DNA of 64,000 nt from Acidisphaera sp. L21 (lineage in GTDB: Bacteria; Pseudomonadota; Alphaproteobacteria; Acetobacterales; Acetobacteraceae): positions 1 to 64,000 of the forward strand of contig NZ_LMUY01000102.1 of assembly GCF_009765685.1 (NCBI RefSeq), read 5' to 3'. Under the pieces are notes generated by a model that saw nothing but the letters and a program-made list of their open reading frames with translations, was not told the DNA's origin and ran no database searches. Both the position numbers and the translations under genes were made by a program. Shown piece by piece: positions 1-64,000 of this stretch; within the stretch, counting starts at the first letter, position 1; each line of letters begins with the position of its first letter.

Positions 1-585
1 CCCCCGGCCCCCACGCCGCCGCTGCCCACGCCCCCACTCCCGGTCCCGCCGCCTCCGGCCCCGCCGCCGCCCACACCCGCGCCGCCGAAGCCGAACCCTC
101 CGAGCCAGAGCACCCAGCCGAACGAGGCCAAGACGCCCGCGCCGGACAGCCGCAGCTTGTTGAACACGCTGGAAAAGCTGCGCTCCCTGCGCCAGCAGAC
201 CGAAGCGCCGACCGCCCGCTACAACCCGTCCCGCTCGGGCGCCCCGCAGCAGGGCGGCAGCGTGCATGGCACCGACAACACCTCGCTCAACGTGCAGCAG
301 CGTGGTGCCATCGGCGAGAAGGTGCGCGATTGCTGGACGCGTGACGCAGGCGCGCTGAACGCCGACCAGTTCTCGGTGCACCTGATCGTCACCACGGACG
401 CCCAGGGTGTCGCCCGTCTGGCGCAAATCGCACCTGGTGACCCGGCGGCTGCAGCCGGAAGCCCTTTGCATGCGTTTGGTGAGCGTGCCGTACGCGCAGT
501 GCTGGCCGCCCAGTGCTCTGCCCTGCCGCTGCCGGCGGGCATGCTGGGCTCAACCCATCGCTTCGACTTCATCTTCAAGCCCTGA
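1..585 (+). CDS. tolA: TolA, C-terminal part (5' end outside window)
   Basis: This is the C-terminal part of TolA, the inner-membrane protein of the Tol-Pal system that spans the periplasm and contacts TolB and Pal. The frame is open from base 1, so the true start lies to the left; a TTG at 157 is only an internal codon. What can be seen is a Pro/Ala-rich linker of about 50 residues, then a globular domain of about 110 residues with a Cys in a DCW motif and a second Cys near AAQCSAL, as in TolA domain III / TonB-C folds. tolB starts 32 bases after the stop, and pal and cpoB follow, which supports the call. The linker is low complexity, so identity rests on the C-terminal domain and on gene order. 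Confidence 0.85.
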
Positions 586-617
586 TTATTCTTCAAGCCT
601 TGACCGGAGATAACGCC

Positions 618-1931
618 ATGAGCCTCATCACCCCGATCATCGGTCGGCGCGGCGCGCTTGCTGGCACTGCCACGCTGCTGACGGCCCCCGCTTGGGCGCA
701 GGCGCCGAACCCCGGCAGCGCACCGACCGCCGCGATCACCGTGGACCGTGCCCGCACCGACCCGATCCCGATCGCCATCCCCACCATGGGCGGCGATCTG
801 GGTGCCCAGATCACCGGCGTCATCAGTGCAGACCTGCAGCGTTCCGGCCTGTTCAAGCCCGTCAGCGGCGGCGCGGCGGCAGGCGATGCGCCGAACTTCA
901 ACGCCTGGAAGGCAACCGGCGCACAGGCGCTGGTTACCGGCACCGCTACCTCCGGCCGGGTCGAGTTCCGGCTGTGGGACGTCCCCGTGGGCCAGCAGAT
1001 CCAGGGCACCGCCTACACCACAGCCGCCGGCAACTGGCGCCGCGTCGCGCACATCATTGCCGACGTGATTTACGAACGGCTGCTGGGCGAGAAGGGGTAT
1101 TTCGACACCCGCATCGTCTACGTCGCCGGCTCCGGCCCGCGTGACCGCCGGGTGAAGCGCCTGGCCATCATGGACCAGGACAGCGAGAACAATCGCTACC
1201 TCACCGACGGCTCGTGGCTGGTGCTCACCCCCCGTTTCCATCCGACGCGGGACGAGATCGTGTTCATGTCCTACGCCAACAACCGCCCCCGCGTGTATTC
1301 CTTCAACCTGGGCAGCGGCGCCCAGCGCGTGCTGGGGGAGTTCGACGGCATCACTTTCGCCCCGCGTTTCGCCCCCGATGGCAGCCATGTCATCATGTCC
1401 GTCACGCGGGGCGCCGGGTCGGACATCGTCACGGTCGGACTCGGCGGGGGCGGCAGCCAGCGGCTGACCAATTCCGGCGCGATCGATACCAGCCCATGCT
1501 ACAGCCCGGACGGCTCGCAGATCGTCTTCAACTCCGACCGCGGCGGCGACCAACAACTCTACGTCATGAGCAGCGGCGGCGGCGGCGCCAAACGCATTTC
1601 GTTCGGCAGCGGCCGGTATGCCACGCCGGTTTGGTCCCCACGGGGCGATCTGATCGCGTTCACTCGCCTCGGCTCCTCCTTCGCAATCGGCGTGATGCAC
1701 CCCGATGGTTCCGGCGAGCGCATATTGTCGGAGAGTTTCGACGTGGAAGGCCCAACCTTTTGCCCGAACGGCCGGGTGCTGATGTTCTTCCGCGAAAGCG
1801 CAGCCCGGGACAATCGCGGCGGCGGCTACGGGTCCAAGCTCGTCTCGATCGACATCACCGGCTTTAACGAGAGGGCAGTACCGACGGCTGGCGATGCATC
1901 CGATCCGGCCTGGTCACCACTGCTCGCCTGA
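618..1931 (+). CDS. tolB: Tol-Pal system beta-propeller protein TolB
   Basis: TolB is the periplasmic beta-propeller of the Tol-Pal system that binds Pal and TolA and supports outer-membrane invagination at division. The ATG at 618 is chosen because a GGAG lies 9 bases upstream and it begins an export signal; an earlier in-frame start would overlap tolA. The N-terminus has two adjacent Arg (GRRGALAG) before a hydrophobic stretch ending in AWAQ, so Tat export is possible. Residues of about 30-160 form the N-terminal domain, and the rest holds repeated propeller strands such as [23 protein letters not shown] and [11 protein letters not shown]. The length of 437 residues is normal for the family. 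It lies between tolA and pal, probably co-transcribed with tolA. Confidence 0.95.
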
Positions 1932-2063
1932 CAATACTTTGCGCAGGGCCTTGACGTAGGAATAAACGAACCGTAGTCGAAATTTTGTCGGAACGACTTC
2001 CTCGCTTGACCGTTACCGCCGGGACACGTTCGCTTGACCACCGCAACCCAGGAATGAAGATAG

Positions 2064-2546
2064 ATGAACACCAAGACTTTGGCCCTTTTCGCTTCGCTGG
2101 CACTGTTGTCGGCTTGCGCCAACAAGGCTGACACGAGCGGCGCGAGCGCAGGGACGGGCGCGGTGGCTGGCGGCACGTCCGGCGCAGTGCCGGGCAGCCA
2201 GGAAGACCTGGTGGCCAACGTCGGTGACCGCGTGTTCTACGCCCTGAACGAATCGAGCCTGAGCGGCGACGCGCGCGGCACGCTGGACCGTCAGTCCGCG
2301 TGGCTCGGCCAGTATCCGCAGGACTCCGTCCAACTCGCCGGCAATTGCGACGAGCGTGGGACCGAGGAATTCAACATCGCCCTTGGCGCCCGCCGCGCCA
2401 ATGCCGCCCGTGATTACCTGGTCGCCCACGGCGTCGCCTCGTCCCGCATCAGCACCATCAGCTACGGCAAGGATCGCCCGACGGCACTGGGTTCGGACGA
2501 GAGCGCGTATCAGCAGAACCGCAACGCGATCACCTCCGTCCGCTAG
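2064..2546 (+). CDS. pal: Peptidoglycan-associated lipoprotein Pal
   Basis: Pal is the outer-membrane lipoprotein of the Tol-Pal complex; its OmpA-like domain binds peptidoglycan. The 160-residue product starts with a lipoprotein signal whose lipobox is LLSAC (Cys18), followed by a Gly/Ser/Ala linker. The OmpA-C domain spans about residues 55-160 and carries the typical NCDERGTEEFNIALGARRA block that contacts meso-diaminopimelate. The 132-base gap after tolB contains a TTGACG sequence near 1951 but no convincing -10, so a separate promoter is only possible. The gene is followed at once by a strong terminator, which separates it from cpoB. Confidence 0.95.
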   Translation: MNTKTLALFASLALLSACANKADTSGASAGTGAVAGGTSGAVPGSQEDLVANVGDRVFYALNESSLSGDARGTLDRQSAWLGQYPQDSVQLAGNCDERGTEEFNIALGARRANAARDYLVAHGVASSRISTISYGKDRPTALGSDESAYQQNRNAITSVR

Positions 2547-2565
2547 ACCGGATCTGAGACGATGG

Positions 2566-2598
2566 GCCGGCGATCCTACTTGGGGTCGCCGGCTTTTT
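2566..2598 (+). terminator. Rho-independent terminator after pal
   Basis: An 8-bp perfect stem, GCCGGCGA (2566-2573) with TCGCCGGC (2586-2593), extends by three further pairs (one G-T) to a 6-base loop and is followed by five T (2594-2598). It begins 20 bases after the pal stop codon and fits an intrinsic terminator on the plus strand. It lies inside the usual tol-pal-cpoB unit. Confidence 0.85.
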
Positions 2599-2662
2599 GC
2601 TGTTTGCGGGTTGGCCGGGGCGACGTAGAACCCGGCGCAAGATACAGGCGGGAGTGCTGGGG

Positions 2663-3529
2663 ATGAGGGTTGCCGGTTTGGTTCTGGCGGGTGCGTTGCT
2701 GATGGGTGGCCCCGCTATGGCCCAAATGGACAGCCGCGAGGCAATCGCGCTGCAAAACCAGATTTTGGAACTGCGGCAGCAGATGCAGTCCATGCCCCGC
2801 GGCGGTGGCGGCCCCGCTCCCGTCTACCGCCCCGACCGCGGCGGTGGCACCGACCCCGGTTTGACCGCGCAATTGCTGGATCGCGTGTCCACGCTGGAGG
2901 ACCAGGTGCGCACGCTGCGCGGCCAGGTGGACCAGTTGACCAACCAGCAACAGCGCCAGAGCGAAGATCTGGCCAAGCAGATCGCCGATCTGACATTCGC
3001 GATGCAAAATGGTGGTGGCGGCGGTGGCGGTGGTTCTGCCAGTCCCCCGCCGCCCCGTGCCTCCCAGCAGCAGAGCCCGCCGCCATCCTCGCTGGGCGGT
3101 GGCTCGCTGGGCAGTCTGCCGTCCGGCCCGCCCGCTGGCCCGCCGCCGCGCACGCCCGAACTGGCAATGCAGGAGGGCAATGCCGCCCTGGCCCGGCGCG
3201 ACTACCCGGCCGCCGAGGCCGCGGCGCGTGAGGTCCTGGGCAAGAAGGGTCCACGCGCGGCCGATGCCCAATTCCTGCTCGCCCAGGCGGAGATCGGGCA
3301 GCGTAACTACCAGCAGGCCGCCCCCGATTTCTACGATGCCTATAACCGCGCCAAGACCAGTGCCCGCGCCCCCGATGCCTTGCTGGGCGTTGCCAACGCG
3401 CTGATCGGGCTCGGCGACCGCCAGTCCGCCTGCGATGCACTGGCCAAGCTGAAGGCCGAGTTCCCGCAGCCCCGCCCGGACGTCCGCGATGGCGTGGCCG
3501 CCGCCCGGCAGAGAGCCGCCTGCCGCTAG
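2663..3529 (+). CDS. cpoB: Cell division coordinator CpoB (YbgF), tol-pal associated
   Basis: CpoB (YbgF) is a periplasmic TPR protein that couples Tol-Pal function to peptidoglycan synthesis at the septum. The ATG at 2663 is chosen because it opens a clear signal peptide ending in PAMA before QMD, with GGCGGGAG upstream; an earlier GTG/TTG frame would read into the terminator. After the signal come a trimerising coiled coil (about residues 22-110, QNQILELRQQM and STLEDQVRTLRGQ), a Gly-rich then Pro-rich linker (about 115-155), and TPR repeats (about 160-288, with AMQEGNAALARRDYPAAE). The length of 288 is normal. The pal terminator lies just upstream, so it may have its own promoter or depend on read-through. 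Confidence 0.9.
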   Translation: MRVAGLVLAGALLMGGPAMAQMDSREAIALQNQILELRQQMQSMPRGGGGPAPVYRPDRGGGTDPGLTAQLLDRVSTLEDQVRTLRGQVDQLTNQQQRQSEDLAKQIADLTFAMQNGGGGGGGGSASPPPPRASQQQSPPPSSLGGGSLGSLPSGPPAGPPPRTPELAMQEGNAALARRDYPAAEAAAREVLGKKGPRAADAQFLLAQAEIGQRNYQQAAPDFYDAYNRAKTSARAPDALLGVANALIGLGDRQSACDALAKLKAEFPQPRPDVRDGVAAARQRAACR

Positions 3530-3558
3530 CGGCGATCTTTGCAGCCGCCCTGGCGCGG

Positions 3559-4719
3559 TTGGGGCCTTGGGATGGTGCAAGGCGCGTCGCCGTCGCCGTC
3601 TCGGGCGGCGCCGACAGCCTGGCGCTGGCCCTACTGGCGAGAGGCTGGGGCGACCCGATCGCCTTCGTGGTCGACCACGGCCTCCGCGGCGAATCGGCCA
3701 GTGAGGCAGCGTGGGTGCGGGAGGTGCTGGGCGCACGAGGCATTCCCACCACCATCCTGCGCCTGACGGATTTGGCGCCAGGCCCCGGCATCGCCGCCCG
3801 CGCCCGCGCCGCGCGATACGCCGCCCTGTCCGCGGCCTGCCGCCACGCCGGGTTGGTCGACCTGCTGGTCGGCCACCATGCCGGTGACCAGGCGGAAACG
3901 GTGCTGATGCGTCGTCGTCGTTCCAGTGGGCCGGACGGATTGGCGGGCATGGCCGCTTGCGTCGAAACTGATGATATCCGCCTGCTGCGCCCGCTGCTCG
4001 CCATCGACCCGGCGCCCTTGCGCAACTTCGTCACCGCTGCCGGCCTGGTCCCGGTAGACGATCCGACCAATACCGACCAACGCCAGACCCGCGCTCGCCT
4101 GCGCCGCGAGATCGGCACCGACCGTGCCGAATTGCTGGCCGAGGCCGCCCGGTGCGGCGCCAACCGCGCGGAATCCGGCCAGGCGATCGCCCTGGAACTG
4201 GCCGCCCGTGCCTCGATCCATCCGGAGCGGTTCGCAATCCTGTCGCCTGGCCCACTCCATTCGCAAACGCTGGCTTCCTTGCTGCGCAGCCTCGCGGGCA
4301 GGGGCTTCCCGGTCGCCCATATCGATGCATGGGCGGCAAACCCCCGGCCCGGCACCGTTGCCGGTGTGCAGATCCTGCCTGCTGGCAAACTCGGCCCCGG
4401 CTGGCTGCTGGTGCGGGAGGCCGCGGCGATCCAGGCCCCGGCCAATGCCACGCCCGGCACTGTCTGGGACGGACGCTACCGCGTGACGTCAGCGCCGACC
4501 GGTGCGGCGATCGGCTCGCTAGGCCGGGACTCCGCCGCATTCCGTAGGCAATCTGCCTTGCCTGCTGCTGTCCTTAACGCCCTTCCCACCTTTCGATACA
4601 ACAGCGTGCTATCCGCTGTCCCCGATTTAGACTATGGTGGACCTATGCTGTCCCAAAATCGGGGCGTCATACGCCATGCGGGTTTGCCCGCCGCCGGGGC
4701 ATCTTTCTTGCCTTGCTAG
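3559..4719 (+). CDS. tilS: tRNA(Ile)-lysidine synthase TilS
   Basis: TilS ligates lysine to C34 of the CAU-anticodon tRNA-Ile, changing its specificity from Met to Ile. The PP-loop ATP-binding motif SGGADS appears 15 residues in, followed by VVDHGLRGES and GHHAGDQAETVLMRRRR, all typical. The C-terminal half is weakly conserved. The start is uncertain: the TTG at 3559 is the first standard start codon, but the frame stays open upstream and reads AAIFAAALARLG, which resembles the normal N-terminus of the family, so translation may begin earlier at a non-standard codon overlapping the cpoB end. It sits between cpoB and ftsH, a common alphaproteobacterial arrangement. Confidence 0.9.
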   Translation: MGPWDGARRVAVAVSGGADSLALALLARGWGDPIAFVVDHGLRGESASEAAWVREVLGARGIPTTILRLTDLAPGPGIAARARAARYAALSAACRHAGLVDLLVGHHAGDQAETVLMRRRRSSGPDGLAGMAACVETDDIRLLRPLLAIDPAPLRNFVTAAGLVPVDDPTNTDQRQTRARLRREIGTDRAELLAEAARCGANRAESGQAIALELAARASIHPERFAILSPGPLHSQTLASLLRSLAGRGFPVAHIDAWAANPRPGTVAGVQILPAGKLGPGWLLVREAAAIQAPANATPGTVWDGRYRVTSAPTGAAIGSLGRDSAAFRRQSALPAAVLNALPTFRYNSVLSAVPDLDYGGPMLSQNRGVIRHAGLPAAGASFLPC

Positions 4720-4859
4720 CGCGGCCGGGGGTGTGTTCGCGAAGCGGCGATCCCATGTTGGTGTCAGCACCGGCACCGGATTGGTCGAGGTGTGGATTGC
4801 AACGGCCTCGCTCCTGTCGTTGGGGCAGAGGTCATGTTTTGGATGGCCAGGGAACATAG

Positions 4860-6779
<1,920 letters not shown>

Positions 6780-6787
6780 GCGCTACC

Positions 6788-7633
6788 ATGCTTGCGAACC
6801 CTCTCCCGGTGGGGGAGGGGTTTTGGGCGCGGGGGCTTCCCTCGCGCCCAACTATTATGGCGATCCTGAACGTCACGCCGGATAGCTTCAGCGATGGCGG
6901 CGACCACCGCGACCCGGCCATTGCGATTGCCGCCGGGCACCGCATGATCGCAGAAGGGGCGGATGTCCTAGACATCGGTGGCGAGACGACGAGCCCCGGT
7001 AGCTCTCTTGTTCACCCCTCCGACGAACAAGCCCGCATCCTGCCGGTCATAAAGGGCCTGCGCGACGCCGGGGTCCCGATCTCGATCGACACTCGCAACG
7101 CTGCGACGATGGCCGCTGCGCTCGACGCCGGGGCAACCATCATCAACGACGTCACGGCGCTGCACCACGATCCGGATGCCGCTTGCGTTGTTGCGCGCTG
7201 GGGTTGCCCCGTCATTCTGATGCACATGCGCGGCACGCCCGCGACCATGAACAGCCTGGCCCAGTATGACGACGTTGCAATCGAGGTCGCAGCAGAACTC
7301 GCCGCCAGCCTGTCGCAGGCGGAGCGCGCGGGCATCGCGCCTGGCCAGGTGATGCTGGACCCTGGCATCGGCTTCGCCAAAACCGCACCGCAGAGCGTGG
7401 CCTTGCTGCGCAACCTCGGCCCATTGCATGCACTGGGCCGGCCGCTGCTGGTTGGTGTCTCGCGCAAGCGGTTCATCGGCGCGTTAGGTGGACAACCCGT
7501 GCCGAAGGAACGCCTAGGCGGGTCTCTCGCCGCCGCAGTCTTCGCATTATCCCGGGGCGCAGCAATGTTGCGTGTGCATGACGTCGCTGCGACTGCCGAG
7601 GCCATCCGGGTCTGGTCCGCACTCACCGGCTAG
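6788..7633 (+). CDS. folP: Dihydropteroate synthase
   Basis: This enzyme condenses p-aminobenzoate with dihydropterin pyrophosphate to give dihydropteroate in folate synthesis. The family signatures are clear: MAILNVTPDSFSDGG, DIGGETTSPG, SIDTRNAATMAAALDAGATIINDV, and the C-terminal GVSRKRFIG. Two starts are possible. The ATG at 6788 gives 281 residues but places the palindromic repeat 6799-6849 inside the coding region. The ATG at 6857 starts exactly at MAILNVTPDSF. The residues just before it (RPTI) fit the usual first strand of the enzyme, so I keep the longer form with doubt. glmM follows after 41 bases. Confidence 0.93.
   Translation: MLANPLPVGEGFWARGLPSRPTIMAILNVTPDSFSDGGDHRDPAIAIAAGHRMIAEGADVLDIGGETTSPGSSLVHPSDEQARILPVIKGLRDAGVPISIDTRNAATMAAALDAGATIINDVTALHHDPDAACVVARWGCPVILMHMRGTPATMNSLAQYDDVAIEVAAELAASLSQAERAGIAPGQVMLDPGIGFAKTAPQSVALLRNLGPLHALGRPLLVGVSRKRFIGALGGQPVPKERLGGSLAAAVFALSRGAAMLRVHDVAATAEAIRVWSALTG
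6799..6849 (+). repeat. Intergenic-type palindromic repeat, two hairpins
   Basis: Two hairpins stand side by side: CCCTCTCCC (6799-6807) with GGGGGAGGG (6811-6819), one wobble pair, followed by TTTT; then GGGCGCG (6825-6831) with CGCGCCC (6843-6849). The CCCTCTCCC opening recurs at 15387, and elements of this kind are common between genes in proteobacteria. The first hairpin plus TTTT could end ftsH transcription. The element overlaps the 5' end of the folP reading frame. Confidence 0.6.
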
Positions 7634-7674
7634 GCTAGGACTGTTGCTTAATACACCAACGGGCTGCGAATACG

Positions 7675-9039
7675 ATGGTAAACGGCAGGCGCCTGTTCGG
7701 CACGGATGGAATTCGCGGGACGGCCAATGCCGATCCGATGACGGCGGAAATAGCGCTGCGGCTCGGGCAAGCCGCCGGCATCATGTTCGTCCGCGGCAGC
7801 CACCGCCACCGCGTGCTCGTGGGCAAGGACACACGGCTGTCGGGTTACATGATCGAGCCCGCTTTGGTCGCCGGCTTCGTGGGCGTGGGCATGGACGTGC
7901 AATTGGTCGGCCCGTTGCCTACCCCGGCCATTGCCATGCTCACCCGCAGCATGCGCGCCGACCTCGGCGTCATGATCTCCGCCAGCCACAACCCGTTCGA
8001 GGATAACGGCATCAAGCTGTTCGGCCCCGACGGCTACAAACTCTCCGACGCGACCGAGGCCGAGATCGAGGCGCTGATGGCGTCCGGCCTATCCGATCGC
8101 ATGGCCGCCCCCTCTGCCCTGGGCCGCGCTTCCCGCCTGGTCGATGCCGCCGGCCGCTATATCGAAAGCGCCAAGGCGACCTTCCCCCGCGGCCAGACGC
8201 TGGATGGGCTGAAGATCGTAATCGATTGCGCGCATGGCGCCGCCTATAAGGTCGCCCCCACCGTCCTGTGGGAACTGGGTGCGACCGTCGTTCAGCTCGG
8301 CGTCACGCCCGATGGCTTCAACATCAACCGCGACTGCGGCTCCACCGTGCCGGAGCATCTCTGCCGCGCTGTGGTCGAACACGGCGCCGACCTTGGCATC
8401 GCGCTGGACGGCGATGCCGATCGGCTGCTGATGTCGGACGAACGCGGCCGCATCGTCGATGGCGACCAGATCCTGGCCCTGGCGGCAATGAACCTTCACC
8501 GCACCGGCAAACTGCGCGGCGGCGCCGTGGTGGCAACCGTCATGTCCAACCTCGGGCTGGAGCGGTTTCTGGCCGGGCAGGGGCTGGAGTTGCGCCGCAC
8601 CGCCGTGGGCGACCGCTACGTCATGGAACGCATGCGCGCCGACGGCCTGAATTTGGGCGGCGAACAATCCGGCCACATGATCCTCGCCGACTACTCCACC
8701 ACCGGCGACGGCCTCGTCGCGGCCCTGCAGGTGCTGGCCGTGTTGGTGGAACAGCGCCGCCCAGCCAGTGAGGCGCTCCGCCTGTTCGATCCGCTGCCCC
8801 AACGCCTGCGCAGTGTCCGTTTCACCGGCCCATCACCGCTCACCGACCCGCAATTGCGCGAGGCCGTGGTTGAGGCGGAGGCCAGCCTAGCCGCCACCGG
8901 TCGACTGCTGCTCCGCGCCAGCGGCACCGAACCCGTCATTCGTGTCATGGCGGAGGGGGAGGACGAGGCGCTCGTCACCCGCATCGTCGACGTGCTTTGT
9001 GCCACGATTACCAAGATCACCCAGGCACGCGCGGCGTGA
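7675..9039 (+). CDS. glmM: Phosphoglucosamine mutase
   Basis: GlmM converts glucosamine 6-phosphate to glucosamine 1-phosphate on the way to UDP-GlcNAc for peptidoglycan and lipid A. The 454-residue product begins with the typical [14 protein letters not shown], has the phosphoserine loop SASHNP with catalytic Ser104, the metal-binding loop DGDADRLLM, the sugar-binding GGEQSGHMI, and the phosphate-binding [14 protein letters not shown] near the C-terminus. Its stop overlaps the GTG start of thiD (GTGA), so the two are likely translated together. Upstream is folP, the usual partner of glmM. Confidence 0.97.
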
Positions 9040-9818
9040 TCCCGCGCGTCCTGGTCATCGCCGGCTCGGATTCGGGCGGTGGCGCCGGCATCCAGGCCGA
9101 CATAAAGACCGCAATGGCCCTCGGCGGCTACGCCAGCACCGCGATCACGGCACTCACCGCCCAGGACACGCGCGGGGTCCACGCCATCCACAAGGTGCCC
9201 ACGGCCTTCATTCGCCAGCAGATCGAAGTCGCCTTGACCGACCCCGGCGCCGACGCCGTCAAAACCGGCATGCTGGGCGATATCGCCACGATCGAGGCTG
9301 TGGCAGACGCGCTCGCCAACGCCGGGTTACCCATGGTGATCGACCCGGTCATGGTGGCCAAGGGCGGCGCCCGCCTGCTGGACCATGACGCCCTCGCGGC
9401 GCTGAAGCGGCTGTTGCTGCCCCTCGCCACGCTACTGACCCCAAACCTGCCCGAAGCAGAATTGCTCGTCGGCCGCCCCATCCCCGACTTGGCCGCAATG
9501 CACGAGGCGGTCGAAATCCTGCTGACCCTCGGCGTCCCCGCCGTGCTGCTAAAAGGCGGTCACGCGGACGGCGACACCGTGGTCGACCTGTTGGCGACGC
9601 ATGACGAAACGCTGGAATTCGCCCGCCCCCGTCTACCGACCCGGCACACTCACGGCACCGGCTGTACCCTGGCCACTGCCGTCGCCACCGGCTTGGCCGC
9701 GGGCATGACGCTCCCCGCCGCCGTCGCCCGCGCCCGCGACTACGTGCAGGCGGCCATTGCTGCGGCCCCCGGCATCGGCGCCGGCCATGGGCCGCTGGGC
9801 CACCTCGTCACTCCCTGA
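9036..9818 (+). CDS. thiD: Hydroxymethylpyrimidine/phosphomethylpyrimidine kinase ThiD
   Basis: ThiD phosphorylates hydroxymethylpyrimidine and its monophosphate in thiamine synthesis. The GTG at 9036 is chosen because it overlaps the glmM stop and gives the normal start [18 protein letters not shown]; the earlier in-frame start would lie inside glmM. Ribokinase-family features are visible: the [15 protein letters not shown] substrate loop, [19 protein letters not shown], and the anion-hole motif [12 protein letters not shown] near the end. The length is 260 residues. Its stop overlaps the ATG of the next ATPase gene (TGATG), so glmM-thiD-ATPase form one translational chain. Confidence 0.95.
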
Positions 9819-10615
9819 TGTTCCTCGACCGCATCGTCCGCCGTCCGGGCCATGTGGGTGAGGGGTTTCCCTGGACGGTGCCGCTCATCGCCGGGCTGCA
9901 GGATCTGCGGCTCACCACCGCAGTCACCTTCCTGGTGGGCGAGAATGGCTGCGGCAAATCCACCCTGTTGGAGGGCCTGGCCTGGGGCATGGCCGCCACC
10001 GCCATCGGCAGCCACGGGCTGGAGCGCGACCCGACGCTCAACAGCGCAAGGCGCTTCGACGACGGCTTTCGCTTCATCCGCACCGCCAAGGCCTATACCC
10101 GCCTGTTCCTGCGGGCCGAGGATGTGTTCGGCTTCACCACCCGCGTCACCCGCGACATGGCCGTCTTGCAGGCAGAGGCGAAGGATCTGGGCCGCGTCGT
10201 CCCGCCCGGCATCGGCCGCACCCGCGCCGTCGGTCTGGCCCGGGGGCAAGCCAGCCTGTTAGCCCAAACCTACGGCGCCGACCCGGACGCCCGTTCCCAC
10301 GGTGAGACCTTCCTCCATCTGTTGCAGGCGCGACTGGCGCCAGATGGCCTGTATTTCCTAGACGAACCCGAAACCCCACTCTCCCCCACCCGCATCCTGG
10401 CACTGATCATCATGATCGAGGATTTGGTCGCAAGCGGCTGCCAATTTGTCATCGCAACCCACTCGCCCATTCTATTAGCGCTACCCGGCGCCACCATCCT
10501 GTGTGCCGATCACGGCCAACTTGCGCCGGCCGAGTGGGACGACTTGGAGCACGTCCGCGTCACGCGCGCTTTCCTGACCGATCCGGCGTCGGTTTTGAAG
10601 CGACTGCGGGACTAG
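9818..10615 (+). CDS. Small AAA/ABC-type ATPase (COG3910-like), role unknown
   Basis: This 265-residue cytoplasmic protein has the features of a stand-alone P-loop ATPase of the kind grouped as COG3910. Walker A is GENGCGKST (about residues 43-51), Walker B is YFLDEPETPLSP with the acidic pair DE, and the switch region is QFVIATHSPILL with the conserved His. There is no membrane segment and no permease next to it. The family is widespread but its substrate is not established. It is translationally coupled to thiD, which may be only positional. A low-GC intergenic region with sigma-54 signals follows. Confidence 0.8.
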   Translation: MFLDRIVRRPGHVGEGFPWTVPLIAGLQDLRLTTAVTFLVGENGCGKSTLLEGLAWGMAATAIGSHGLERDPTLNSARRFDDGFRFIRTAKAYTRLFLRAEDVFGFTTRVTRDMAVLQAEAKDLGRVVPPGIGRTRAVGLARGQASLLAQTYGADPDARSHGETFLHLLQARLAPDGLYFLDEPETPLSPTRILALIIMIEDLVASGCQFVIATHSPILLALPGATILCADHGQLAPAEWDDLEHVRVTRAFLTDPASVLKRLRD

Positions 10616-10655
10616 CGCGAATTCCGGCTCAGCCTGGTGGCCCGTCGAGAGAATT

Positions 10656-10681
10656 TACAGCTCACGAAACCGAGAGCTGTA
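10656..10681. promoter_or_regulatory. Inverted repeat, candidate enhancer site for a sigma-54 activator
   Basis: Perfect 8-bp arms TACAGCTC (10656-10663) and GAGCTGTA (10674-10681) are separated by 10 bases, so the arm centres lie about two helical turns apart. The centre is about 90 bases upstream of the expected start of transcription from the sigma-54-type promoter at 10732, which is a normal place for an activator site. There is no T-run, so a terminator for the ATPase gene is less likely. The activator is not in this window. Confidence 0.5.
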
Positions 10682-10731
10682 GGAATCCTCTAACCCTTTG
10701 ACATCTAACGCAGAAAACCGCTCCACCGACA

Positions 10732-10747
10732 TGGCATGCTGATTGCT
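10732..10747 (+). promoter_or_regulatory. Sigma-54 (RpoN) promoter, -24/-12 type
   Basis: The sequence TGGCATGCTGATTGCT matches the RpoN consensus TGGCACR-N4-TTGCW at nearly every specified base, with the GG and GC dinucleotides exactly 10 bases apart. It lies 33 bases upstream of the ATG of the PEP-CTERM gene at 10780, leaving room for a short leader with a TTGGAGG ribosome binding site. Sigma-54 control of PEP-CTERM genes is known from other proteobacteria with the PrsK/PrsR pair. Confidence 0.75.
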
Positions 10748-10779
10748 CATATGCGATTAGAATGCGTTTGGAGGTTTTG

Positions 10780-11469
10780 ATGGCCCGACTATCGACGTGG
10801 TTAGTTGCTGCTGCGGTGATCGTGGTAGCGCCGGCGGCTATGGCCGCTCCAGTCTATTCCAACGATTTTTCGTCCACTGCGACCGATTTTACCGGTGCGT
10901 GGAGTGTGAAGACTTCCCCCTCGGGGCAAGGATTCCTTGCGAGCAGCGGTCCGACGACGCAAACCACCCTATCCCTTATTGGGCTTGCCGCGCACACCGA
11001 GGTCGATGTCGCGTTTACGATCGATGTCGTAGGCAGCATGGACGGAACCGGCAGTGTCATCAACGGTGGTGGTGCAGGAGACTTCTTCACCGTGAGCTAT
11101 TTGGGCGCGACGGCCGGCACGGCCTTCAACCAGGCGTTTGCCAACTACGGTGGTGGCAACCTTCAAACATACCCGACGCCCGGCAGCGCACCGGCGACCG
11201 GCGCAACAACGACGAATGCACTCGGTTATTCCGGTTTTCCGGATTCTGGGAACGGCATTCAGGATTCCGAATACAGCATCACTTTGACGATCCCAGATGC
11301 TGCATCAAATTTCGCTCTAGCCTTCACCGATGGGTCGAACGAGGGTACTGGGAACGAATTCTATGGCATCGACAACGTGGACGTTTCCATCGTGAACAAT
11401 CCGGTTACAACCGTTCCGGAGCGATTTCCCTCGCGGTGTTTGGAAGCGGCATGCTGGCCTTCGGTTTGA
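10780..11469 (+). CDS. PEP-CTERM family secreted protein, sorting signal frameshifted
   Basis: This is an exported protein of the type that ends in a PEP-CTERM sorting signal and is processed by an exosortase. The ATG at 10780 has TTGGAGG 7 bases upstream and opens a signal peptide ending in AMAAPV. The mature part (about residues 25-210) is rich in Gly, Ser, Thr and Asn and resembles the lectin-like domains of PEP-CTERM proteins (VYSNDFSS, then EFYGIDNVDVSIVNN near the end). The frame reaches VTTVPE and then runs into an unrelated tail to 11469. The expected hydrophobic, Arg-ending signal is present one frame away up to 11489. As encoded, the protein would be secreted but not sorted. Base composition is lower in GC than its neighbours. 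Confidence 0.75.
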   Translation: MARLSTWLVAAAVIVVAPAAMAAPVYSNDFSSTATDFTGAWSVKTSPSGQGFLASSGPTTQTTLSLIGLAAHTEVDVAFTIDVVGSMDGTGSVINGGGAGDFFTVSYLGATAGTAFNQAFANYGGGNLQTYPTPGSAPATGATTTNALGYSGFPDSGNGIQDSEYSITLTIPDAASNFALAFTDGSNEGTGNEFYGIDNVDVSIVNNPVTTVPERFPSRCLEAACWPSV

Positions 11470-11489
11470 TCCGCCGCCGTCGCGTCTGA
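11421..11489 (+). other. Out-of-frame PEP-CTERM sorting signal
   Basis: Read from 11421 this stretch gives AISLAVFGSGMLAFGLIRRRRV and a stop, a complete PEP-CTERM transmembrane and Arg-rich tail. One extra G after 11421 would join it to TTVPE as VPEAISLAVFG. It is therefore the lost end of the gene at 10780, separated by a one-base (or 4-base) deletion or a sequencing error. Confidence 0.8.
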
Positions 11490-11641
11490 GCCCGGCTGTC
11501 CTCTCCTGAGCGTATAAGGGACAGACAGTCGCTTCGCCTCCATAAACCCGCAGCGGCGCACGACGAAGTCCGCAACGTCGTGTCCGCAATTCGAAAGACG
11601 TGTGGTCCGCTATATCATGACCCGGGGAGCGTTGGCGGACC

Positions 11642-12997
11642 CTAAGCCGGCCGTAAATGCTCCCGCAGCGTCCGCCCCGTATACTCCGTCCGAAACACGC
11701 CCCGCTTCTGCAAGACGGGCACCACGCCGCGGCAAAACTGTTCCCACATGCCCGGTGATGTCGTCGGCGTCAGCACGAACCCGTCGCATGCGCGATCCTC
11801 GAACAGATCCGTCAGCCGATCTGCCACCTGCTCCGCCGTGCCCACCAATTGCGGGCACAACTCGCTGGTCGCAAACCGCCGTGCCGCTTCGCCCAGGGTC
11901 AACCCCTCTGCCGCCGTGCCCTGCAGGATCACATCGAACGACCCGCGCGACCCTTCCTCCAGCGTAATGTCCGCCAACGGCAGGTCCGGATCGTACTGCG
12001 ATAGATCAACCCCGATATGTCCGGAGATCTGCGCCATCCCCAACTGCGTATCGACCAGGCTGTTCAAATACTCCGCCCGTTCCCGCGCCAGCGCCTCCGT
12101 CTCCCCCAGCACCACATCGATCGAGGGTAGGATCACGCAGTCCTCCGGCGCCCGCCCATACCGGGCCATGCGGGTTTTGAAATCGGCGTAGAACGCCTGC
12201 ATGTCGCTTTTTTGGTGCTGCAGGGTGAAAATGATCTCTCCCCACCGCGCCCCAAACTCCCGTCCCCGCTCGGACGACCCCGCCTGCATGATAACCGGAT
12301 GTCCCTGTGGCGAGCGCGGCGTCGTCAACGGCCCCCGCGTCTTCACCCACTGCCCGGCATAATCGGCGTAATGAATCTTCGCCGGGTTTGCGAACACACC
12401 GGCGGCGCGGTCCATCACCAGCGCCCCGTCCTCCCAGCTATTCCACAGCGCGAAACACGCCTCCAACACCTCATCCGCCCGGTCATACCGCTGGGCGCGC
12501 CCCGGCATCTCCGTCATGCCGAAATTCCGCGCCTCCAACGTCGACGTGGACGCGACCACGTTCCACGCCGCCCGCCCGGCGCTCACATGATCCAGCGAGG
12601 CGAGCATCCGGGCGATCTGATACGGATGGTTGAACGTGGACGAATAGGTCAGCCCCAACCCGATCCGGCTGGTCACCCGCGCCATCCCCGGCAGCAGCAC
12701 CGCCGGGTCCAGTAGGCACACCTGGCCGCCGCGTCCGGCCATGGTGTCGTAACTGCCGCCGTACAGATCGTACACGCCCAAGATGTCGGCGAAGAACAGG
12801 CTGTCGAACTTGCCGGCCTCCAGCACGCGAGCGATATGCTCGTAGCGCGCCGGGTTCAGCACGTCCTCCACGTCGGAGTCCGGGTGGCGCCAGGCGCCGT
12901 GGTGGTGGCAGGTCGGCCCCGTCATCAGGAACGCTACCAGGTGCATCTGCCGGCCTGTCGAAATCCGGTCTGCCACCATCCCCATTGCCCGCCCCAT
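11642..12997 (-). CDS. LLM-class flavin-dependent monooxygenase (NtaA/SnaA/DszA type)
   Basis: This is a bacterial-luciferase-like monooxygenase of the nitrilotriacetate / dibenzothiophene group, which uses reduced flavin and oxygen on an unknown organic substrate. It shows the family blocks HPYQIARMLASLDHVSAGRAAWNVV, RYDRADEVLEACFALWNSW and VIMQAGSSERGREFGARW. The product is up to 451 residues; comparison with its paralogue at 35681, which begins MPTRQMHLVAYLKTGPT, suggests that the Met at residue 5 or 7 is the real start. It stands alone on the minus strand, divergent from serC and convergent with the PEP-CTERM gene, so neighbours give no clue to the substrate. Confidence 0.88.
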   Translation of the reverse strand: MGRAMGMVADRISTGRQMHLVAFLMTGPTCHHHGAWRHPDSDVEDVLNPARYEHIARVLEAGKFDSLFFADILGVYDLYGGSYDTMAGRGGQVCLLDPAVLLPGMARVTSRIGLGLTYSSTFNHPYQIARMLASLDHVSAGRAAWNVVASTSTLEARNFGMTEMPGRAQRYDRADEVLEACFALWNSWEDGALVMDRAAGVFANPAKIHYADYAGQWVKTRGPLTTPRSPQGHPVIMQAGSSERGREFGARWGEIIFTLQHQKSDMQAFYADFKTRMARYGRAPEDCVILPSIDVVLGETEALARERAEYLNSLVDTQLGMAQISGHIGVDLSQYDPDLPLADITLEEGSRGSFDVILQGTAAEGLTLGEAARRFATSELCPQLVGTAEQVADRLTDLFEDRACDGFVLTPTTSPGMWEQFCRGVVPVLQKRGVFRTEYTGRTLREHLRPA

Positions 12998-13079
12998 TGT
13001 CCACCGTCACCGGTGCAACTTTGATGCCGCGTGCAGCGGTGGTGCGCGGCCATGGGCTCTCAGCTATACCGGTTGCGTG

Positions 13080-14186
13080 ATGACAAAGCCCGCGCTGCGA
13101 CCCACCAATCCATGCTTCTCCTCCGGTCCCTGCGCGAAGCGGCCGGGCTGGCGCGCCGACGCGCTGGACACGTCGATGCTCGGCCGCAGCCACCGCGCCC
13201 CCGCCGCCCGCGCCCAATTGGCCGAGGTGATCGACCGCTCCGCCGCCCTGCTGCAGATGCCGTCCGACTGGAAGCTCGGCATCGTTCCAGCCTCCGACAC
13301 GGGCGCCGTGGAAATGGCCCTGTGGTCCTTGCTTGGCCCGCGCCCGGTGGACGTGCTCGCGTTCGAAAGCTTCTCCGCCCTATGGGCCGCCGACATCACC
13401 ACTCAACTCAAGCTCCCCGCAATCCGCACCTTGTCCGCCGACTACGGCACCCTGCCGGACCTCTCCGCCATCGATCCGGCGCACGACCTGGTGCTCGCCT
13501 GGAACGGCACCACCTCCGGCGCTCGCCTCACGGACGGCCCCTGGCTGCGGCGCGGCGACGGTCTGGTCATCTGCGACGCCACCTCCGCGGCCTTCGCGAT
13601 GGACCTGCCGTGGGACCGGCTGGATGTCGTCACCTGGTCCTGGCAGAAGGCGCTGGGCGGGGAGGCGGGGCACGGCATGCTTGCCATGTCCCCCCGCGCC
13701 CTGGCTCGCCTGGCCGAACACACCCCCACTTGGCCGCTGCCCAAGATCTTCCGCATCACGCCGGGCATGTTCCGCGGCGACACGATCAACACGCCCTCCA
13801 TGCTCTGCGTCGCCGACGCGCTGGATGGTTTGCGCTGGGCCGAAAGCGTCGGCGGCCTCCCAGCCCTCATCGCCCGGGCCGAGGCCAATCTCGCCGCCAT
13901 CGCCGCGTGGGAGGCCCATACCCCATGGGCCAGCTTCCTCGCCGCCGACCCGGCGCAACGCTCCCCCACCTCCATCTGCCTCCGCGTCCCGGATCACGCG
14001 CCCAGGATCGCCGACCTGCTGGCAACGGAGGGCGTGGCGCACGACATCGCCAGTTACCGCGACGCCCCCCCGGGCCTACGCATCTGGGGCGGCGCCACGG
14101 TGGAGACGGCGAATATCGAGGCACTGCTGCCCTGGCTCGATTGGGCGCACGCCACCGCTTCTGCCGCCGCCCCCGCAATGGTATAG
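13080..14186 (+). CDS. serC: Phosphoserine aminotransferase
   Basis: SerC transfers an amino group from glutamate to 3-phosphohydroxypyruvate in serine synthesis and also serves pyridoxal phosphate synthesis. The protein starts with the alphaproteobacterial form of the family (RPTNPCFSSGPCAKRPGW) and has the PLP lysine at residue 190 in WSWQKALGGEAGHG. The ATG at 13080 is preferred; a GTG directly before it is possible. The 368-residue length is normal for this branch. In many relatives serC is followed by serA, but here hisZ comes next after 10 bases, so serC, hisZ and purA may be one unit. Confidence 0.92.
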   Translation: MTKPALRPTNPCFSSGPCAKRPGWRADALDTSMLGRSHRAPAARAQLAEVIDRSAALLQMPSDWKLGIVPASDTGAVEMALWSLLGPRPVDVLAFESFSALWAADITTQLKLPAIRTLSADYGTLPDLSAIDPAHDLVLAWNGTTSGARLTDGPWLRRGDGLVICDATSAAFAMDLPWDRLDVVTWSWQKALGGEAGHGMLAMSPRALARLAEHTPTWPLPKIFRITPGMFRGDTINTPSMLCVADALDGLRWAESVGGLPALIARAEANLAAIAAWEAHTPWASFLAADPAQRSPTSICLRVPDHAPRIADLLATEGVAHDIASYRDAPPGLRIWGGATVETANIEALLPWLDWAHATASAAAPAMV

Positions 14187-14196
14187 CCCGCCGGAC

Positions 14197-15348
14197 ATGC
14201 CCGACACCTTGCCCGACGCCCTCGCCAACCCGGCCCTGCTCCCCGCCGGGCTGCGCGACCTATTGCCGCCCGAGGCCGAGACCGAGGCCGCCGCGGTGGA
14301 GGTCGTGATGGCCGTGTTCGCCGCCCATGGCTACGAGCGGATCAAGCCGCCGTTGCTGGAGTTCGAGGACAGCCTGCTCGCCGGCTCCGGCGGCGCAACG
14401 GCGGACCAGATCTTCCGCCTGATGGACCCGGACTCCCACCGCATGATGGGCGTCCGGGCCGACATGACGCCGCAGATCGCGCGCATCGCCACCACCCGCC
14501 TGGCCGCCGCCGCCCGCCCCCTCCGGCTCAGCTACGCCGGCCAATGCCTGCGCGTGCGCGGCAACCAGATTGCGCCCGACCGGCAGATCGCCCAGGCCGG
14601 CATCGAACTCATCGGCTGCGACAGCCTGGCCGCCGACGCCGAAATGGTGCTGGTTGCCGCCGAAGCCCTGGCCGCTCTCGGCCTCACCCGCGTCAGCTTC
14701 GACCTCACCTTGCCGCGCCTTGCCCCAACCCTGCTGGATGAGGCCGGGTTCGCCGGCCCCGCCCGCCAGGCCCTGCTGCGCGCGTTGGACCGCAAGGACG
14801 TCGCCTCCGTCGTGCAGCACGGCGGCCGGCTGGCCCAAACCCTCAGCGACCTGCTGCTCACCGCCGGGCTCGCCGGCCCGGCTCTGGCGCGACTGGAGTC
14901 GATCGAACTCCCGCCGCTTTCCGCCGTATTGTGCCAGCGCCTGGCGGAAACCGTGCGCGCCATCCAGGCCCGCGCCCCTTCGCTGAAACTGACCATCGAC
15001 CCGCTGGAATTTCGCGATCTGCCGTACCACACCGGCGTCTGCACCGCCGTCTACGCGACTGGGCGGCACGAAGTGCTGGGCCGCGGCGGCCGCTACGTCT
15101 GCGGTGATGACGAGGCCGCCACCGGCCTCACGCTCTACCCCGACGCGGTTCTGCGCGCTTGCGCCCCGCCGCGATTGCCGTTTCGGGTCTTCGTGCCCGT
15201 TGGCGCCGACCATCTCGCCGCAGCCCGGTTGCGGACCGGGGGCTTTGCCACCGTATCCGCGCTGGACCCGGTGGACGATCCGATTGCCGAGGCCCACCGC
15301 CTCCGCTGCACGCACATCCTGCGTGACGGCCAGGCGCAGGCTCTCTGA
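14197..15348 (+). CDS. hisZ: ATP phosphoribosyltransferase regulatory subunit HisZ
   Basis: HisZ is a catalytically dead paralogue of histidyl-tRNA synthetase that activates the short form of HisG in the first step of histidine synthesis. The 383-residue product has the class II synthetase-like parts LPAGLRDLLPPEAETEA, GVRADMTPQIARIA (motif 2 region) and LGRGGRYVCGD, but lacks the anticodon-binding domain of HisRS, which separates it from hisS. The ATG at 14197 follows the serC stop by 10 bases. hisG is not in this window; hisI lies alone at 46.6 kb. hisZ next to purA is common in the Rhodospirillales. Confidence 0.93.
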   Translation: MPDTLPDALANPALLPAGLRDLLPPEAETEAAAVEVVMAVFAAHGYERIKPPLLEFEDSLLAGSGGATADQIFRLMDPDSHRMMGVRADMTPQIARIATTRLAAAARPLRLSYAGQCLRVRGNQIAPDRQIAQAGIELIGCDSLAADAEMVLVAAEALAALGLTRVSFDLTLPRLAPTLLDEAGFAGPARQALLRALDRKDVASVVQHGGRLAQTLSDLLLTAGLAGPALARLESIELPPLSAVLCQRLAETVRAIQARAPSLKLTIDPLEFRDLPYHTGVCTAVYATGRHEVLGRGGRYVCGDDEAATGLTLYPDAVLRACAPPRLPFRVFVPVGADHLAAARLRTGGFATVSALDPVDDPIAEAHRLRCTHILRDGQAQAL

Positions 15349-15386
15349 TAGTGGATGGGCTGTGATAGGACGACGACGGATATAAG

Positions 15387-15434
15387 CCCTCTCCCGACGG
15401 GAACAGGGTAGGTGAGGGTGCCGCTCGCACCCCC
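15387..15434 (+). repeat. Second copy of the CCCTCTCCC palindromic repeat
   Basis: The stretch CCCTCTCCCGACGGGAACAG (15387-15406) with the following GGTAGGTGAGGGTG resembles the widespread intergenic palindrome that also occurs, in a diverged form, at 6799. A second small stem joins GGGTG (15416-15420) with CACCC (15429-15433). It fills most of the 104-base gap between hisZ and purA and may form a hairpin in the leader. Confidence 0.5.
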
Positions 15435-15452
15435 AACAGGACACGGATTGAT

Positions 15453-16742
15453 ATGGCAAATGTGACGGTGATCGGCGCCCAATGGGGTGACGAGGGCAAG
15501 GGAAAGGTTGTGGACTGGCTCGCCAGCCGCGCCGATATCGTGGTCCGCTTCCAGGGCGGCCATAATGCCGGGCACACGCTGGTGGTCGGCAACCAGACCT
15601 ATAAGCTCAGCCTGCTGCCCTCCGGCCTGGTCCGCGGCAAGATGGGCGTCATCGGCAACGGCGTCGTCGTCGACCCGGTGGCCCTGCTGGCCGAGATGGA
15701 TCGCGTCCGCGCCCAAGGGCTGAACGTGTCGCCCGACAATCTGCGCATCGCCGATAACGCCCCGCTGATCCTGCCGCTGCATGCCGCACTGGACCGTGCC
15801 CGCGAGGCCGCCCGTGGCGAGCGCAAGATCGGCACCACCGGCCGTGGCATCGGGCCGGCCTACGAGGACAAGGTCGCCCGCCGCGCCATCCGCATGTGCG
15901 ACCTGGCCGAGCCGCAAACCCTATCCGACAAGCTGGACGAACTGCTGCTGCACCACAACACGCTGCTGCGCGGCCTGGGTGCCGACACGTTCGAGAAGCA
16001 GCAACTCCTGGACGATTTGCTGGCCCTGGCCCCCCGCATACTCCCGCATGTCGAGCAAGTCTGGGTCCGCCTGGACGAGGCCCGCCGCGCCGGCCAGCGC
16101 ATCCTGTTCGAGGGCGCGCAGGCGGTCATGCTGGACGTCGATCACGGCACGTATCCGTTCGTCACCAGCAGCAACACCATCGCCGCCACCGCGGCCAGTG
16201 GCTCCGGCATGCCGCCATCGGCCGTGGGCTTCGTGCTGGGCATCGCCAAGGCCTACTGCACCCGCGTCGGCAGCGGCCCGTTCCCGACCGAACTGACAGA
16301 CGAGATCGGCCGCAAGCTGGGCGAACGCGGGCACGAGTTCGGCACCGTCACCGGCCGGCCGCGCCGCTGCGGCTGGTTCGACGCCGCCATGGTGCACCAG
16401 GCCGTCAAGGTCGGCGGCATCACCGGCCTGGCGCTGACCAAGCTGGACGTGCTGGACGGCATGCCCGAGCTGAAGATCTGCACCGGCTACGAATTGGGCG
16501 GCCAAACCCTGCGCTTCCTGCCCGCCGCACCCGGCGCGCAAGCCGCCGCAAAGCCGATCTTCGAAACCGTCGAAGGCTGGTCCGGCTCCACCCGCGGCGC
16601 CCGCTCGTGGGCCGACCTTCCGGCGCAGGCGATCAAATATGTCCGCCGGATCGAGGAATTGGTCGAGGCGCCCGTGACCCTGCTGTCCACCAGCCCGGAG
16701 CGGGACGACACCATCCTGATGCGCGACCCGTTCGAGGGCTGA
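15453..16742 (+). CDS. purA: Adenylosuccinate synthetase
   Basis: PurA joins IMP and aspartate with GTP to form adenylosuccinate, the first committed step to AMP. The 429-residue product has the GTP-binding GDEGKGK (residues 12-18) with catalytic Asp13, the GGHNAGHT substrate loop with catalytic His, the signature [16 protein letters not shown], the [21 protein letters not shown] region and the C-terminal guanine-binding STSPERDDT. The start is ATG with AGGACA 7 bases upstream. purH lies in the same window at 58.4 kb but is not linked. Confidence 0.97.
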
Positions 16743-16803
16743 GCCGCCCCGGCGGCGTGTCACGCACGGGAAACCGCTTGTTAACTTCGGCGGCGGCATG
16801 ATG

Positions 16804-16826
16804 GGCTTGCAAACTTCGGGCAAGCC
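16804..16826 (+). promoter_or_regulatory. Hairpin immediately before the pseudokinase start codon
   Basis: Arms GGCTTGC (16804-16810) and GCAAGCC (16820-16826) enclose a 9-base loop and end 3 bases before the ATG at 16830, where a ribosome binding site would be expected; no good site is visible. The left arm also belongs to a direct repeat, CTTGTTAACTTCGG (16777) and CTTGCAAACTTCGG (16806), 29 bases apart. Confidence 0.45.
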
Positions 16827-16829
16827 AAA

Positions 16830-18809
16830 ATGGCCACATCGCCGAAGGAGGCTGCCGCCGCGCTGATCGGTGGCCTCTACGCCGTCGATTTCGATCAGCC
16901 GATGCCGAACGCGGCCCCGCCGCTGACGACCTATGCCGCCAGCAGGGGCGGCGTGCCCGGCTTCATGGCCGTCGCGGTCAGCCGCGGCTGGCCCGCCCGC
17001 GGGCGGGCGTTGGGCGCCGTGTCCAACCTCGGAACGCCGCATATGCTGCCACCGGTCGCCCATGGTCCGACCACGATGCCGGGCGGCGAAACCGGCTATT
17101 TCGTCATCTGCCCCGCCCCGCCCGGGCCCTCCTTGCTGGCGAACCTGCGCGCCTGGCCCGAGGCAGAACTGACCGACTTCGTGCTGAAGCCGATGGCGCT
17201 GGCCCTTGGCGAACTGCAGGCGCGCGACGTGACGCACCGGGCGATCCGCCCGGACAATCTGTTCCAATCCGCCCCGCGCACGCCGGTAACGCTGGGCTGC
17301 GCCTGGGCCACCCCACCCGCCTGTCACCAACCAAGCTGGATGGAACCAGCCTATTCCGCCGTCTGTCTGCCCGCCGGTCGCGGCGATGGTCGTATCGCCG
17401 ATGACGTCTATTCCCTGGGCGCCTTGATGGTGATGCTGGCCTTGGGCGCCAACCCTGTAGAGGGCGTCCCGGACGAGGAGGTGCTGCGCAACAAACTGGA
17501 ATTCGGCAGCTATTCCGCCATCGTCGGCAATCACCGATTGCCGCCCATCCTAGTGGACCTGGTGCGCGGTATGCTGGCCGACGATCCGGAGCATCGGCCA
17601 TCACCCGCCCTGCTGGCCAACCCGGCAGCCGCCCGCGCCCGGCGCATCGCCGCCCGGCCCGCCCGTCGCGCCCAACGCCCGATCGAGGTCGGTGGGCAGC
17701 ATGCCTGGACGTCGCGCATGCTGGCCCATGCGCTGATGCGCGCGCCCAACGCCGCCAGCCCAATGCTGCGCAATGGCACGATCGACCGCTGGCTGCGGCG
17801 TGGGGTAGGTGATGTAACCGCCGCCTCCGCCATCGACGAGGCCGCACGCATGCGCGATGCCGAGGTGTTGGCTGCCGACGGCAAGGCCGATGCGATGCTG
17901 ATTACCCGCTCCATTGCGCTTCTGGACCCGGCCGCCCCGCTGGTCTGGCGTGGACTGGCTATCTGGCCGGACGGCCTAGCCAACGCGCTGGACAACGCGC
18001 TGCACTTTGCGCCCGAGCAGGCCGAGGCCCTGGCCGAAATCGCAACCGCCCAGGTCCCCACTGCTTGGGTGGAAAAGCGCGGCGGTGGTCGGGACGCCAC
18101 GGTCTCCCGCCTGGAAGGCCTGGAGACCCGCCATTGGTTCACCGGCAGCCGCACGGGTGCGGGCGCCTGGCGCCTGTCCTACCACTTGAACCCCATGGTC
18201 CCCTGCGAGTCGCCCGCCACGGCCCGCGCCTGGGTGGTTCGCCTGGCGGACATCCTGCCGGCGCTGGAGGCCACCGCCGCGCGATCGCCCCGCGGTGACC
18301 AGCCCCTGGTGGACCGGCAGATCGCCACCTTCATTGAGGCGCGCCGGGATGAGCGATTGGACGTCGATTTGAGCCGCCTGGCGGGGGCAATGACCGCACC
18401 GGACCTGCTATCGCAGCTGCGCCTGTTGGCCCGGCTGCAGGGCAAGCTTTCCACGACCGACCTGCCAAACCTCAGCCGCTGGGCCGCCGATGCGGTGCAG
18501 CCAATGCTGCAGCATTTCAGCAGCCGGTCGCGGCGGCAGCGCTTGGCCGAGCGGCTGAGCGCCCTGGCCCAAGCCGGCCAGCTGGCCCCCATGGCGGCGA
18601 TGCTGGACGACGAGCCGGAACAGGAGAGCGACAAGCATGGCCTCGCCGGCGCCAAGGCACGGCTGGCGGAGATCGAGGCCGCGTTGGCCGAATGGTCCGA
18701 ATTGGCGGAGATCAAGGCGGCGCAAGCGCGCCGGGTCGGCCATGAAGTCGCCGATGGCGTGGGCCTGCTGGCCTGTGTCGTGGCACTCGGCTTCGCGGTA
18801 TTTGGCTGA
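16830..18809 (+). CDS. Membrane-anchored pseudokinase-like protein
   Basis: This 659-residue protein has a degenerate Ser/Thr kinase fold in its N-terminal 260 residues. The HRD-loop reads THRAIRPDNLF, so the catalytic Asp is Ala; no DFG motif is seen where it should be (PVTLGCAWATPP); no VAIK lysine is visible. The lower lobe is still recognisable (MEPAYSA, ADDVYSLGALMVMLALG, GMLADDPEHRP). Residues of about 290-640 form an alpha-helical region of unknown family, and a single membrane helix ends the chain (GLLACVVALGFAVFG), which would hold the kinase-like part in the cytoplasm. The next gene, a small membrane protein, starts on the last base of its stop codon, so the two are probably made together. 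I know no function for the pair. Confidence 0.7.
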   Translation: MATSPKEAAAALIGGLYAVDFDQPMPNAAPPLTTYAASRGGVPGFMAVAVSRGWPARGRALGAVSNLGTPHMLPPVAHGPTTMPGGETGYFVICPAPPGPSLLANLRAWPEAELTDFVLKPMALALGELQARDVTHRAIRPDNLFQSAPRTPVTLGCAWATPPACHQPSWMEPAYSAVCLPAGRGDGRIADDVYSLGALMVMLALGANPVEGVPDEEVLRNKLEFGSYSAIVGNHRLPPILVDLVRGMLADDPEHRPSPALLANPAAARARRIAARPARRAQRPIEVGGQHAWTSRMLAHALMRAPNAASPMLRNGTIDRWLRRGVGDVTAASAIDEAARMRDAEVLAADGKADAMLITRSIALLDPAAPLVWRGLAIWPDGLANALDNALHFAPEQAEALAEIATAQVPTAWVEKRGGGRDATVSRLEGLETRHWFTGSRTGAGAWRLSYHLNPMVPCESPATARAWVVRLADILPALEATAARSPRGDQPLVDRQIATFIEARRDERLDVDLSRLAGAMTAPDLLSQLRLLARLQGKLSTTDLPNLSRWAADAVQPMLQHFSSRSRRQRLAERLSALAQAGQLAPMAAMLDDEPEQESDKHGLAGAKARLAEIEAALAEWSELAEIKAAQARRVGHEVADGVGLLACVVALGFAVFG

Positions 18810-19270
18810 TGGCCAAGGCGTCTGCCTCGGCCACCCCCGCGGTACCGCGCCGGTCATGGTTCTGGTTGCAGGGCGTCATCTGCGGCGTGGCAGTGGCGGT
18901 GGTGCCCGGCACCGCCCTGATGATCGGCGTGCTGATGGCGCCGGCCTTTGCCACCTATGCGATGGAGCAGGGCAAGACCCGGCCGCTCGCCCGCGGCATG
19001 ATGCTGAGGGGCGCCGCCTGCACCTTCATGCCGCTACGCGTGCTGTGGGAGCATGGTGGATCGCTCGACGCGTCGCTGGACCTGCTGAGCGACCCAGGCC
19101 GTCCGCTGCTCGCCTGGACCGCCTGCGGCGCCGGCTGGCTCGCGGGCCAACTTGCCGACATCCTCACCCGCCTGGCGCTCGATGCCCGCTCGGCCCGGGC
19201 TCTACGGCAACTGACTCAGGAGCGCGACAAGCTCATCGTCGAGTGGACGGACGAACAACCCCCCAAATAG
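18809..19270 (+). CDS. Small membrane protein paired with the pseudokinase
   Basis: This protein of 153 residues has two hydrophobic stretches (about 18-48, with GVICGVAVAVVPGTALMIGVLMAPAF broken in the middle, and about 95-115) and a charged C-terminal helix ending in DEQPPK. I do not recognise the family. Its ATG overlaps the stop of the pseudokinase gene (TGATG), which points to a shared function, perhaps a membrane complex. A convergent terminator separates it from rpoH. GC content and codon use are like the surrounding core genes, so it looks like an old resident and not a recent arrival. Confidence 0.7.
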   Translation: MAKASASATPAVPRRSWFWLQGVICGVAVAVVPGTALMIGVLMAPAFATYAMEQGKTRPLARGMMLRGAACTFMPLRVLWEHGGSLDASLDLLSDPGRPLLAWTACGAGWLAGQLADILTRLALDARSARALRQLTQERDKLIVEWTDEQPPK

Positions 19271-19303
19271 AAAAAGCCTCCTTCCCGTCACCAGGAAGGA
19301 GGC
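19271..19303 (-). terminator. Terminator of rpoH, may act in both directions
   Basis: A perfect 10-bp stem GCCTCCTTCC (19276-19285) with GGAAGGAGGC (19294-19303) and an 8-base loop lies between the converging membrane-protein and rpoH genes. On the minus strand it is followed by TTTTT, so it is a good rpoH terminator. On the plus strand the run after the stem is weak. Confidence 0.85.
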
Positions 19304-19338
19304 TTCGATCGTCCAGACTACCAAACGAGGCCGCCGGA

Positions 19339-20229
19339 CTAGGCGGCCATCGGGATCGACAACCGTTGCTCGACCACTTGCTGCTTCATCGACTTCTGCA
19401 GCTTCTCAAACGCACGCACCTCGATCTGGCGCACCCGCTCTCGCGAGATGGAGTATTGCTGCGACAGTTCCTCCAGGGTGGTCGGGTTATCCTTCAGCCG
19501 CCGCTCAATCAGGATGTGGCGCTCCCGCTCGTTCAACGTCTTCAGCGCATTTCCCAGCAGCGCCTTGCGGCCGGAGTATTCCTCGCGGTCGGCAAGCTCT
19601 GCTTCCTGGCCCTGCGACTCGTCCACCAGCCAATCCTGCCACTCGCCCTCGCTATCGGCGCGAACCGGCGCGTTCAGGCTATGATCCGGGGCGGACAAGC
19701 GCCGGTTCATGCTGACGACGTCCTGCTCCGGCACCTGCAGCACGCGGGAGATTTTGGCCACATGCTCGGGCTTCAGGTCACCATCTTCGATCGCCTGCAT
19801 CTGGCCCTTCAGCCGGCGCAAGTTGAAGAACAGCTTCTTCTGCGCCGCAGTCGTGCCCATCTTCACCAGCGACCAGCTATGTAGGATGTATTCCTGGATG
19901 GCGGCACGGATCCACCACATGGCGTAGGTCGCCAGGCGAAACCCACGATCCGGATCGAACCGCTTGACCGCCTGCATCATGCCGACATTGCCCTCGCTGA
20001 TCAGCTCGCCGACTGGCAAGCCATACCCGCGATAGCCCATGGCGATTTTTGCAACGAGACGCAGATGGGAGGTGACAAGCTTATGCGCCGCATCCATATC
20101 TTCCGAATCGCGCCAAGCCTTCGACAACGACAACTCTTCATCCGGCGCAAGCATTGGAAACTTGCGGATTTCCTGCAGGTAACGTGAGAGGTTGCCTTCA
20201 GGTGCAACATTAATCACAGCAGCAGCCAT
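19339..20229 (-). CDS. rpoH: RNA polymerase heat-shock sigma factor RpoH (sigma-32)
   Basis: RpoH directs RNA polymerase to heat-shock promoters. The 296-residue product has the group's RpoH box (AAQKKLFFNLRRLKG), region 2 with LPVGELISEGNVGMMQAVKRFDPDRGFRLATYAMWWIRAAIQEYIL, and region 4 with the helix-turn-helix SQQYSISRERVRQIEVRAFEKLQ. The ATG at 20229 has AAAGGAG 7 bases upstream. The 201-base upstream region carries a good sigma-70 promoter whose spacer is filled by a palindrome. FtsH, which degrades RpoH in some bacteria, is encoded at 4.9 kb. rluD lies upstream on the same strand, as in many alphaproteobacteria. Confidence 0.96.
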   Translation of the reverse strand: MAAAVINVAPEGNLSRYLQEIRKFPMLAPDEELSLSKAWRDSEDMDAAHKLVTSHLRLVAKIAMGYRGYGLPVGELISEGNVGMMQAVKRFDPDRGFRLATYAMWWIRAAIQEYILHSWSLVKMGTTAAQKKLFFNLRRLKGQMQAIEDGDLKPEHVAKISRVLQVPEQDVVSMNRRLSAPDHSLNAPVRADSEGEWQDWLVDESQGQEAELADREEYSGRKALLGNALKTLNERERHILIERRLKDNPTTLEELSQQYSISRERVRQIEVRAFEKLQKSMKQQVVEQRLSIPMAA

Positions 20230-20405
20230 GACGAACTCCTTTTGTCCACACCGCCGGACACCGACCCTATACGGCGAAGGCTGACCTTGGTTGCAGTGCA
20301 GAACAAGCGTTGATGCGGTTCTGGCTCCTCACGTCCTAGAGATCGCCCCTCATTAGGCAGCGGGCTCCGGGATGGCGCCAGATGCACGCGCATCTGATGA
20401 CGAAG

Positions 20406-20434
20406 GTGATACAGGACCGCGCTGGTCCTGTCAA
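20406..20434 (-). promoter_or_regulatory. rpoH promoter with palindromic operator in the spacer
   Basis: On the minus strand TTGACA (20434-20429) and TATCAC (20411-20406) are 17 bases apart, a good sigma-70 type promoter about 180 bases before rpoH. Almost exactly between them lies a perfect inverted repeat, ACAGGACC (20411-20418) and GGTCCTGT (20424-20431), with a 5-base centre. A protein bound there would block polymerase. The -35 overlaps the rluD stop codon. As RNA the palindrome could also act as a weak rluD terminator, but no T-run follows. Confidence 0.6.
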
Positions 20435-21435
20435 GGGGATTGCAACCGTCGCGGTTGCACCAGGGTGTCAAGCTGCTCGACAAGGCCTGCAAAATCCGCA
20501 GGCGGCGGGGTCTCGAACCGCAATTCCTCCCCCGTCCGGGGATGGGTAAACCCCAGCACGGCAGCATGTAGCGCCTGCCGAGGGAACGCGAGCAAAGGCG
20601 TGCGAATACCCGGCGGCAAATGCTTCGCCGCGCCCGGTATGCGGCGAAGATACACCGGATCGCCTAGGAGAGGGTTACCGGCGGACGCCATATGGACCCG
20701 GATCTGGTGGGTGCGCCCGGTCGCCAGCCGACACTCCACCAGCGCCACCGCCGCACCCCAGGCCCGCTGCACCCGATACCGCGTGAGCGCAGCTTTGCCA
20801 CCCCTGGGCACCACGGCCATGCGCTTGCGGTCCCGCGGATCCCGCCCGATCGCACCCTCGATCTCCCCTACGGTCGGGCTGGGCACGCCCCAGCACAACG
20901 CGAGGTAGGCACGTTCCAGGGTGCGGGTGGCAAACGCCTCGCCCAGCGCCGCCATGGCCGAGTCGGTCTTGGCGACGACCATGACGCCCGATGTGTCCTT
21001 GTCGAGGCGATGGACGATGCCCGGCCGCTTCTCCCCGCCAATGCCCGGCAGACTATCGCCACAATGTGCTAGCAGCGCGTTGACCAGCGTGCCCTCCTGG
21101 TTACCCGGCGCCGGGTGCACCACCAGCCCAGCCGGCTTGTCCAGCACCAGCAGGTCCCGATCCTCGAACAGGATCGTCAGCGGGATGTCCTGCGCGATCG
21201 GCCGGGCAGGGGTCGGCGGCGGCGGAACAAGGGCGTAGCGCCACCCGGCATGCACGGTAGCCGCCGGGTCGGTGGTGACGACATCCTGGACGGTCGCATG
21301 CCCATCTTCGATCAGGCTCTTGACGCGAGACCGTGAAAGCGTGCCGATCCCGTCCGTCAGAAACCGGTCGAGCCGAAGCCCTGCATCCGCCGACTCGGCG
21401 ACCAGGCTCCAGGCGCCGTCTGGCAGATCGCTCAT
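20431..21435 (-). CDS. rluD: Ribosomal large subunit pseudouridine synthase RluD
   Basis: RluD converts several uridines in helix 69 of 23S rRNA to pseudouridine. The 334-residue product begins with an S4-like RNA-binding domain (GLRLDRFLTDGIGTLSRSRVKSLIEDGHATV), then the catalytic domain with HRLDKDTSGVMVVAKT, where the Asp is the nucleophile, and GRTHQIRVHMAS. The ATG at 21435 gives the normal N-terminus; an in-frame start further upstream would run through the divergent gene. The start codons of rluD and the small membrane gene are 42 bases apart, so they share a promoter region. Confidence 0.93.
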   Translation of the reverse strand: MSDLPDGAWSLVAESADAGLRLDRFLTDGIGTLSRSRVKSLIEDGHATVQDVVTTDPAATVHAGWRYALVPPPPTPARPIAQDIPLTILFEDRDLLVLDKPAGLVVHPAPGNQEGTLVNALLAHCGDSLPGIGGEKRPGIVHRLDKDTSGVMVVAKTDSAMAALGEAFATRTLERAYLALCWGVPSPTVGEIEGAIGRDPRDRKRMAVVPRGGKAALTRYRVQRAWGAAVALVECRLATGRTHQIRVHMASAGNPLLGDPVYLRRIPGAAKHLPPGIRTPLLAFPRQALHAAVLGFTHPRTGEELRFETPPPADFAGLVEQLDTLVQPRRLQSP

Positions 21436-21477
21436 CCCGCCGACATAGCGCGCCGGGCCGAGCGAAGCGAGATAGGG

Positions 21478-21753
21478 ATGTGCATGCGAGCGATGTTGGC
21501 GGTGGTGATCGTGATGGGGGTTCTGATCGTAGCCGGGGTGGCAACGCTCGCGATCACGGTGGTACACCGCCTGTCGTCCGCCCCCATGCAAGCCGCGCTA
21601 GTGCTGGAGGAGCCCACGGGCACGCACATGCAAGCCATCACCACGGCGGGCGACAAGCTTGCATTACTGCTACAGGGGGGCGGCCCCGACCGAATTCTGC
21701 TGCTAGACACTCGCTCTGGCCAAGTTGTGGGCCGGGTCGGCCTGGCACGATGA
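21478..21753 (+). CDS. Small single-pass membrane protein beside rluD (DUF6476-like)
   Basis: This 91-residue protein has one strong N-terminal membrane helix (MLAVVIVMGVLIVAGVATLAI) followed by a short periplasmic or cytoplasmic part with a predicted beta-rich end (DRILLLDTRSGQVVGRVGL). Small proteins of this kind are often found divergent from rluD in alphaproteobacteria and have been named DUF6476; I suggest that family from layout and position only. The start may be either of two ATG codons at 21478 and 21484. The tRNA-Glu gene lies 77 bases downstream. Confidence 0.7.
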   Translation: MCMRAMLAVVIVMGVLIVAGVATLAITVVHRLSSAPMQAALVLEEPTGTHMQAITTAGDKLALLLQGGGPDRILLLDTRSGQVVGRVGLAR

Positions 21754-21830
21754 GGGGAGCGGAGTTGCTGATAACTGTTGAAACAGGGTTGCGAACCGCA
21801 CCCGTTCGTCCTAATGCAGCGCCCGGCTAC

Positions 21831-21906
21831 GTCCTGTTCGTCTAGAGGCCTAGGACACCGCCCTCTCACGGCGGTAACAGGGGTTCGAATCCCCTACGGG
21901 ACGCCA
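21831..21906 (+). tRNA. tRNA-Glu (CTC anticodon)
   Basis: A complete cloverleaf is present. The acceptor stem pairs GTCCTGT (21831-21837) with ACGGGAC (21897... read 3' side to 21902, one G-T pair), the anticodon stem CCGCC/GGCGG encloses the loop CTCTCAC with anticodon CTC at 21865-21867, and the T-loop is GTTCGAATC. The CCA end is encoded (21904-21906). It reads GAG codons. A lower-GC segment starts right after it. Confidence 0.95.
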
Positions 21907-22133
21907 ATAATCGGATAAGGTTGCCGTTCGAGTATTGGAGATCGACGCTTCTTCCTGGTTTCGGGAGTAGATCGGGGTAAGCGTCGGGCGGTAGATGCTG
22001 CGGTTGCTGTCCTGTCTGGCGCATCCCCGAGGGGTATATTGGGAACCCAAGGCGAAGTTCCCTGTGTCAGATTATGTTACACACGCTGCGTTGTCATATT
22101 CAAAATTCTCTCGATTTCAAGCATCTAATGTCG

Positions 22134-22149
22134 TGGCCCAAATCTTGCC
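22134..22149 (+). promoter_or_regulatory. Sigma-54-like promoter of the second PEP-CTERM gene
   Basis: TGGCCCAAATCTTGCC keeps the GG and GC dinucleotides exactly 10 bases apart and matches the TGGC and TTGC blocks of the RpoN consensus, with mismatches at three less critical places. It lies 45 bases before the ATG at 22194. A 6-bp inverted repeat with the same 10-base spacer as the one near 10656 (GGGAAC at 22041, GTTCCC at 22057) lies about 110 bases upstream, but its sequence differs. Confidence 0.55.
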
Positions 22150-22193
22150 ACTCTAACTCTGGGCTCCGTAAGGAGTGAAACTGGGGTTTAACA

Positions 22194-23048
22194 ATGAAAT
22201 CTTGTTTGGTCCGCGAAGCTCCGACGTCAGGCCTAACAGCCAAAGCTGGGAAAGCGGCGAGGTCACCGCAACGAAACCTAATTGGGGGCCAACTCGTCCT
22301 CATCGCGCTGGCGCTCGTCATAGGTAGCCCGGCGGCGCGCGCTTCAGTCATGGCCGACGCCTTCTCCTACACGTATATTCCGTATCGCCCATCGCAGGAT
22401 AACACCGTCACTGGTGCCAACTCCGCAACCAGCGTCGATCCTTACGGCTTCTCGTCAGCCTCCGTGAACCAAACCACTGGAACCATGCACTTGTCCTCAC
22501 AAGGGCAGTTTGGGGCGGCATCTATCGAGATCGATGAGATGGCCACGCCGGATTACACCGGGACCTTCACGTATACGTTCGAATTGATCGGTTCGATCCA
22601 AGTGTCGCCGGTGCCCGCCCCTTACTTGGATGCCAGCGGCTATAGCATGCAATTCGGGGTGGACGCCCAAAGTTGCAACAGCGTCTACACCCAGTACGCC
22701 ACACCAGCGGCTAGCACCGTCGATCGTTACTTAACCGGAGTGTGTTCTGCCACCAGTGGCGAGAGCTTGAACCTGAAGATCCTGGCGAGCGTCCACACCA
22801 GCGGCACGGTCAGTTCGGCCAACTTCGCCGACACGGGAATCTTCCATATCGACGTGCCCGCTGGCGACTCGCTCGGCTACTCGGACGCCACATTTCTGAG
22901 CGATCCGCAGCCATTCGAAACCGTCTCAGTCCCCGAACCGGCTGGAGTCATGTGCCTTGCGACGGGGTTCGTGATTCTGGCGTTGGCGCGACGCCGGCGG
23001 CGGTGGAGTTTCTTTTCGCATTCAGACGATAGCAGCCCGCAATACTAA
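22194..23048 (+). CDS. PEP-CTERM sorting domain-containing secreted protein
   Basis: This 284-residue exported protein ends with an intact PEP-CTERM signal: VPEPAGVMCLATGFVILALARRRRRW, then a 14-residue tail, which is longer than usual. The N-terminus has about 30 basic residues before the hydrophobic core of the signal peptide (LVLIALALVIGSPAARA), so the real start might be further in, although no better ribosome site is visible. The middle is Ser/Thr-rich and beta-like, with two Cys that could form a disulfide. Such proteins are processed by an exosortase, not found in this window, and usually belong to extracellular polysaccharide or biofilm systems. A sigma-54-like promoter precedes it, and the GC content is lower than in the core genes. 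Confidence 0.8.
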   Translation: MKSCLVREAPTSGLTAKAGKAARSPQRNLIGGQLVLIALALVIGSPAARASVMADAFSYTYIPYRPSQDNTVTGANSATSVDPYGFSSASVNQTTGTMHLSSQGQFGAASIEIDEMATPDYTGTFTYTFELIGSIQVSPVPAPYLDASGYSMQFGVDAQSCNSVYTQYATPAASTVDRYLTGVCSATSGESLNLKILASVHTSGTVSSANFADTGIFHIDVPAGDSLGYSDATFLSDPQPFETVSVPEPAGVMCLATGFVILALARRRRRWSFFSHSDDSSPQY

Positions 23049-23163
23049 CCGACCCCTCGCCGGACGACCCTCTTGCTGCCACGACGTGCCGGCCAGACCT
23101 CGAGCATGTTCCGCGCCATGAGAATCATCGGGCGAATAAAAATGCTCGCCAAAACAGAGAGCT

Positions 23164-23868
23164 CTAGGAAACCGCCGAAGACCGGCGGCTTCTGATCCGA
23201 TCAATCACCAGTAGCGCAAGCCAAGCCGGCCCCACAGCGATGGCCCACGCGGCAAACAAGACCGCGTTGTCGCCGAGCCAAGTATTCGTGTTGATATACT
23301 TGACGTCTTGCAACTTCACGACGAACTCCGCCGCACCGTTAGCGCTGTCTGCACCCTTGCGGCAAAAATTCGCATTGGCCATCAGCGCCCCGGAGAACGA
23401 CACGGTATCGCCAGCCTGCAGCTTCTGCGCCTCAGCCAATGCATCGGGATGCTGCTGTAAGGTGTCGTCCTGGGCGTTATTATAGGCCGCGAAGTTAGAG
23501 GCCACGGCATGAGCGCCGAATTGGAGTCTCAAATATACGCTTTTGCCGTTGAACGACGGCATCGCGGTGTCGACAACGCCATTCCATCGCGACCCGTCCG
23601 TTGTGATCGAACAGTAGTCGGATTTCAAATGCGGTTCGGTGTCCGAGATGAAGGCTCGTTGCTCCGCGGGCTGCGAGCGATGGTTCAGCGACCATAGCAC
23701 GTCACCAAATAAATCCGATTGACTGGCCCCGTAGACCGCCGCAGCGACGAAGACCGACCAGTAGATGGCCAGCAAGGTGCGAAACGTCACTCTCGTCGAA
23801 AGATCGACGGCCAGAATGATGGCGATGAAGATCGCGCCACCAGCAGCAACAATAAGCCGGCCGTTCAT
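23164..23868 (-). CDS. Unknown membrane protein with periplasmic domain
   Basis: I do not recognise this 234-residue protein. It has two N-terminal membrane helices (about residues 4-22 and 30-47), a soluble middle domain of about 145 residues, and a C-terminal helix (about 199-222) followed by RIRSRRSSAVS. The middle domain has Cys at two places (DYCSITTDG and NFCRKGADS) and may sit in the periplasm. The base composition is clearly less GC-rich than the core genes, as in the neighbouring PEP-CTERM gene. A short frame at 23972-23865 on the same strand (35 codons) ends in an ATGA overlap with its start and could be an upstream coupled peptide; no ribosome site is visible for it. Confidence 0.6.
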   Translation of the reverse strand: MNGRLIVAAGGAIFIAIILAVDLSTRVTFRTLLAIYWSVFVAAAVYGASQSDLFGDVLWSLNHRSQPAEQRAFISDTEPHLKSDYCSITTDGSRWNGVVDTAMPSFNGKSVYLRLQFGAHAVASNFAAYNNAQDDTLQQHPDALAEAQKLQAGDTVSFSGALMANANFCRKGADSANGAAEFVVKLQDVKYINTNTWLGDNAVLFAAWAIAVGPAWLALLVIDRIRSRRSSAVS

Positions 23869-24095
23869 GACGGCATGCTCGACAAAAAGATGCCGGAGTA
23901 GATCTGGCTTATGCCAACAGAATAGAGCGAAAATCCACGAAGATGCGGCGCCTGGTGGGTTTCAACTTGCATTACAGAAGTATCGTTCCAGGGTCTATTG
24001 ATTGTGACATAGTGTGCTGATAGTGGCGTCTTTGCCGCCGATTCATAGATCTGAAAGCCACCCCTGTCGATCCGAAGGGCGCCAATTGCTGGTGA

Positions 24096-25673
24096 TCACA
24101 GCATAGCCTGCCCGCCATGCGTATGGAGAACGAGCGGCGGCACATCGCGCAGCAACCCCGACAACTGGCGGATCTCGTCCGGGCTTGCCATCTCCAGCGC
24201 CAGATGCGCGCTGGCGTGGTCGCGGTCCGACAGGCACGGATCGCACTCCTCCCGCACCAGCACGCCCAAACCGCGCGTGTCGGCGGTGCCGATGTCTTCG
24301 ATCGGGAACCACTCGTCCAGCGTCACCAATTGAAGGTCGTGCGTGTCCAAATCGCGCAACTCCCACGGCACCAGGATCGACACATCGCGCCAGACGAGCG
24401 ACACCAGCGTTACCCGATAGGTCGCCCAAGCCGTCTGGATGAAGCAAATGCCCGCAACTTCGCCCATGGCGCGACGGGTGGACGACAGGGAAAGACTGAG
24501 CCAGTGCCCGCGCCGGGTAAGCCGCAGATCGGACCGCCAGCCGGCCCAGCGGGCGCGGCCCATGCCAGGGATGTCCTCCAGCGGGTGGAAGCCGTCTGCA
24601 TTGGGCTCGGAGTATTGGAAATTGTACACGGTGTCGATGTAGCGACGATACTTGGTGAACGACAATGTGCCCGGTGCAAACCGATAGGACGAGCTGCTGG
24701 CCGGCATGTGCGTCAAATACAAATTAAAGTCGTCGACGCCGTACAACTTCGCCAACCCAATCGCCGCGTCGATCTCCGCCAGGCTGTCGTTCCATCGGAA
24801 CAGCAGGTAGCGCCAAGTGATCCGCGGCCCGGTCGTATTCAGCGCGCGTTTTACCTCGCACAAATTCTGCAAGCCCAGCAAAGCCTGCCCTACTTGCCCA
24901 TTGACGTGATACTTGGCGTAGCTCGTCTGCGTCACCCCGCTCAGCGTGACGGTGATCTGGTCCAGGCAGGGCACCACGATTTCCGCACGCGCCCTCGGCG
25001 CCAGGGGGATGGCATTGGTGCTGGTGACGATCTGGGCATGGGGGCTGTTGGCCCGCAGGTAGGTCAGCATCGCCGGGGCATCGCGATGGACGAAGGGGTC
25101 GCCATAATTGAAGAAATAGATGGTTCGCAGGCTCTGGCCCATCTCGTCCACGGCGCGCATCAGGCTGTCCATCGTAAGGTCGTCGCGGTCGCGGGTGCGT
25201 AGGCCGGGGTCATTGTTGGGGATGCAGGCTGCGTTCGGGCAGCGCAGGTTGCAGCGGACGGTGGTTTCGATCACCACGGTCGCCGGCAAGGTGCCGCGCA
25301 CGGACCGCGGGGGCGCCTCCGTCTCGCCAGCCCGGCGATACAGGCTGCATTCCCGGCAGCGATGGCCCTTCCATAATTTCTGCCGCAACCGGCCAAATTC
25401 GGGGTTGGCGTAAATCTCCGCCACCGATTGAGTGGTGATGTTGCCAAAGCTGCGTAGCGCGTGCGGGTCATCCAACCCGCAGGAGACGTTGCCGTCCGAA
25501 TGGATGGTCAGGCTGTCATCCAGCCAAGGGCATACGTAGTGGTTCCCGTCCGGGGGCAACATGCCGCCACTGGGCCGCGTGTTCTTGCGGTTATGCACCG
25601 CCATCGGCGGCGTCCGCCCACCGGACAGCGCGGGCGCGTAAACCTCGGCTGCAGTCGTTGCAACGGTCACCAT
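24096..25673 (-). CDS. Radical SAM protein with N-terminal SPASM-like domain
   Basis: This 525-residue protein is a radical S-adenosylmethionine enzyme of unknown substrate. Residues of about 45-115 read like a SPASM auxiliary-cluster domain: CPW at 48, a DGNVSC block with Cys65, GNI...SVAEIYANPEF, and C-x2-C at 106 and 109. The radical SAM cysteines follow at 141, 145 and 150 in RCNLRCPNAAC, a C-x3-C-x4-C spacing in place of the usual C-x3-C-x2-C. A glycine-motif region NYGDPFVH comes next. The last 150 residues are not recognised. In known enzymes SPASM lies after the radical SAM core, so the order here is inverted. The gene is divergent from the molybdate transport genes with a 299-base gap between them. 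Confidence 0.75.
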   Translation of the reverse strand: MVTVATTAAEVYAPALSGGRTPPMAVHNRKNTRPSGGMLPPDGNHYVCPWLDDSLTIHSDGNVSCGLDDPHALRSFGNITTQSVAEIYANPEFGRLRQKLWKGHRCRECSLYRRAGETEAPPRSVRGTLPATVVIETTVRCNLRCPNAACIPNNDPGLRTRDRDDLTMDSLMRAVDEMGQSLRTIYFFNYGDPFVHRDAPAMLTYLRANSPHAQIVTSTNAIPLAPRARAEIVVPCLDQITVTLSGVTQTSYAKYHVNGQVGQALLGLQNLCEVKRALNTTGPRITWRYLLFRWNDSLAEIDAAIGLAKLYGVDDFNLYLTHMPASSSSYRFAPGTLSFTKYRRYIDTVYNFQYSEPNADGFHPLEDIPGMGRARWAGWRSDLRLTRRGHWLSLSLSSTRRAMGEVAGICFIQTAWATYRVTLVSLVWRDVSILVPWELRDLDTHDLQLVTLDEWFPIEDIGTADTRGLGVLVREECDPCLSDRDHASAHLALEMASPDEIRQLSGLLRDVPPLVLHTHGGQAML

Positions 25674-25764
25674 CTGGCACCTGCGTCGTTTCGGTGGCGA
25701 TTGAAGTTAACGCTAGGATTTGATTGAGGCCAGCGGCTCCCTTTCCGACACCGTAATTTAAGCA

Positions 25765-25804
25765 TTGTCCCACAAACTGCGCCCAACGAGATGCTGTGGG
25801 ACAA
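25765..25804. promoter_or_regulatory. Perfect 10-bp inverted repeat in the radical SAM / mod gap
   Basis: TTGTCCCACA (25765-25774) and TGTGGGACAA (25795-25804) are perfect complements with a 20-base centre, so the half-sites are 30 bases apart. It may be a binding site for a dimeric or tetrameric regulator of either divergent gene, or a hairpin in the leader of the small reading frame at 25831. It is not a ModE-type sequence. Confidence 0.5.
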
Positions 25805-25830
25805 GTCGGATGCATTGGCAGGAAGTAAGA

Positions 25831-25884
25831 ATGGCAGCCGCGTGGATCGTGGTGCTGATCGGGGCGTGGACCGTCCTTCTCTAG
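25831..25884 (+). CDS. Possible 17-residue membrane peptide
   Basis: The frame encodes MAAAWIVVLIGAWTVLL, a single hydrophobic helix. An AGGAAG ribosome binding site lies 5 bases before the ATG, which is better than that of most genes here. It stands between the 10-bp inverted repeat and the ModE-type operator, 88 bases before modA. It may be a leader peptide, a small membrane protein or chance; only the strong ribosome site and hydrophobic content support it. Confidence 0.3.
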   Translation: MAAAWIVVLIGAWTVLL

Positions 25885-25918
25885 CACGCCGCGGGGTCGG
25901 ATAGCGTCCAGGCGTCGC

Positions 25919-25948
25919 CTGCGCTATGGCTGGCGGACCATAACGCAG
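25919..25948. promoter_or_regulatory. ModE-type operator (Mo box) before modA
   Basis: The arms CTGCGCTATGG (25919-25929) and CCATAACGCAG (25938-25948) are complementary at 10 of 11 positions. The core is CGCTAT, 12 bases, ATAACG, which is the half-site pattern and spacing of the ModE operator of the E. coli modABC promoter as I recall it. It lies 24 bases before the modA start codon, so a bound repressor would cover the promoter. A modE-like gene ends the operon, so the circuit is probably autoregulated. Confidence 0.7.
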
Positions 25949-25972
25949 CCTCTCTACCGACAGGACGCCCCC

Positions 25973-26827
25973 ATGATCCGACGCGCCACCCCCCTCCTTG
26001 CCGCCGCCGCGATGCTGTTGACGCCGGGTCTGGCGTCCGCCGCCGATGTGAACGTGATGTATGCCGGCTCCCTGGTGAACCTGATGGAGCACGGTGTCGG
26101 CCCAGCCTTCGACAAGGCATCCGGCGAAACGTTCAAGGGGTTTGGCGGCGGATCGAACGGGCTGGCGAACCAGATCAAGGGCAAGCTGCGCCGGGCCGAC
26201 GTGTTCATCAGCGCCAACCCGAAGGTCAACGACATGCTGACGGGGGGCGCCAATGGCGATTGGGTCAACTGGTATGTCACCTTCGCCCAATCCCCCCTGG
26301 TGATCGGCTACAGCCCGACCAGCAAGTTCGCCGCCGAACTGAAGACGAAGCCCTGGTATGAGGTGTTGCGCGAACCCGGCATCAAGATCGGCCGCACCGA
26401 TGCCAAGCTGGACCCGAAGGGCGCGCTGACCGTCCAATTGATGGACAAGGCCGAGCAAGTCTACCACCAGCCCGGCCTTGCCAAGGCCGTTCTGGGCACG
26501 CCCGATAATCCGGACCAGGTCCGCCCGGAGGAAAACCTGGTCGGCCGCCTGCAATCCGGCCAGATCGACATCGGCTTCTTCTACTCCACCGAAACCTCGG
26601 ACCTGAAGATCCCCGCGATCCCGCTGCCGCCCGAAGTCGCGCTCAGCGCCGTCTACACCGTCACCATCCTGCGCGACGCCGCCGACCCGGCGGGTGCGGC
26701 GAAGTTCGTCGACTACCTGCTGAGCGCGCCGGGCAAGGCCGTGATGCAGGAACACGGTCTGGACGTGGTGGCCCCGACCGTGACGGGCGATGCGACGAAG
26801 ATCCCGGCCGCCATCCACCTGAAATAG
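25973..26827 (+). CDS. Molybdate/tungstate-binding protein (WtpA/ModA type)
   Basis: This is the periplasmic binding protein of an oxyanion ABC importer. The 284-residue product has a signal peptide ending in LASAADV, then the family start VNVMYAGSLVNLME, followed by GGGSNGLANQIKGKLRRADVFISA, IGYSP, and IGRTDAKLDPKG. These blocks resemble the WtpA-like branch, which binds tungstate and molybdate, more than the classic short ModA. The fused permease-ATPase follows after 13 bases, and ModE- and Mop-like genes lie nearby, so molybdate or tungstate is the likely ligand. A ModE-type operator precedes it. Choosing between the two oxyanions is not possible from sequence alone. Confidence 0.85.
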   Translation: MIRRATPLLAAAAMLLTPGLASAADVNVMYAGSLVNLMEHGVGPAFDKASGETFKGFGGGSNGLANQIKGKLRRADVFISANPKVNDMLTGGANGDWVNWYVTFAQSPLVIGYSPTSKFAAELKTKPWYEVLREPGIKIGRTDAKLDPKGALTVQLMDKAEQVYHQPGLAKAVLGTPDNPDQVRPEENLVGRLQSGQIDIGFFYSTETSDLKIPAIPLPPEVALSAVYTVTILRDAADPAGAAKFVDYLLSAPGKAVMQEHGLDVVAPTVTGDATKIPAAIHLK

Positions 26828-26840
26828 TCGCCACCCAGCG

Positions 26841-28670
26841 ATGAAGTTGCCGCGCATCCTGGCGCTGCTGGCCGGGGTGCTGGCGGTCTATCTCGTCGCG
26901 CCGTTTGTGGCCGGGCTGGGGCAACTCGGCCAGGCCGATTGGGCAGGGGTCGACACGGGCGGCTTGGCCCAGGCCAGCATCGTCTCCGTCACCAGCGCCA
27001 CATTGGCCACCGCGCTGGTGGCGCTGGGCGGCATTCCCCTCGGCTACGTGCTGGCCCGGCGGCCGGGCCGGGGCATGGCGCTGCTGGGGTTCGTGGTGCA
27101 ATTGCCCTTGGCGCTGCCGCCACTGGCCAGCGGCGTGCTGCTGCTGTTCCTGCTGGGCTACGCCAGCCCCCTCGGCCGGCTGACCGGCGGGGCGCTGACC
27201 GATTCGTTTATCGGCATCGTGCTGGCGGAGGCGTTCGTCGCCGCCCCGTTCCTCATCATCGCCGCCCGCTCCGCCTTCGCCAGCGTCGATCCGGTGCTGG
27301 AGGACGTGGCGGCCACGCTAGGGCATCGGCCCTGGGCCGTGTTCCGCCGGGTCAGCCTGGGGCTGGCGGCGCCGGGCATCTGGGCCGGCCTCCTGCTGAC
27401 GTGGCTACGCGCGTTCGGGGAGTTCGGGGCGACCGTGATGGTGGCCTATCACCCATATTCGCTGCCCGTGTACACCTACGTGGCATTCGGCAGCCAAGGG
27501 TTGCCCGCCATGTTGCCCATCCTGCTGCCGACCATCCTCCTCGCGATCGTGGTGATGGCGGCCAGCCTGCGGGGGGAGGCACCGCAGCGACCTCGCCCAT
27601 TTCAAGCCCACGCGCTCCCCCTCCCACCGCCTGGCCCGATACCCGGGCGTGTGGCCCCGGCGCAGACCCTGGCCTTCACATTCCAGCGGCGGCAGGACGG
27701 ATTTGTGCTGGACGTCGCCTGGCGCACGCCGGCCCGGCGGCTGTGCATCCTGGGTGCATCCGGCTCCGGCAAATCAGCGACGCTGCGGCTGATCGCCGGG
27801 GTGGACCAGGCCGATCGCGCAGCCCTGTCGCTGGGGTCGACCGACCTCACAGCATTGCCCCCATACCAGCGCGCCATCGCCTACGTGCCGCAGAATTACG
27901 GGCTGCTGCCGCATCTGTCCGTCGACCGGCAGATCCGCTTCGCGGTCGACTGCGACCCGGCCCGCGCACCCTACTGGATGCAGCGGCTAGGGCTGGACGG
28001 GTTGGGCCACCGCATCCCAGCCGAATTATCTCTGGGGCAGCAGCAGCGCGTCGCCCTAGCCCGCGCCCTGTCCCGCCGCAGCCGCCTGTTGCTGCTGGAC
28101 GAACCCTTCTCCGCCCTGGACGCCCCACTACGCGCCCGGCTGCGGGCGGACATGGTGGCCTTGCAGGCAGAGATCGACGCGACCACCATCCTGGTCACTC
28201 ACGACCCGGCAGAGGCGATTCTGTTGGCGGATGAGGTGTTGCTGCTGGAGGATGGCCACGTGCTGCAATCCGGTCCTATCGAGGCGGTGTTCCAACGACC
28301 CGCGAGCGAGGCAACCGCCCGCCTGCTGGGCGCCGAGGCGGTTGCGGTGGGACAGGCGGTGGCCCCGGATCGCATCGATATCGGCGGCGTCATCCTGGAC
28401 GTCGCCGGCCCAGATCTCGCCGTCGGGCCCATCGGCTGGGCCGTGCGCCCCGGCAGCATTCGCCTCGGGCAAGGCCATCCCGCGACGGTGTTGCGGGCCG
28501 ACCCACCCCGCGCCGGGCAGCGCCGCCTGATGGTGCAGATCGGCACAGCCATCCTTCCCGCAATCGCCGACGCCGGGTGTGACGCAGCGCTGGGTCCCTG
28601 CCACATCTCCATCGACCCGGCCGCCTTTCAGATATGGCCAGCCACCACCACAGCGAGGAACCCGGCATGA
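26841..28670 (+). CDS. Molybdate ABC transporter, fused permease and ATPase (ModB-ModC)
   Basis: A single 609-residue chain holds both the membrane and the ATPase part of the importer. Residues of about 1-240 are a ModB-like permease with six hydrophobic segments and the coupling motif EDVAATLGHRPWAVFRRVSL. After a Pro-rich linker (about 250-275) comes the ATPase with Walker A GASGSGKS, signature LSLGQQQR, Walker B LLLLDEP and the switch His in LVTHDPAE. A C-terminal TOBE-like part follows. In most relatives modB and modC are separate genes. The stop overlaps the likely modE start (ATGA), so binding protein, transporter and regulator form one operon. Confidence 0.9.
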   Translation: MKLPRILALLAGVLAVYLVAPFVAGLGQLGQADWAGVDTGGLAQASIVSVTSATLATALVALGGIPLGYVLARRPGRGMALLGFVVQLPLALPPLASGVLLLFLLGYASPLGRLTGGALTDSFIGIVLAEAFVAAPFLIIAARSAFASVDPVLEDVAATLGHRPWAVFRRVSLGLAAPGIWAGLLLTWLRAFGEFGATVMVAYHPYSLPVYTYVAFGSQGLPAMLPILLPTILLAIVVMAASLRGEAPQRPRPFQAHALPLPPPGPIPGRVAPAQTLAFTFQRRQDGFVLDVAWRTPARRLCILGASGSGKSATLRLIAGVDQADRAALSLGSTDLTALPPYQRAIAYVPQNYGLLPHLSVDRQIRFAVDCDPARAPYWMQRLGLDGLGHRIPAELSLGQQQRVALARALSRRSRLLLLDEPFSALDAPLRARLRADMVALQAEIDATTILVTHDPAEAILLADEVLLLEDGHVLQSGPIEAVFQRPASEATARLLGAEAVAVGQAVAPDRIDIGGVILDVAGPDLAVGPIGWAVRPGSIRLGQGHPATVLRADPPRAGQRRLMVQIGTAILPAIADAGCDAALGPCHISIDPAAFQIWPATTTARNPA

Positions 28671-29038
28671 CCGGCCCGACGCACCAGCTCAGCATCCGCA
28701 TCGACCTCGCCAGCGGCGGCCGCATCGGCCCCGGCAAGGTGGCCTTGCTCGAGGAGATCAGCCGCTCCGGCTCCATCTCCGCCGCCGGGCGCGCGATGAA
28801 GATGTCCTACCGCCGAGCCTGGCAATTAGTGGAGGACCTGAACCGAAACTTTGGCAATCCCCTGGTGGAAACCGCGGCCGGCGGGGCCGGCGGCGGCGGC
28901 GCGCGCCTGACGGAGGCCGGCTGGACCCTCGTGCGCCAATATCGCGCCATGGAGCAGGCCGCCTCCAAAACCGCCCACCCGCATCTCACGGTCCTCGACG
29001 GCATCGTCGCGCGGAAAGCGGAGAAAGACCCGGTCTAG
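28667..29038 (+). CDS. ModE-like regulator, DNA-binding domain only
   Basis: This 123-residue protein matches the winged-helix N-terminal domain of ModE, the molybdate-responsive regulator: [49 protein letters not shown]. The C-terminal molbindin domains that sense molybdate in E. coli ModE are missing, so sensing may need another protein such as the Mop nearby. The ATG at 28667 overlaps the transporter stop and is preferred to one 33 bases earlier. Its likely target is the operator at 25919. The stop codon overlaps the stop of the convergent trmO-like gene in the sequence CTAG. Confidence 0.88.
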
Positions 29039-29529
29039 TCGCCCACCTGAAAATCGCCCGGCTGCGGCGGGGCGATGGGGGTGAACAGCGTACGGTCCGG
29101 CTTCAGATCCAGCAGCGGCGTGCCGTCCAGGCAGTCCAGCCCGCGTACCAGCACCATCCCATTCTCGATCCCTACCAGATGCGCGATCGACGTGCCCAGC
29201 GGGTTCGGCCGCACCGGGGAGCGGATGGAGAAGGTGCCCCGCGCCACGCCGTCATTGGCCGGGCACTGCAGCACCAGGTCTCGCCGGGACAGGTGCAGCC
29301 AGTAAATCACTTCCACCCGTTCATACTGCGCCAGTCCCTGCAGCCCCTGCGCCCAGGGGGCAAAGAGCTCGATCCGGCAGATCGGCCCATCTGCGCGTCC
29401 CTGGCGCGGGGTCTGCATCCGGTTGGTCCAAGGGGTGTGGATGCGGCCAATGAACTCCAGCCCGGCGTCGGTCGCTGCCGGTGACGGCACCGCCACTTCC
29501 CCGCGGCGGACCTCGTTCTCGCGCACCAT
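29035..29529 (-). CDS. TrmO-like (TsaA/YaeB family) methyltransferase
   Basis: The 164-residue product belongs to the TsaA/YaeB family, whose E. coli member TrmO methylates N6 of threonylcarbamoyl-A37 in tRNA. The family motifs are clear: IGRIHTPW near the start, then [38 protein letters not shown] and [15 protein letters not shown]. The C-terminal extension of E. coli TrmO is absent. In several proteobacteria a short family member sits among molybdenum genes, as here, so a role other than tRNA modification is possible. It is followed on the same strand, upstream in transcription order, by the sulfite-oxidase-fold and Mop genes. Confidence 0.8.
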
Positions 29530-29530
29530 G

Positions 29531-30028
29531 CTAATGCGCGGCCGGCAACGGCATCACCGCGATTCGGATCACGTCGTGCACGCTGCGGCCGCCTTTTTTG
29601 TCACCGGGCACGACCAGGCGCGGATGGTCCAGTTGCTTGCCGTCCATCCGTTCGGCCACGATAACCTGTTTGCCCTCGAAATCCGGCGACACCTCGCCCA
29701 GCGCCAGCGTCGCGGTGTAGCCGTCCTGGCCGGTGATGCCGACGACATGCCGCACCGGGCCACCTTTCGCGATCGCATGCGCCTGGTCCAGCACGGTCCA
29801 TAGCAGGGGGCCCTCGAACACCGCCTGGCGCGGCCCGTGCTCGGTCGCGAAGCCGACGGGCAGTGTGATGGCCGGCAGCTTGGCCAAATCGTCCGTCGTC
29901 ATCGTCGCAGTGGTCCCGTCCGGGGTGATGATGGCGATCCCCGGTATATCGGCGGCGAAGCCCCTGCCAGCCGGGGCGATCGTCAGCAGCGCCAAAGCCC
30001 CCACGGCCAGGCCGAGCTTCGCCCGCAT
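29531..30028 (-). CDS. Small periplasmic molybdopterin-oxidoreductase-fold protein
   Basis: The 165-residue product starts with a signal peptide ending in GFAADIP, followed by a domain resembling the molybdopterin-binding fold of the sulfite oxidase family, as a stand-alone short form ([40 protein letters not shown]). The Cys that binds molybdenum in sulfite oxidase is not evident, so catalysis is doubtful and it may instead bind or deliver cofactor. It lies 4 bases after the Mop gene and one base before trmO-like, so the three are one minus-strand operon facing the mod genes. Confidence 0.75.
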
Positions 30029-30032
30029 GGCG

Positions 30033-30239
30033 CTAGACCGCGACCATGACGTCGGACGCCTTGATGACGGCCATCGCCGCGTCGCCGACCTTCAACCCCA
30101 ACTCGTCGATCGCCTCGTTGGTGATGGAGGAGTGCATGATGATGCCGTTGCCGATGTCGATATGCACATGGCCGGTGGTTTGGCCCTTCACGACGGCGGT
30201 GATGGTGCCTTTGATCTGGTTGCGGGCGCTGAGCTTCAT
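30033..30239 (-). CDS. mop: Molbindin (Mop), molybdate-binding TOBE protein
   Basis: Mop proteins are small cytoplasmic hexamers that bind molybdate and buffer its level. The 68-residue product is a single TOBE/Mop domain: MKLSARNQIKGTITAVVKG, then TTGHVHIDIGNGIIMHSSITNEAIDELGLKVGD and AVIKASDVMVAV. The ATG at 30239 is chosen because AGGA lies 8 bases upstream; an ATG three codons earlier would put the ribosome site too close. As the only molybdate-binding domain of this kind besides the transporter, it could serve the short ModE as partner. It is first in the minus-strand operon. Confidence 0.9.
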   Translation of the reverse strand: MKLSARNQIKGTITAVVKGQTTGHVHIDIGNGIIMHSSITNEAIDELGLKVGDAAMAVIKASDVMVAV

Positions 30240-30436
30240 GTCGGGCATCCTGTAGAAGGTGAGCGGCGGAAATATCCCAAATCCGTCTGTCCCGACAGGG
30301 CAGCGCGCCGGGGCGGATCGTTTTTTGGCGGCGCCACGGTCAGCGCGGCGTGCTGATCGAACCTGACATTGCGTGTTCCATCCCGGTCCATTCGAACGCC
30401 GATATGCTCATCCGAATACGACGAAGTGGCAATGGT

Positions 30437-31414
30437 TCAGCCAAAGGTGAATGTAAACGCCTCGAACCCTGGCTTCGAGACGGCGATGGTCATGATGTGC
30501 GTGGTGTAGTTGGCGCTGTCGTACAGCGTGTAGAGCCGGCTTTCCTGCACCGTTACCGGCGGCTGGGTTTGGCCATCCACCGTCACCGTCAACATGACCG
30601 GGGTTGGGCTGCTGGCGACCATGAAGCACTTGCCGGATTTGAATGCGAGCACGACGCCACCCGTGGCCGATGACAACTGCGCGCTCTGCTCGCTCATGGT
30701 CCATGTGCCCTGCAGCGCGAACTGATTGATCTGCATGGCCGATGTCGGCACAGTATAGGCGACGTTGCCTTCCTCCGGCTTCTGCGGGCTGGCGAGAAAC
30801 TCCACGCGCTGCAGGCCGAAATACATCTCCGGCGACCCAATGCGGGACAGGTCCACCCCGTTATCCTTCGCGACGGCCGGCCCGGCGGACAGAAGGCCGC
30901 GGATGGCATTCTCCATCTCGTCATATTTGCCCTCGCCGAAATGCTTCAGCACGATCTCGCCCTGCTGGTTCACCAGGTATTCGGCGGGCCAATATTGGTT
31001 GGCGTAGGCCTGCCAAGTGGACATCGCATTGTCCTGCGGCACCGGATATTTGATCCCGAACCGGCTGATCGCGCGTTGCACGTTCGCGGTCACCTGCTCG
31101 AACGCGAATTCCGGCGTGTGGACGCCGACGATCACGAAACCCTTGTCCTTGTAGGTGTCGTACCAGCGGTTGGTATAGGGCAGGGTGCGCAGGCAGTTGA
31201 TGCAGGAATAGGCCCAGAAATCGATCAGAACCACCTTGCCGCGCAGCCCATCCATCGTGAGCGGCGCAGAGTTGAGCCAGTTGGCGATGCCGGCGAATTC
31301 CGGCGCCTGGCCGAAATGGCCCATCCCTTCCTCGGCCGCGCGGGCCAGGCCGGGGCGCACCAGCGCGGCGGCGGCGGCGGCGGACAAGGCGGTCCGGCGA
31401 GACATGGCGCGCAT
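30437..31414 (-). CDS. Exported thioredoxin-like protein, DipZ C-terminal type
   Basis: This 325-residue protein has the two C-terminal domains of DipZ/DsbD-like proteins. The N-terminus is a Tat-type signal (MSRRTALSAAAAAALV). The thioredoxin domain (about residues 30-190) carries the redox motif CINC in FWAYSCINCLRTLP. The C-terminal domain (about 200-325) is beta-rich, as in DipZ. Starts at 31414 and 31405 are both possible. Its natural partner, a CcdA-type membrane electron carrier, is reduced to a remnant that ends 2 bases upstream of this start, so the source of electrons for this protein is unclear. Confidence 0.8.
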   Translation of the reverse strand: MRAMSRRTALSAAAAAALVRPGLARAAEEGMGHFGQAPEFAGIANWLNSAPLTMDGLRGKVVLIDFWAYSCINCLRTLPYTNRWYDTYKDKGFVIVGVHTPEFAFEQVTANVQRAISRFGIKYPVPQDNAMSTWQAYANQYWPAEYLVNQQGEIVLKHFGEGKYDEMENAIRGLLSAGPAVAKDNGVDLSRIGSPEMYFGLQRVEFLASPQKPEEGNVAYTVPTSAMQINQFALQGTWTMSEQSAQLSSATGGVVLAFKSGKCFMVASSPTPVMLTVTVDGQTQPPVTVQESRLYTLYDSANYTTHIMTIAVSKPGFEAFTFTFG

Positions 31415-31416
31415 GA

Positions 31417-31581
31417 TCAAAGTCCCATGGTTGCGTTGGGGTAGAAGTCCGACAGCCATACCGTGACCACCGTGTCGTATTGGTAGTACACCGCGACGGC
31501 CGTGGCGATAACGAACAGGCCGAGCACCTGTTGCAGCCGATGCGCATGCCGGCTGAGGCTGCGCACATGCCCAGCACCAGC
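31417..31581 (-). pseudogene. Remnant of a CcdA/DsbD-type membrane protein gene (C-terminal end)
   Basis: The frame encodes 54 residues with a charged segment (SLSRHAHRLQQVLG) leading into one membrane helix (LFVIATAVAVYYQYDTVV) and then WLSDFYPN, which looks like the C-terminal end of a CcdA-type membrane protein. It ends 2 bases before the thioredoxin start, where an intact ccdA would normally end. It begins directly after the TAG stop of the DUF2325 gene, in the same frame, and has no good start codon. I infer that the rest of ccdA was removed when the present upstream gene arrived. A short expressed peptide from a GTG is the alternative. Confidence 0.5.
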
Positions 31582-32877
31582 CTAGGACGCGCCGCTACCG
31601 AGCGCAGCGACGAACGATGCGAGCCCGGAGGATCGCAGCGGCATCCACGGCCGGCCCAACTGGCGGCACAGCCGTTTCACGGTGAGCGCGGCGTCGTGGC
31701 TGACGCAGTCCACTGGGAACACCACCCGCTGCGCCTGGCTGATCAGCCCGGCGAGCAGCGAGGGATGGTCGTGTTGCCCGCCATCATGCGCCAGCAACTC
31801 GCCCCCGGCAGCTTCCAATGCCTGGCGCATCTGCTCGACACTACCGGGCCGGCCGCCGACGTACAACACACGCTCCGCCGGCAGGTGCGCGGCGGGCGCC
31901 GCAATTGCTTGGCACGCCTCCATCGCCCGCAATTCGCCGCTCAATTGGTCGCGCTCCGCCTCTGCCTGGATTGCCCGGCGTTCGTGGCGCTGGCATGCCT
32001 CCGTCGCATCGGCCACCCGCGTCTCCAGCCTTTCCCGCCGCCCGATCTCGGCCGCCAGTCGTGCCTCCAGATCGGCGACCAGGTGGCGGAACCCGGCCAG
32101 TGCGTCCTCCGCCTCCGCCTCGGTCGGCGCGCGTGATTGGGCGGCTGCGGCCAGCGTGCCGAGTTGCCGGATGGTGGCGTCGCGGGTGGTGATGGCGTCA
32201 TGCAGGCAGCATTGCTGGCGCTCCACCTTGGCCAGCAGCGCATCCTTCTCCGCCTCCAGCACGGCCAGGCGCTTCACATCCGCCCGGTTGGCCGAGCCGA
32301 TCAGGTGGGACAGCATGTGCACGTCGCCGAAGGCCTGGCGGATGCCGGTGGGGTGGATGTCCGGATGGGTCAACACGGCCCAGTAGGCGCCGGGGATGTC
32401 GCCCGCCTGGCGCGCGGTGCGCCACGCGTCCAACACCGCCGTTTCACCCTGCAGCCGGCTGAACTGCCTCACCACCCCGTCGTGCCGCTGGTCCAGCGTC
32501 TTGTGCAGCAGCTTGGCGCACGCATTGTGATGACTACACAGGCCCACGGCTTCCGAATGCAAATCGTGGTCGTTCAGGTGGGAGATATCGGCCTTCGCGA
32601 ACTTGCCCATCGCCCGACGCAATTCCCCGGTCGTGAGGCAGGTGCCGATGATCGAACAATGCAGCGAGGGGCTCAGCTCCCACAGCCGGGTGCGCTGCCG
32701 CCCAGGCATCGGCGCCGGCTGCGTAGGCCCCGCTGGCATCGGCAGGGCGAATTTCGCCACGGTGGCAGCGGTAATCCCGTGCATGCCGGCCCGGAGAGTC
32801 GACGCAGGCTGGTAGGCCAATCGGGTCATGACAGGGCCGGGGCGGAGATCGTCATAGCGCGCCTTCGCTGTATTCAT
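31582..32877 (-). CDS. DUF2325 domain-containing protein
   Basis: The 431-residue product ends with a DUF2325 domain (about the last 95 residues, from RVLYVGGRPGSVEQMRQ, with PVDCVSHDA). The N-terminal half contains HCSIIGTCLTTGELR and AVGLCSHHNACAKL, so a Cys/His metal site is likely. Between them lies a long coiled coil (about residues 215-330). The molecular function of the family is not known to me. The start is uncertain: ATG codons at 32877 and 32829 both lack a good ribosome site. It is divergent from the aldehyde dehydrogenase gene, and its stop abuts the ccdA remnant. Confidence 0.75.
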   Translation of the reverse strand: MNTAKARYDDLRPGPVMTRLAYQPASTLRAGMHGITAATVAKFALPMPAGPTQPAPMPGRQRTRLWELSPSLHCSIIGTCLTTGELRRAMGKFAKADISHLNDHDLHSEAVGLCSHHNACAKLLHKTLDQRHDGVVRQFSRLQGETAVLDAWRTARQAGDIPGAYWAVLTHPDIHPTGIRQAFGDVHMLSHLIGSANRADVKRLAVLEAEKDALLAKVERQQCCLHDAITTRDATIRQLGTLAAAAQSRAPTEAEAEDALAGFRHLVADLEARLAAEIGRRERLETRVADATEACQRHERRAIQAEAERDQLSGELRAMEACQAIAAPAAHLPAERVLYVGGRPGSVEQMRQALEAAGGELLAHDGGQHDHPSLLAGLISQAQRVVFPVDCVSHDAALTVKRLCRQLGRPWMPLRSSGLASFVAALGSGAS

Positions 32878-33047
32878 TGGGATATAACGACGAGGTCGCC
32901 TCGATGTCCACCCCGGCCGCCGGCTTGGCCCAGGGTTGCGGCGACGGCTGTCCTCTGGCAGCGTTCGTTCGGCACGGCTGAATACAGCGCGTGATTGCCG
33001 CGCTATGCCGAATGCCAACGATCGAACAACAACAAAGGCCGGTGGTC

Positions 33048-34478
33048 ATGGAAAACGCACGTAAATTCTACATCGACGGCGCCTGGGTCGACCCGATCAA
33101 GCCCGCCTTCCTGGACGTGATCAACCCGTCGAACGAGGAGGTGGTCGAGCAGATCGCCGTCGGGTCCGCGGCCGACGTGGATCGCGCCGTCGCCGCCGCG
33201 AAGGCCGCATTCCCCGCCTTCTCGCAAACCACGCGGGAGCAGCGTCTGGCGCTGCTGGAACGGCTGCTGGAAGCATACAAGGCTCGACTGGAAGACACCG
33301 CAACGGCCCTGTCCCGCGAAATGGGCGCCCCCATCACCCTGGCGCGCAACGCCCAGGCGGCCGTCGGCGTGCGCCACCTCGTGCAGATGATCAAGTCGCT
33401 GCGGGAATACAAATTCGAGGACGTGCGCGGCGCCACCCTTATCAGCAAGGAACCGATCGGCGTCTGCGGGCTGATCACGCCGTGGAACTGGCCGATCAAC
33501 CAGATCATGTGCAAGGTCGCCCCGGCGCTGGCCGCAGGCTGCACCATGGTGCTGAAGCCGAGTGAGATCGCGCCGCTGAACGCCATCATCTTCGCCGAGG
33601 CGATGCATGCGGCCGGCGTGCCGAAGGGCGTGTTCAACCTGGTGAACGGCGACGGCCCGACGGTTGGTGCGGCAATGTCGGCGCATCCGGATATCGACAT
33701 GATGTCCTTCACCGGGTCGACCCGCGCCGGCATTCTGGTCGCCAAGGCGGCTGCCGATACGGTCAAGCGCGTGTCGCAGGAACTGGGCGGCAAATCCGCC
33801 AACATCCTGCTGCCGGACGTCGATTTCGAGCGCGCGGTCACCAAAGGCGTGGCCGGCGTGTTCCTGAACAGCGGCCAGTCCTGCAACGCGCCGACCCGCA
33901 TGTTCGTGCCCGCCGACAGGAAGGCGCAGGTGGACGCGTACGCGAAGGCCGCCGCCACCACCTACGCCGTTGGCGACCCCAGCCTGGATGCGACGCAGCT
34001 TGGCCCCGTGGTCAGCCGCGTGCAATTCGACAAGATCCAGGCCCTGATCCAGTCCGGCGTGGACGAGGGCGCGGAAGTGCTGATCGGCGGCCCCGGCCTG
34101 CCGGAAAGCATGAACCGCGGCTACTACATCCGCCCCACCGTCTTCACCGGCGTCACGCAAGACATGCGGATCGCGAAGGAGGAGATCTTTGGCCCAGTCC
34201 TCTCGATCCTGACCTACAAGGATGAAGAAGACGCCATCCGCATGGCCAATGACACGGTCTACGGGCTTGCCGCCTACGTGCAGTCAGGCGACCTGAACCA
34301 CGCCCGCCAGGTCGCGTCCCGCATGCGCGCGGGCAACGTCCACATCAACTACCCGGCCGGTGATTCCGCGGCCCCGTTCGGCGGCTACAAGCAATCCGGC
34401 AACGGCCGCGAATACGCCGATTGGGGCATGGACGAGTTCCTGGAGACGAAAGCCACGCTCGGATACGCCGCCGCTTAG
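33048..34478 (+). CDS. NAD(P)-dependent aldehyde dehydrogenase
   Basis: This 476-residue enzyme oxidises an aldehyde to the acid. The family features are in place: the cofactor region ITPWNWPINQIMCKVAPALAAGCTMVLKPSE, SFTGSTRAG, general base Glu245 in QELGGKS, and nucleophile Cys279 in NSGQSCNAPTR. The ATG at 33048 gives the usual N-terminus KFYIDGAWVDP; earlier in-frame starts reach into the divergent promoter region. The next genes, a cyclase-family hydrolase, a flavin monooxygenase and a peptidase, lie on the same strand and suggest a degradation pathway, but the substrate cannot be told. Confidence 0.92.
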   Translation: MENARKFYIDGAWVDPIKPAFLDVINPSNEEVVEQIAVGSAADVDRAVAAAKAAFPAFSQTTREQRLALLERLLEAYKARLEDTATALSREMGAPITLARNAQAAVGVRHLVQMIKSLREYKFEDVRGATLISKEPIGVCGLITPWNWPINQIMCKVAPALAAGCTMVLKPSEIAPLNAIIFAEAMHAAGVPKGVFNLVNGDGPTVGAAMSAHPDIDMMSFTGSTRAGILVAKAAADTVKRVSQELGGKSANILLPDVDFERAVTKGVAGVFLNSGQSCNAPTRMFVPADRKAQVDAYAKAAATTYAVGDPSLDATQLGPVVSRVQFDKIQALIQSGVDEGAEVLIGGPGLPESMNRGYYIRPTVFTGVTQDMRIAKEEIFGPVLSILTYKDEEDAIRMANDTVYGLAAYVQSGDLNHARQVASRMRAGNVHINYPAGDSAAPFGGYKQSGNGREYADWGMDEFLETKATLGYAAA

Positions 34479-34502
34479 GCGTACCCGAACTCGCCCGCGG
34501 AG

Positions 34503-34554
34503 CTTGGGCAGGGTTGGACAGCGCCGCCCCGAGGCGCTACCGACTCTGCCCAAG
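34503..34554 (+). promoter_or_regulatory. Nested inverted repeats between dehydrogenase and cyclase genes
   Basis: An outer 9-bp stem, CTTGGGCAG (34503-34511) with CTGCCCAAG (34546-34554), encloses an inner 6-bp stem, AGCGCC (34520-34525) with GGCGCT (34533-34538). The two stems are separated by nearly symmetric loops of 8 and 7 bases. No T-run follows, so it is less likely a terminator than an RNA structure that guards or regulates the downstream message. The cyclase ATG is 20 bases after it, preceded by GGGGAGA. Confidence 0.45.
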
Positions 34555-34574
34555 ATCAATCGGGGAGACACGAG

Positions 34575-35627
34575 ATGACCGAAGCCAACAGCCGCTGGAC
34601 CCGCCGGCCGCCGGGCTCGACCTGGGGCGACTGGGGCCCGGATGACGAACTGGGCCGGCTGAACCTGCTGACCAAGGAAAAAGTCCTGCAAGGCGTCGCC
34701 GAGGTGAAGGAGGGTCGCACCTTCTGCCTGTCCCTGCCGCTGGACTACCCGGGTGGCGCCATCCTCAGCCCCCGCCGCTTCCCGCCAGAACTCATGCCCA
34801 CAGTCCGCGAGGGCCGCGCCAACATGGCCCTGCCGCTACGCTGCTACGACCCGACCGCGTTGGACGTGGTGTGCGACGACCGCGTGTTGCTGACGCTGCA
34901 ATACTCCACCCAATGGGACACGCTGGCCCATGTCGGCCAGATGTTCGACGTCGATGGCGACGGCAAGGCGGAGGACGTGTTCTACAACGGTTTCCGCGCC
35001 GGCAGCGACGTCGCCGGGCCAGTGATCTACCGCGACGGCAAGGAAATCCCATATAACGGCCCGCAAGGCGCGCAACGCCTTGGCGTGGAGAACATGGCCG
35101 AGACCTGCATCCAGGGCCGCGGCGTCATGATCGACCTCGATGCGCATTATGGCCGCTCCGGCGAAGTCGTGGGCTACGACTCGCTGATGCGCGTGCTGGA
35201 GAAGGACAAGGTCGTCGTCGAACCCGGTGACCTCGTCTGCATCCGCACCGGCTTTGCCCAGATGCTGCTGGACATGAACAAGCAGCCGGATGCGACCAAG
35301 CTGCACAGCACCAACTGCGCATTGGATGGCCGCGACGCCAAGTTGCAGCAATGGGTGACCGACACCGGGCTGGTCGCGCTGATCGCCGACAATTACGGCG
35401 TCGAAGCCGTGCCCGCCAAACCGTGCATGGACGATTTCTGCGCGACGCTCCCATTGCACGCGCATTGCCTTTTCCGGCTCGGCGTCTACCTCGGCGAGAT
35501 GTGGCAGTTGGGCGAGTTGGCCGACTGGCTGCGCGCCAACGGCCGCAACCGCTTCCTGCTCACCGCACCGCCGCTACGCCTGCCTGGCGCCGTCGGCTCC
35601 CCGGCCACGCCGGTCGCGACCGTGTAG
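34575..35627 (+). CDS. Cyclase-family metal-dependent hydrolase
   Basis: The 350-residue product is a member of the cyclase family (kynurenine formamidase-like fold), which hydrolyses amides or lactones with a bound metal. In this longer branch the usual HxGTHxDxxxH motif reads STQWDTLAHVG, keeping the Asp and the last His but not the first His pair. Other family parts are GDLVCIRTGFAQML and LIADNYGVEAVP, followed by HAHCLFRLGVYLGE. Start ATG with GGGGAG 6 bases before it. It lies between an aldehyde dehydrogenase and a flavin monooxygenase, so it may open a ring or lactone intermediate in the same pathway; this is inference. Confidence 0.85.
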   Translation: MTEANSRWTRRPPGSTWGDWGPDDELGRLNLLTKEKVLQGVAEVKEGRTFCLSLPLDYPGGAILSPRRFPPELMPTVREGRANMALPLRCYDPTALDVVCDDRVLLTLQYSTQWDTLAHVGQMFDVDGDGKAEDVFYNGFRAGSDVAGPVIYRDGKEIPYNGPQGAQRLGVENMAETCIQGRGVMIDLDAHYGRSGEVVGYDSLMRVLEKDKVVVEPGDLVCIRTGFAQMLLDMNKQPDATKLHSTNCALDGRDAKLQQWVTDTGLVALIADNYGVEAVPAKPCMDDFCATLPLHAHCLFRLGVYLGEMWQLGELADWLRANGRNRFLLTAPPLRLPGAVGSPATPVATV

Positions 35628-35680
35628 CGCGCAGCCGGCGCGCAGGGCTAGGTTGGGCGCCGAAGCTCCGGAGCCCGACC

Positions 35681-36988
35681 ATGCCGACGCGCCAGATGCA
35701 CCTCGTCGCCTATCTGAAGACCGGGCCGACCGCGCAGCATGTCGGCGGCTGGCGCCATCCGGAGGCGACGCTGGACGACATCCTCGACCCCAGCCGATAC
35801 CAGCACATCGCCCGATTGCTGGAGGCCGCCAAGTTCGACGCGTGTTTCTTCGCCGACCTGTTCGGGCTGTACGACCTGCACCAGGGCAGCTACGACGCCT
35901 ATGTCCGCCGCGGCGGCCAGATCAGCTACCTGGATCCAACGGTGGTGCTGCCCGTCATGGCCGCCGTCACCAGCCATCTCGGCCTCGGCGCCACGCTGTC
36001 CACCAGCTTTCACACCGCCTATCACCTGGCCCGCTGGCTCGGCTCGCTGGACGCGATGAGTAAGGGTCGCGTGGCCTGGAACGTGGTGACCTCCGCCACC
36101 GATCTGGAGGCGCGCAACGCCGGGCTGGACAACCTGCCGCCCCGCGACCTCCGCTACGACCGCGCCGACGAGGTGCTGGAGGCGTGCTTCGCCCTGTGGA
36201 ATAGCTGGGATGAAGATGCGCTGGTGCGGGACAAGCAGGCCGGCATCATGTCGGACCCCAGCAAGGTGCATTATGCCAATTACGAGGGACGCTGGATCAA
36301 GACCCGCGGCCCGCTGTCGATCCCGCGCAGCCCGCAGGGCCGCCCGGTCATCATGCAGGCTGGCAGCTCCGATCGCGGGCGCCAGTTCGCGGCACGGTGG
36401 GCGGAGGTGATCTTCACCACCCAGCGCGGCCAGGCCGAGATGGCGGAGTTCTACACCGACATCAAAACCCGCATGCAGGCCGCCGGCCGCGACCCGGCGA
36501 GTTGCGCGATCCTGCCCGGCATCTCTGTCGTGCTGGGCGAAACCCGCTCCATCGCGCGCGAACGGGCGGATTACCTCAGCAGCCTCATCGACCCGGAATT
36601 GGTGATGGCGTCGTCCTCCAGCGGGCTAGGCGCCGATCTATCCAAGATCGGCGCCGGCAAGACGCTGGCGGAATTGCAGGGCAACCAGGGCATCCAAGGC
36701 ACGCAAGACCTGTTGGAGCAGCGCATGAAAGCGGAGGGCATCACCCTGCAGCAAGCCGCCGCCAAGCGTGGCTTGGACCGCGAAATCGTCGGCACCGCGG
36801 CCGACGTGGCCGACCAGATGGGCGCTATGTTCGCCGCCGGGGCGTGCGACGGCTTCGTCATCTCCCCCACCCATTTCCCCGGCATGTTCGAGGGATTCTG
36901 TCGCAGCGTGGTGCCGGAATTGCAGCGCCGCAGCCTGTTCCGCACCGACTACACGGGGCGTACCCTGCGGGAGAACCTGGCCGGCTAG
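35681..36988 (+). CDS. LLM-class flavin-dependent monooxygenase, second copy
   Basis: This 435-residue enzyme is a paralogue of the protein at 11642-12997, sharing RYDRADEVLEACFALWNSW and the SPQG-PVIMQAGSS block. Both belong to the NtaA/SnaA/DszA group, which needs reduced flavin from a separate reductase; no reductase gene is seen nearby. The ATG at 35681 begins MPTRQMHLVAYLKTGPT and follows the cyclase stop by 53 bases. A difference from its paralogue is a longer insert before the C-terminus (GNQGIQGTQDLLEQRM). Its place after the dehydrogenase and cyclase suggests one catabolic unit. Confidence 0.9.
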   Translation: MPTRQMHLVAYLKTGPTAQHVGGWRHPEATLDDILDPSRYQHIARLLEAAKFDACFFADLFGLYDLHQGSYDAYVRRGGQISYLDPTVVLPVMAAVTSHLGLGATLSTSFHTAYHLARWLGSLDAMSKGRVAWNVVTSATDLEARNAGLDNLPPRDLRYDRADEVLEACFALWNSWDEDALVRDKQAGIMSDPSKVHYANYEGRWIKTRGPLSIPRSPQGRPVIMQAGSSDRGRQFAARWAEVIFTTQRGQAEMAEFYTDIKTRMQAAGRDPASCAILPGISVVLGETRSIARERADYLSSLIDPELVMASSSSGLGADLSKIGAGKTLAELQGNQGIQGTQDLLEQRMKAEGITLQQAAAKRGLDREIVGTAADVADQMGAMFAAGACDGFVISPTHFPGMFEGFCRSVVPELQRRSLFRTDYTGRTLRENLAG

Positions 36989-37038
36989 GCTTGATGGCAC
37001 GGCGGGATGGGCTAGCCTGCGGCCCACAGAACCATTGA

Positions 37039-38286
37039 ATGGATGCCATGCCCTCTCCCATGACGCATGAAGCCCGCTTGGACCTGCTGGGCCAGGTCGC
37101 GGTCAATGTCGGCCTCGGCCTGCGACCTGGCCAGGAACTGGTGCTGACGGCCCCGCTGGACGCCGTGCCCCTGGTTCGCCGCATCACCGAACACGCCTAC
37201 AAAGCCGGCGCAAGCCTGGTGACGACCTTGCTATCCGACGACCAGGCCGCACTCGCCCGCTACCAGCATGCCCCGACCGAGGCGTTCGACTACGCCCCCG
37301 CCTGGCTGTTCAAGGGCATGGCCGAGGCCTATAGCGGCGGCGCAGCTCGGCTGGCGATCGGCGGCGATAACCCGGCGCTGCTGGCCGACCAGGACCCGGA
37401 CAAGGTCTCCCGCGCCAACCGCGCCCGATCTGTCGCCTATCGCCCGGCGCTGGAACTGATCACCAATTTCGACATCAACTGGAGCATCGTCTCCTACGCG
37501 ACCCCCGCCTGGGCCGCGCTGATGTTCCCGGACCTGTCCGCAGAGGCCGCGGTCGCGAAACTGTGGGACGCGATCTTCGCCGCCTCCCGCATCGACCGTG
37601 ACGACCCGGTGGCTGCCTGGGCCGAGCACAATGCCGCCCTGCACGCCCGCACCACGCACCTAAACGCCAAGCGCTACGACGCGCTGCACTTCACCGGACC
37701 GGGCACCGATCTCCGGGTCGGGCTCTCCGAGGGGCACCTTTGGCTTGGCGGGGCGGAGCGGGCGAAGAACGGCATCGTCTGCAACCCGAACATCCCCAGC
37801 GAGGAAGTCTTCACCACGCCGCACTTGGCCCATGTGGACGGATTGGTGCGCAGCACGAAGCCGCTTTCCTACGGCGGCACGCTCATCCAAGACATCGCCG
37901 TCCGTTTCCAGGACGGCCGCATCGTGGATGCCACCGCCAGCGCCGGGCAATCGGTCTTGCATAAGGTGCTGGACACCGATGACGGCGCGCGGCGCTTGGG
38001 GGAGGTAGCGCTGGTGCCCAATTCCTCGCCGATCTCCGCCAGCGGGCTGCTGTTCTACAACACCCTGTACGACGAGAACGCGGCCAGCCACATCGCCATC
38101 GGCCAGGCCTACCGCACCTGCCTGGAGGGCGGCACCACTGCCAGCGACGAAGAACTGGCCCGGCGCGGCGCCAACACCAGCCTGATTCATATCGACTGGA
38201 TGATCGGGTCCGGCCAGGTGGATGTGGACGGCGTGCGCACCGATGGCTCTCGCGAGCCGGTGATGCGCGCCGGGGAGTGGGTCTAG
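37039..38286 (+). CDS. M29-family aminopeptidase
   Basis: The 415-residue product belongs to the M29 (AmpS/PepS/aminopeptidase T) family of metal-dependent exopeptidases. Visible are RLDLLGQVAVNVGLGLRPGQELVLTAP at the start, the metal-ligand Glu region NIPSEEVFTTPH, GIVCNPNIPSEE, and the C-terminal HIDWMIGSGQVDVDG. The family works in the cytoplasm on N-terminal residues of peptides. Possible starts are the ATG codons at 37039 and 37048. It ends in a CTAG overlap with the convergent EAL gene. It may belong to the catabolic run before it or be independent. Confidence 0.9.
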   Translation: MDAMPSPMTHEARLDLLGQVAVNVGLGLRPGQELVLTAPLDAVPLVRRITEHAYKAGASLVTTLLSDDQAALARYQHAPTEAFDYAPAWLFKGMAEAYSGGAARLAIGGDNPALLADQDPDKVSRANRARSVAYRPALELITNFDINWSIVSYATPAWAALMFPDLSAEAAVAKLWDAIFAASRIDRDDPVAAWAEHNAALHARTTHLNAKRYDALHFTGPGTDLRVGLSEGHLWLGGAERAKNGIVCNPNIPSEEVFTTPHLAHVDGLVRSTKPLSYGGTLIQDIAVRFQDGRIVDATASAGQSVLHKVLDTDDGARRLGEVALVPNSSPISASGLLFYNTLYDENAASHIAIGQAYRTCLEGGTTASDEELARRGANTSLIHIDWMIGSGQVDVDGVRTDGSREPVMRAGEWV

Positions 38287-39470
38287 CTCGGCTCCCGATC
38301 CGGTGGCAGGCTATCCTGGCTGGACCAACCCTCCAGCCAGGATGGCAGCGCGCTCGCCGGCAGCGGGCGGCCGATGAGGAACCCCTGGGCGTATTCCACA
38401 CCCAGATCGCGCATGCGGTTCCACATCGCCTCGTTCTCGATCCCCTCGGCAATGACGCTCAGCGAGCGGCGATGCGCATTGTCGACCGTGCGTTGCAGGT
38501 AGCTGCGGGCCAGCGCGTTCGCCTCCGACCGCAGCACGACCTCCTTGTCCAGCTTCACCACGTTGAACGGCAGATCGAACAGATCGAGCTGGTTCATCAT
38601 CTCCGGCCCCATATCGTCGATGGCGACCTGGTAGCCGGCGTCGCGCCAATGCTCCACGGCGCTCGCCAGGGGCGGGATGTCGCTGACCGGGCGGCTTTCC
38701 GTCAGCTCGATCAGAATGCGATGCGCTCCGATCCCGACGGTGCGGCGGTGCATGTCGATGCGGGTCAGCGCTTCCGGAAACAGCAGCACGTCCAGCGGCA
38801 GGTTGATGGTCATGAACAGGTCGTGCCGGTCCAGAAAACCGGGGTCGACGGCCGCCATGGCGCCCTGCGCCACCGCCTCCGTCAGCCGCAGCGACAGGCC
38901 GGCACGCTCGATCTGCGGAATGAACTGATCGGGCGCGATCGTGCCGTGGTCCGGGTGGCGCAGCCGGGCCAGCGCCTCCATCCCTGCGGCCCGGCGGTTC
39001 TGCAGGCGCACGATCGGTTGAAACCGGCATTCCACGTCCGCAGCCTGGAAATTCACCGCGATGTCGGACGTCGACATGGTTGGCGGACCCGATGACGCGG
39101 TCGCAGCGGCCGGGTGCAGGCACTTTTCCAGATCGGCCGGGACATACGCCTGCGCCAACGCCTTGCGGCCGGCGAAGCCCGCAGCCTCCCCCAGCAGGAT
39201 CAGCTTCACCTGCGACCCCATTTCGCCGGAGGTGACGCCCAGCAGGTCGCCGACATAGGGCCCGGCCGCCTTCGGTTCCATCAGCAAGTGGGAGAAATCG
39301 TGCGACGGCTTCACCAGCCGGTTCAGCGCGTCTTGCGGCGACTCAGCGACCAGCAGCGATTCGCCCGCGGACCGATCGATTGCGAGCCGAGCGGCGTTCG
39401 CCCAGGCCGGGTCCACGCATAACAGCAACACCTGTCGGGCCGCACGGGAGAAGGTGTTGGGGCCTGCCAA
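38283..39470 (-). CDS. EAL-domain protein with receiver-like N-terminus
   Basis: The C-terminal 250 residues form an EAL domain, the cyclic-di-GMP phosphodiesterase fold. Most active-site residues are visible: Glu in GMEALARLRHP, Asn in MTINLP, Glu in LIELTES, the Asp pair in VAIDDMGPE, Lys in VVKLDKE and Glu in VIAEGIE. Loop 6, normally DDFGTG, reads DDMGPE, so activity could be altered. Residues of about 10-125 look like a receiver-like domain without an obvious phosphorylation site (VLLLCVDPAWANAARLA). The product has 395 residues. Its control input is unknown. It stands between the M29 peptidase and secDF. Confidence 0.85.
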   Translation of the reverse strand: MAGPNTFSRAARQVLLLCVDPAWANAARLAIDRSAGESLLVAESPQDALNRLVKPSHDFSHLLMEPKAAGPYVGDLLGVTSGEMGSQVKLILLGEAAGFAGRKALAQAYVPADLEKCLHPAAATASSGPPTMSTSDIAVNFQAADVECRFQPIVRLQNRRAAGMEALARLRHPDHGTIAPDQFIPQIERAGLSLRLTEAVAQGAMAAVDPGFLDRHDLFMTINLPLDVLLFPEALTRIDMHRRTVGIGAHRILIELTESRPVSDIPPLASAVEHWRDAGYQVAIDDMGPEMMNQLDLFDLPFNVVKLDKEVVLRSEANALARSYLQRTVDNAHRRSLSVIAEGIENEAMWNRMRDLGVEYAQGFLIGRPLPASALPSWLEGWSSQDSLPPDREPS

Positions 39471-39593
39471 TGATTGGTCCTAGTCCGCCTGCGGGTCGAC
39501 GTGATGTACAAGCCTGCCACTGGGGACCGGCACCGTCGATAACCCATGCCGCAAACGCCGTGAATTTCAAAGCGAAACTGTAACCCGCAGAGC

Positions 39594-40556
39594 TCACCGT
39601 GCTGGTTTGGCACCACTCTTGGCAGCTTGGACCGGCCGTGCATCCCGCCGCAGCCGGTTTTCACCCAGCAACAGCAAGATGGGCGCGGCGATGAAGATAG
39701 AGGATGACGTGCCGACCACGATGCCAAACAGCATCACCGCCGCGAACCCGGACAGGGAAGAGCCGCCGAACAGCGCCAGCGGCAGGCTGGCCAGGAACAC
39801 CGTCATCGAGGTGCCGAGCGTCCGGTTCAGGGTCTCGTTGATCGAAAAATCGATCAGTTCGCGCAGCGGCATCGTCTTGTACTTGCGCAGGTTCTCCCGC
39901 ACGCGATCGTATACCACCACCTTGTCGTTGGTGGAGTAGCCGATCACCGTCAGGATCGCCGCGACCATCACCAGGTCGAACTCGATCCGGGTGACGACCA
40001 GGAAACCGATGACCTTCGTCACGTCCAGCAGCAGCGTCACCACCGCGCCGACGGCGAACTGCCATTCGAAACGGAACCAGATGTAGACCAGGATCATCAG
40101 CAGGCTGATGCCCAGCGCCAGCAGGCCATTGCGAAACAGCTCGTCCGAGACGGATGCGCCGACCGCGTCGGTGCGCTGGATCACGGCGCCGGGCTGCGCT
40201 TCCTCCAATGCCGCGCGAACCCGGCCGACGACCTGCTCGGTGCCGGCCTCGGTGGGCTGGCGGTCCAGGCGGATCAGCACGCCGCGATCGTCGCCGAACC
40301 GCTGCAGCCCGGCGGCGGCCACCTGGTGCGTGCCGAAGGCGGCGCGGATCTTGTTGAAGTCGGCAGCAGCCGGGGTGCGCGCCTCCATGACGATGCCGCC
40401 CTTGAAGTCGATGCCCAGGTTCAGCCCCGGGTAGAACGCGACCGCCAGGGAGAACACCGACAGCACGGCGGACGTCGCCAGCCCGATGAAGCGGCCGCGC
40501 ATGAACTTGATGCTCGTGCCATCCGGCACCATGCGGAACATTGGGCGAAGAAACAT
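39594..40556 (-). CDS. secF: Protein translocase subunit SecF
   Basis: SecF forms with SecD the proton-driven complex that helps the Sec channel pull proteins across the inner membrane. The 320-residue product has an N-terminal helix, the periplasmic motif YPGLNLGIDFKGGIVMEA, and five C-terminal helices with the conserved GYSTNDKVVVYDRVRENLR. It follows secD after 9 bases. No yajC is found next to the pair; a divergent oxidoreductase gene lies where yajC often stands. Confidence 0.95.
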   Translation of the reverse strand: MFLRPMFRMVPDGTSIKFMRGRFIGLATSAVLSVFSLAVAFYPGLNLGIDFKGGIVMEARTPAAADFNKIRAAFGTHQVAAAGLQRFGDDRGVLIRLDRQPTEAGTEQVVGRVRAALEEAQPGAVIQRTDAVGASVSDELFRNGLLALGISLLMILVYIWFRFEWQFAVGAVVTLLLDVTKVIGFLVVTRIEFDLVMVAAILTVIGYSTNDKVVVYDRVRENLRKYKTMPLRELIDFSINETLNRTLGTSMTVFLASLPLALFGGSSLSGFAAVMLFGIVVGTSSSIFIAAPILLLLGENRLRRDARPVQAAKSGAKPAR

Positions 40557-40565
40557 GCTGGGATC

Positions 40566-42122
40566 CTAGACCGGCAGCAGCGCGGGGCGCCGGGCGGAAT
40601 ACCACCGCACCATCAGCAGCCGGGCGACCACGGTGGCGGTGAACAGGGTAGTGACGATGCCGACCGTGATGGTGACGGCAAACCCGCGCACCGGGCCGGA
40701 GCCGAACACGAACAGCATCACATGCGCCAGAAAGGCGGTGGCATTGCTGTCGATGATGGTGCTGTAGGCCCGGCGGAACCCGGCCTCCAACGCGGCCACC
40801 GGCTTACGATCCAGCTTGGTTTCTTCCCGGATGCGCTCGTTGATCAGGATGTTGGCATCGACCGCCATACCCAGCGTCAGCAGGATGCCCGCCATGCCCG
40901 GCAAGGTCAGCGTGGCCTCCAGCAACGACAGGATCGCCAGCATTAGCAACAGGTTGATCAGCAGCGCGATGTTCGCGAACCAGCCGAACAGGCCGTAGAA
41001 CGTCCCCATGAAGCCGACCACCAGCAGGAAGCCAACGCCCAGCGCGATGGCGCCGGCCCGGATGCTGTCGGCGCCCAGCTCGGGCCCGACGGTACGTTCT
41101 TCCACCACGGTCAGTGGCGCGGGCAGGGCGCCGGCGCGCAGCAACACGGCCAGATCGGTGGCGGATTGCGCGGTGAAGCTGCCGCTGATCTGGCCACGGC
41201 CGCCAGTGATCGGCTCGTTGATGTTCGGCGCGGTCAGGATCTTGTCGTCCAGCACGATGGCGAACGGATGGCCGACCTGCGCGGTCGTCACCTCGCCAAA
41301 CCGGCGGGAGCCTGTGCTGTCGAACAAGAAGTTCACCACCCACTCGCCGTTCAGGTTGCTGCGGGCGGGGCTCGCGTCGGTCAGGCTCGAACCATCGACC
41401 TCCACCCGGCGGCGCACCACCAGCTTGCGGGTCGGGTCGTTCTCCAGCGGCAGGATCATGTCGCCCGGGGGCGCGGGGCGATTCGGGTCCGCACCTTCGT
41501 CCAGCAGATGGAACGTCATCTTGGCCGTGGTGCCCAGCAATTGCTTGATTCGATTCGGATCGTCCACGCCGGGCAACTGCACCACGATGCGGCTCTCGCC
41601 CTGCCGGGTGATCTGCGGGTCCAGCACGCCGGTGGCGTCGATACGGCGGCGAACGATCTCGATCGACTGCTGCACCGCGCCCGCCGCCCGGGCGCGCAAT
41701 GCCGCGTCGTTCAGGGTCAACGACAGGGAGCCATCGGGCCGGGTTGCGATGTCGAAATCCTGCGTGCCGTCCGGGTTGGCTGCCACCGTCTTCAGCGAGT
41801 CGATGGCCGCCTGGCTCTGCGCCGGGTCGCGCAGAACGGCGCTCACCCGGTTTTCGTCGGCGGGCTCGGTCAGGCTGCGATACTTGCCTGCCAGCGCCTG
41901 GCGGGACCGGTCCAGCACCGTGTCCAGTCGTTCCTTCCCCAGGGCGGCCATGTCCACGTCCAGCAGCAGGTAGGACCCGCCGCGCAGGTCCAGGCCCAGA
42001 TGCACGGCACGCCACGGCACCCACGACGCGGGTTGCGGCAGGACGTTCGGTAGGCAGAGCAAGGCGCCCAAGATGCAGACGCCGACGATCAGCGCGGTCT
42101 TGACGCGGCCGAAATACAGCAT
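40566..42122 (-). CDS. secD: Protein translocase subunit SecD
   Basis: SecD is the larger subunit of SecDF. The 518-residue product has an N-terminal helix, the signature VHLGLDLRGGSYLLLDVD, a large periplasmic P1 domain (about residues 70-330) and a C-terminal bundle of helices with GMAVDANILINERIREETK, which holds the conserved Asp for proton transfer. ATG at 42122 is the start; the 86-base gap to the divergent oxidoreductase gene must hold promoters for both directions. Length is normal for alphaproteobacteria. Confidence 0.95.
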   Translation of the reverse strand: MLYFGRVKTALIVGVCILGALLCLPNVLPQPASWVPWRAVHLGLDLRGGSYLLLDVDMAALGKERLDTVLDRSRQALAGKYRSLTEPADENRVSAVLRDPAQSQAAIDSLKTVAANPDGTQDFDIATRPDGSLSLTLNDAALRARAAGAVQQSIEIVRRRIDATGVLDPQITRQGESRIVVQLPGVDDPNRIKQLLGTTAKMTFHLLDEGADPNRPAPPGDMILPLENDPTRKLVVRRRVEVDGSSLTDASPARSNLNGEWVVNFLFDSTGSRRFGEVTTAQVGHPFAIVLDDKILTAPNINEPITGGRGQISGSFTAQSATDLAVLLRAGALPAPLTVVEERTVGPELGADSIRAGAIALGVGFLLVVGFMGTFYGLFGWFANIALLINLLLMLAILSLLEATLTLPGMAGILLTLGMAVDANILINERIREETKLDRKPVAALEAGFRRAYSTIIDSNATAFLAHVMLFVFGSGPVRGFAVTITVGIVTTLFTATVVARLLMVRWYSARRPALLPV

Positions 42123-42208
42123 GTGGCCCGGTCACTCCAATAGGCGGACGTCTATGCCGACCGCCAAGGGGCGATGCAAGCCTTACGGCCCCGTGCTATG
42201 CGCGCCCC

Positions 42209-43183
42209 ATGAGTGATCAGTTGCGGATGGGCGTCATTGGCGCCGGGCATTTTGGCCGTTTTCATGCGCTGAAGGTCGCGGCCGCCCCCCGGGCGCGACT
42301 GGTCGGCCTGCACGATGCCGACACGGCGCGTGCCACGACGGTCGGGCGGGAAGCCGGCGGTGCCCCGGCGATGGCGTTGGACGCGCTGCTCCAGGCCTGC
42401 CAGGCCGTGGTGATCGCCGCCCCGGCGGAGGCGCACCACCCACTCGCCACCCGCGCGCTGGAAGCCGGGTGCCACGTGCTGGTCGAAAAGCCGATCGCCG
42501 CCACGCTGGAGCAGGCAGATTCGTTGGCCGCCTTGGCCTCCGCACGCGGCCTGGTGTTGCAGGTTGGCCATCTGCTGCGATTTTCGGCGGAGCACCGGGC
42601 GATCAGCAGTCGCATCACGCGGCCGCTGTATATCGAGGCGACGCGCATCGCCCCCTACAAGCCGCGCGGCACCGACGTATCGGTCATCCTGGACCTGATG
42701 ATCCACGATCTGGACCTGGTGCTGGCGCTGGTGGACAGCGAGATCAGCAGCGTCGACGCGATGGGTGCTGCAGTGTCGTCCCCGTCGGAGGATATCGCCA
42801 ACGCCCGGGTCCGCTTCGTCAATGGCTGCGTGGCGACCATCACTGCCAGCCGCATCTCCATCAAGACGGAGCGGCGGATGCGGCTGTTCTCGCAGGAGGG
42901 GTATCTGTCCGCCGATTTCGGCGCGCGCGAACTGGTGATGATCGGGCGGGAGCGGGGTCTGCCGCTGCCGGGCACCGGCGGTTTCAAGCGCGAAGCGATC
43001 AGTTGGAAGGATCACGACGCGATGGAAGCAGAGCACGCCAGCTTTGTCGCCGCCTGTCTGGATGGGGCGCCCGTGCTGGTGGACGCCGCCGCCGGCCGTC
43101 GCGCGCTGGCGGCGGCCATCGCGGTGGCCGACTCGATGGCGTCCTCGGCCGATCTGGTCCGTGCCAGCGGGCTGGTGATCTAG
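42209..43183 (+). CDS. Gfo/Idh/MocA-family oxidoreductase
   Basis: The 324-residue product is an NAD(P)-dependent oxidoreductase of the Gfo/Idh/MocA family. The N-terminal Rossmann fold starts MGVIGAGHFGRFHALKV, and the family motif EKPIAATLEQAD carries the conserved Lys. The second half holds the substrate domain with DLMIHDLDLVLAL, a typical active-site His region. In many alphaproteobacteria a gene of this type is found next to lpxB, and here lpxB lies directly beyond it on the opposite strand with overlapping stop codons, so a role in sugar-nucleotide or lipid A metabolism is possible. Confidence 0.87.
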   Translation: MSDQLRMGVIGAGHFGRFHALKVAAAPRARLVGLHDADTARATTVGREAGGAPAMALDALLQACQAVVIAAPAEAHHPLATRALEAGCHVLVEKPIAATLEQADSLAALASARGLVLQVGHLLRFSAEHRAISSRITRPLYIEATRIAPYKPRGTDVSVILDLMIHDLDLVLALVDSEISSVDAMGAAVSSPSEDIANARVRFVNGCVATITASRISIKTERRMRLFSQEGYLSADFGARELVMIGRERGLPLPGTGGFKREAISWKDHDAMEAEHASFVAACLDGAPVLVDAAAGRRALAAAIAVADSMASSADLVRASGLVI

Positions 43184-44322
43184 CCGGGCAGCAGCGCCAG
43201 CACCGCCGCGGCCGCCATATCCGCCGGATTGCCGCCCGCGGGGCGCAGGCTGGCGATGACTTCGCCAAACGCCTTCCGCTGGGCCGCCACTTTTGCTGGA
43301 TCGCGCAGCAGGGACAGCACGGTGGCTGCCAGCGTTTCGGGGTTGCAGTCCGCCTGCAGCAGTTCCGGCACCGCTAGGCGACCAGCCAGCAAGTTTACCA
43401 TGGCAACGTGCGGCACGCGGATCATGCGCCGGGCCATGAAGGCAGACACGGGGTTAACCCGATAGGTCACCGCCATCGGCACCCCGGCCAACGCCAGTTC
43501 CAGCGTCGACGTGCCCGATTTCGTCAGCGCCGCGGCCGCCGCGGCGTAGGCATCGTGCTTGTCATCCAGGTCGGTAACGATGATCGGCCGCACCGGCCAC
43601 GACGCGGCGGCCTGCTGCACGGTGTCCGCAACCGCGTGGGAAACCGGGATGACGGGCGTGATGCCCGGCACCTTCGCCGCCAGCAGCGCCATGGTTTCGG
43701 CAAACACGGGCAGCAGCCGCGGTACCTCGCTCCGCCGGCTGCCGGGCATCAGCACCAGCACCGGTGCGTCCGCCGCCAGGCCGTGGCGCTCGCGGAACCG
43801 GGCGGCGTTGCCGCGGTCGGCGCCGGACTGCACCACCGGATGGCCGACGAAGCGAGCGGCCAGGTTATGGCGGGCGAAATACGCTTCCTCGAACGGCAGC
43901 AGGCACAGCAACTCGTCCCAGCGTCCCGGGAAAGTCTTGATCCGGTGCTCGCGCCACGCCCAGACCTGCGGGGCCACGTACTGCACCCGCTTGATCCCCA
44001 ACGGAGCGATGCGCTTCAGCACGTGCAGGCCGAAACCCGGGGAGTCGACCGTCACCACCACATCCGGCCGGCGTGCCGCGATGTCGTCCACCACGGAGAG
44101 CATCCGGCGGCGCAGGGTGCGGATGCGCGGCAGGATCTCCACTAGCCCCATCACCGCCAGGTCCGACATTGGGAAAAGGCTATCCATCCCCCCCGCCATC
44201 ATCCGCGGCCCGGCAACGCCGGCGAACGTGATATCGGGTCGCACGGCGCGCAGGGCCGTCATCAGCCGGCTGCCCAACACGTCGCCACTGGCCTCGCCAG
44301 CGACCAGATAGACCAGGGTCAT
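43180..44322 (-). CDS. lpxB: Lipid-A-disaccharide synthase
   Basis: LpxB joins UDP-diacylglucosamine and lipid X to form the lipid A disaccharide at the inner membrane. The 380-residue product begins LVYLVAGEASGDVLGSRLM and contains VDSPGFGLHVLK, YVAPQVWAWREHRIKTF, FVGHPVVQ, LMPGSRRSEV and TKSGTSTLELALAGVPM, all typical of the family. The ATG at 44322 is chosen because it overlaps the stop of the upstream nitrilase gene (ATGA) and gives the standard start. It is the last gene of a three-gene run with the GNAT and nitrilase-like genes. Confidence 0.95.
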   Translation of the reverse strand: MTLVYLVAGEASGDVLGSRLMTALRAVRPDITFAGVAGPRMMAGGMDSLFPMSDLAVMGLVEILPRIRTLRRRMLSVVDDIAARRPDVVVTVDSPGFGLHVLKRIAPLGIKRVQYVAPQVWAWREHRIKTFPGRWDELLCLLPFEEAYFARHNLAARFVGHPVVQSGADRGNAARFRERHGLAADAPVLVLMPGSRRSEVPRLLPVFAETMALLAAKVPGITPVIPVSHAVADTVQQAAASWPVRPIIVTDLDDKHDAYAAAAAALTKSGTSTLELALAGVPMAVTYRVNPVSAFMARRMIRVPHVAMVNLLAGRLAVPELLQADCNPETLAATVLSLLRDPAKVAAQRKAFGEVIASLRPAGGNPADMAAAAVLALLPG

Positions 44323-45179
44323 CCGCCGACCACCGGGCAGGCAGGCGGTGCGGCGGCATAGTCGCGGTGGTTGAGCACGGCGCCATCCTGCCGCACGGCG
44401 GCGATGGCAGCCGGGTCCAGATCGGCATACAGCCAACCCGGCGCGTCCATCTCGCCCCTGATGATGACGCCGTCATCGGGAAAGCCGCGATCCACCGGCC
44501 CGAACACCGCGGCATAGCCCCGGTTGGTATCCAGCGCAGACAGCCAGGGGGCGTCCCCCACCGTGGTGGCGACCGCGACGTAGCACTGGTTGGCCATGGC
44601 GCAGGCGCGCGCCGCCAGCCGCACGCGATTGAACCCGGCCAGCGTGTCGGTATCCGTCGGCACCAGGATCAGCCAGGCCCCCGCCTCCACCTGTGCGCGC
44701 GGCAGGGCCGGGTGTTCCATGTCGTAGCAAATGCTGACGCCGATCCGCCCCCACGGCGTTTCGAACACGGATGGCGCCGCGCCGGTAGACACACCCCACA
44801 ACTCCGCTTCGAACCGTGTCGTGCAATGTTTGTCCTGGAAGGCGATGCGACCGTCCGGTGCCACCAGCGGCGCATGATTGACCACGCTGCCATCCACGCG
44901 GCGCCACGGCAGGCTGCCGCCGAGCAGCCACACGCCGTGCCGGGCAGCAGCGCGCTGCATCGCAGCCAGGATCGCATCGTGCAGGGCGCAGGCAGCGTTC
45001 AGTTCTGCCGCCAGGTCCGGTAGCGGCGCGGCAACCGCATCGATGCACGCGTATTCCGGCAGCACCAGCAACTCGGCCCCAGCCGCCGCAGCCTCGGCAA
45101 TGCGGGCGGCGAAGCCTGCCCCCCACTCGGCGACCCCGGCGTAGCGTCCGACGCGATATTGCAGCAGCCCTAGCCGCAT
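44319..45179 (-). CDS. Nitrilase-superfamily carbon-nitrogen hydrolase
   Basis: The 286-residue product has the Glu-Lys-Cys catalytic triad of the superfamily: Glu42 in LPEYA, Lys117 in FQDKHCTTRFE and Cys151 in SICYDMEHPAL. Members hydrolyse amides or nitriles; the substrate here is not known. The ATG at 45179 is preferred since it gives MRLGLLQYRV, the usual first strand; a start 33 bases earlier is possible. It overlaps the upstream GNAT gene by 10 bases and the downstream lpxB by 4, so the three are translated as a unit. Confidence 0.88.
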   Translation of the reverse strand: MRLGLLQYRVGRYAGVAEWGAGFAARIAEAAAAGAELLVLPEYACIDAVAAPLPDLAAELNAACALHDAILAAMQRAAARHGVWLLGGSLPWRRVDGSVVNHAPLVAPDGRIAFQDKHCTTRFEAELWGVSTGAAPSVFETPWGRIGVSICYDMEHPALPRAQVEAGAWLILVPTDTDTLAGFNRVRLAARACAMANQCYVAVATTVGDAPWLSALDTNRGYAAVFGPVDRGFPDDGVIIRGEMDAPGWLYADLDPAAIAAVRQDGAVLNHRDYAAAPPACPVVGG

Positions 45180-45793
45180 GGCAGTGGGGCGCCGGTCAGC
45201 GACTTGATCCAAAAATCCAGCGTATGCTTCGACTCAGCCGCATCCCCCACATCCTTCCACGTCATGGTGCAAGCGACGCCGGGCAGCGGCACGTAGCCGC
45301 GGTTGCGCCAAAACGCGTCGTTCGTATGGGCGTTTGATGGCCGCAGCGGATGGTCCGCGGGGCGGCGAACCGAACAGAACAGCGTATAGTCTGCGGACGA
45401 GGTTGCCCTTGCATGCGACTCCCGCAGTTCGAAGAACCGCACCCCCAAGCCCTTGCCGCGCCACTCGGACCTCACCACACCCTCGCCGAAATAGAAGAAG
45501 CGACGCAGGTCCCAACCCCGCGCCTCGAACGGAGCGCGGACGTTGGCGCTTTCATCTTCCAGCGGCAGGCAGGTCGCGGCACCGACCGGCTGCCCGGCAT
45601 GGCTGGCCAGGAACAGCGCGGCCCGCGGGTGATTGATGTAACCGGCGATATAGGGCCGCTCGGTGGGGTCCCCGCGATACAAATAGGGCCAGTCCTCGAA
45701 GACGTTTACGTGGAGCAGCTGGAACGCGGCCTGCGCCTCCGCAATAGCGTGGCCGGTGAACGTTTGGATTTGGATGGCGTTGTCAGGGCTCAT
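45170..45793 (-). CDS. GNAT-family N-acetyltransferase
   Basis: The 207-residue product has the acetyl-CoA-binding region of the GNAT fold, FYFGEGVVRSEWRGKGLGVRFFELRESHAR, where RGKGLG is the pyrophosphate-binding loop. The N-terminal part (about residues 12-90) includes FEDWPYLYRGDP and LASHAGQPVGAATCLPL. Start ATG at 45793 or 45805; anything earlier runs antisense through the divergent DUF952 gene. It lies first in an operon with the nitrilase-like gene and lpxB. Acyl acceptor unknown. Confidence 0.82.
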   Translation of the reverse strand: MSPDNAIQIQTFTGHAIAEAQAAFQLLHVNVFEDWPYLYRGDPTERPYIAGYINHPRAALFLASHAGQPVGAATCLPLEDESANVRAPFEARGWDLRRFFYFGEGVVRSEWRGKGLGVRFFELRESHARATSSADYTLFCSVRRPADHPLRPSNAHTNDAFWRNRGYVPLPGVACTMTWKDVGDAAESKHTLDFWIKSLTGAPLPCG

Positions 45794-45832
45794 GGCCCGC
45801 TGCATAGGAGGCCCAATAACGGGACGCAACGC

Positions 45833-46120
45833 ATGGATGACACACGCCACACGCTCTGCCACGTCACCACGCCCCAGGCGGTGGCCGCCGCGGGGGATCG
45901 CCTGACCGGCTACCCCTTCCTGCATTGCTGCACCGATGCGCAGCTCGCCTTCGTGCTGGAGCGTCATTTCCCCGGCCGCACCGGCCTTCTGGTCCTGCGC
46001 TTCGACCCGGCAACGGTCGACGGCCGCATCGAATGGGAACGCAGCGAGCCCGACCAGCCGCCCTTTCCGCATCTCTACGGCGCTCTCCCGCTCGCCACCG
46101 TCGCGACCGAGCAATTGTAG
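45833..46120 (+). CDS. DUF952 family protein
   Basis: This 95-residue cytoplasmic protein matches the DUF952 family: TLCHVTTPQAVAAA at the start, the His-Cys-Cys block YPFLHCCTDAQLAFVLERHF in place of the usual IHCS motif, LLVLRFDPATVDGRIEWE, and FPHLYGALPLATV near the end. The function of the family is not established. ATG at 45833. It is divergent from the GNAT gene with 39 bases between start codons and ends 4 bases before the stop of the convergent exported protein. Confidence 0.85.
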   Translation: MDDTRHTLCHVTTPQAVAAAGDRLTGYPFLHCCTDAQLAFVLERHFPGRTGLLVLRFDPATVDGRIEWERSEPDQPPFPHLYGALPLATVATEQL

Positions 46121-46124
46121 TCAG

Positions 46125-46595
46125 TTAGGTGCAGCGGCTGGGCTGGTCCTTGGTGCAGGGAAATTCCGAGAGGCCGCGTGCCGTTCGGGCCAGCTGATCC
46201 CACATCGATTCCTCGAAGCTCGACTTCACCGCCGTCACCGCCTGGTCGATCAGCGCGTGGTCGATCGAGGCATCGGGTGTCGCTGCCATCCGGAGGATCT
46301 CGTTCAACTGCGGATCCGTGGCGCGGGCGGCAACTTTGCCGATCGTCTCGTTCAGCACGGCGTCACGCTGCTTCAGCATCAGGTCGCGCGTCATCATGCG
46401 ATTATGTGCCCGTGCCGCCGGTGTGCCCCCCGCATACAGCCCACGGCTGTCGGCGAGGGCCATGATCCGGTCCAGTTCCGTTCCGTATAAGCCCAGATCG
46501 TAGACCATCGTCACCACTTGGCGCGACCGATCCACGTTGGCCGCGTGCAGTGGCCCGGCGATCAATACTACCAGCAGGGCGAGGACCAGGCGCAT
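46125..46595 (-). CDS. Unknown periplasmic protein
   Basis: The 156-residue product has a signal peptide (LALLVVLIAGPLHA before ANVD) and a helical mature part with two Cys close to the C-terminus (EFPCTKDQPSRCT). I do not recognise it with confidence; size, location and helical content fit small periplasmic families such as DUF2059, which is only a suggestion. It begins 5 bases after the hisI stop on the same strand, so it is probably co-transcribed with hisI and the sulfur genes upstream. Confidence 0.65.
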   Translation of the reverse strand: MRLVLALLVVLIAGPLHAANVDRSRQVVTMVYDLGLYGTELDRIMALADSRGLYAGGTPAARAHNRMMTRDLMLKQRDAVLNETIGKVAARATDPQLNEILRMAATPDASIDHALIDQAVTAVKSSFEESMWDQLARTARGLSEFPCTKDQPSRCT

Positions 46596-46600
46596 GGCGG

Positions 46601-46990
46601 CTAGGCCGGTTGGCCGTACAGGGTCGCCGGATCGGCCAATGGCTCACTCAGCGTTTCCAGGTGGTCGTGCCGAACCGCGCGATGGAAGCAGGTGCGCTGC
46701 CCGGTGTGGCAGGCAGCGCCCAATTGGTCGACCATCAGCAGCAGCGTGTCGCCGTCGCAATCGATGCGCAGATCCACCAGGGTCTGCACCTGGCCGGACG
46801 TCTCACCCTTGCGCCAGAACCCGTTGCGGCTGCGACTCCAGTAACACACGCGCCCGGTCGCCAATGTCTCCGCGACCGAGGCAGCGTTCATCCACGCCAT
46901 CATCAACACCTCGCCGGTGTCATGCTGCTGGGCGATGGCGGGAACGAGGCCGTTGGCATCGTATTTGATCGGCAGGTCAGTTGGCGGCAC
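46601..46990 (-). CDS. hisI: Phosphoribosyl-AMP cyclohydrolase
   Basis: HisI opens the adenine ring of phosphoribosyl-AMP in the third step of histidine synthesis. The 129-residue product has DLPIKYDANGLVPAIAQQH, VLMMAWMNAASVAETLATG, the signature YWSRSRNGFWRKGETSGQ, and zinc-binding Cys residues in DLRIDCDGD and AACHTGQRTCFHR. Only the cyclohydrolase domain is present; the HisE domain is elsewhere. The GTG at 46990 overlaps the end of the metC-like gene by 14 bases; a start 18 bases earlier is possible. It is apart from other his genes. Confidence 0.93.
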   Translation of the reverse strand: MPPTDLPIKYDANGLVPAIAQQHDTGEVLMMAWMNAASVAETLATGRVCYWSRSRNGFWRKGETSGQVQTLVDLRIDCDGDTLLLMVDQLGAACHTGQRTCFHRAVRHDHLETLSEPLADPATLYGQPA

Positions 46991-48170
46991 GCAACACCTC
47001 CAGGCCACGGTCCAGATCGGCGATCAGCTCCGCCGGGTCTTCCAGCCCGATATGGAAACGCGCGCTCGGTCCTGCAAATTTTCCGCTGCCGGCGGTGCGG
47101 CGCATGTCGCCCGTGGTGGGCACGGCCAGGCTCTCGAACCCACCCCAGGACGAGCCGATGCCGAACAGGCTGAGGCTGTCGATCATCGCATCGACGGCGG
47201 CGGCGGAAATCTTCGGCGCGAACTCCACCGCGAACAGGCTGGCGCCGCCGGTGTAATCCCGCTTCCAGATCGCATGGCCGGGCGCACCGGGCAGGGCCGG
47301 ATGCAGCACCCGCGCGACTTCCGGACGATGCGACAGCCACTCCGCCACCTTCAGGCCAGATTGCAGTTGCCGGTCCAGCCGGACGCCCATGGTGCGGGCA
47401 CCGCGCAGGGCCAGCCAGCAATCATCCGGACTGGCAAAATAGCCGAGCAGCATCGCGGTGCTACGCAGCTTTTCCCAGTGTTCGTCGGTCGCCACGGTGA
47501 CGGCGCCCAGCATGATGTCCGAATGCCCGCCGACATATTTCGTCAACGCCTGCACCGACAGATCCACCCCGTGCGCGAACGGTTGGAAGGCGCCGATGCC
47601 CCAGGTGTTGTCCAGGATCACCGTCAGCCCGCGTGCGTGGGCGACGCGGGACAGGGCAGGGATGTCCTGCATCTCGAACGTCTGGCTGCCCGGGCTTTCG
47701 GTATACAGCACGCGCGTTTCGGGCCGGATCAGCGCCGCCAGGCCGTCGGCGTCGGCCTCCGGATCGTAATAAGTGGTGGTGACGCCCATGCGCCCCAGGA
47801 AATTGTCGGCGAACGAGCGAGTGGGGCCGTACGAACTATCCGGCAGCAGGCAGTGGTCGCCGTTCTTCAGGACCGCCAGCAGCGCCAGCGACGCCGCTGC
47901 CAGGCCGTTGGGCACGATCTGGCAGCGCGTGCCGCCCTCGATCGAGGCGACCATGTCCTCCAGCGCGTGATGCGTCGCGCCCCCGGTGATGCCGTACATC
48001 GGGCGGCGGTCGAACGCCTCGGTGCTACTGTTCCGCCGATCCTCGCTGGACGGATACAACATGGTCGACCCGCGATGCACCGGCGGATTGACGAAGCCGT
48101 GCTGGCGCCCACCCGTTCGCCCGACATGCGCCAGGCGTGTGGCGAGGCTGAGCTTGGCAGCGTCGGTCAC
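46977..48170 (-). CDS. metC: Cystathionine beta-lyase (Cys/Met metabolism PLP enzyme)
   Basis: The 397-residue enzyme is a PLP-dependent Cys/Met-metabolism family member. Lys211 in SVQALTKYVGGHSD binds PLP, and RPMYGITGGATHHALE, PNGLAAASLALLAVLK, YTESPGSQTFEMQD, LDNTWGIGAFQPFAHG and SWGGFESLAVP all fit the beta-lyase branch that makes homocysteine from cystathionine. The GTG at 48170 is preferred, with GGAGG 10 bases upstream; a TTG at 48197 overlaps the sseA stop. The two candidates lie in a duplicated 27-base unit. It follows sseA, which also handles sulfur compounds. Confidence 0.88.
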   Translation of the reverse strand: MTDAAKLSLATRLAHVGRTGGRQHGFVNPPVHRGSTMLYPSSEDRRNSSTEAFDRRPMYGITGGATHHALEDMVASIEGGTRCQIVPNGLAAASLALLAVLKNGDHCLLPDSSYGPTRSFADNFLGRMGVTTTYYDPEADADGLAALIRPETRVLYTESPGSQTFEMQDIPALSRVAHARGLTVILDNTWGIGAFQPFAHGVDLSVQALTKYVGGHSDIMLGAVTVATDEHWEKLRSTAMLLGYFASPDDCWLALRGARTMGVRLDRQLQSGLKVAEWLSHRPEVARVLHPALPGAPGHAIWKRDYTGGASLFAVEFAPKISAAAVDAMIDSLSLFGIGSSWGGFESLAVPTTGDMRRTAGSGKFAGPSARFHIGLEDPAELIADLDRGLEVLRAAN

Positions 48171-48214
48171 GCGCCTGTCGCCTCCGGCGTCCGTCAAGCG
48201 CCTGTCGCCTTCGG
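48161..48214 (-). repeat. Tandem 27-base duplication at the sseA/metC junction
   Basis: Two adjacent 27-base units, 48161-48187 and 48188-48214, agree at 24 positions. In the metC frame they encode EGDRRLTDA and GGDRRVTDA. The duplication copies a purine-rich ribosome site and a start-like codon, so one unit carries TTGA (sseA stop plus possible start) and the other GTGA. It looks like a local slippage event that gave metC a second start. Confidence 0.7.
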
Positions 48215-49030
48215 CGTCGTCGGATCCAGGCCCCACTCCGTCCACGACCCATCATACACCGCGCCCTGCGATAGCCCGGCGCGCTTCATCGCCATCGTCA
48301 CCATGGTGGCGGACACGCCGCTGCCGCAGGTGGTGACCACCGGGCGCGATCCGTCGACGCCAGCCTTCGCCAACGCCTCGCGTAATTGCTCCTGCGGCAG
48401 GAAGCGGCCATCGACGTCCAGCATCGTGGTGAACGGTATGTTGATCGAGCCGGGGATGTGCCCGGCGACCAGCCCCGGCCGCGGCTCCGGCGCAGTGCCG
48501 GCGTAGCGGGCTGCGGCGCGAGCGTCGACGATCAACGCCTCCGTCTCCAGCATGTCTGTCAAGCCGCGCAACCGCTCGGCTCGCAGCCGCGCCGTGAACG
48601 GAACGGCGCTGGCGGCGGCCGGCTCACCCATTTCGATCGCGCGGCCAGCCTTCGTCCAAGCAGCCAGCCCGCCGTCCAGAACGGTGACCGAATCGTGCCC
48701 GAACAGCCCCATCATCCACCAGCCGCGGGTCGCCCACATGGTGGCGTTCTGGTCGTAGAACACCACGCGGGACGTGTCGGCGACTCCCAGCGCCCCCACC
48801 AGCTTCGAAAACCGTCCCGCCGCCGGCACCATGTGCGGCAGCGCGCTATCGGTGTCGGCGATCAGGTCCAGGTCGAAATACCGCGCGCCAGGGATGTGCG
48901 CGGCGAGGAAGGCGGCCTTGCCGTCCTTCTTCTCGTTCGGCAGGTATTTCGTCGATTCGAGCACCACAAGATCGGGCGCGCCCAGATTGGCCGCCAGCCA
49001 GTCGACAGAAACCAGATCGTCCATGTTCAT
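48194..49030 (-). CDS. sseA: 3-mercaptopyruvate/thiosulfate sulfurtransferase
   Basis: The 278-residue enzyme has two rhodanese domains. The active Cys is 235 in the loop CGSGVSA, the form typical of mercaptopyruvate sulfurtransferases, and the inactive first domain holds LVVLESTKYLPNEKKDG and IPGARYFDLD. It moves sulfur from 3-mercaptopyruvate to a thiol acceptor or cyanide. Start ATG at 49030 or 49024. The start overlaps the stop of the alaX-like gene by 4 bases, and its stop overlaps the metC start region, so the sulfur genes are coupled in translation. Confidence 0.9.
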   Translation of the reverse strand: MNMDDLVSVDWLAANLGAPDLVVLESTKYLPNEKKDGKAAFLAAHIPGARYFDLDLIADTDSALPHMVPAAGRFSKLVGALGVADTSRVVFYDQNATMWATRGWWMMGLFGHDSVTVLDGGLAAWTKAGRAIEMGEPAAASAVPFTARLRAERLRGLTDMLETEALIVDARAAARYAGTAPEPRPGLVAGHIPGSINIPFTTMLDVDGRFLPQEQLREALAKAGVDGSRPVVTTCGSGVSATMVTMAMKRAGLSQGAVYDGSWTEWGLDPTTPKATGA

Positions 49031-49737
49031 TCCCCGAAGACCAGCGTGATGCGCCGGTTTTGCTTGCCCTTGTTCTCGATCTTCAGCACGCGAACCTGCC
49101 CGATTTCGCCGGTTCGCGCGACATGGGTACCGCCGCAGGGCTGCAGATCCACCGGCGCCTCCTCCGGCCCGATCCGCACCAACCGCAGCCGCCCGGTGCC
49201 GCGCGGCGGTTTCACGGACAGGGTGCGCACCAGCCCAGGATTGGTGTCCAGCACGCTTTCATCCACCCATTCGGTATGGATCGGATGGTCGGCTGCGATC
49301 AGCCTGGCCAACCCGGCCTCGATGCTCGTGGCATCCGGTGCAGCGGGAATGTCGAAATCCAGCCGGGATTTCTCCGCCCCGATCTGCCCGCCCGTCACCG
49401 CGGCGCCGGGTAGCAGGCTGCACAGCAGATGCAGCGCGGTGTGCATGCGCATATGAGCGTAGCGGCGCGGCCAATCGATCGTGGCGATGATCGCCGTGCC
49501 CGGCGTCGGCAACTCCCCCTCGATCGGCAATACGACGGTGTCGCCGTCGCCCTTGATCGCCTCGGCCACCACCGCCCGCGCGCCAGCCCAGGCCAGCTTG
49601 CCGGAATCGCCGGGCTGGCCGCCGCTGCGGGCGTAGAACGGCGACTGGCTGAGCACCACGCCGCCCGGCACGACCGAGGCCACCACCGCCTGGCTCAATT
49701 CGAGATAGGAATCGTCCAGAAACAATTTGCCGCTCAT
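49027..49737 (-). CDS. Alanyl-tRNA editing protein (AlaX family)
   Basis: AlaX proteins free-stand as copies of the editing domain of alanyl-tRNA synthetase and hydrolyse Ser or Gly mischarged on tRNA-Ala. The 236-residue product has the editing-site zinc motifs MRMHTALHLL (HxxxH) and LQPCGGTHVA (CxxxH), and FYARSGGQPGDSG in the N-terminal barrel. The ATG at 49737 overlaps the stop of the nudF-like gene by 4 bases and is preferred to one 45 bases earlier. It lies between nudF and sseA in a minus-strand chain of overlapping genes. Confidence 0.92.
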   Translation of the reverse strand: MSGKLFLDDSYLELSQAVVASVVPGGVVLSQSPFYARSGGQPGDSGKLAWAGARAVVAEAIKGDGDTVVLPIEGELPTPGTAIIATIDWPRRYAHMRMHTALHLLCSLLPGAAVTGGQIGAEKSRLDFDIPAAPDATSIEAGLARLIAADHPIHTEWVDESVLDTNPGLVRTLSVKPPRGTGRLRLVRIGPEEAPVDLQPCGGTHVARTGEIGQVRVLKIENKGKQNRRITLVFGE

Positions 49738-50354
49738 ACCGCCCACTCCTTTCGCAACCAGTCCCGCCGGGATGCGAACCACAGGAGGGCCATCGCAGTG
49801 ATCGAGTTTTGGTAACGCCCGGCCAGTGCACTCTCGATCGTGGCGGCGGCGGGAAGCACGCGGGTACGGATGTCCTCGTTCTCGCTCGCCAGCCCGCCAT
49901 GGCCGGCAATGCCCGCCGCATCCGCGGGCGGCGCCACGATCCGGCCGGCGAAGATGGTCACCGTCTCATCCGATCCGCCGGCGCTGAGGATGAACTGGCC
50001 GACCCGGTGCAGCCGGTCGACGCTCAAACCCATCTCCTCCTGCATCTCGCGCGCGGCGGTTTGCTGCTCCGTCTCCCCGGCATCCATGAAGCCGCCGGGG
50101 ATTTCGAGCATCATGGGATCCAGGCCGGCCAGCGTCGCCGGATAGCGGAACTGCTCGATCATGACGAGTTGGTCGGTGACGGGGTCGTAGGGCAGAACGC
50201 CGACGGCGTGCCCACGAAGCCAGACTTCCCAGGTGCGGGTGTCGGACATGGCGCCATCGAAGCGGCGCTGCCGAAACTTGACGACATCCAGTTGGGTGCG
50301 TCGCTTCCAGACGGTCTCGGTCGACAGAACGGTCACGTCAGGGGATTCGGCCAT
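49734..50354 (-). CDS. nudF: ADP-ribose pyrophosphatase-type Nudix hydrolase
   Basis: The Nudix box is complete at residues 88-110 (G-x5-E-x7-REMQEEMG), so the enzyme hydrolyses a nucleoside diphosphate derivative. The upstream region (FDGAMSDTRTWEVWLRGHAVGVLPYDP) and the Arg-rich EQFRYPATLAG fit the ADP-ribose pyrophosphatase branch. The product has 206 residues. It opens a run of four genes on the minus strand (nudF, alaX, sseA, metC), each overlapping the next or nearly so. A gap of 38 bases separates it from the stop-side of the XRE regulator gene upstream. Confidence 0.9.
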   Translation of the reverse strand: MAESPDVTVLSTETVWKRRTQLDVVKFRQRRFDGAMSDTRTWEVWLRGHAVGVLPYDPVTDQLVMIEQFRYPATLAGLDPMMLEIPGGFMDAGETEQQTAAREMQEEMGLSVDRLHRVGQFILSAGGSDETVTIFAGRIVAPPADAAGIAGHGGLASENEDIRTRVLPAAATIESALAGRYQNSITAMALLWFASRRDWLRKEWAV

Positions 50355-50392
50355 CCCCGATATCTAGACCGTGGAGGGCAGGCGGGCCAGTC

Positions 50393-51274
50393 TCAGGCGG
50401 CGCGCTGCATCTGCATCAGGGCGCGCACCTGGGCGGCGCCGGCGGCACCCTTCAGCGATTCGCGCCACATCTGCTCGGCCACGCGCTGGTGGGTAGCCAC
50501 AGCCTCGTCGGCGCCGGTGATCATCGCCACACCGGTCTGGATGCTGGGCAGGCCATCGGCACGGAACGGGTTGATCGCCAGCGTCGCGCGGTCCCGTGCC
50601 CGCAGGATCTTGAACGAACTCGTGGGCTCGGCCGACGGCAGTACGCCGAACTGCAGACCCATCGGCTCTGCTTCCATCATGGCGGCGATGTGCTCGATCT
50701 CGGATTCGGCCACCTGCCGGCAGCGGCGACGCATCGAATCGGACAGGGTCAGGCTGCCGGCGATGCCAGCATCCAGCAGGCGCTGAATGCGCGGCAGCGA
50801 CAGGATTGCAATGATGCCGGGGCGACGCATCGCATACATGCGCTTGCGAGCAGCCAGGATGCCCTGCACCTGCTCGATCGAGGCGCGCAGGCTGGCCTTG
50901 TCGCCAGCCGACTGCGACATCGACTCCTCATACGCATCTGCCAGCGCGGCGTCATACGCCTCGGACGTGGTGAGGTAGCATAGCGGACCAAACACCTGAA
51001 GGATCTGGTCGGCCGATTCCTCGGTCTGGCGAATACGCTCGAAATACCCGACCGGTCGATTATAATACTCGACCCCGATCCCCAGGAGCGAGAGCGGGGA
51101 GATCTTCAACAGCTCGGCCAACCGCTTCACGGTGTCCAGCTTGATGACCTCGCCCTTCTCGTATCGATACAGAGCAGCGCGTGAGACGCCGAGTCGTGCA
51201 GCGATCTCTTCCGCACGCAGGCCGGATTCGAGTCGATACGCCCGCAATTGCTGGCCGATCTCCGTGAATCTCAT
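50393..51274 (-). CDS. XRE-type transcriptional regulator with C-terminal sensor domain
   Basis: The 293-residue product starts with a helix-turn-helix of the Cro/CI type (about residues 5-60, TEIGQQLRAYRLESGLRAEEIAARLGVSRAALYRYEKGEVIKLDTVKRLAELL). The rest (about 70-293) is a helical and mixed domain that I do not recognise; it probably senses a ligand or binds a partner. ATG at 51274 starts MRFTEIGQQL, the normal beginning; an upstream GTG would add 18 residues over the promoter. Upstream lie a possible sigma-70 promoter and a pair of TTGCGAAT repeats. The target genes are unknown. Confidence 0.85.
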   Translation of the reverse strand: MRFTEIGQQLRAYRLESGLRAEEIAARLGVSRAALYRYEKGEVIKLDTVKRLAELLKISPLSLLGIGVEYYNRPVGYFERIRQTEESADQILQVFGPLCYLTTSEAYDAALADAYEESMSQSAGDKASLRASIEQVQGILAARKRMYAMRRPGIIAILSLPRIQRLLDAGIAGSLTLSDSMRRRCRQVAESEIEHIAAMMEAEPMGLQFGVLPSAEPTSSFKILRARDRATLAINPFRADGLPSIQTGVAMITGADEAVATHQRVAEQMWRESLKGAAGAAQVRALMQMQRAA

Positions 51275-51332
51275 ACCACTAAGCTCCCCACCAGCTACGA
51301 CCGATCTCACGAACGAGACTCCCCGCACGTTG

Positions 51333-51362
51333 ACATAACGCTACCGTGAGAGAGCACGTCAA
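51333..51362 (-). promoter_or_regulatory. Possible promoter of the XRE regulator gene
   Basis: On the minus strand TTGACG (51362-51357) and TTATGT (51338-51333) are 18 bases apart, 59 bases before the ATG. Further upstream an AT-rich stretch and two direct repeats TTGCGAAT (51411-51418 and 51432-51439), 21 bases or two helical turns apart, could be protein-binding sites. The -10 match is modest. Confidence 0.35.
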
Positions 51363-51455
51363 GGCCTCGTTCCAAGTAGAACTCTTTTTTATCCAAAGAT
51401 CAATCATAGGTTGCGAATTCGTGGCGCATGCTTGCGAATAGAGACGGTGTCTCTG

Positions 51456-52235
51456 TTAATCGTTAACGTTCTTGATCCAAGTTAAGCCAGCGATTGTGTC
51501 TCCGGCAGGCCGGTATTCACAGCCAACCCAGCCGTCATATCCGATCGCATCCATTCTTTGGAACACGAACTTCCAATTGATTTCACCCGTTCCCGGCTCA
51601 TTTCTTGCCGGAACATCCGCAATTTGGATGTGGCCGATCAACGGCAGAAGCTTCGCCATGCGGCTGGTCACGTCGCCCTCTGTGATCTGGCAGTGATAGA
51701 TGTCGAACAGCAACGCGAGTCGATCACGCCCAATGGCCTCGACCACGGCGGCACCCTGGCCCGTGGTGTTGAGGAAGAAGCCCGGCATGTCGCGATGGTT
51801 GATCGGCTCAATCACCACCAGCACACCAGCCTGCCTCGCCAATTCGCAGGCCCAGGCGAGGTTGGCGGCATACAGGCTTGCGGCGGTGTCATACGCCACG
51901 CCAGCCGGTAGCATCCCGGCCATGCAGTGCAGCCGTTTGGTGCCGAACACGGCGGCATACTCCAGCGCCTTCTTCACCCCGTCGCGGAATTCCACCGTGC
52001 GGCCCACCAGGCTGGCGGTCCCGCGCTCGCCTGCGGCCCAGTCCCCCGGCGGCATGTTGAACAGGATCTGCTCCAGCCCGTTATCGTCCAGCCGGGCACG
52101 GATCTCGGCCGGGGTGTGGTCGTACGGGAACAGGAACTCCACCGCCGTGAACCCCGCCTTGGAAGCGGCGGCGAAGCGGTCGAGGAACGGGTGCTCGTTG
52201 AACATCATCGACAGGTTGGCGCAGAAGCGGGGCAT
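51456..52235 (-). CDS. hyi: Hydroxypyruvate isomerase family protein (Hyi-like)
   Basis: The 259-residue product is a TIM-barrel sugar-phosphate-isomerase-like protein whose closest described function is the interconversion of hydroxypyruvate and tartronate semialdehyde. It starts PRFCANLSMMFNEHPFLDRF and has VIEPINHRDMPGFFL, LALLFDIYHCQI, IGHIQIADVPARNEPGTGEINW and VGCEYRPAG, with the Glu, Asp, His and Glu that bind metal. Related proteins include OtnI. No glyoxylate carboligase gene lies nearby. Start ATG at 52235; 53 bases separate it from the divergent AI-2E gene. Confidence 0.88.
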   Translation of the reverse strand: MPRFCANLSMMFNEHPFLDRFAAASKAGFTAVEFLFPYDHTPAEIRARLDDNGLEQILFNMPPGDWAAGERGTASLVGRTVEFRDGVKKALEYAAVFGTKRLHCMAGMLPAGVAYDTAASLYAANLAWACELARQAGVLVVIEPINHRDMPGFFLNTTGQGAAVVEAIGRDRLALLFDIYHCQITEGDVTSRMAKLLPLIGHIQIADVPARNEPGTGEINWKFVFQRMDAIGYDGWVGCEYRPAGDTIAGLTWIKNVND

Positions 52236-52288
52236 TGCCGGGTCCTTTTGGGTTGGCAGCGTGTGGGGCCTAGGTTAACCCATCGCCT

Positions 52289-53353
52289 ATGATAGCAGAA
52301 CGGCTGCTAATGGGATTGCTGCTTGCCGGCATCGCCATCGGCTGCGGCTTTGTGCTGCACCCCTTTACCTCTGCCCTGCTCTGGGGCGGCATCCTGGTAT
52401 TCACCACCTGGCCGGTATTCGAGTGGGTGCGTGACCGCTGCCATATCGGCCGAACCGGCGCCGCCTCGGTCATGGTCCTGCTCACCTCGCTGCTGCTGGT
52501 GCTGCCGCTGGCCGTCGCCGCGCCCGCCGGGTCGGACGACGTGGTGCGGCTGCGGGCGTCTATCGACTCGCTGCTGGATAGCGGCCTGCCAAACGCGCCC
52601 GAATGGCTGATCCGGGTTCCCCTGCTGGGCGCGACGCTGTCCGAATACTGGAATAGCTGGGCTGCCGACCTCAGCGTCATGGCGGATTTCTTTCGGCCCT
52701 ATTTCGGCATGATCGCGGAGAACGGGCTGGCGCTGCTGCTGGGCATCGCAACCGGCGTGCTGCAATTCCTGATGGCATTGTTCATTGCCTTCTTCTTCTG
52801 GGTCTACGGCGACCGGCTGGGCCTGCACCTGCGCGCCATCATCCGCCGCATCGCCGGCTCGTATGCCGAGCGGCTGATCGTGGTCACCGGCCAGGTGATC
52901 CGCGGCACCGTGTATGGCCTCCTGGGCACGGCGCTGGTGCAGGGCATGTTGACCGCGTTCGGCCTGTGGCTGACGGGCGTGCCGCGCCCGGTGTTGCTGG
53001 GCGCCATCGCCGGCTTCGTGTCGGTGCTGCCGATCGGGGCACCGATGATCTGGATCCCGGCGGCTTTGTGGCTCCTCAGTATAGGCAAGATGGGCTGGGC
53101 GATCTTCCTGGTCGTCTACGGCGTGGTCGCCGTGTCCGGCGCGGATAGCGTGATCCGCCCCTACTTCATCGCCCGCGGCGCGCAACTGCCGTTCCTGCTG
53201 ACAATCCTGGGCGTTCTCGGCGGCGCGCTCGCCTTCGGCCTGCTCGGAATCTTCCTCGGTCCTGTGCTGCTGGGCGTGGGCTTCACCCTGGTAGCGGAGT
53301 TCTCCACCGCCAACGACGAGCTCGCCGCCCAGGGCAAAGATCCAACCGTCTGA
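52289..53353 (+). CDS. AI-2E family transporter
   Basis: The 354-residue membrane protein belongs to the AI-2E (PerM/TqsA) family of exporters. Two hydrophobic hairpins at the N-terminus (about residues 5-40 and 60-75) are followed by a soluble stretch (about 80-150) and six further helices, with IRGTVYGLLGTALVQG and PRPVLLGAIAGFVSVLPIGAPMIWIPA, which are characteristic. The transported compound is unknown; the family name does not prove autoinducer export. ATG at 52289. The peptide ABC transporter genes follow on the same strand. Confidence 0.9.
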   Translation: MIAERLLMGLLLAGIAIGCGFVLHPFTSALLWGGILVFTTWPVFEWVRDRCHIGRTGAASVMVLLTSLLLVLPLAVAAPAGSDDVVRLRASIDSLLDSGLPNAPEWLIRVPLLGATLSEYWNSWAADLSVMADFFRPYFGMIAENGLALLLGIATGVLQFLMALFIAFFFWVYGDRLGLHLRAIIRRIAGSYAERLIVVTGQVIRGTVYGLLGTALVQGMLTAFGLWLTGVPRPVLLGAIAGFVSVLPIGAPMIWIPAALWLLSIGKMGWAIFLVVYGVVAVSGADSVIRPYFIARGAQLPFLLTILGVLGGALAFGLLGIFLGPVLLGVGFTLVAEFSTANDELAAQGKDPTV

Positions 53354-53381
53354 AATCGCCCCGGGTTCGTCGGAATCTGCC

Positions 53382-54416
53382 TTGCTTGGGGCTGCAACGG
53401 CGTCCTACCGTGGGCGAATCTGCGTCAGGGGCATATCAGCCATTCCCGCCTTCATCATCTCTCGCATTCTTCAGGCGATCCCCGTCCTCCTGATCGTCGG
53501 TTTCATCGCGTTCGCTCTGTTCGCCTTCGTCGGCGACCCGGTGAACATCATGCTCGGCACGTCCTACACCGAGGCCGACCGGGTGCGGATGACGCACGAA
53601 CTCGGCCTCGATCAGCCGTTCCTGGTGCAATACATCAAGTTCATCTGGGCGGTGCTGCATGGGGAGTTTGGGGTCAGCTATCGCCTGGCCCGCCCCGTCT
53701 CCAGCCTGATTGCGGAGCGTCTGCCGGCAACCGCGGAATTGTCGCTGGCGGCCGCATTGTTCGCGATGCTGGTGGGCATTCCGGCCGGGGTCTACACGGG
53801 CATTTACCGCAATGCGTTCACCTCCCGCGTGTTCATGGTGCTCAGCCTGGTGGGCGTGTCGCTACCGACTTTCCTCATCGGCATCCTGCTGATCCTGGTG
53901 TTCAGCGTGCTGCTCGGCTGGCTTCCCTCCTACGGCCGCGGCACCACCGTGGCGATCGGCGGCTGGACCACCGGACTGCTGACCGTGTCTGGCCTGAAGG
54001 CGCTGGTGCTGCCGGCGATCACCCTCGGCCTGTTCCAGATGACGCTGATCATGCGCCTGGTGCGGGCCGAGATGCTGGAGGTCTTGCGCTCCGACTACAT
54101 CAAATTCGCCCGCGCGCGGGGTTTGACCAATCGCGCGATCTATTTCGGCCATGCGCTGAAAAACACGCTCGTGCCGGTGATCACCGTCGCCGGGCTGCAA
54201 CTCGGTGGCATCGTCGCTTTCTCCATCGTGACGGAGACGGTGTTTCAATGGCCCGGCATGGGCCTGCTGCTGGTACAGTCGATCCAGGTTGGCGACATCC
54301 CGGTCATGTCGACCTATCTGCTGCTGGTGGCGGTGCTGTTCGTGATCATCAACCTCATCGTCGACATGCTGTATTTCGCGGTCGACCCGCGGCTGCGCGT
54401 GGGGCGCGCCCGATGA
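53382..54416 (+). CDS. Peptide/nickel-type ABC transporter permease (DppB-like)
   Basis: This is the first permease of a peptide-type ABC importer. The recognisable protein begins at about FIISRILQAIPVLLIVGFIAFALF and carries the family coupling segment EVLRSDYIKFARARGLTNRAIYFGHALKN. The start is unusual: no ATG or GTG lies before the conserved region. The first standard start is TTG at 53382, which adds about 20 non-conserved residues; an ATT at 53442, with AGGGG 10 bases upstream, would give the expected length. Its stop overlaps the next permease gene (ATGA). No periplasmic binding protein gene is attached. Confidence 0.88.
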   Translation: MLGAATASYRGRICVRGISAIPAFIISRILQAIPVLLIVGFIAFALFAFVGDPVNIMLGTSYTEADRVRMTHELGLDQPFLVQYIKFIWAVLHGEFGVSYRLARPVSSLIAERLPATAELSLAAALFAMLVGIPAGVYTGIYRNAFTSRVFMVLSLVGVSLPTFLIGILLILVFSVLLGWLPSYGRGTTVAIGGWTTGLLTVSGLKALVLPAITLGLFQMTLIMRLVRAEMLEVLRSDYIKFARARGLTNRAIYFGHALKNTLVPVITVAGLQLGGIVAFSIVTETVFQWPGMGLLLVQSIQVGDIPVMSTYLLLVAVLFVIINLIVDMLYFAVDPRLRVGRAR

Positions 54417-55327
54417 GCGGCGCGGTGATGCGGGCGCTGGATAGCGACCTCGTCTACAATTTCCGCCGCTCCCCGATCGCGATCATCTCGACCCTGATCG
54501 TCGTCATCTGCGTCGGCGCCGCGGCCCTGGCGCCGTTGATCGCGCCGTACAACCCGTTCGACCTGGCCAGCCTGAACCTGATGGACAGCATGATTCCGCC
54601 CGCCTTCCTGCCGGATGGCACCGCGGCGCACCTGCTGGGCACCGACAACCAGGGGCGTGATCTGGTGTCGGCCATGATGTACGGCGGCCGCATCAGCCTC
54701 ATCATCGGCCTGTCCGCCGTGGTGTTCGCCACCATCGTCGGCATCCTGGTCGGGCTGACGGCCGGATACGCGGGGGGCGCCGTGGATGCGGTGCTGATGC
54801 GCATCGCCGACGTGCAATTGACCTTCCCCGCCATCCTCATTGCGCTACTCGTCAGCGGCGTAGTCGGTGTCGCGCTGCCCCCCAGCCTGCACGAAAAGCT
54901 GGAGGTCTACGTGCTGATTTTCGCCATCGGCATCAGCCGCTGGCCGCAATTCGCCCGCACCGTGCGCAGTTCCACCATGGTCGAACGCGGACGCGACTAC
55001 GTGCTGGCCGCGCGGGTGATCGGCCTGTCCGGCCCCCGCATCGTGCTGACCCACATCCTGCCGAATGCCTGGGGCCCGGTGGTGGTGATCGCGACCATCA
55101 ACATCGGCGGCTCCATCCTCGATGAGGCGACCTTGTCCTTCCTGGGCGTCGGATTGCCGGCCACCCAGCCATCGCTCGGCACGCTGATCCGTATCGGGAA
55201 CGACTATCTCTATAGCGGCGAGTGGTGGATCACCATTTTTCCCGGCGTGGCGCTGGCGGCACTGGTGCTGTCGATCAACCTGCTCGGCGACTGGTTGCGC
55301 GACGCCGTGAACCCGAGGCTGCGATGA
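54413..55327 (+). CDS. Peptide/nickel-type ABC transporter permease (DppC-like)
   Basis: The 304-residue second permease has the N-terminal extra domain and first helix (YNFRRSPIAIISTLIVVICVGAAALAPLIAPY), LLGTDNQGRDLVSAMMYGGRISLIIGL typical of DppC/OppC, and the coupling segment GRDYVLAARVIGLSGPRIVLTHILPN. ATG at 54413 overlaps the previous stop, and its own stop overlaps the next ATG, so the four genes are tightly coupled. Substrate could be a di- or oligopeptide, nickel or glutathione; the permeases do not tell. Confidence 0.93.
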   Translation: MSGAVMRALDSDLVYNFRRSPIAIISTLIVVICVGAAALAPLIAPYNPFDLASLNLMDSMIPPAFLPDGTAAHLLGTDNQGRDLVSAMMYGGRISLIIGLSAVVFATIVGILVGLTAGYAGGAVDAVLMRIADVQLTFPAILIALLVSGVVGVALPPSLHEKLEVYVLIFAIGISRWPQFARTVRSSTMVERGRDYVLAARVIGLSGPRIVLTHILPNAWGPVVVIATINIGGSILDEATLSFLGVGLPATQPSLGTLIRIGNDYLYSGEWWITIFPGVALAALVLSINLLGDWLRDAVNPRLR

Positions 55328-56301
55328 GCGCCCTGCTGGACGTCCAGGACCTGTCGGTCGACTTCCCGACCCGGCGGGGCCGCCTGCACGCGCTGGACCG
55401 TGTGTCGCTCTCCATCCAACCCGGGGAGATCCTGGGCGTCGTCGGCGAAAGCGGCGCCGGCAAATCGCTGACCGGTGCCGCCATCATCGGCCTGCTGGAG
55501 CCGCCCGGCGTCATCGTCGGCGGCCAGGTGAGTCTGGAGGGCCGCCGTATCGACAAGCTGCCGCCCGAACAGATGCGCCGCATTCGCGGCCGCCAGATCG
55601 GCGCGGTGTTCCAGGACCCGCTGACCACGCTGAACCCGTTATACACCGTGGGCCGCCAGTTGGTGGAGACGATGCAAACCCATCTGGGTCTGTCGGACCG
55701 GGACGCGAAGGCGCGGGCGGTGCAATGGCTGGTAGATGTCGGCATCCCCGGCGCCGCCGAACGGGTGGACGCCTATCCGCACGAATTCAGCGGCGGCATG
55801 CGCCAGCGCGTGGTCATCGCGTTGGCCCTGTGCGCCGAGCCCAAACTGGTGATCGCCGACGAACCGACCACCGCGCTGGACGTGTCGATCCAGGCGCAAG
55901 TGATCGCGCTGCTGCGCCGCTTGGCCCGCGAACACGGCACCGCCGTGCTGCTGGTGACGCACGACATGGGTGTGATTGCGGAGACGTGCGACCGGGTGGC
56001 GGTGATGTATGCCGGCCGGGTGATCGAGGTCGGCAGCGTCGCCGCCGTCGTGCACCGCCCGTCGCACCCGTATACGGAGGGGCTGATGGCCTCCATCCCC
56101 GCCCTGCGCGCCCGGGTGGACCGGCTGGCCCAGATCGACGGCGCCATGCCGCGGCTGAACGCGATCCCGCCCGGCTGCGCCTACAATCCGCGCTGCCCGA
56201 AGGTGTTCGAGCGGTGTCGCCACGACCGGCCCAACCTGATGCCGGCGAAAGAAACCCAAGCCGCGTGCTGGCTGTATGCGGAGGGCGCCGTCCATGGCTG
56301 A
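55324..56301 (+). CDS. Peptide ABC transporter ATPase (DppD-like)
   Basis: The 325-residue ATPase has Walker A GESGAGKS, Q-loop VFQDPLTTLNP, signature FSGGMRQRV, Walker B LVIADEPTTALDV and switch His in LVTHDMG. The oligopeptide-type C-terminal extension is present with the cysteine cluster CAYNPRCPKVFERCRHDRP, which in this family binds an iron-sulfur cluster. Start ATG at 55324 overlaps the permease stop. It pairs with the next ATPase to form the usual heterodimer. Confidence 0.94.
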   Translation: MSALLDVQDLSVDFPTRRGRLHALDRVSLSIQPGEILGVVGESGAGKSLTGAAIIGLLEPPGVIVGGQVSLEGRRIDKLPPEQMRRIRGRQIGAVFQDPLTTLNPLYTVGRQLVETMQTHLGLSDRDAKARAVQWLVDVGIPGAAERVDAYPHEFSGGMRQRVVIALALCAEPKLVIADEPTTALDVSIQAQVIALLRRLAREHGTAVLLVTHDMGVIAETCDRVAVMYAGRVIEVGSVAAVVHRPSHPYTEGLMASIPALRARVDRLAQIDGAMPRLNAIPPGCAYNPRCPKVFERCRHDRPNLMPAKETQAACWLYAEGAVHG

Positions 56302-57283
56302 TGTTTTGGAGGCCGTGAAGGTCAGCCGCTCGTTCGACGTGTCCAAGCCCTGGCTGCAACGCATGTTGTCGCGCAGCGGCCGGCGGTCGTTGCGCGCGGT
56401 CGACGAGGTGAGCTTTTCCATCCCAAAAGGCACCACCCTATCGCTGGTCGGCGAAAGCGGCTGCGGCAAAAGCACGGTCGCCCGCCTGGCGGTCGGACTG
56501 TATCCGCCCAGTTCCGGGGACATCCGGTTCGAAGGCCAATCCTTATCCTCCGCCCGGGCACAGCCAGCCCTGCGGCGGCGGATGAACATGATCTTCCAGG
56601 ACCCCTACGCTTCGCTGAACCCGCGTTGGCGCGTGCAGGACATCGTGGCCGAGCCACTGCGCGCCTTCGGCATGCTGCGCGGTTCGGCGGTGGGTGACCG
56701 CGTCGGCCAATTGCTGTCCCAGGTTGGCCTGTCGCCAGCGGATGGCGCCAAATACCCGCACGAATTCAGCGGCGGCCAGCGCCAGCGCATCTCCATCGCT
56801 CGCGCCTTGTCATCCGAGCCGGATTTCCTGGTCTGCGACGAGCCGACCAGCGCGCTGGACGTGTCCGTGCAAGCGCAGATCCTGAACCTGATGCGGGAGT
56901 TGCAGACCCGCTTAGGCCTGACCTACCTGTTCATCAGCCACAACCTCTCCGTCATCCGCCACATGTCGGACCGTTTGGGCGTGATGTATCTCGGCCGCAT
57001 CGTGGAGCATGGCCCGGCGGAGGCGATCTTCACCGAACCGCGCCATCCCTACACACGGCTCCTGCTCGACGCGATCCCCGACCTGGACGCCGCCGGTGGT
57101 GTCGGCCGGGTTCGCGCCGGCGTCGGCGGCGAAGTCCCCAGCCCGATCGCGCCACCCCCAGGCTGCACCTTCCACCCGCGCTGCCCGCTGGCCAATGATC
57201 GCTGCCGGGTCGAGCGGCCGGACTACACCCAGGCTGGCCCGGTGGAAGTCGCCTGCCACGCGGTGGAAGAGGGCCGCGGCTAA
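56294..57283 (+). CDS. Peptide ABC transporter ATPase (DppF-like)
   Basis: The 329-residue ATPase has Walker A GESGCGKS, Q-loop IFQDPYASLNPRWRV, signature FSGGQRQRI, Walker B FLVCDEPTSALDV and switch His in FISHNLS. Like its partner it has the Cys-rich C-terminal extension (CTFHPRCPLANDRCRVERP). The first 40 residues carry an extra basic segment (RMLSRSGRRSLRAVDEV) typical of the F-type subunit. ATG at 56294 overlaps the previous gene by 8 bases. The stop TAA overlaps the stop of convergent mbfA in CTAA. Confidence 0.94.
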   Translation: MADVLEAVKVSRSFDVSKPWLQRMLSRSGRRSLRAVDEVSFSIPKGTTLSLVGESGCGKSTVARLAVGLYPPSSGDIRFEGQSLSSARAQPALRRRMNMIFQDPYASLNPRWRVQDIVAEPLRAFGMLRGSAVGDRVGQLLSQVGLSPADGAKYPHEFSGGQRQRISIARALSSEPDFLVCDEPTSALDVSVQAQILNLMRELQTRLGLTYLFISHNLSVIRHMSDRLGVMYLGRIVEHGPAEAIFTEPRHPYTRLLLDAIPDLDAAGGVGRVRAGVGGEVPSPIAPPPGCTFHPRCPLANDRCRVERPDYTQAGPVEVACHAVEEGRG

Positions 57284-58236
57284 CCGCTGCCGATCAGGAT
57301 GCCGGCGGCCAGCACCAGCGCGCCGCCGAGCATGACCTTCGCCATGGCGGACAGCGGCGGCGTTTCCATGTAGCGCCATTGAATCCAGGCGATGATGGCG
57401 AGTTCGACCACGACCACGGCAAATGACAGCCCGGTCGCGGTCCAGAACGCGGGAACCAAGTATGGCAAAGTGTGGCCGATGCCGCCAGCCATGGTCATCA
57501 GCCCGCATACCAACCCGCGCAGATACGGCGTGCCCCGGCCTGACAGCTTGCCGTCATCGGCCAAAGCCTCGGCAAACCCCATCGAAATCCCCGCGCCGAT
57601 CGAGGCAGCGAGCCCGACCAGGAACGTGCTCCAAGTCGAATGGGTGGCAAAGGCGGCGGCGAACACCGGGGCCAGGGTCGACACCGACCCATCCATCAAC
57701 CCGACAAGGCCGGGCTGTACGATTTGCAACACGAAGCGGCGGCGTGCGTCGTCGTCCTCGCGTTCGCGCACATCGCCGGGCAGGCGTTTTTCGACAATCG
57801 ACCCGGCAGTCTGCTCGTGCTCCGACTCGGCGGCGGCCAGGTCGCCGAGGAGACGGCGCACCGCCGTGTCGGTCGCGCGGCCTGCGGCCTGCTGGTAGAA
57901 ACGGGCGGCGTCGCTTTCCATCTGCCGCGCATGGGCCCGAACGGCATCCAGGCCCAGTGGGCGGAACTGCCATATCGCCCGGCGAGGTGCGAAGCCGCGA
58001 ACATCCTGGCGGCGGATCAATGGAATATGGGTCCCAAACCGCTCGACATAGGTGTCGATCAGCTGGCGGCGGTGCGAATCCTCTTCCTTCGCCATGTCGG
58101 TGAAAATATGCGCGGTGTCGGGGTAATCGTCCCGCAGCCCCTCGGCGAAGTCGGCATAGATCCGGCCGTCCTCCTCCTCATTGGCAATGGCGAGGGCAAG
58201 GATTTCTCGTTCGGACAATGAATTGAAAGCACGCAT
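57280..58236 (-). CDS. mbfA: Membrane-bound ferritin-like iron exporter MbfA
   Basis: MbfA proteins combine an N-terminal rubrerythrin/ferritin-like domain with a C-terminal VIT1/CCC1 membrane domain and export iron under excess. In this 318-residue product the ferritin-like part (about residues 5-160) holds the di-iron Glu/His motifs IANEEEDGRIYADF, MAKEEDSHRRQL and AAAESEHEQTAG. The membrane part (about 175-318) has QPGLVGLMDGSVSTLAPVFAAAFA and GAGISMGFAEALADDG. In Agrobacterium and Bradyrhizobium the gene is controlled by Irr; no clear Irr box is seen here. The start codon lies inside a perfect 16-bp inverted repeat, which suggests translational control. Confidence 0.9.
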   Translation of the reverse strand: MRAFNSLSEREILALAIANEEEDGRIYADFAEGLRDDYPDTAHIFTDMAKEEDSHRRQLIDTYVERFGTHIPLIRRQDVRGFAPRRAIWQFRPLGLDAVRAHARQMESDAARFYQQAAGRATDTAVRRLLGDLAAAESEHEQTAGSIVEKRLPGDVREREDDDARRRFVLQIVQPGLVGLMDGSVSTLAPVFAAAFATHSTWSTFLVGLAASIGAGISMGFAEALADDGKLSGRGTPYLRGLVCGLMTMAGGIGHTLPYLVPAFWTATGLSFAVVVVELAIIAWIQWRYMETPPLSAMAKVMLGGALVLAAGILIGSG

Positions 58237-58260
58237 GACCGGACCATGCGTGCTTTCAAT
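58222..58260 (-). promoter_or_regulatory. 16-bp perfect inverted repeat over the mbfA start codon
   Basis: ATTGAAAGCACGCATG (58222-58237) and CATGCGTGCTTTCAAT (58245-58260) are perfect complements around a 7-base centre. In the mbfA message the 3' arm contains the start codon (58236-58234) and the first five codons, so a hairpin would hide the start and probably the ribosome site. As DNA it could equally be an operator for a large dimer. The repeat does not resemble an Irr or Fur box. Confidence 0.65.
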
Positions 58261-58365
58261 GTATTCAGCAAGTCCTTACGCAGGCGTTGCGAATGCCTCT
58301 CAATGCAGTATCCGGTCAGACCGCTTGGTTTGATCGGAGATTCTGCATCCCTCGACAATTACTAG

Positions 58366-58381
58366 GCGTGCCGAAGCACGC
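58366..58381 (-). terminator. Hairpin with TTCG loop just after purH
   Basis: Arms GCGTGC (58381-58376) and GCACGC (58371-58366) with a TTCG tetraloop begin one base after the purH stop codon on the minus strand. The loop makes the hairpin very stable. A run of T is missing (CTAGTAATTGTC follows), so it may be a weak terminator or a 3' end protector. Confidence 0.45.
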
Positions 58382-58382
58382 T

Positions 58383-59960
58383 CTAGTGTCGGAAGTGCCG
58401 CATCCCAGTAAAGACCATCGCAATACCAGCTTGGTCTGCGGCGGCGATGACTTCGTTGTCGCGAATGGAGCCACCGGGCTGGATCACCGCGGTGGCCCCG
58501 GCGGCGATGATTGCCTCCAACCCATCCGCAAAGGGAAAGAACGCGTCCGACGCAGCCACGCTGCCGACGGTGAAATTCGTGGTCTGCCCAGCAGCCTTCG
58601 CCGCAGCCTCGCCCTTCCACGCAGCGATGCGGGCGGAGTCGACCCGGCTCATCTGCCCGGCGCCGACGCCAACCGTCGCGGCTTCCTTCACGTAGACGAT
58701 GGCGTTGGATTTCACGTGCTTGCACACACGGAAGGCGAACAGCAGATCGGCCAATTCGGCTTCGGTCGGTGCGCGCTTGGTGACGATCTTCAGCGACTCC
58801 GGACTCACCCGCCCGGCGTCCCGCGTTTGCAGCAGCAATCCACCCGCCAGGCTGCGCACCTGCAGCCCGGGTGCCGCCGGGTCGGGCAGGGACCCGGTCA
58901 GCAGCAAGCGGAGGTTCTTCTTGCGGGACAGGATGACTTTCGCGTCCTCATCCGCATCGGGTGCCACGATCACTTCGCTGAAGATCGCGGCAATGCGCTC
59001 CGCAGCCGCGGCATCGAGCGTCCGGTTCATCGCGACGATGCCGCCAAAGGCGGACACCGGGTCGCACCGCAGCGCCGCGTCCCAAGCCGCTGCCAGCGTC
59101 GGGGCGGAGGCGACGCCGCAGGGGTTGGCGTGCTTGACGATGACGATGGTGGGCTCGGCGAACTCGGCCACGCATTCGAACGCGGCGTCGGTGTCGTTCA
59201 AATTGTTGAACGACAATTCCTTGCCCTGGATCTGCCGGGAATTGGCAACGCCGGGCCGGTCGCCGTTTGCGTAGAGGGCCGCCCGTTGGTGAGGATTCTC
59301 GCCGTAGCGCAAGGTCTGCCGCAGCGTGCCGCTGGTGGTGAAGCGGGTGGGGAACTCGACACCCTGCTGCCTGGCAAACCAGGCCGCGATCGCGGAATCA
59401 TACGCCGCCGTGCGCGCATAGGCCGCCCCGGCGAATTGCTGCCGCAGCACCAGCGACGTGCCGCCCGCCACCAGCGAGTCCACCAGCGCGCTATACTGCG
59501 CAATGTCGGTGACGACGGCGACGTGGCTGTGATTCTTCGCCGCCGCCCGGATCATCGCCGGGCCGCCAATGTCGATATTCTCGATGCAGTCTTCCGGCCC
59601 GGCGCCAGACGCGACCGTGGTTTCGAACGGATACAAATTGCACACCAGCAAATCGATCGGGGAAATCCCATGCTCCGCCATCTGCGCCTGATGCGCCGGC
59701 AGGTCCCGCCGGCCCAGCAGCCCGCCATGGATCTGCGGCACCAACGTCTTCACCCGCCCATCCAGGATTTCCGGGAACCCCGTGTGGTCCGACACCTCGA
59801 TCACTGGCACGCCCGCCTTGCGCAGCGCCGCCGCCGACCCGCCGGTGGACAGGATCTGCGCCCCGTGCGCGACGAGCGCCTGCGCGAGTTCGACCAGCCC
59901 CTCCTTATCGGAGACGGAAATGAGGGCGCGGGTGATGGGGACGATGTCGGACTGGCTCAT
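58383..59960 (-). CDS. purH: Bifunctional AICAR transformylase/IMP cyclohydrolase
   Basis: PurH carries out the last two steps of IMP synthesis. The 525-residue product has the N-terminal cyclohydrolase domain ([54 protein letters not shown]) and the C-terminal transformylase domain with [37 protein letters not shown], with catalytic Lys and His, and [16 protein letters not shown] at 59960 starts [15 protein letters not shown]. It is the last gene of a minus-strand group that includes a glycosyltransferase, a heparinase-like gene and rpe, a layout common in the Acetobacteraceae. Confidence 0.97.
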
Positions 59961-59976
59961 GGCCGCGCGCATAGAC

Positions 59977-61080
59977 CTACAGGCCGAGCAGGTCCAGCGT
60001 ATGATTGATCACGGCTGCCTCGTCATAGCGTGCAATCGCCCGCGCGCGACCGGCTTTCCCCATGGCAATCCGCAGCGCCGGATCGTCGACCAGACGGTTC
60101 AGTGCCGCAGCCAAGGGCTCGATCGTCGCGGGCGGCACCAGCAACCCGGTCTCGCCCGCCACCACCTGTTCGCGCGGGCCGCGTATGTCGGTGGCGACGA
60201 CGGGCAGTCCCGTCAGCATCGCCTCGATCACCGACATGGGCAGCCCCTCGAAATGGCTGGGCAGGGCGAAGATGTCGGCAGCGGCCAGAATCGCTGGAAT
60301 GTCGGTGCGGTAGCCGAGCAGCCGCGCCCGACCGGTCGCTGCGGCCTCGGCCAGCGCGGGTCCGAGGTCTTCGCCATGATCGCTGTCCAACCGCGCGCCG
60401 ACGATCCACAGTTCCGCGCCAGGCACATCCCGCATGGCAGCCAGCAATTCCGGATAGCCTTTGTGCCGCACCAGGCGAGACACGCAGACGATTACCACCT
60501 GGTCCTGCGCCACGCCCTGCTCCGCCCGGATTCGGCCACGCGCCTCGGCATCCAGATGGAACAACGCCGGGTCGCGGCCATTGCCGACGGCGGTGGCGTG
60601 GCGGGCGATGGTGAGTCGCCGCGCATCCGCCGCCTCCTCCTCCGACACGGTCATGAACACGTCGGTCAACCGGCCGGCGAACCATTCCATCAGGAACGAG
60701 GCGGTGCGGCGAGTCCACGGGCCGGGCTGATTGAACAGAAATCCGTGGCAGGTATACGCCACGCGCGGCACCCGCGCCGCCCGTGCCGCCAGCCGCGCCA
60801 GAAACCCGCTGATCGGCATGTGACCATGCACCAAATCCGGCCTCTCCCGCCGCAGCAGCCGTACTAGGGCGATAAAGGCGCGCAATTGCGCCAGCAGCGA
60901 TGCCCGGCGGACGAACGGCGCCGGCAGCACCCGAAACCCCTCCGCCCGAACATCCGCGTTCAGCGGCCCTTCTGCGGTGACTGCGACCACCTCGTGCCCT
61001 CGCGCCCGAATGCCCCGCATCAGCGGCAGCACGAAATGACGCAGCGAGAAATCGACGTTCGCGATCTCGACGACCTTCAT
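59977..61080 (-). CDS. Glycosyltransferase family 4 protein
   Basis: The 367-residue protein has the GT-B fold of family GT4 (GT1-like). The N-terminal domain starts [34 protein letters not shown] and has [31 protein letters not shown]; the C-terminal donor-binding domain has [44 protein letters not shown] and [15 protein letters not shown], with the conserved E-x7-E motif. It resembles transferases of exopolysaccharide or lipopolysaccharide synthesis (PssF-like). It lies 16 bases before purH and 4 bases after the heparinase-like gene, so one transcript is likely. Confidence 0.9.
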
Positions 61081-61084
61081 AGGC

Positions 61085-62671
61085 TCAGCCGACCTTGGAG
61101 ATCGCCCACTTCACCTGCTGCGGCCCATCGGCATACCCGGTCAGCACCACCTGCTCGGACCGCTTCGGCTCCAACCCGCCGAGGTAGATGCTTTCTTCCA
61201 GGGTAATCCGCGCGCCTTCCGCCCGCAGCCGCCAGCCAGAACCCGATGGCAGGCGCAGCAGCACTGCCTCACCATCCTGTTGCAGGCTGGCACTGACGGC
61301 GGGGTGTAAATGGAAGCGCAACGTATAAGCCTGCGGCTCGGGCGCCTCGATGGCGTCCTCGCCGCGAATATCCTCGCCGCTTTCGGCCAGATACAGGCGG
61401 CGGCGGTGCAGTGCGCCGAATGGCTTGCGGTAGCCATCATGGCTCGCCTCTAGCCAATGCGCGCCGTTCGCCTCCTGCCGCTGCGCCTCGACCCGCTCCG
61501 GCTGCCGGCCGATGCCGGGGCCGCGTAACTCGCTGGAATTGGTGTCGCCGATCACGAGCGTTGAATGCGCGGCCGTGGCGCGGGTGGCATCCCGCCATTG
61601 CGAGCCAGCAGCCGGCGCCGCCCCGCAGTTCACGATCAGCCGTTCCCGCCCAATCGACAACTCCATCGACAGCGTGCCGGCATGGGAAAACCGGTCCACG
61701 CCCGGCGGCGGCGGCCGGCCGCAATCCACCAGCAGCACGGTGCGTCCGGCTTGCAGCCGCTGAAACCCGCCCTCGGTCAGGCTTACGGGGGAGCGCCCAA
61801 TCCGGCCAGCCTGGGTCAGCACCAACTCGATCAGCGGGCCGGATTCCTCCCGGCTGCCGTTGAACAGCGCCAATCCACCATCGCCGTGCCGCATGGCGCG
61901 CAGGGCAGGGGCCATCCGCTCGATCGCGCCGGCCAACGCGGCAGGCGGCTGGGCCTGAGCGGCCTGCAGCAGGGCGCGGATTTCCACCAGATCCTGCAGC
62001 GCCACCAACTGCGCCACCGGGCTACGCTCTGCATGGCAACCGTCCGGCAGCACCTGGCGCGCGATTTCCTGCGGCAAGAACCGCAATGCGCGGGTGAGGA
62101 AGGCGGCCTGGTCCGGCAATGCCACGGCGGCAGCGATCAGCCCCTTCAGCGCCGTCAGCGCCCGGGCGTCCAACTCCTCCGCCGGCAGATCGGCCGCCAG
62201 GGCGCGCGCATCGGCCACCAAGCGCTGCATCATCCGCTGGCGAAAAATGTCGTCGGCGGAGGCGGCGAAGAAATCGTAATGCCCCAGCCAGGCCGCGAGC
62301 CGGGCGCCCGCCACATCCGGTCGGCGCGTAATCGGGTCGGCCGGGCTGCCGATCCAGTCGCCAACCAACGCACGGGCGCGGCCCCGCGCAGCATCGGTGC
62401 CCAGGGCGCGCAGATCCCGCAACCAGGTGAAGCCATGCGCGACCGAAAGCAGGATCGGCGACGTGCCACCATCGCCCCAGCCGCCAGGGCGCAGCGGCAG
62501 GACTGTGCCGTCCACGTCCAGCTCGCCCTTCAGCAGCCGCGCGCCGCGCGCTGCATCGCCAGGCCATAGATCGCGGACCGGCAGCATCGGGCCGTCCGGA
62601 ATGCGGCCCATCCGCAGGCTTGGCATCTTCGCGAACGTCCGGCGTGCATCACGCCACCAGCGCGCGGCCAT
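61085..62671 (-). CDS. Heparinase II/III family protein
   Basis: The 528-residue protein matches the heparinase II/III-like family found in alphaproteobacteria next to purH or rpe. The N-terminal alpha/alpha toroid (about residues 50-300) contains FTWLRDLRALGTD and LAAWLGHYDFFAASADDIF; the C-terminal beta-sandwich (about 300-528) contains VDRFSHAGTLSMELSIGRERLIVNCG, AAHSTLVIGDTNSSEL and GYRKPFGALHRRRLYL. These correspond to polysaccharide-lyase residues, but the substrate is unknown. No signal peptide is seen. ATG at 62671 overlaps the rpe stop, so the two are coupled. Confidence 0.85.
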   Translation of the reverse strand: MAARWWRDARRTFAKMPSLRMGRIPDGPMLPVRDLWPGDAARGARLLKGELDVDGTVLPLRPGGWGDGGTSPILLSVAHGFTWLRDLRALGTDAARGRARALVGDWIGSPADPITRRPDVAGARLAAWLGHYDFFAASADDIFRQRMMQRLVADARALAADLPAEELDARALTALKGLIAAAVALPDQAAFLTRALRFLPQEIARQVLPDGCHAERSPVAQLVALQDLVEIRALLQAAQAQPPAALAGAIERMAPALRAMRHGDGGLALFNGSREESGPLIELVLTQAGRIGRSPVSLTEGGFQRLQAGRTVLLVDCGRPPPPGVDRFSHAGTLSMELSIGRERLIVNCGAAPAAGSQWRDATRATAAHSTLVIGDTNSSELRGPGIGRQPERVEAQRQEANGAHWLEASHDGYRKPFGALHRRRLYLAESGEDIRGEDAIEAPEPQAYTLRFHLHPAVSASLQQDGEAVLLRLPSGSGWRLRAEGARITLEESIYLGGLEPKRSEQVVLTGYADGPQQVKWAISKVG

Positions 62672-63330
62672 CAGACGGCCGGGCGCAGTGTAGCGATGGC
62701 CGGGCCATACTGCGGCGCGCCGAACACCGACGTGCCCGCCACCAACGTATCGCACCCGGCGGCCAGGATCCGGGGCGCCGTTTCCGCCGTCACCCCGCCA
62801 TCAGCGTTGATACGGATTTTGCGCCCGCTCGCATCCGTCATCTGCCGCAGCACCCGGATCTTCGGCAGCGTCGACTCGATGAACGCCTGCCCGCCAAATC
62901 CCGGGTTCACCGTCATCACCAGAATGATGTCCACCAGGTCCAACACCTGCCCCACCGCCTCGGGCGGGGTCGCCGGGTTGATCGCGACGCCGGCCGACTT
63001 GCCCAACGAGCGGATCAGCTGCAGCGAGCGATGCAGGTGCGGCCCGGCCTCGGCATGGACCGAGATATGATCCGCCCCAGCCTCCGCAAAGGCCGCGATA
63101 TACGGGTCCACTGGCGCGATCATCAGATGCACGTCGAAGGCCATCTTCACATGCGGCCGCAGCGCCTTCAGCACGGCCGGGCCGAAACTGAGGTTGGGGA
63201 CGAAATGACCGTCCATGACATCCAGGTGCAGCCAGTCCGCACCTGCCTGTTCGACGGCGATGGCTTCCTCGCGCAGGCGGCCGAAATCGGCGGCCAGCAG
63301 GCTTGGGGCAATCAGGACACGGTTTGGCAT
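62671..63330 (-). CDS. rpe: Ribulose-phosphate 3-epimerase
   Basis: Rpe interconverts ribulose 5-phosphate and xylulose 5-phosphate in the pentose phosphate pathway. The 219-residue TIM barrel has APSLLAADFGRLREEA, WLHLDVMDGHFVPNLSFGP with the metal-binding His and Asp, HLMIAPVDPYI, VMTVNPGFGGQAFIESTLPKI and RINADGGVTAETA. ATG at 63330. It follows rsmB by 46 bases and is coupled to the heparinase-like gene by a TGATG overlap. Confidence 0.96.
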   Translation of the reverse strand: MPNRVLIAPSLLAADFGRLREEAIAVEQAGADWLHLDVMDGHFVPNLSFGPAVLKALRPHVKMAFDVHLMIAPVDPYIAAFAEAGADHISVHAEAGPHLHRSLQLIRSLGKSAGVAINPATPPEAVGQVLDLVDIILVMTVNPGFGGQAFIESTLPKIRVLRQMTDASGRKIRINADGGVTAETAPRILAAGCDTLVAGTSVFGAPQYGPAIATLRPAV

Positions 63331-63376
63331 TTTATTGGTTCTAGAGTGTCGGACGATTTGAGCACAAGCGACCGGC

Positions 63377-64000
63377 TCATATCTTTACGAACCGGGCGGC
63401 AAAGAATCCATCCATACCACCGTATTCTGGCCACAACCCTGGGTGCGTGCGCAGATATCCGGCTTTGGTCAATGCGGCGGGCAGGGTGCTTAATTCATCT
63501 GCCGTAAACCGTTCGTGCCGCAGCCCGGCGTTCATCGCCACGGGCACCGCACCCGGCCCTTCCTCCGGCTGCATCGAGCACACGGCGTAGATCAGCCGCC
63601 CCCCCGGCCGCAGCATGGCGGCGGCGGCGATGATCAGCGCCTGCTGTTGCGCCACGGCGGTGGTCACGTCCTGTTGCGACTTTAAATGCACGACATCCGG
63701 ATGGCGCCGAATGGTGCCGGTCGCACTACACGGCGCGTCCAGCAGCACCGCATCCAGCAAGGCGGGCGGCCGCCAGGTGGTCGCATCGGCCTGCACGACG
63801 GTCGCCGGCAGCCGCAGCCGCGCCAGATTGTCATTCAGCCGGCCGATCCGTCGCCCATCCCGTTCGATCGCCGTCACGGTGGCGCCGGTCGCGGCAAGCT
63901 GCGCCGCTTTGCCACCGGGTGCGGCACACAGATCTGCCACCGACTCGCCCGGTTTGGCCGCCAATAACCGAGCGGGTAGGGCAGCCGCAGCGTCCTGTAC
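63377..64000 (-). CDS. rsmB: 16S rRNA m5C967 methyltransferase RsmB, C-terminal part (5' end outside window)
   Basis: This is the C-terminal catalytic domain of RsmB (Sun/Fmu), which methylates C967 of 16S rRNA with S-adenosylmethionine. The frame is open to the right edge, so the N-terminal NusB-like domain lies outside. The visible part starts VQDAAAALPARLLAAKPGES, then DLCAAPGGKAAQLA (SAM binding), LLDAPCSATGTIRRHPDV with the PC motif, and AVCSMQPEEG, where the second catalytic Cys stands in place of the usual YATCS wording. The end YGGMDGFFAARFVK is typical. rpe follows on the same strand. Confidence 0.93.
   Translation of the reverse strand, partial: VQDAAAALPARLLAAKPGESVADLCAAPGGKAAQLAATGATVTAIERDGRRIGRLNDNLARLRLPATVVQADATTWRPPALLDAVLLDAPCSATGTIRRHPDVVHLKSQQDVTTAVAQQQALIIAAAAMLRPGGRLIYAVCSMQPEEGPGAVPVAMNAGLRHERFTADELSTLPAALTKAGYLRTHPGLWPEYGGMDGFFAARFVKI

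Follow-up and report, generated by a model that had tools for sequence, protein, structure and literature searches.

A two-part element upstream of PEP-CTERM genes was described in 2006 for Proteobacteria, including the alphaproteobacterium Rhodospirillum rubrum: a 17-nt motif 1 that ends in TTTACA and was assigned to PrsR, followed at a mean spacing of 62.8 nt (range, 32 to 92) by a sigma-54 motif 2 (Haft et al. 2006, PMC1569441). In that study the element matched the presence of PrsK/PrsR/PrsT exactly, and EpsH was found wherever PEP-CTERM occurred. The pepA gene of Aquincola tertiaricarbonis RN12 is RpoN dependent, with a −24/−12 site mapped by primer extension (PMC9850573), and a Zoogloea resiniphila PEP-CTERM gene is under RpoN and PrsK-PrsR control as cited in PMC9012009. 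Our literature search returned nothing specific to Acetobacteraceae on sigma-54 control of PEP-CTERM genes. The sequence-only reading of the DNA studied here, which called such control little described in this group, is only partly right: the element has been known in Proteobacteria since 2006.

The window (the whole stretch of 64,000 nucleotides from Acidisphaera sp. L21 that was analyzed) contains the following features around a gene that starts at position 10780.

10643..10659, + strand: PrsR box (Haft motif 1) CGTCGAGAGAATTTACA, recognized by comparing the DNA upstream of relatives' PEP-CTERM genes
10656..10681, no strand: perfect 8-bp inverted repeat TACAGCTC-N10-GAGCTGTA, overlapping the 3' end of the PrsR box
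10732..10747, + strand: predicted sigma-54 (−24/−12) promoter TGGCATGCTGATTGCT, from the sequence, PWM score 17.7
10769..10774, + strand: ribosome binding site around TGGAGG, from the sequence, with GGAGG preceding the ATG
10780..11472, + strand: secreted protein gene with signal peptide MARLSTWLVAAAVIVVAPAAMAAP; reading stays open through VPE, after which the PEP-CTERM frame is lost
11423..11489, + strand: out-of-frame rest of the PEP-CTERM tail, ISLAVFGSGMLAFGLIRRRRV (hydrophobic stretch, RRRR), in a second frame ending at 11489

The 10732–10747 site is very probably (roughly 0.85) a sigma-54 promoter of the enhancer-dependent type that controls PEP-CTERM genes. Such a promoter is of an already known kind; what is uncertain is almost entirely the condition of the system to which it belongs. 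The 16-mer lies where it had been reported, with GG at 10733–10734 and GC at 10745–10746 in standard spacing; it differs from TGGCAC-N5-TTGCW at one position (T for C), and its score falls inside the range of 6.6 to 20.4. It is located upstream of the gene, as claimed, although 32 bases rather than 33 separate it from the ATG at 10780. The element is outside coding sequence, in the intergenic stretch 10616–10779. The good ribosome site and the locally lower G+C content that had been noted were both recovered, the latter as 51% in 10616–10779 and 58% in 10780–11489 versus 66.7% in the whole window. A plasmid collection yielded no match to the region around the site. Without mismatch, TGGCAY-N5-TTGCW occurs 28 times in the 6.38-Mb genome, compared with 7 times for the reversed pattern, and 2 of the 28 matches precede two of the four readable PEP-CTERM genes; by simple arithmetic, any one start would have such a match in its 190 upstream bases with a chance of ~4e-4.

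The PrsR box became visible only when the upstream regions of relatives' PEP-CTERM genes were read side by side. It fits 9 of the 11 fixed positions of TGTCGG-N6-TTACA and has a PWM score of 17.7, the leave-one-out range in genomes with PrsK and PrsR being 10.9 to 24.5. The locus resembles the 2006 element in its 17-nt box ending in TTTACA, the order of the motifs, the −24/−12 motif and the intergenic position, as well as in the 72 bp between box and site, within the published 32 to 92, and the 32 bases to the start codon, for which the published minimum is 23. Like Aquincola pepA, it would be an RpoN-dependent PEP-CTERM gene with a predicted enhancer sequence upstream of the −24/−12 site; the Aquincola and Zoogloea systems differ in belonging to other Proteobacteria, in the presence of PrsK-PrsR and in their floc phenotype. 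The inverted repeat is absent at the other three PEP-CTERM promoters of the genome, and when upstream regions of PEP-CTERM genes were screened for dyads or inverted repeats in common, nothing exceeded the shuffles. Spacers outside the common class of 59 to 65 keep the helical phase (p ~2e-4 versus uniform spacers, in a post hoc test).

The protein encoded at 10780 has an N-terminal signal peptide that is clear by eye, and its open frame ends in ...TTVPERFPSRCLEAACWPSV. Its in-frame product matches no Pfam or NCBIfam family and has no in-frame C-terminal PEP motif followed by a hydrophobic stretch and a basic tail. Read across the break, with an X at the junction, the tail scores 15.0 bits against PF07589, below the cut-off of 20.7, and matches the floc_PepA C terminus with an E value of 5e-6, also below curated cut-offs. 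An intact VPEPASWALM...RRRR tail is present in a distant homologue, 36% identical, from a Phenylobacterium MAG. Since the tail is recognizable across the break and the homologue has it intact, this was most likely once a PEP-CTERM gene, its tail now appearing broken in the assembly; the frameshift may reflect an error in the sequence. Its earlier description as a PEP-CTERM gene therefore agrees with the recognizable tail but not with the gene as sequenced, which shifts frame directly after VPE and lacks an in-frame signal. By full-length score the protein is not PepA, to which it is similar in the tail only.

A PF07589 search of the genome at E values up to 1 marked five places. Two scored above the cut-off and two narrowly missed it, and the fifth falls within an apparent unrelated dehydrogenase. 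The 10780 gene was missed because of its frameshift. Leaving out the dehydrogenase match and a gene cut by the end of contig C18, and adding the 10780 gene, gave a readable set of four. A −24/−12 site and a PrsR box precede 4 of 4 PEP-CTERM genes with readable upstream DNA in the assembly, the sites lying 32 to 44 bases before the start and the boxes fitting at least 9 of 11 fixed positions. The spacers between box and site are 72, 52, 41 and 145 bp, the last of which, unlike the other three, exceeds the range published by Haft et al. The four genes are spread over three contigs, and the tail is in frame in three of them, the exception being the 10780 gene. One lies in the same window.

22065..22081, + strand: PrsR box TGTCAGATTATGTTACA of the window's second PEP-CTERM gene, 52 bp upstream of its sigma-54 site
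22134..22149, + strand: weaker sigma-54 site TGGCCCAAATCTTGCC, 44 bases before the ATG
22194..23048, + strand: the window's second PEP-CTERM gene, with tail SVPEPAGVMCLATGFVILALARRRRR in frame

The sites of the remaining genes are TGGCACGCTAATTGCA (contig C158) and TGGCACGTATGTTGCC (C101). In the region 21831–22193, a tRNA-Glu gene (21831–21906) is found shortly upstream of the window's second PEP-CTERM gene, which starts in another low-GC patch. Box and site taken as a single pattern have three matches in the 6.38 Mb, all of them upstream of PEP-CTERM genes, and the reversed control gives 0; the C158 gene escapes this pattern, its spacer being outside the allowed range. The genome-wide enrichment that had been proposed as a check is thus present, and the suggested regulon scattered over the genome finds its counterpart in four genes on three contigs that share one two-part promoter in a genome with rpoN. 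This enrichment of site and upstream box at PEP-CTERM genes, together with rpoN, also supports sigma-54 control of the 10780 gene.

The same pattern was followed through 200 genomes of the family, in which it has 234 matches versus 15 for the control. It is carried by 50 of 74 exosortase-positive and 12 of 126 exosortase-negative genomes (Fisher p ~1e-17). In ten genomes whose starts were read directly, a site with at most one mismatch precedes 28 of 65 PEP-CTERM genes versus 0.33 expected (reversed pattern, 1; other strand, 0), a count in which the window's second PEP-CTERM gene, at 22 kb, was taken as site-less owing to a mispredicted start, direct reading giving a site with two mismatches. 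That the match at TGGC-N7-TTGC is due to chance and another promoter drives the 10780 gene is very improbable: at two mismatches the window has as many matches as its shuffles, but box and site together are confined to PEP-CTERM genes in this genome, the pattern correlates with exosortases across the family, and a search upstream of the gene found no sigma-70-like promoter.

Of the genes that had been named for checking, rpoN is present (TIGR02395, 402 bits), but prsK, prsR and the exosortase gene are absent from the assembly, a draft of 162 contigs that is 98.8% complete. The exosortase profile PF09721 (EpsH/XrtA), which matches 74 of the 200 family genomes, has no match in it; PrsK was not found, no PrsR was recovered above the cut-off or by tree, and the XrtA-locus ATPase was not found either. 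In contrast to the strict co-occurrence reported in 2006 (PMC1569441), the element thus stands here in an assembly with neither PrsK nor PrsR, and PEP-CTERM genes stand in one with no exosortase. The PrsK/PrsR control assumed earlier by analogy finds no counterpart in the assembly.

The genome encodes five enhancer-binding proteins: NtrC, NtrX, an FlbD-like protein and one each on contigs C135 and C95. NtrC and NtrX pass curated cut-offs, and FlbD is the best model for the third, just under its cut-off. In the tree, PrsR forms a separate clade with full support. The C135 and C95 proteins group there with activators from G016, a genome that encodes a distinct PrsR in addition. The C-terminal helix SRPTLY/SRPTIY, common to the eight PrsR proteins, is absent from the four enhancer-binding proteins read here; NtrX was outside the tree and helix sets, and its identity rests on the NCBIfam assignment. 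The C95 and C135 activators were considered as PrsR and ruled out by tree, curated cut-off and recognition helix, and the neighboring kinases were ruled out as PrsK, with scores far below the cut-off.

Beyond the sites, their enrichment and spacing and the genes missing from the assembly, all established by computation, we propose the following mechanism. RpoN-containing RNA polymerase would form a closed complex at 10732–10747. A PrsR-type activator of the NtrC family, bound at 10643–10659 in helical phase about seven turns upstream, would convert it to the open form, and transcription of the secreted surface protein gene would then begin at ~10758. This promoter is one of four like promoters that form a small scattered PEP-CTERM regulon, whose cis half is intact and whose trans half (PrsK, PrsR, exosortase and XrtA-locus ATPase) is absent from the assembly. 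The whole locus may have been lost recently in the lineage, leaving an orphan regulon that is starting to decay, of which the frameshifted tail of the 10780 gene and two weaker −12 elements elsewhere may be signs. Because of the broken tail and of eight exosortase-negative family genomes with at least two promoters, we put recent loss, as opposed to an assembly gap, at slightly better than even. This explanation draws on only four genes, and on a PrsR box that at 9 of 11 positions is not perfect. By PWM score the sites here are not clearly weaker than those of genomes with PrsK and PrsR; this argues against prolonged decay and would be compatible with a PrsKR/XrtA locus that escaped assembly.

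That the PrsK/PrsR/XrtA locus is present in the organism and missing from the draft, the regulon being ordinary and complete, is the strongest alternative, though a somewhat less probable one. In several relatives (e.g., G003 contig C75 and G098 contig C33) the genes for PrsR, PrsK, the ATPase and the exosortase adjoin within ~20 kb; clustered in this way, all the trans genes could be removed by one loss or hidden by a single gap. The promoter scores are in the normal range, and the end of contig C18 cuts through a PEP-CTERM gene, which shows that the assembly does have gaps close to genes of this kind. By eye, no XrtA-locus genes were recognized on C18, and a plasmid collection gave no close match that would place an XrtA locus on a known plasmid of the family. 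Against a gap, the assembly is 98.8% complete, and both ends of the locus and its middle gene are all missing. In addition, exosortase is absent from 8 of 46 family genomes with at least two two-part promoters, which is above what listed incompleteness alone suggests.

Two of the family genomes, G004 and G013, have the promoters and lack exosortase, PrsK and PrsR, so that at least two other genomes without exosortase and PrsKR show the same combination as this one. Conversely, G082 and G146 have an exosortase and neither PrsK nor PrsR, and, as would be expected, they show no PrsR-box promoter matches; the box therefore seems to track PrsKR rather than exosortase. G102, at 90% completeness, has exosortase and promoters and no PrsKR. 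In exosortase-negative G013, which has kept PrsR-box promoters, a short fragment at C141, 7307–7711, resembles the XrtA-locus ATPase and contains an internal stop; it is possibly a relic of a decayed XrtA locus.

Replacement of PrsR by another enhancer-binding protein (the C135 or C95 activator, NtrC or NtrX), with a regulon that works without PrsR, seems unlikely. Promoters are kept in a genome without PrsR, five candidate proteins are present, and RpoN is probably in active use, as ABC importer and amidase-like genes lie downstream of many of the genome's other perfect sigma-54 sites. However, the SRPTLY/SRPTIY helix occurs in none of the four proteins read (NtrX being outside that set), close relatives of the C135 and C95 proteins coexist with PrsR elsewhere, and the conserved box is the PrsR one. 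Similarly doubtful is the broader proposition that PrsR-box/sigma-54 regulons persist in functional form in alphaproteobacterial lineages truly devoid of PrsK, PrsR and exosortase, with either a different activator acting at the box or surface proteins that need no exosortase sorting to function.

These data extend the 2006 sigma-54 rule for PEP-CTERM genes to a wide sample of one alphaproteobacterial family, in which a simple two-part pattern detects the regulon at little background. The odd feature is the occurrence of PEP-CTERM promoters in an assembly without the usual activator (PrsK/PrsR) and exosortase. Genomes that have the promoters and lack exosortase and regulator offer natural cases for the fate of a regulon and its sorting signals after loss of the master locus, and they bear on a possible tendency of draft assemblies to miss that locus. 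The presence of a PEP-CTERM gene or of such a promoter is by itself no proof of a working exosortase system.

Other perfect sigma-54 sites in the genome (L009, L010, L012, L013, L016, L023, L024, L026, L029 and L031) appear upstream of ABC importer, amidase-like and LLM monooxygenase-like genes, judging from their translations by eye, and look like a nitrogen- or sulfur-scavenging RpoN regulon. On contig C135 (L041, 5937–9826), the pair of kinase and enhancer-binding protein genes directly precedes a gene for a small secreted protein that has a perfect sigma-54 site (TGGCACAGCGCTTGCT); the layout resembles ZraS/ZraR/ZraP.
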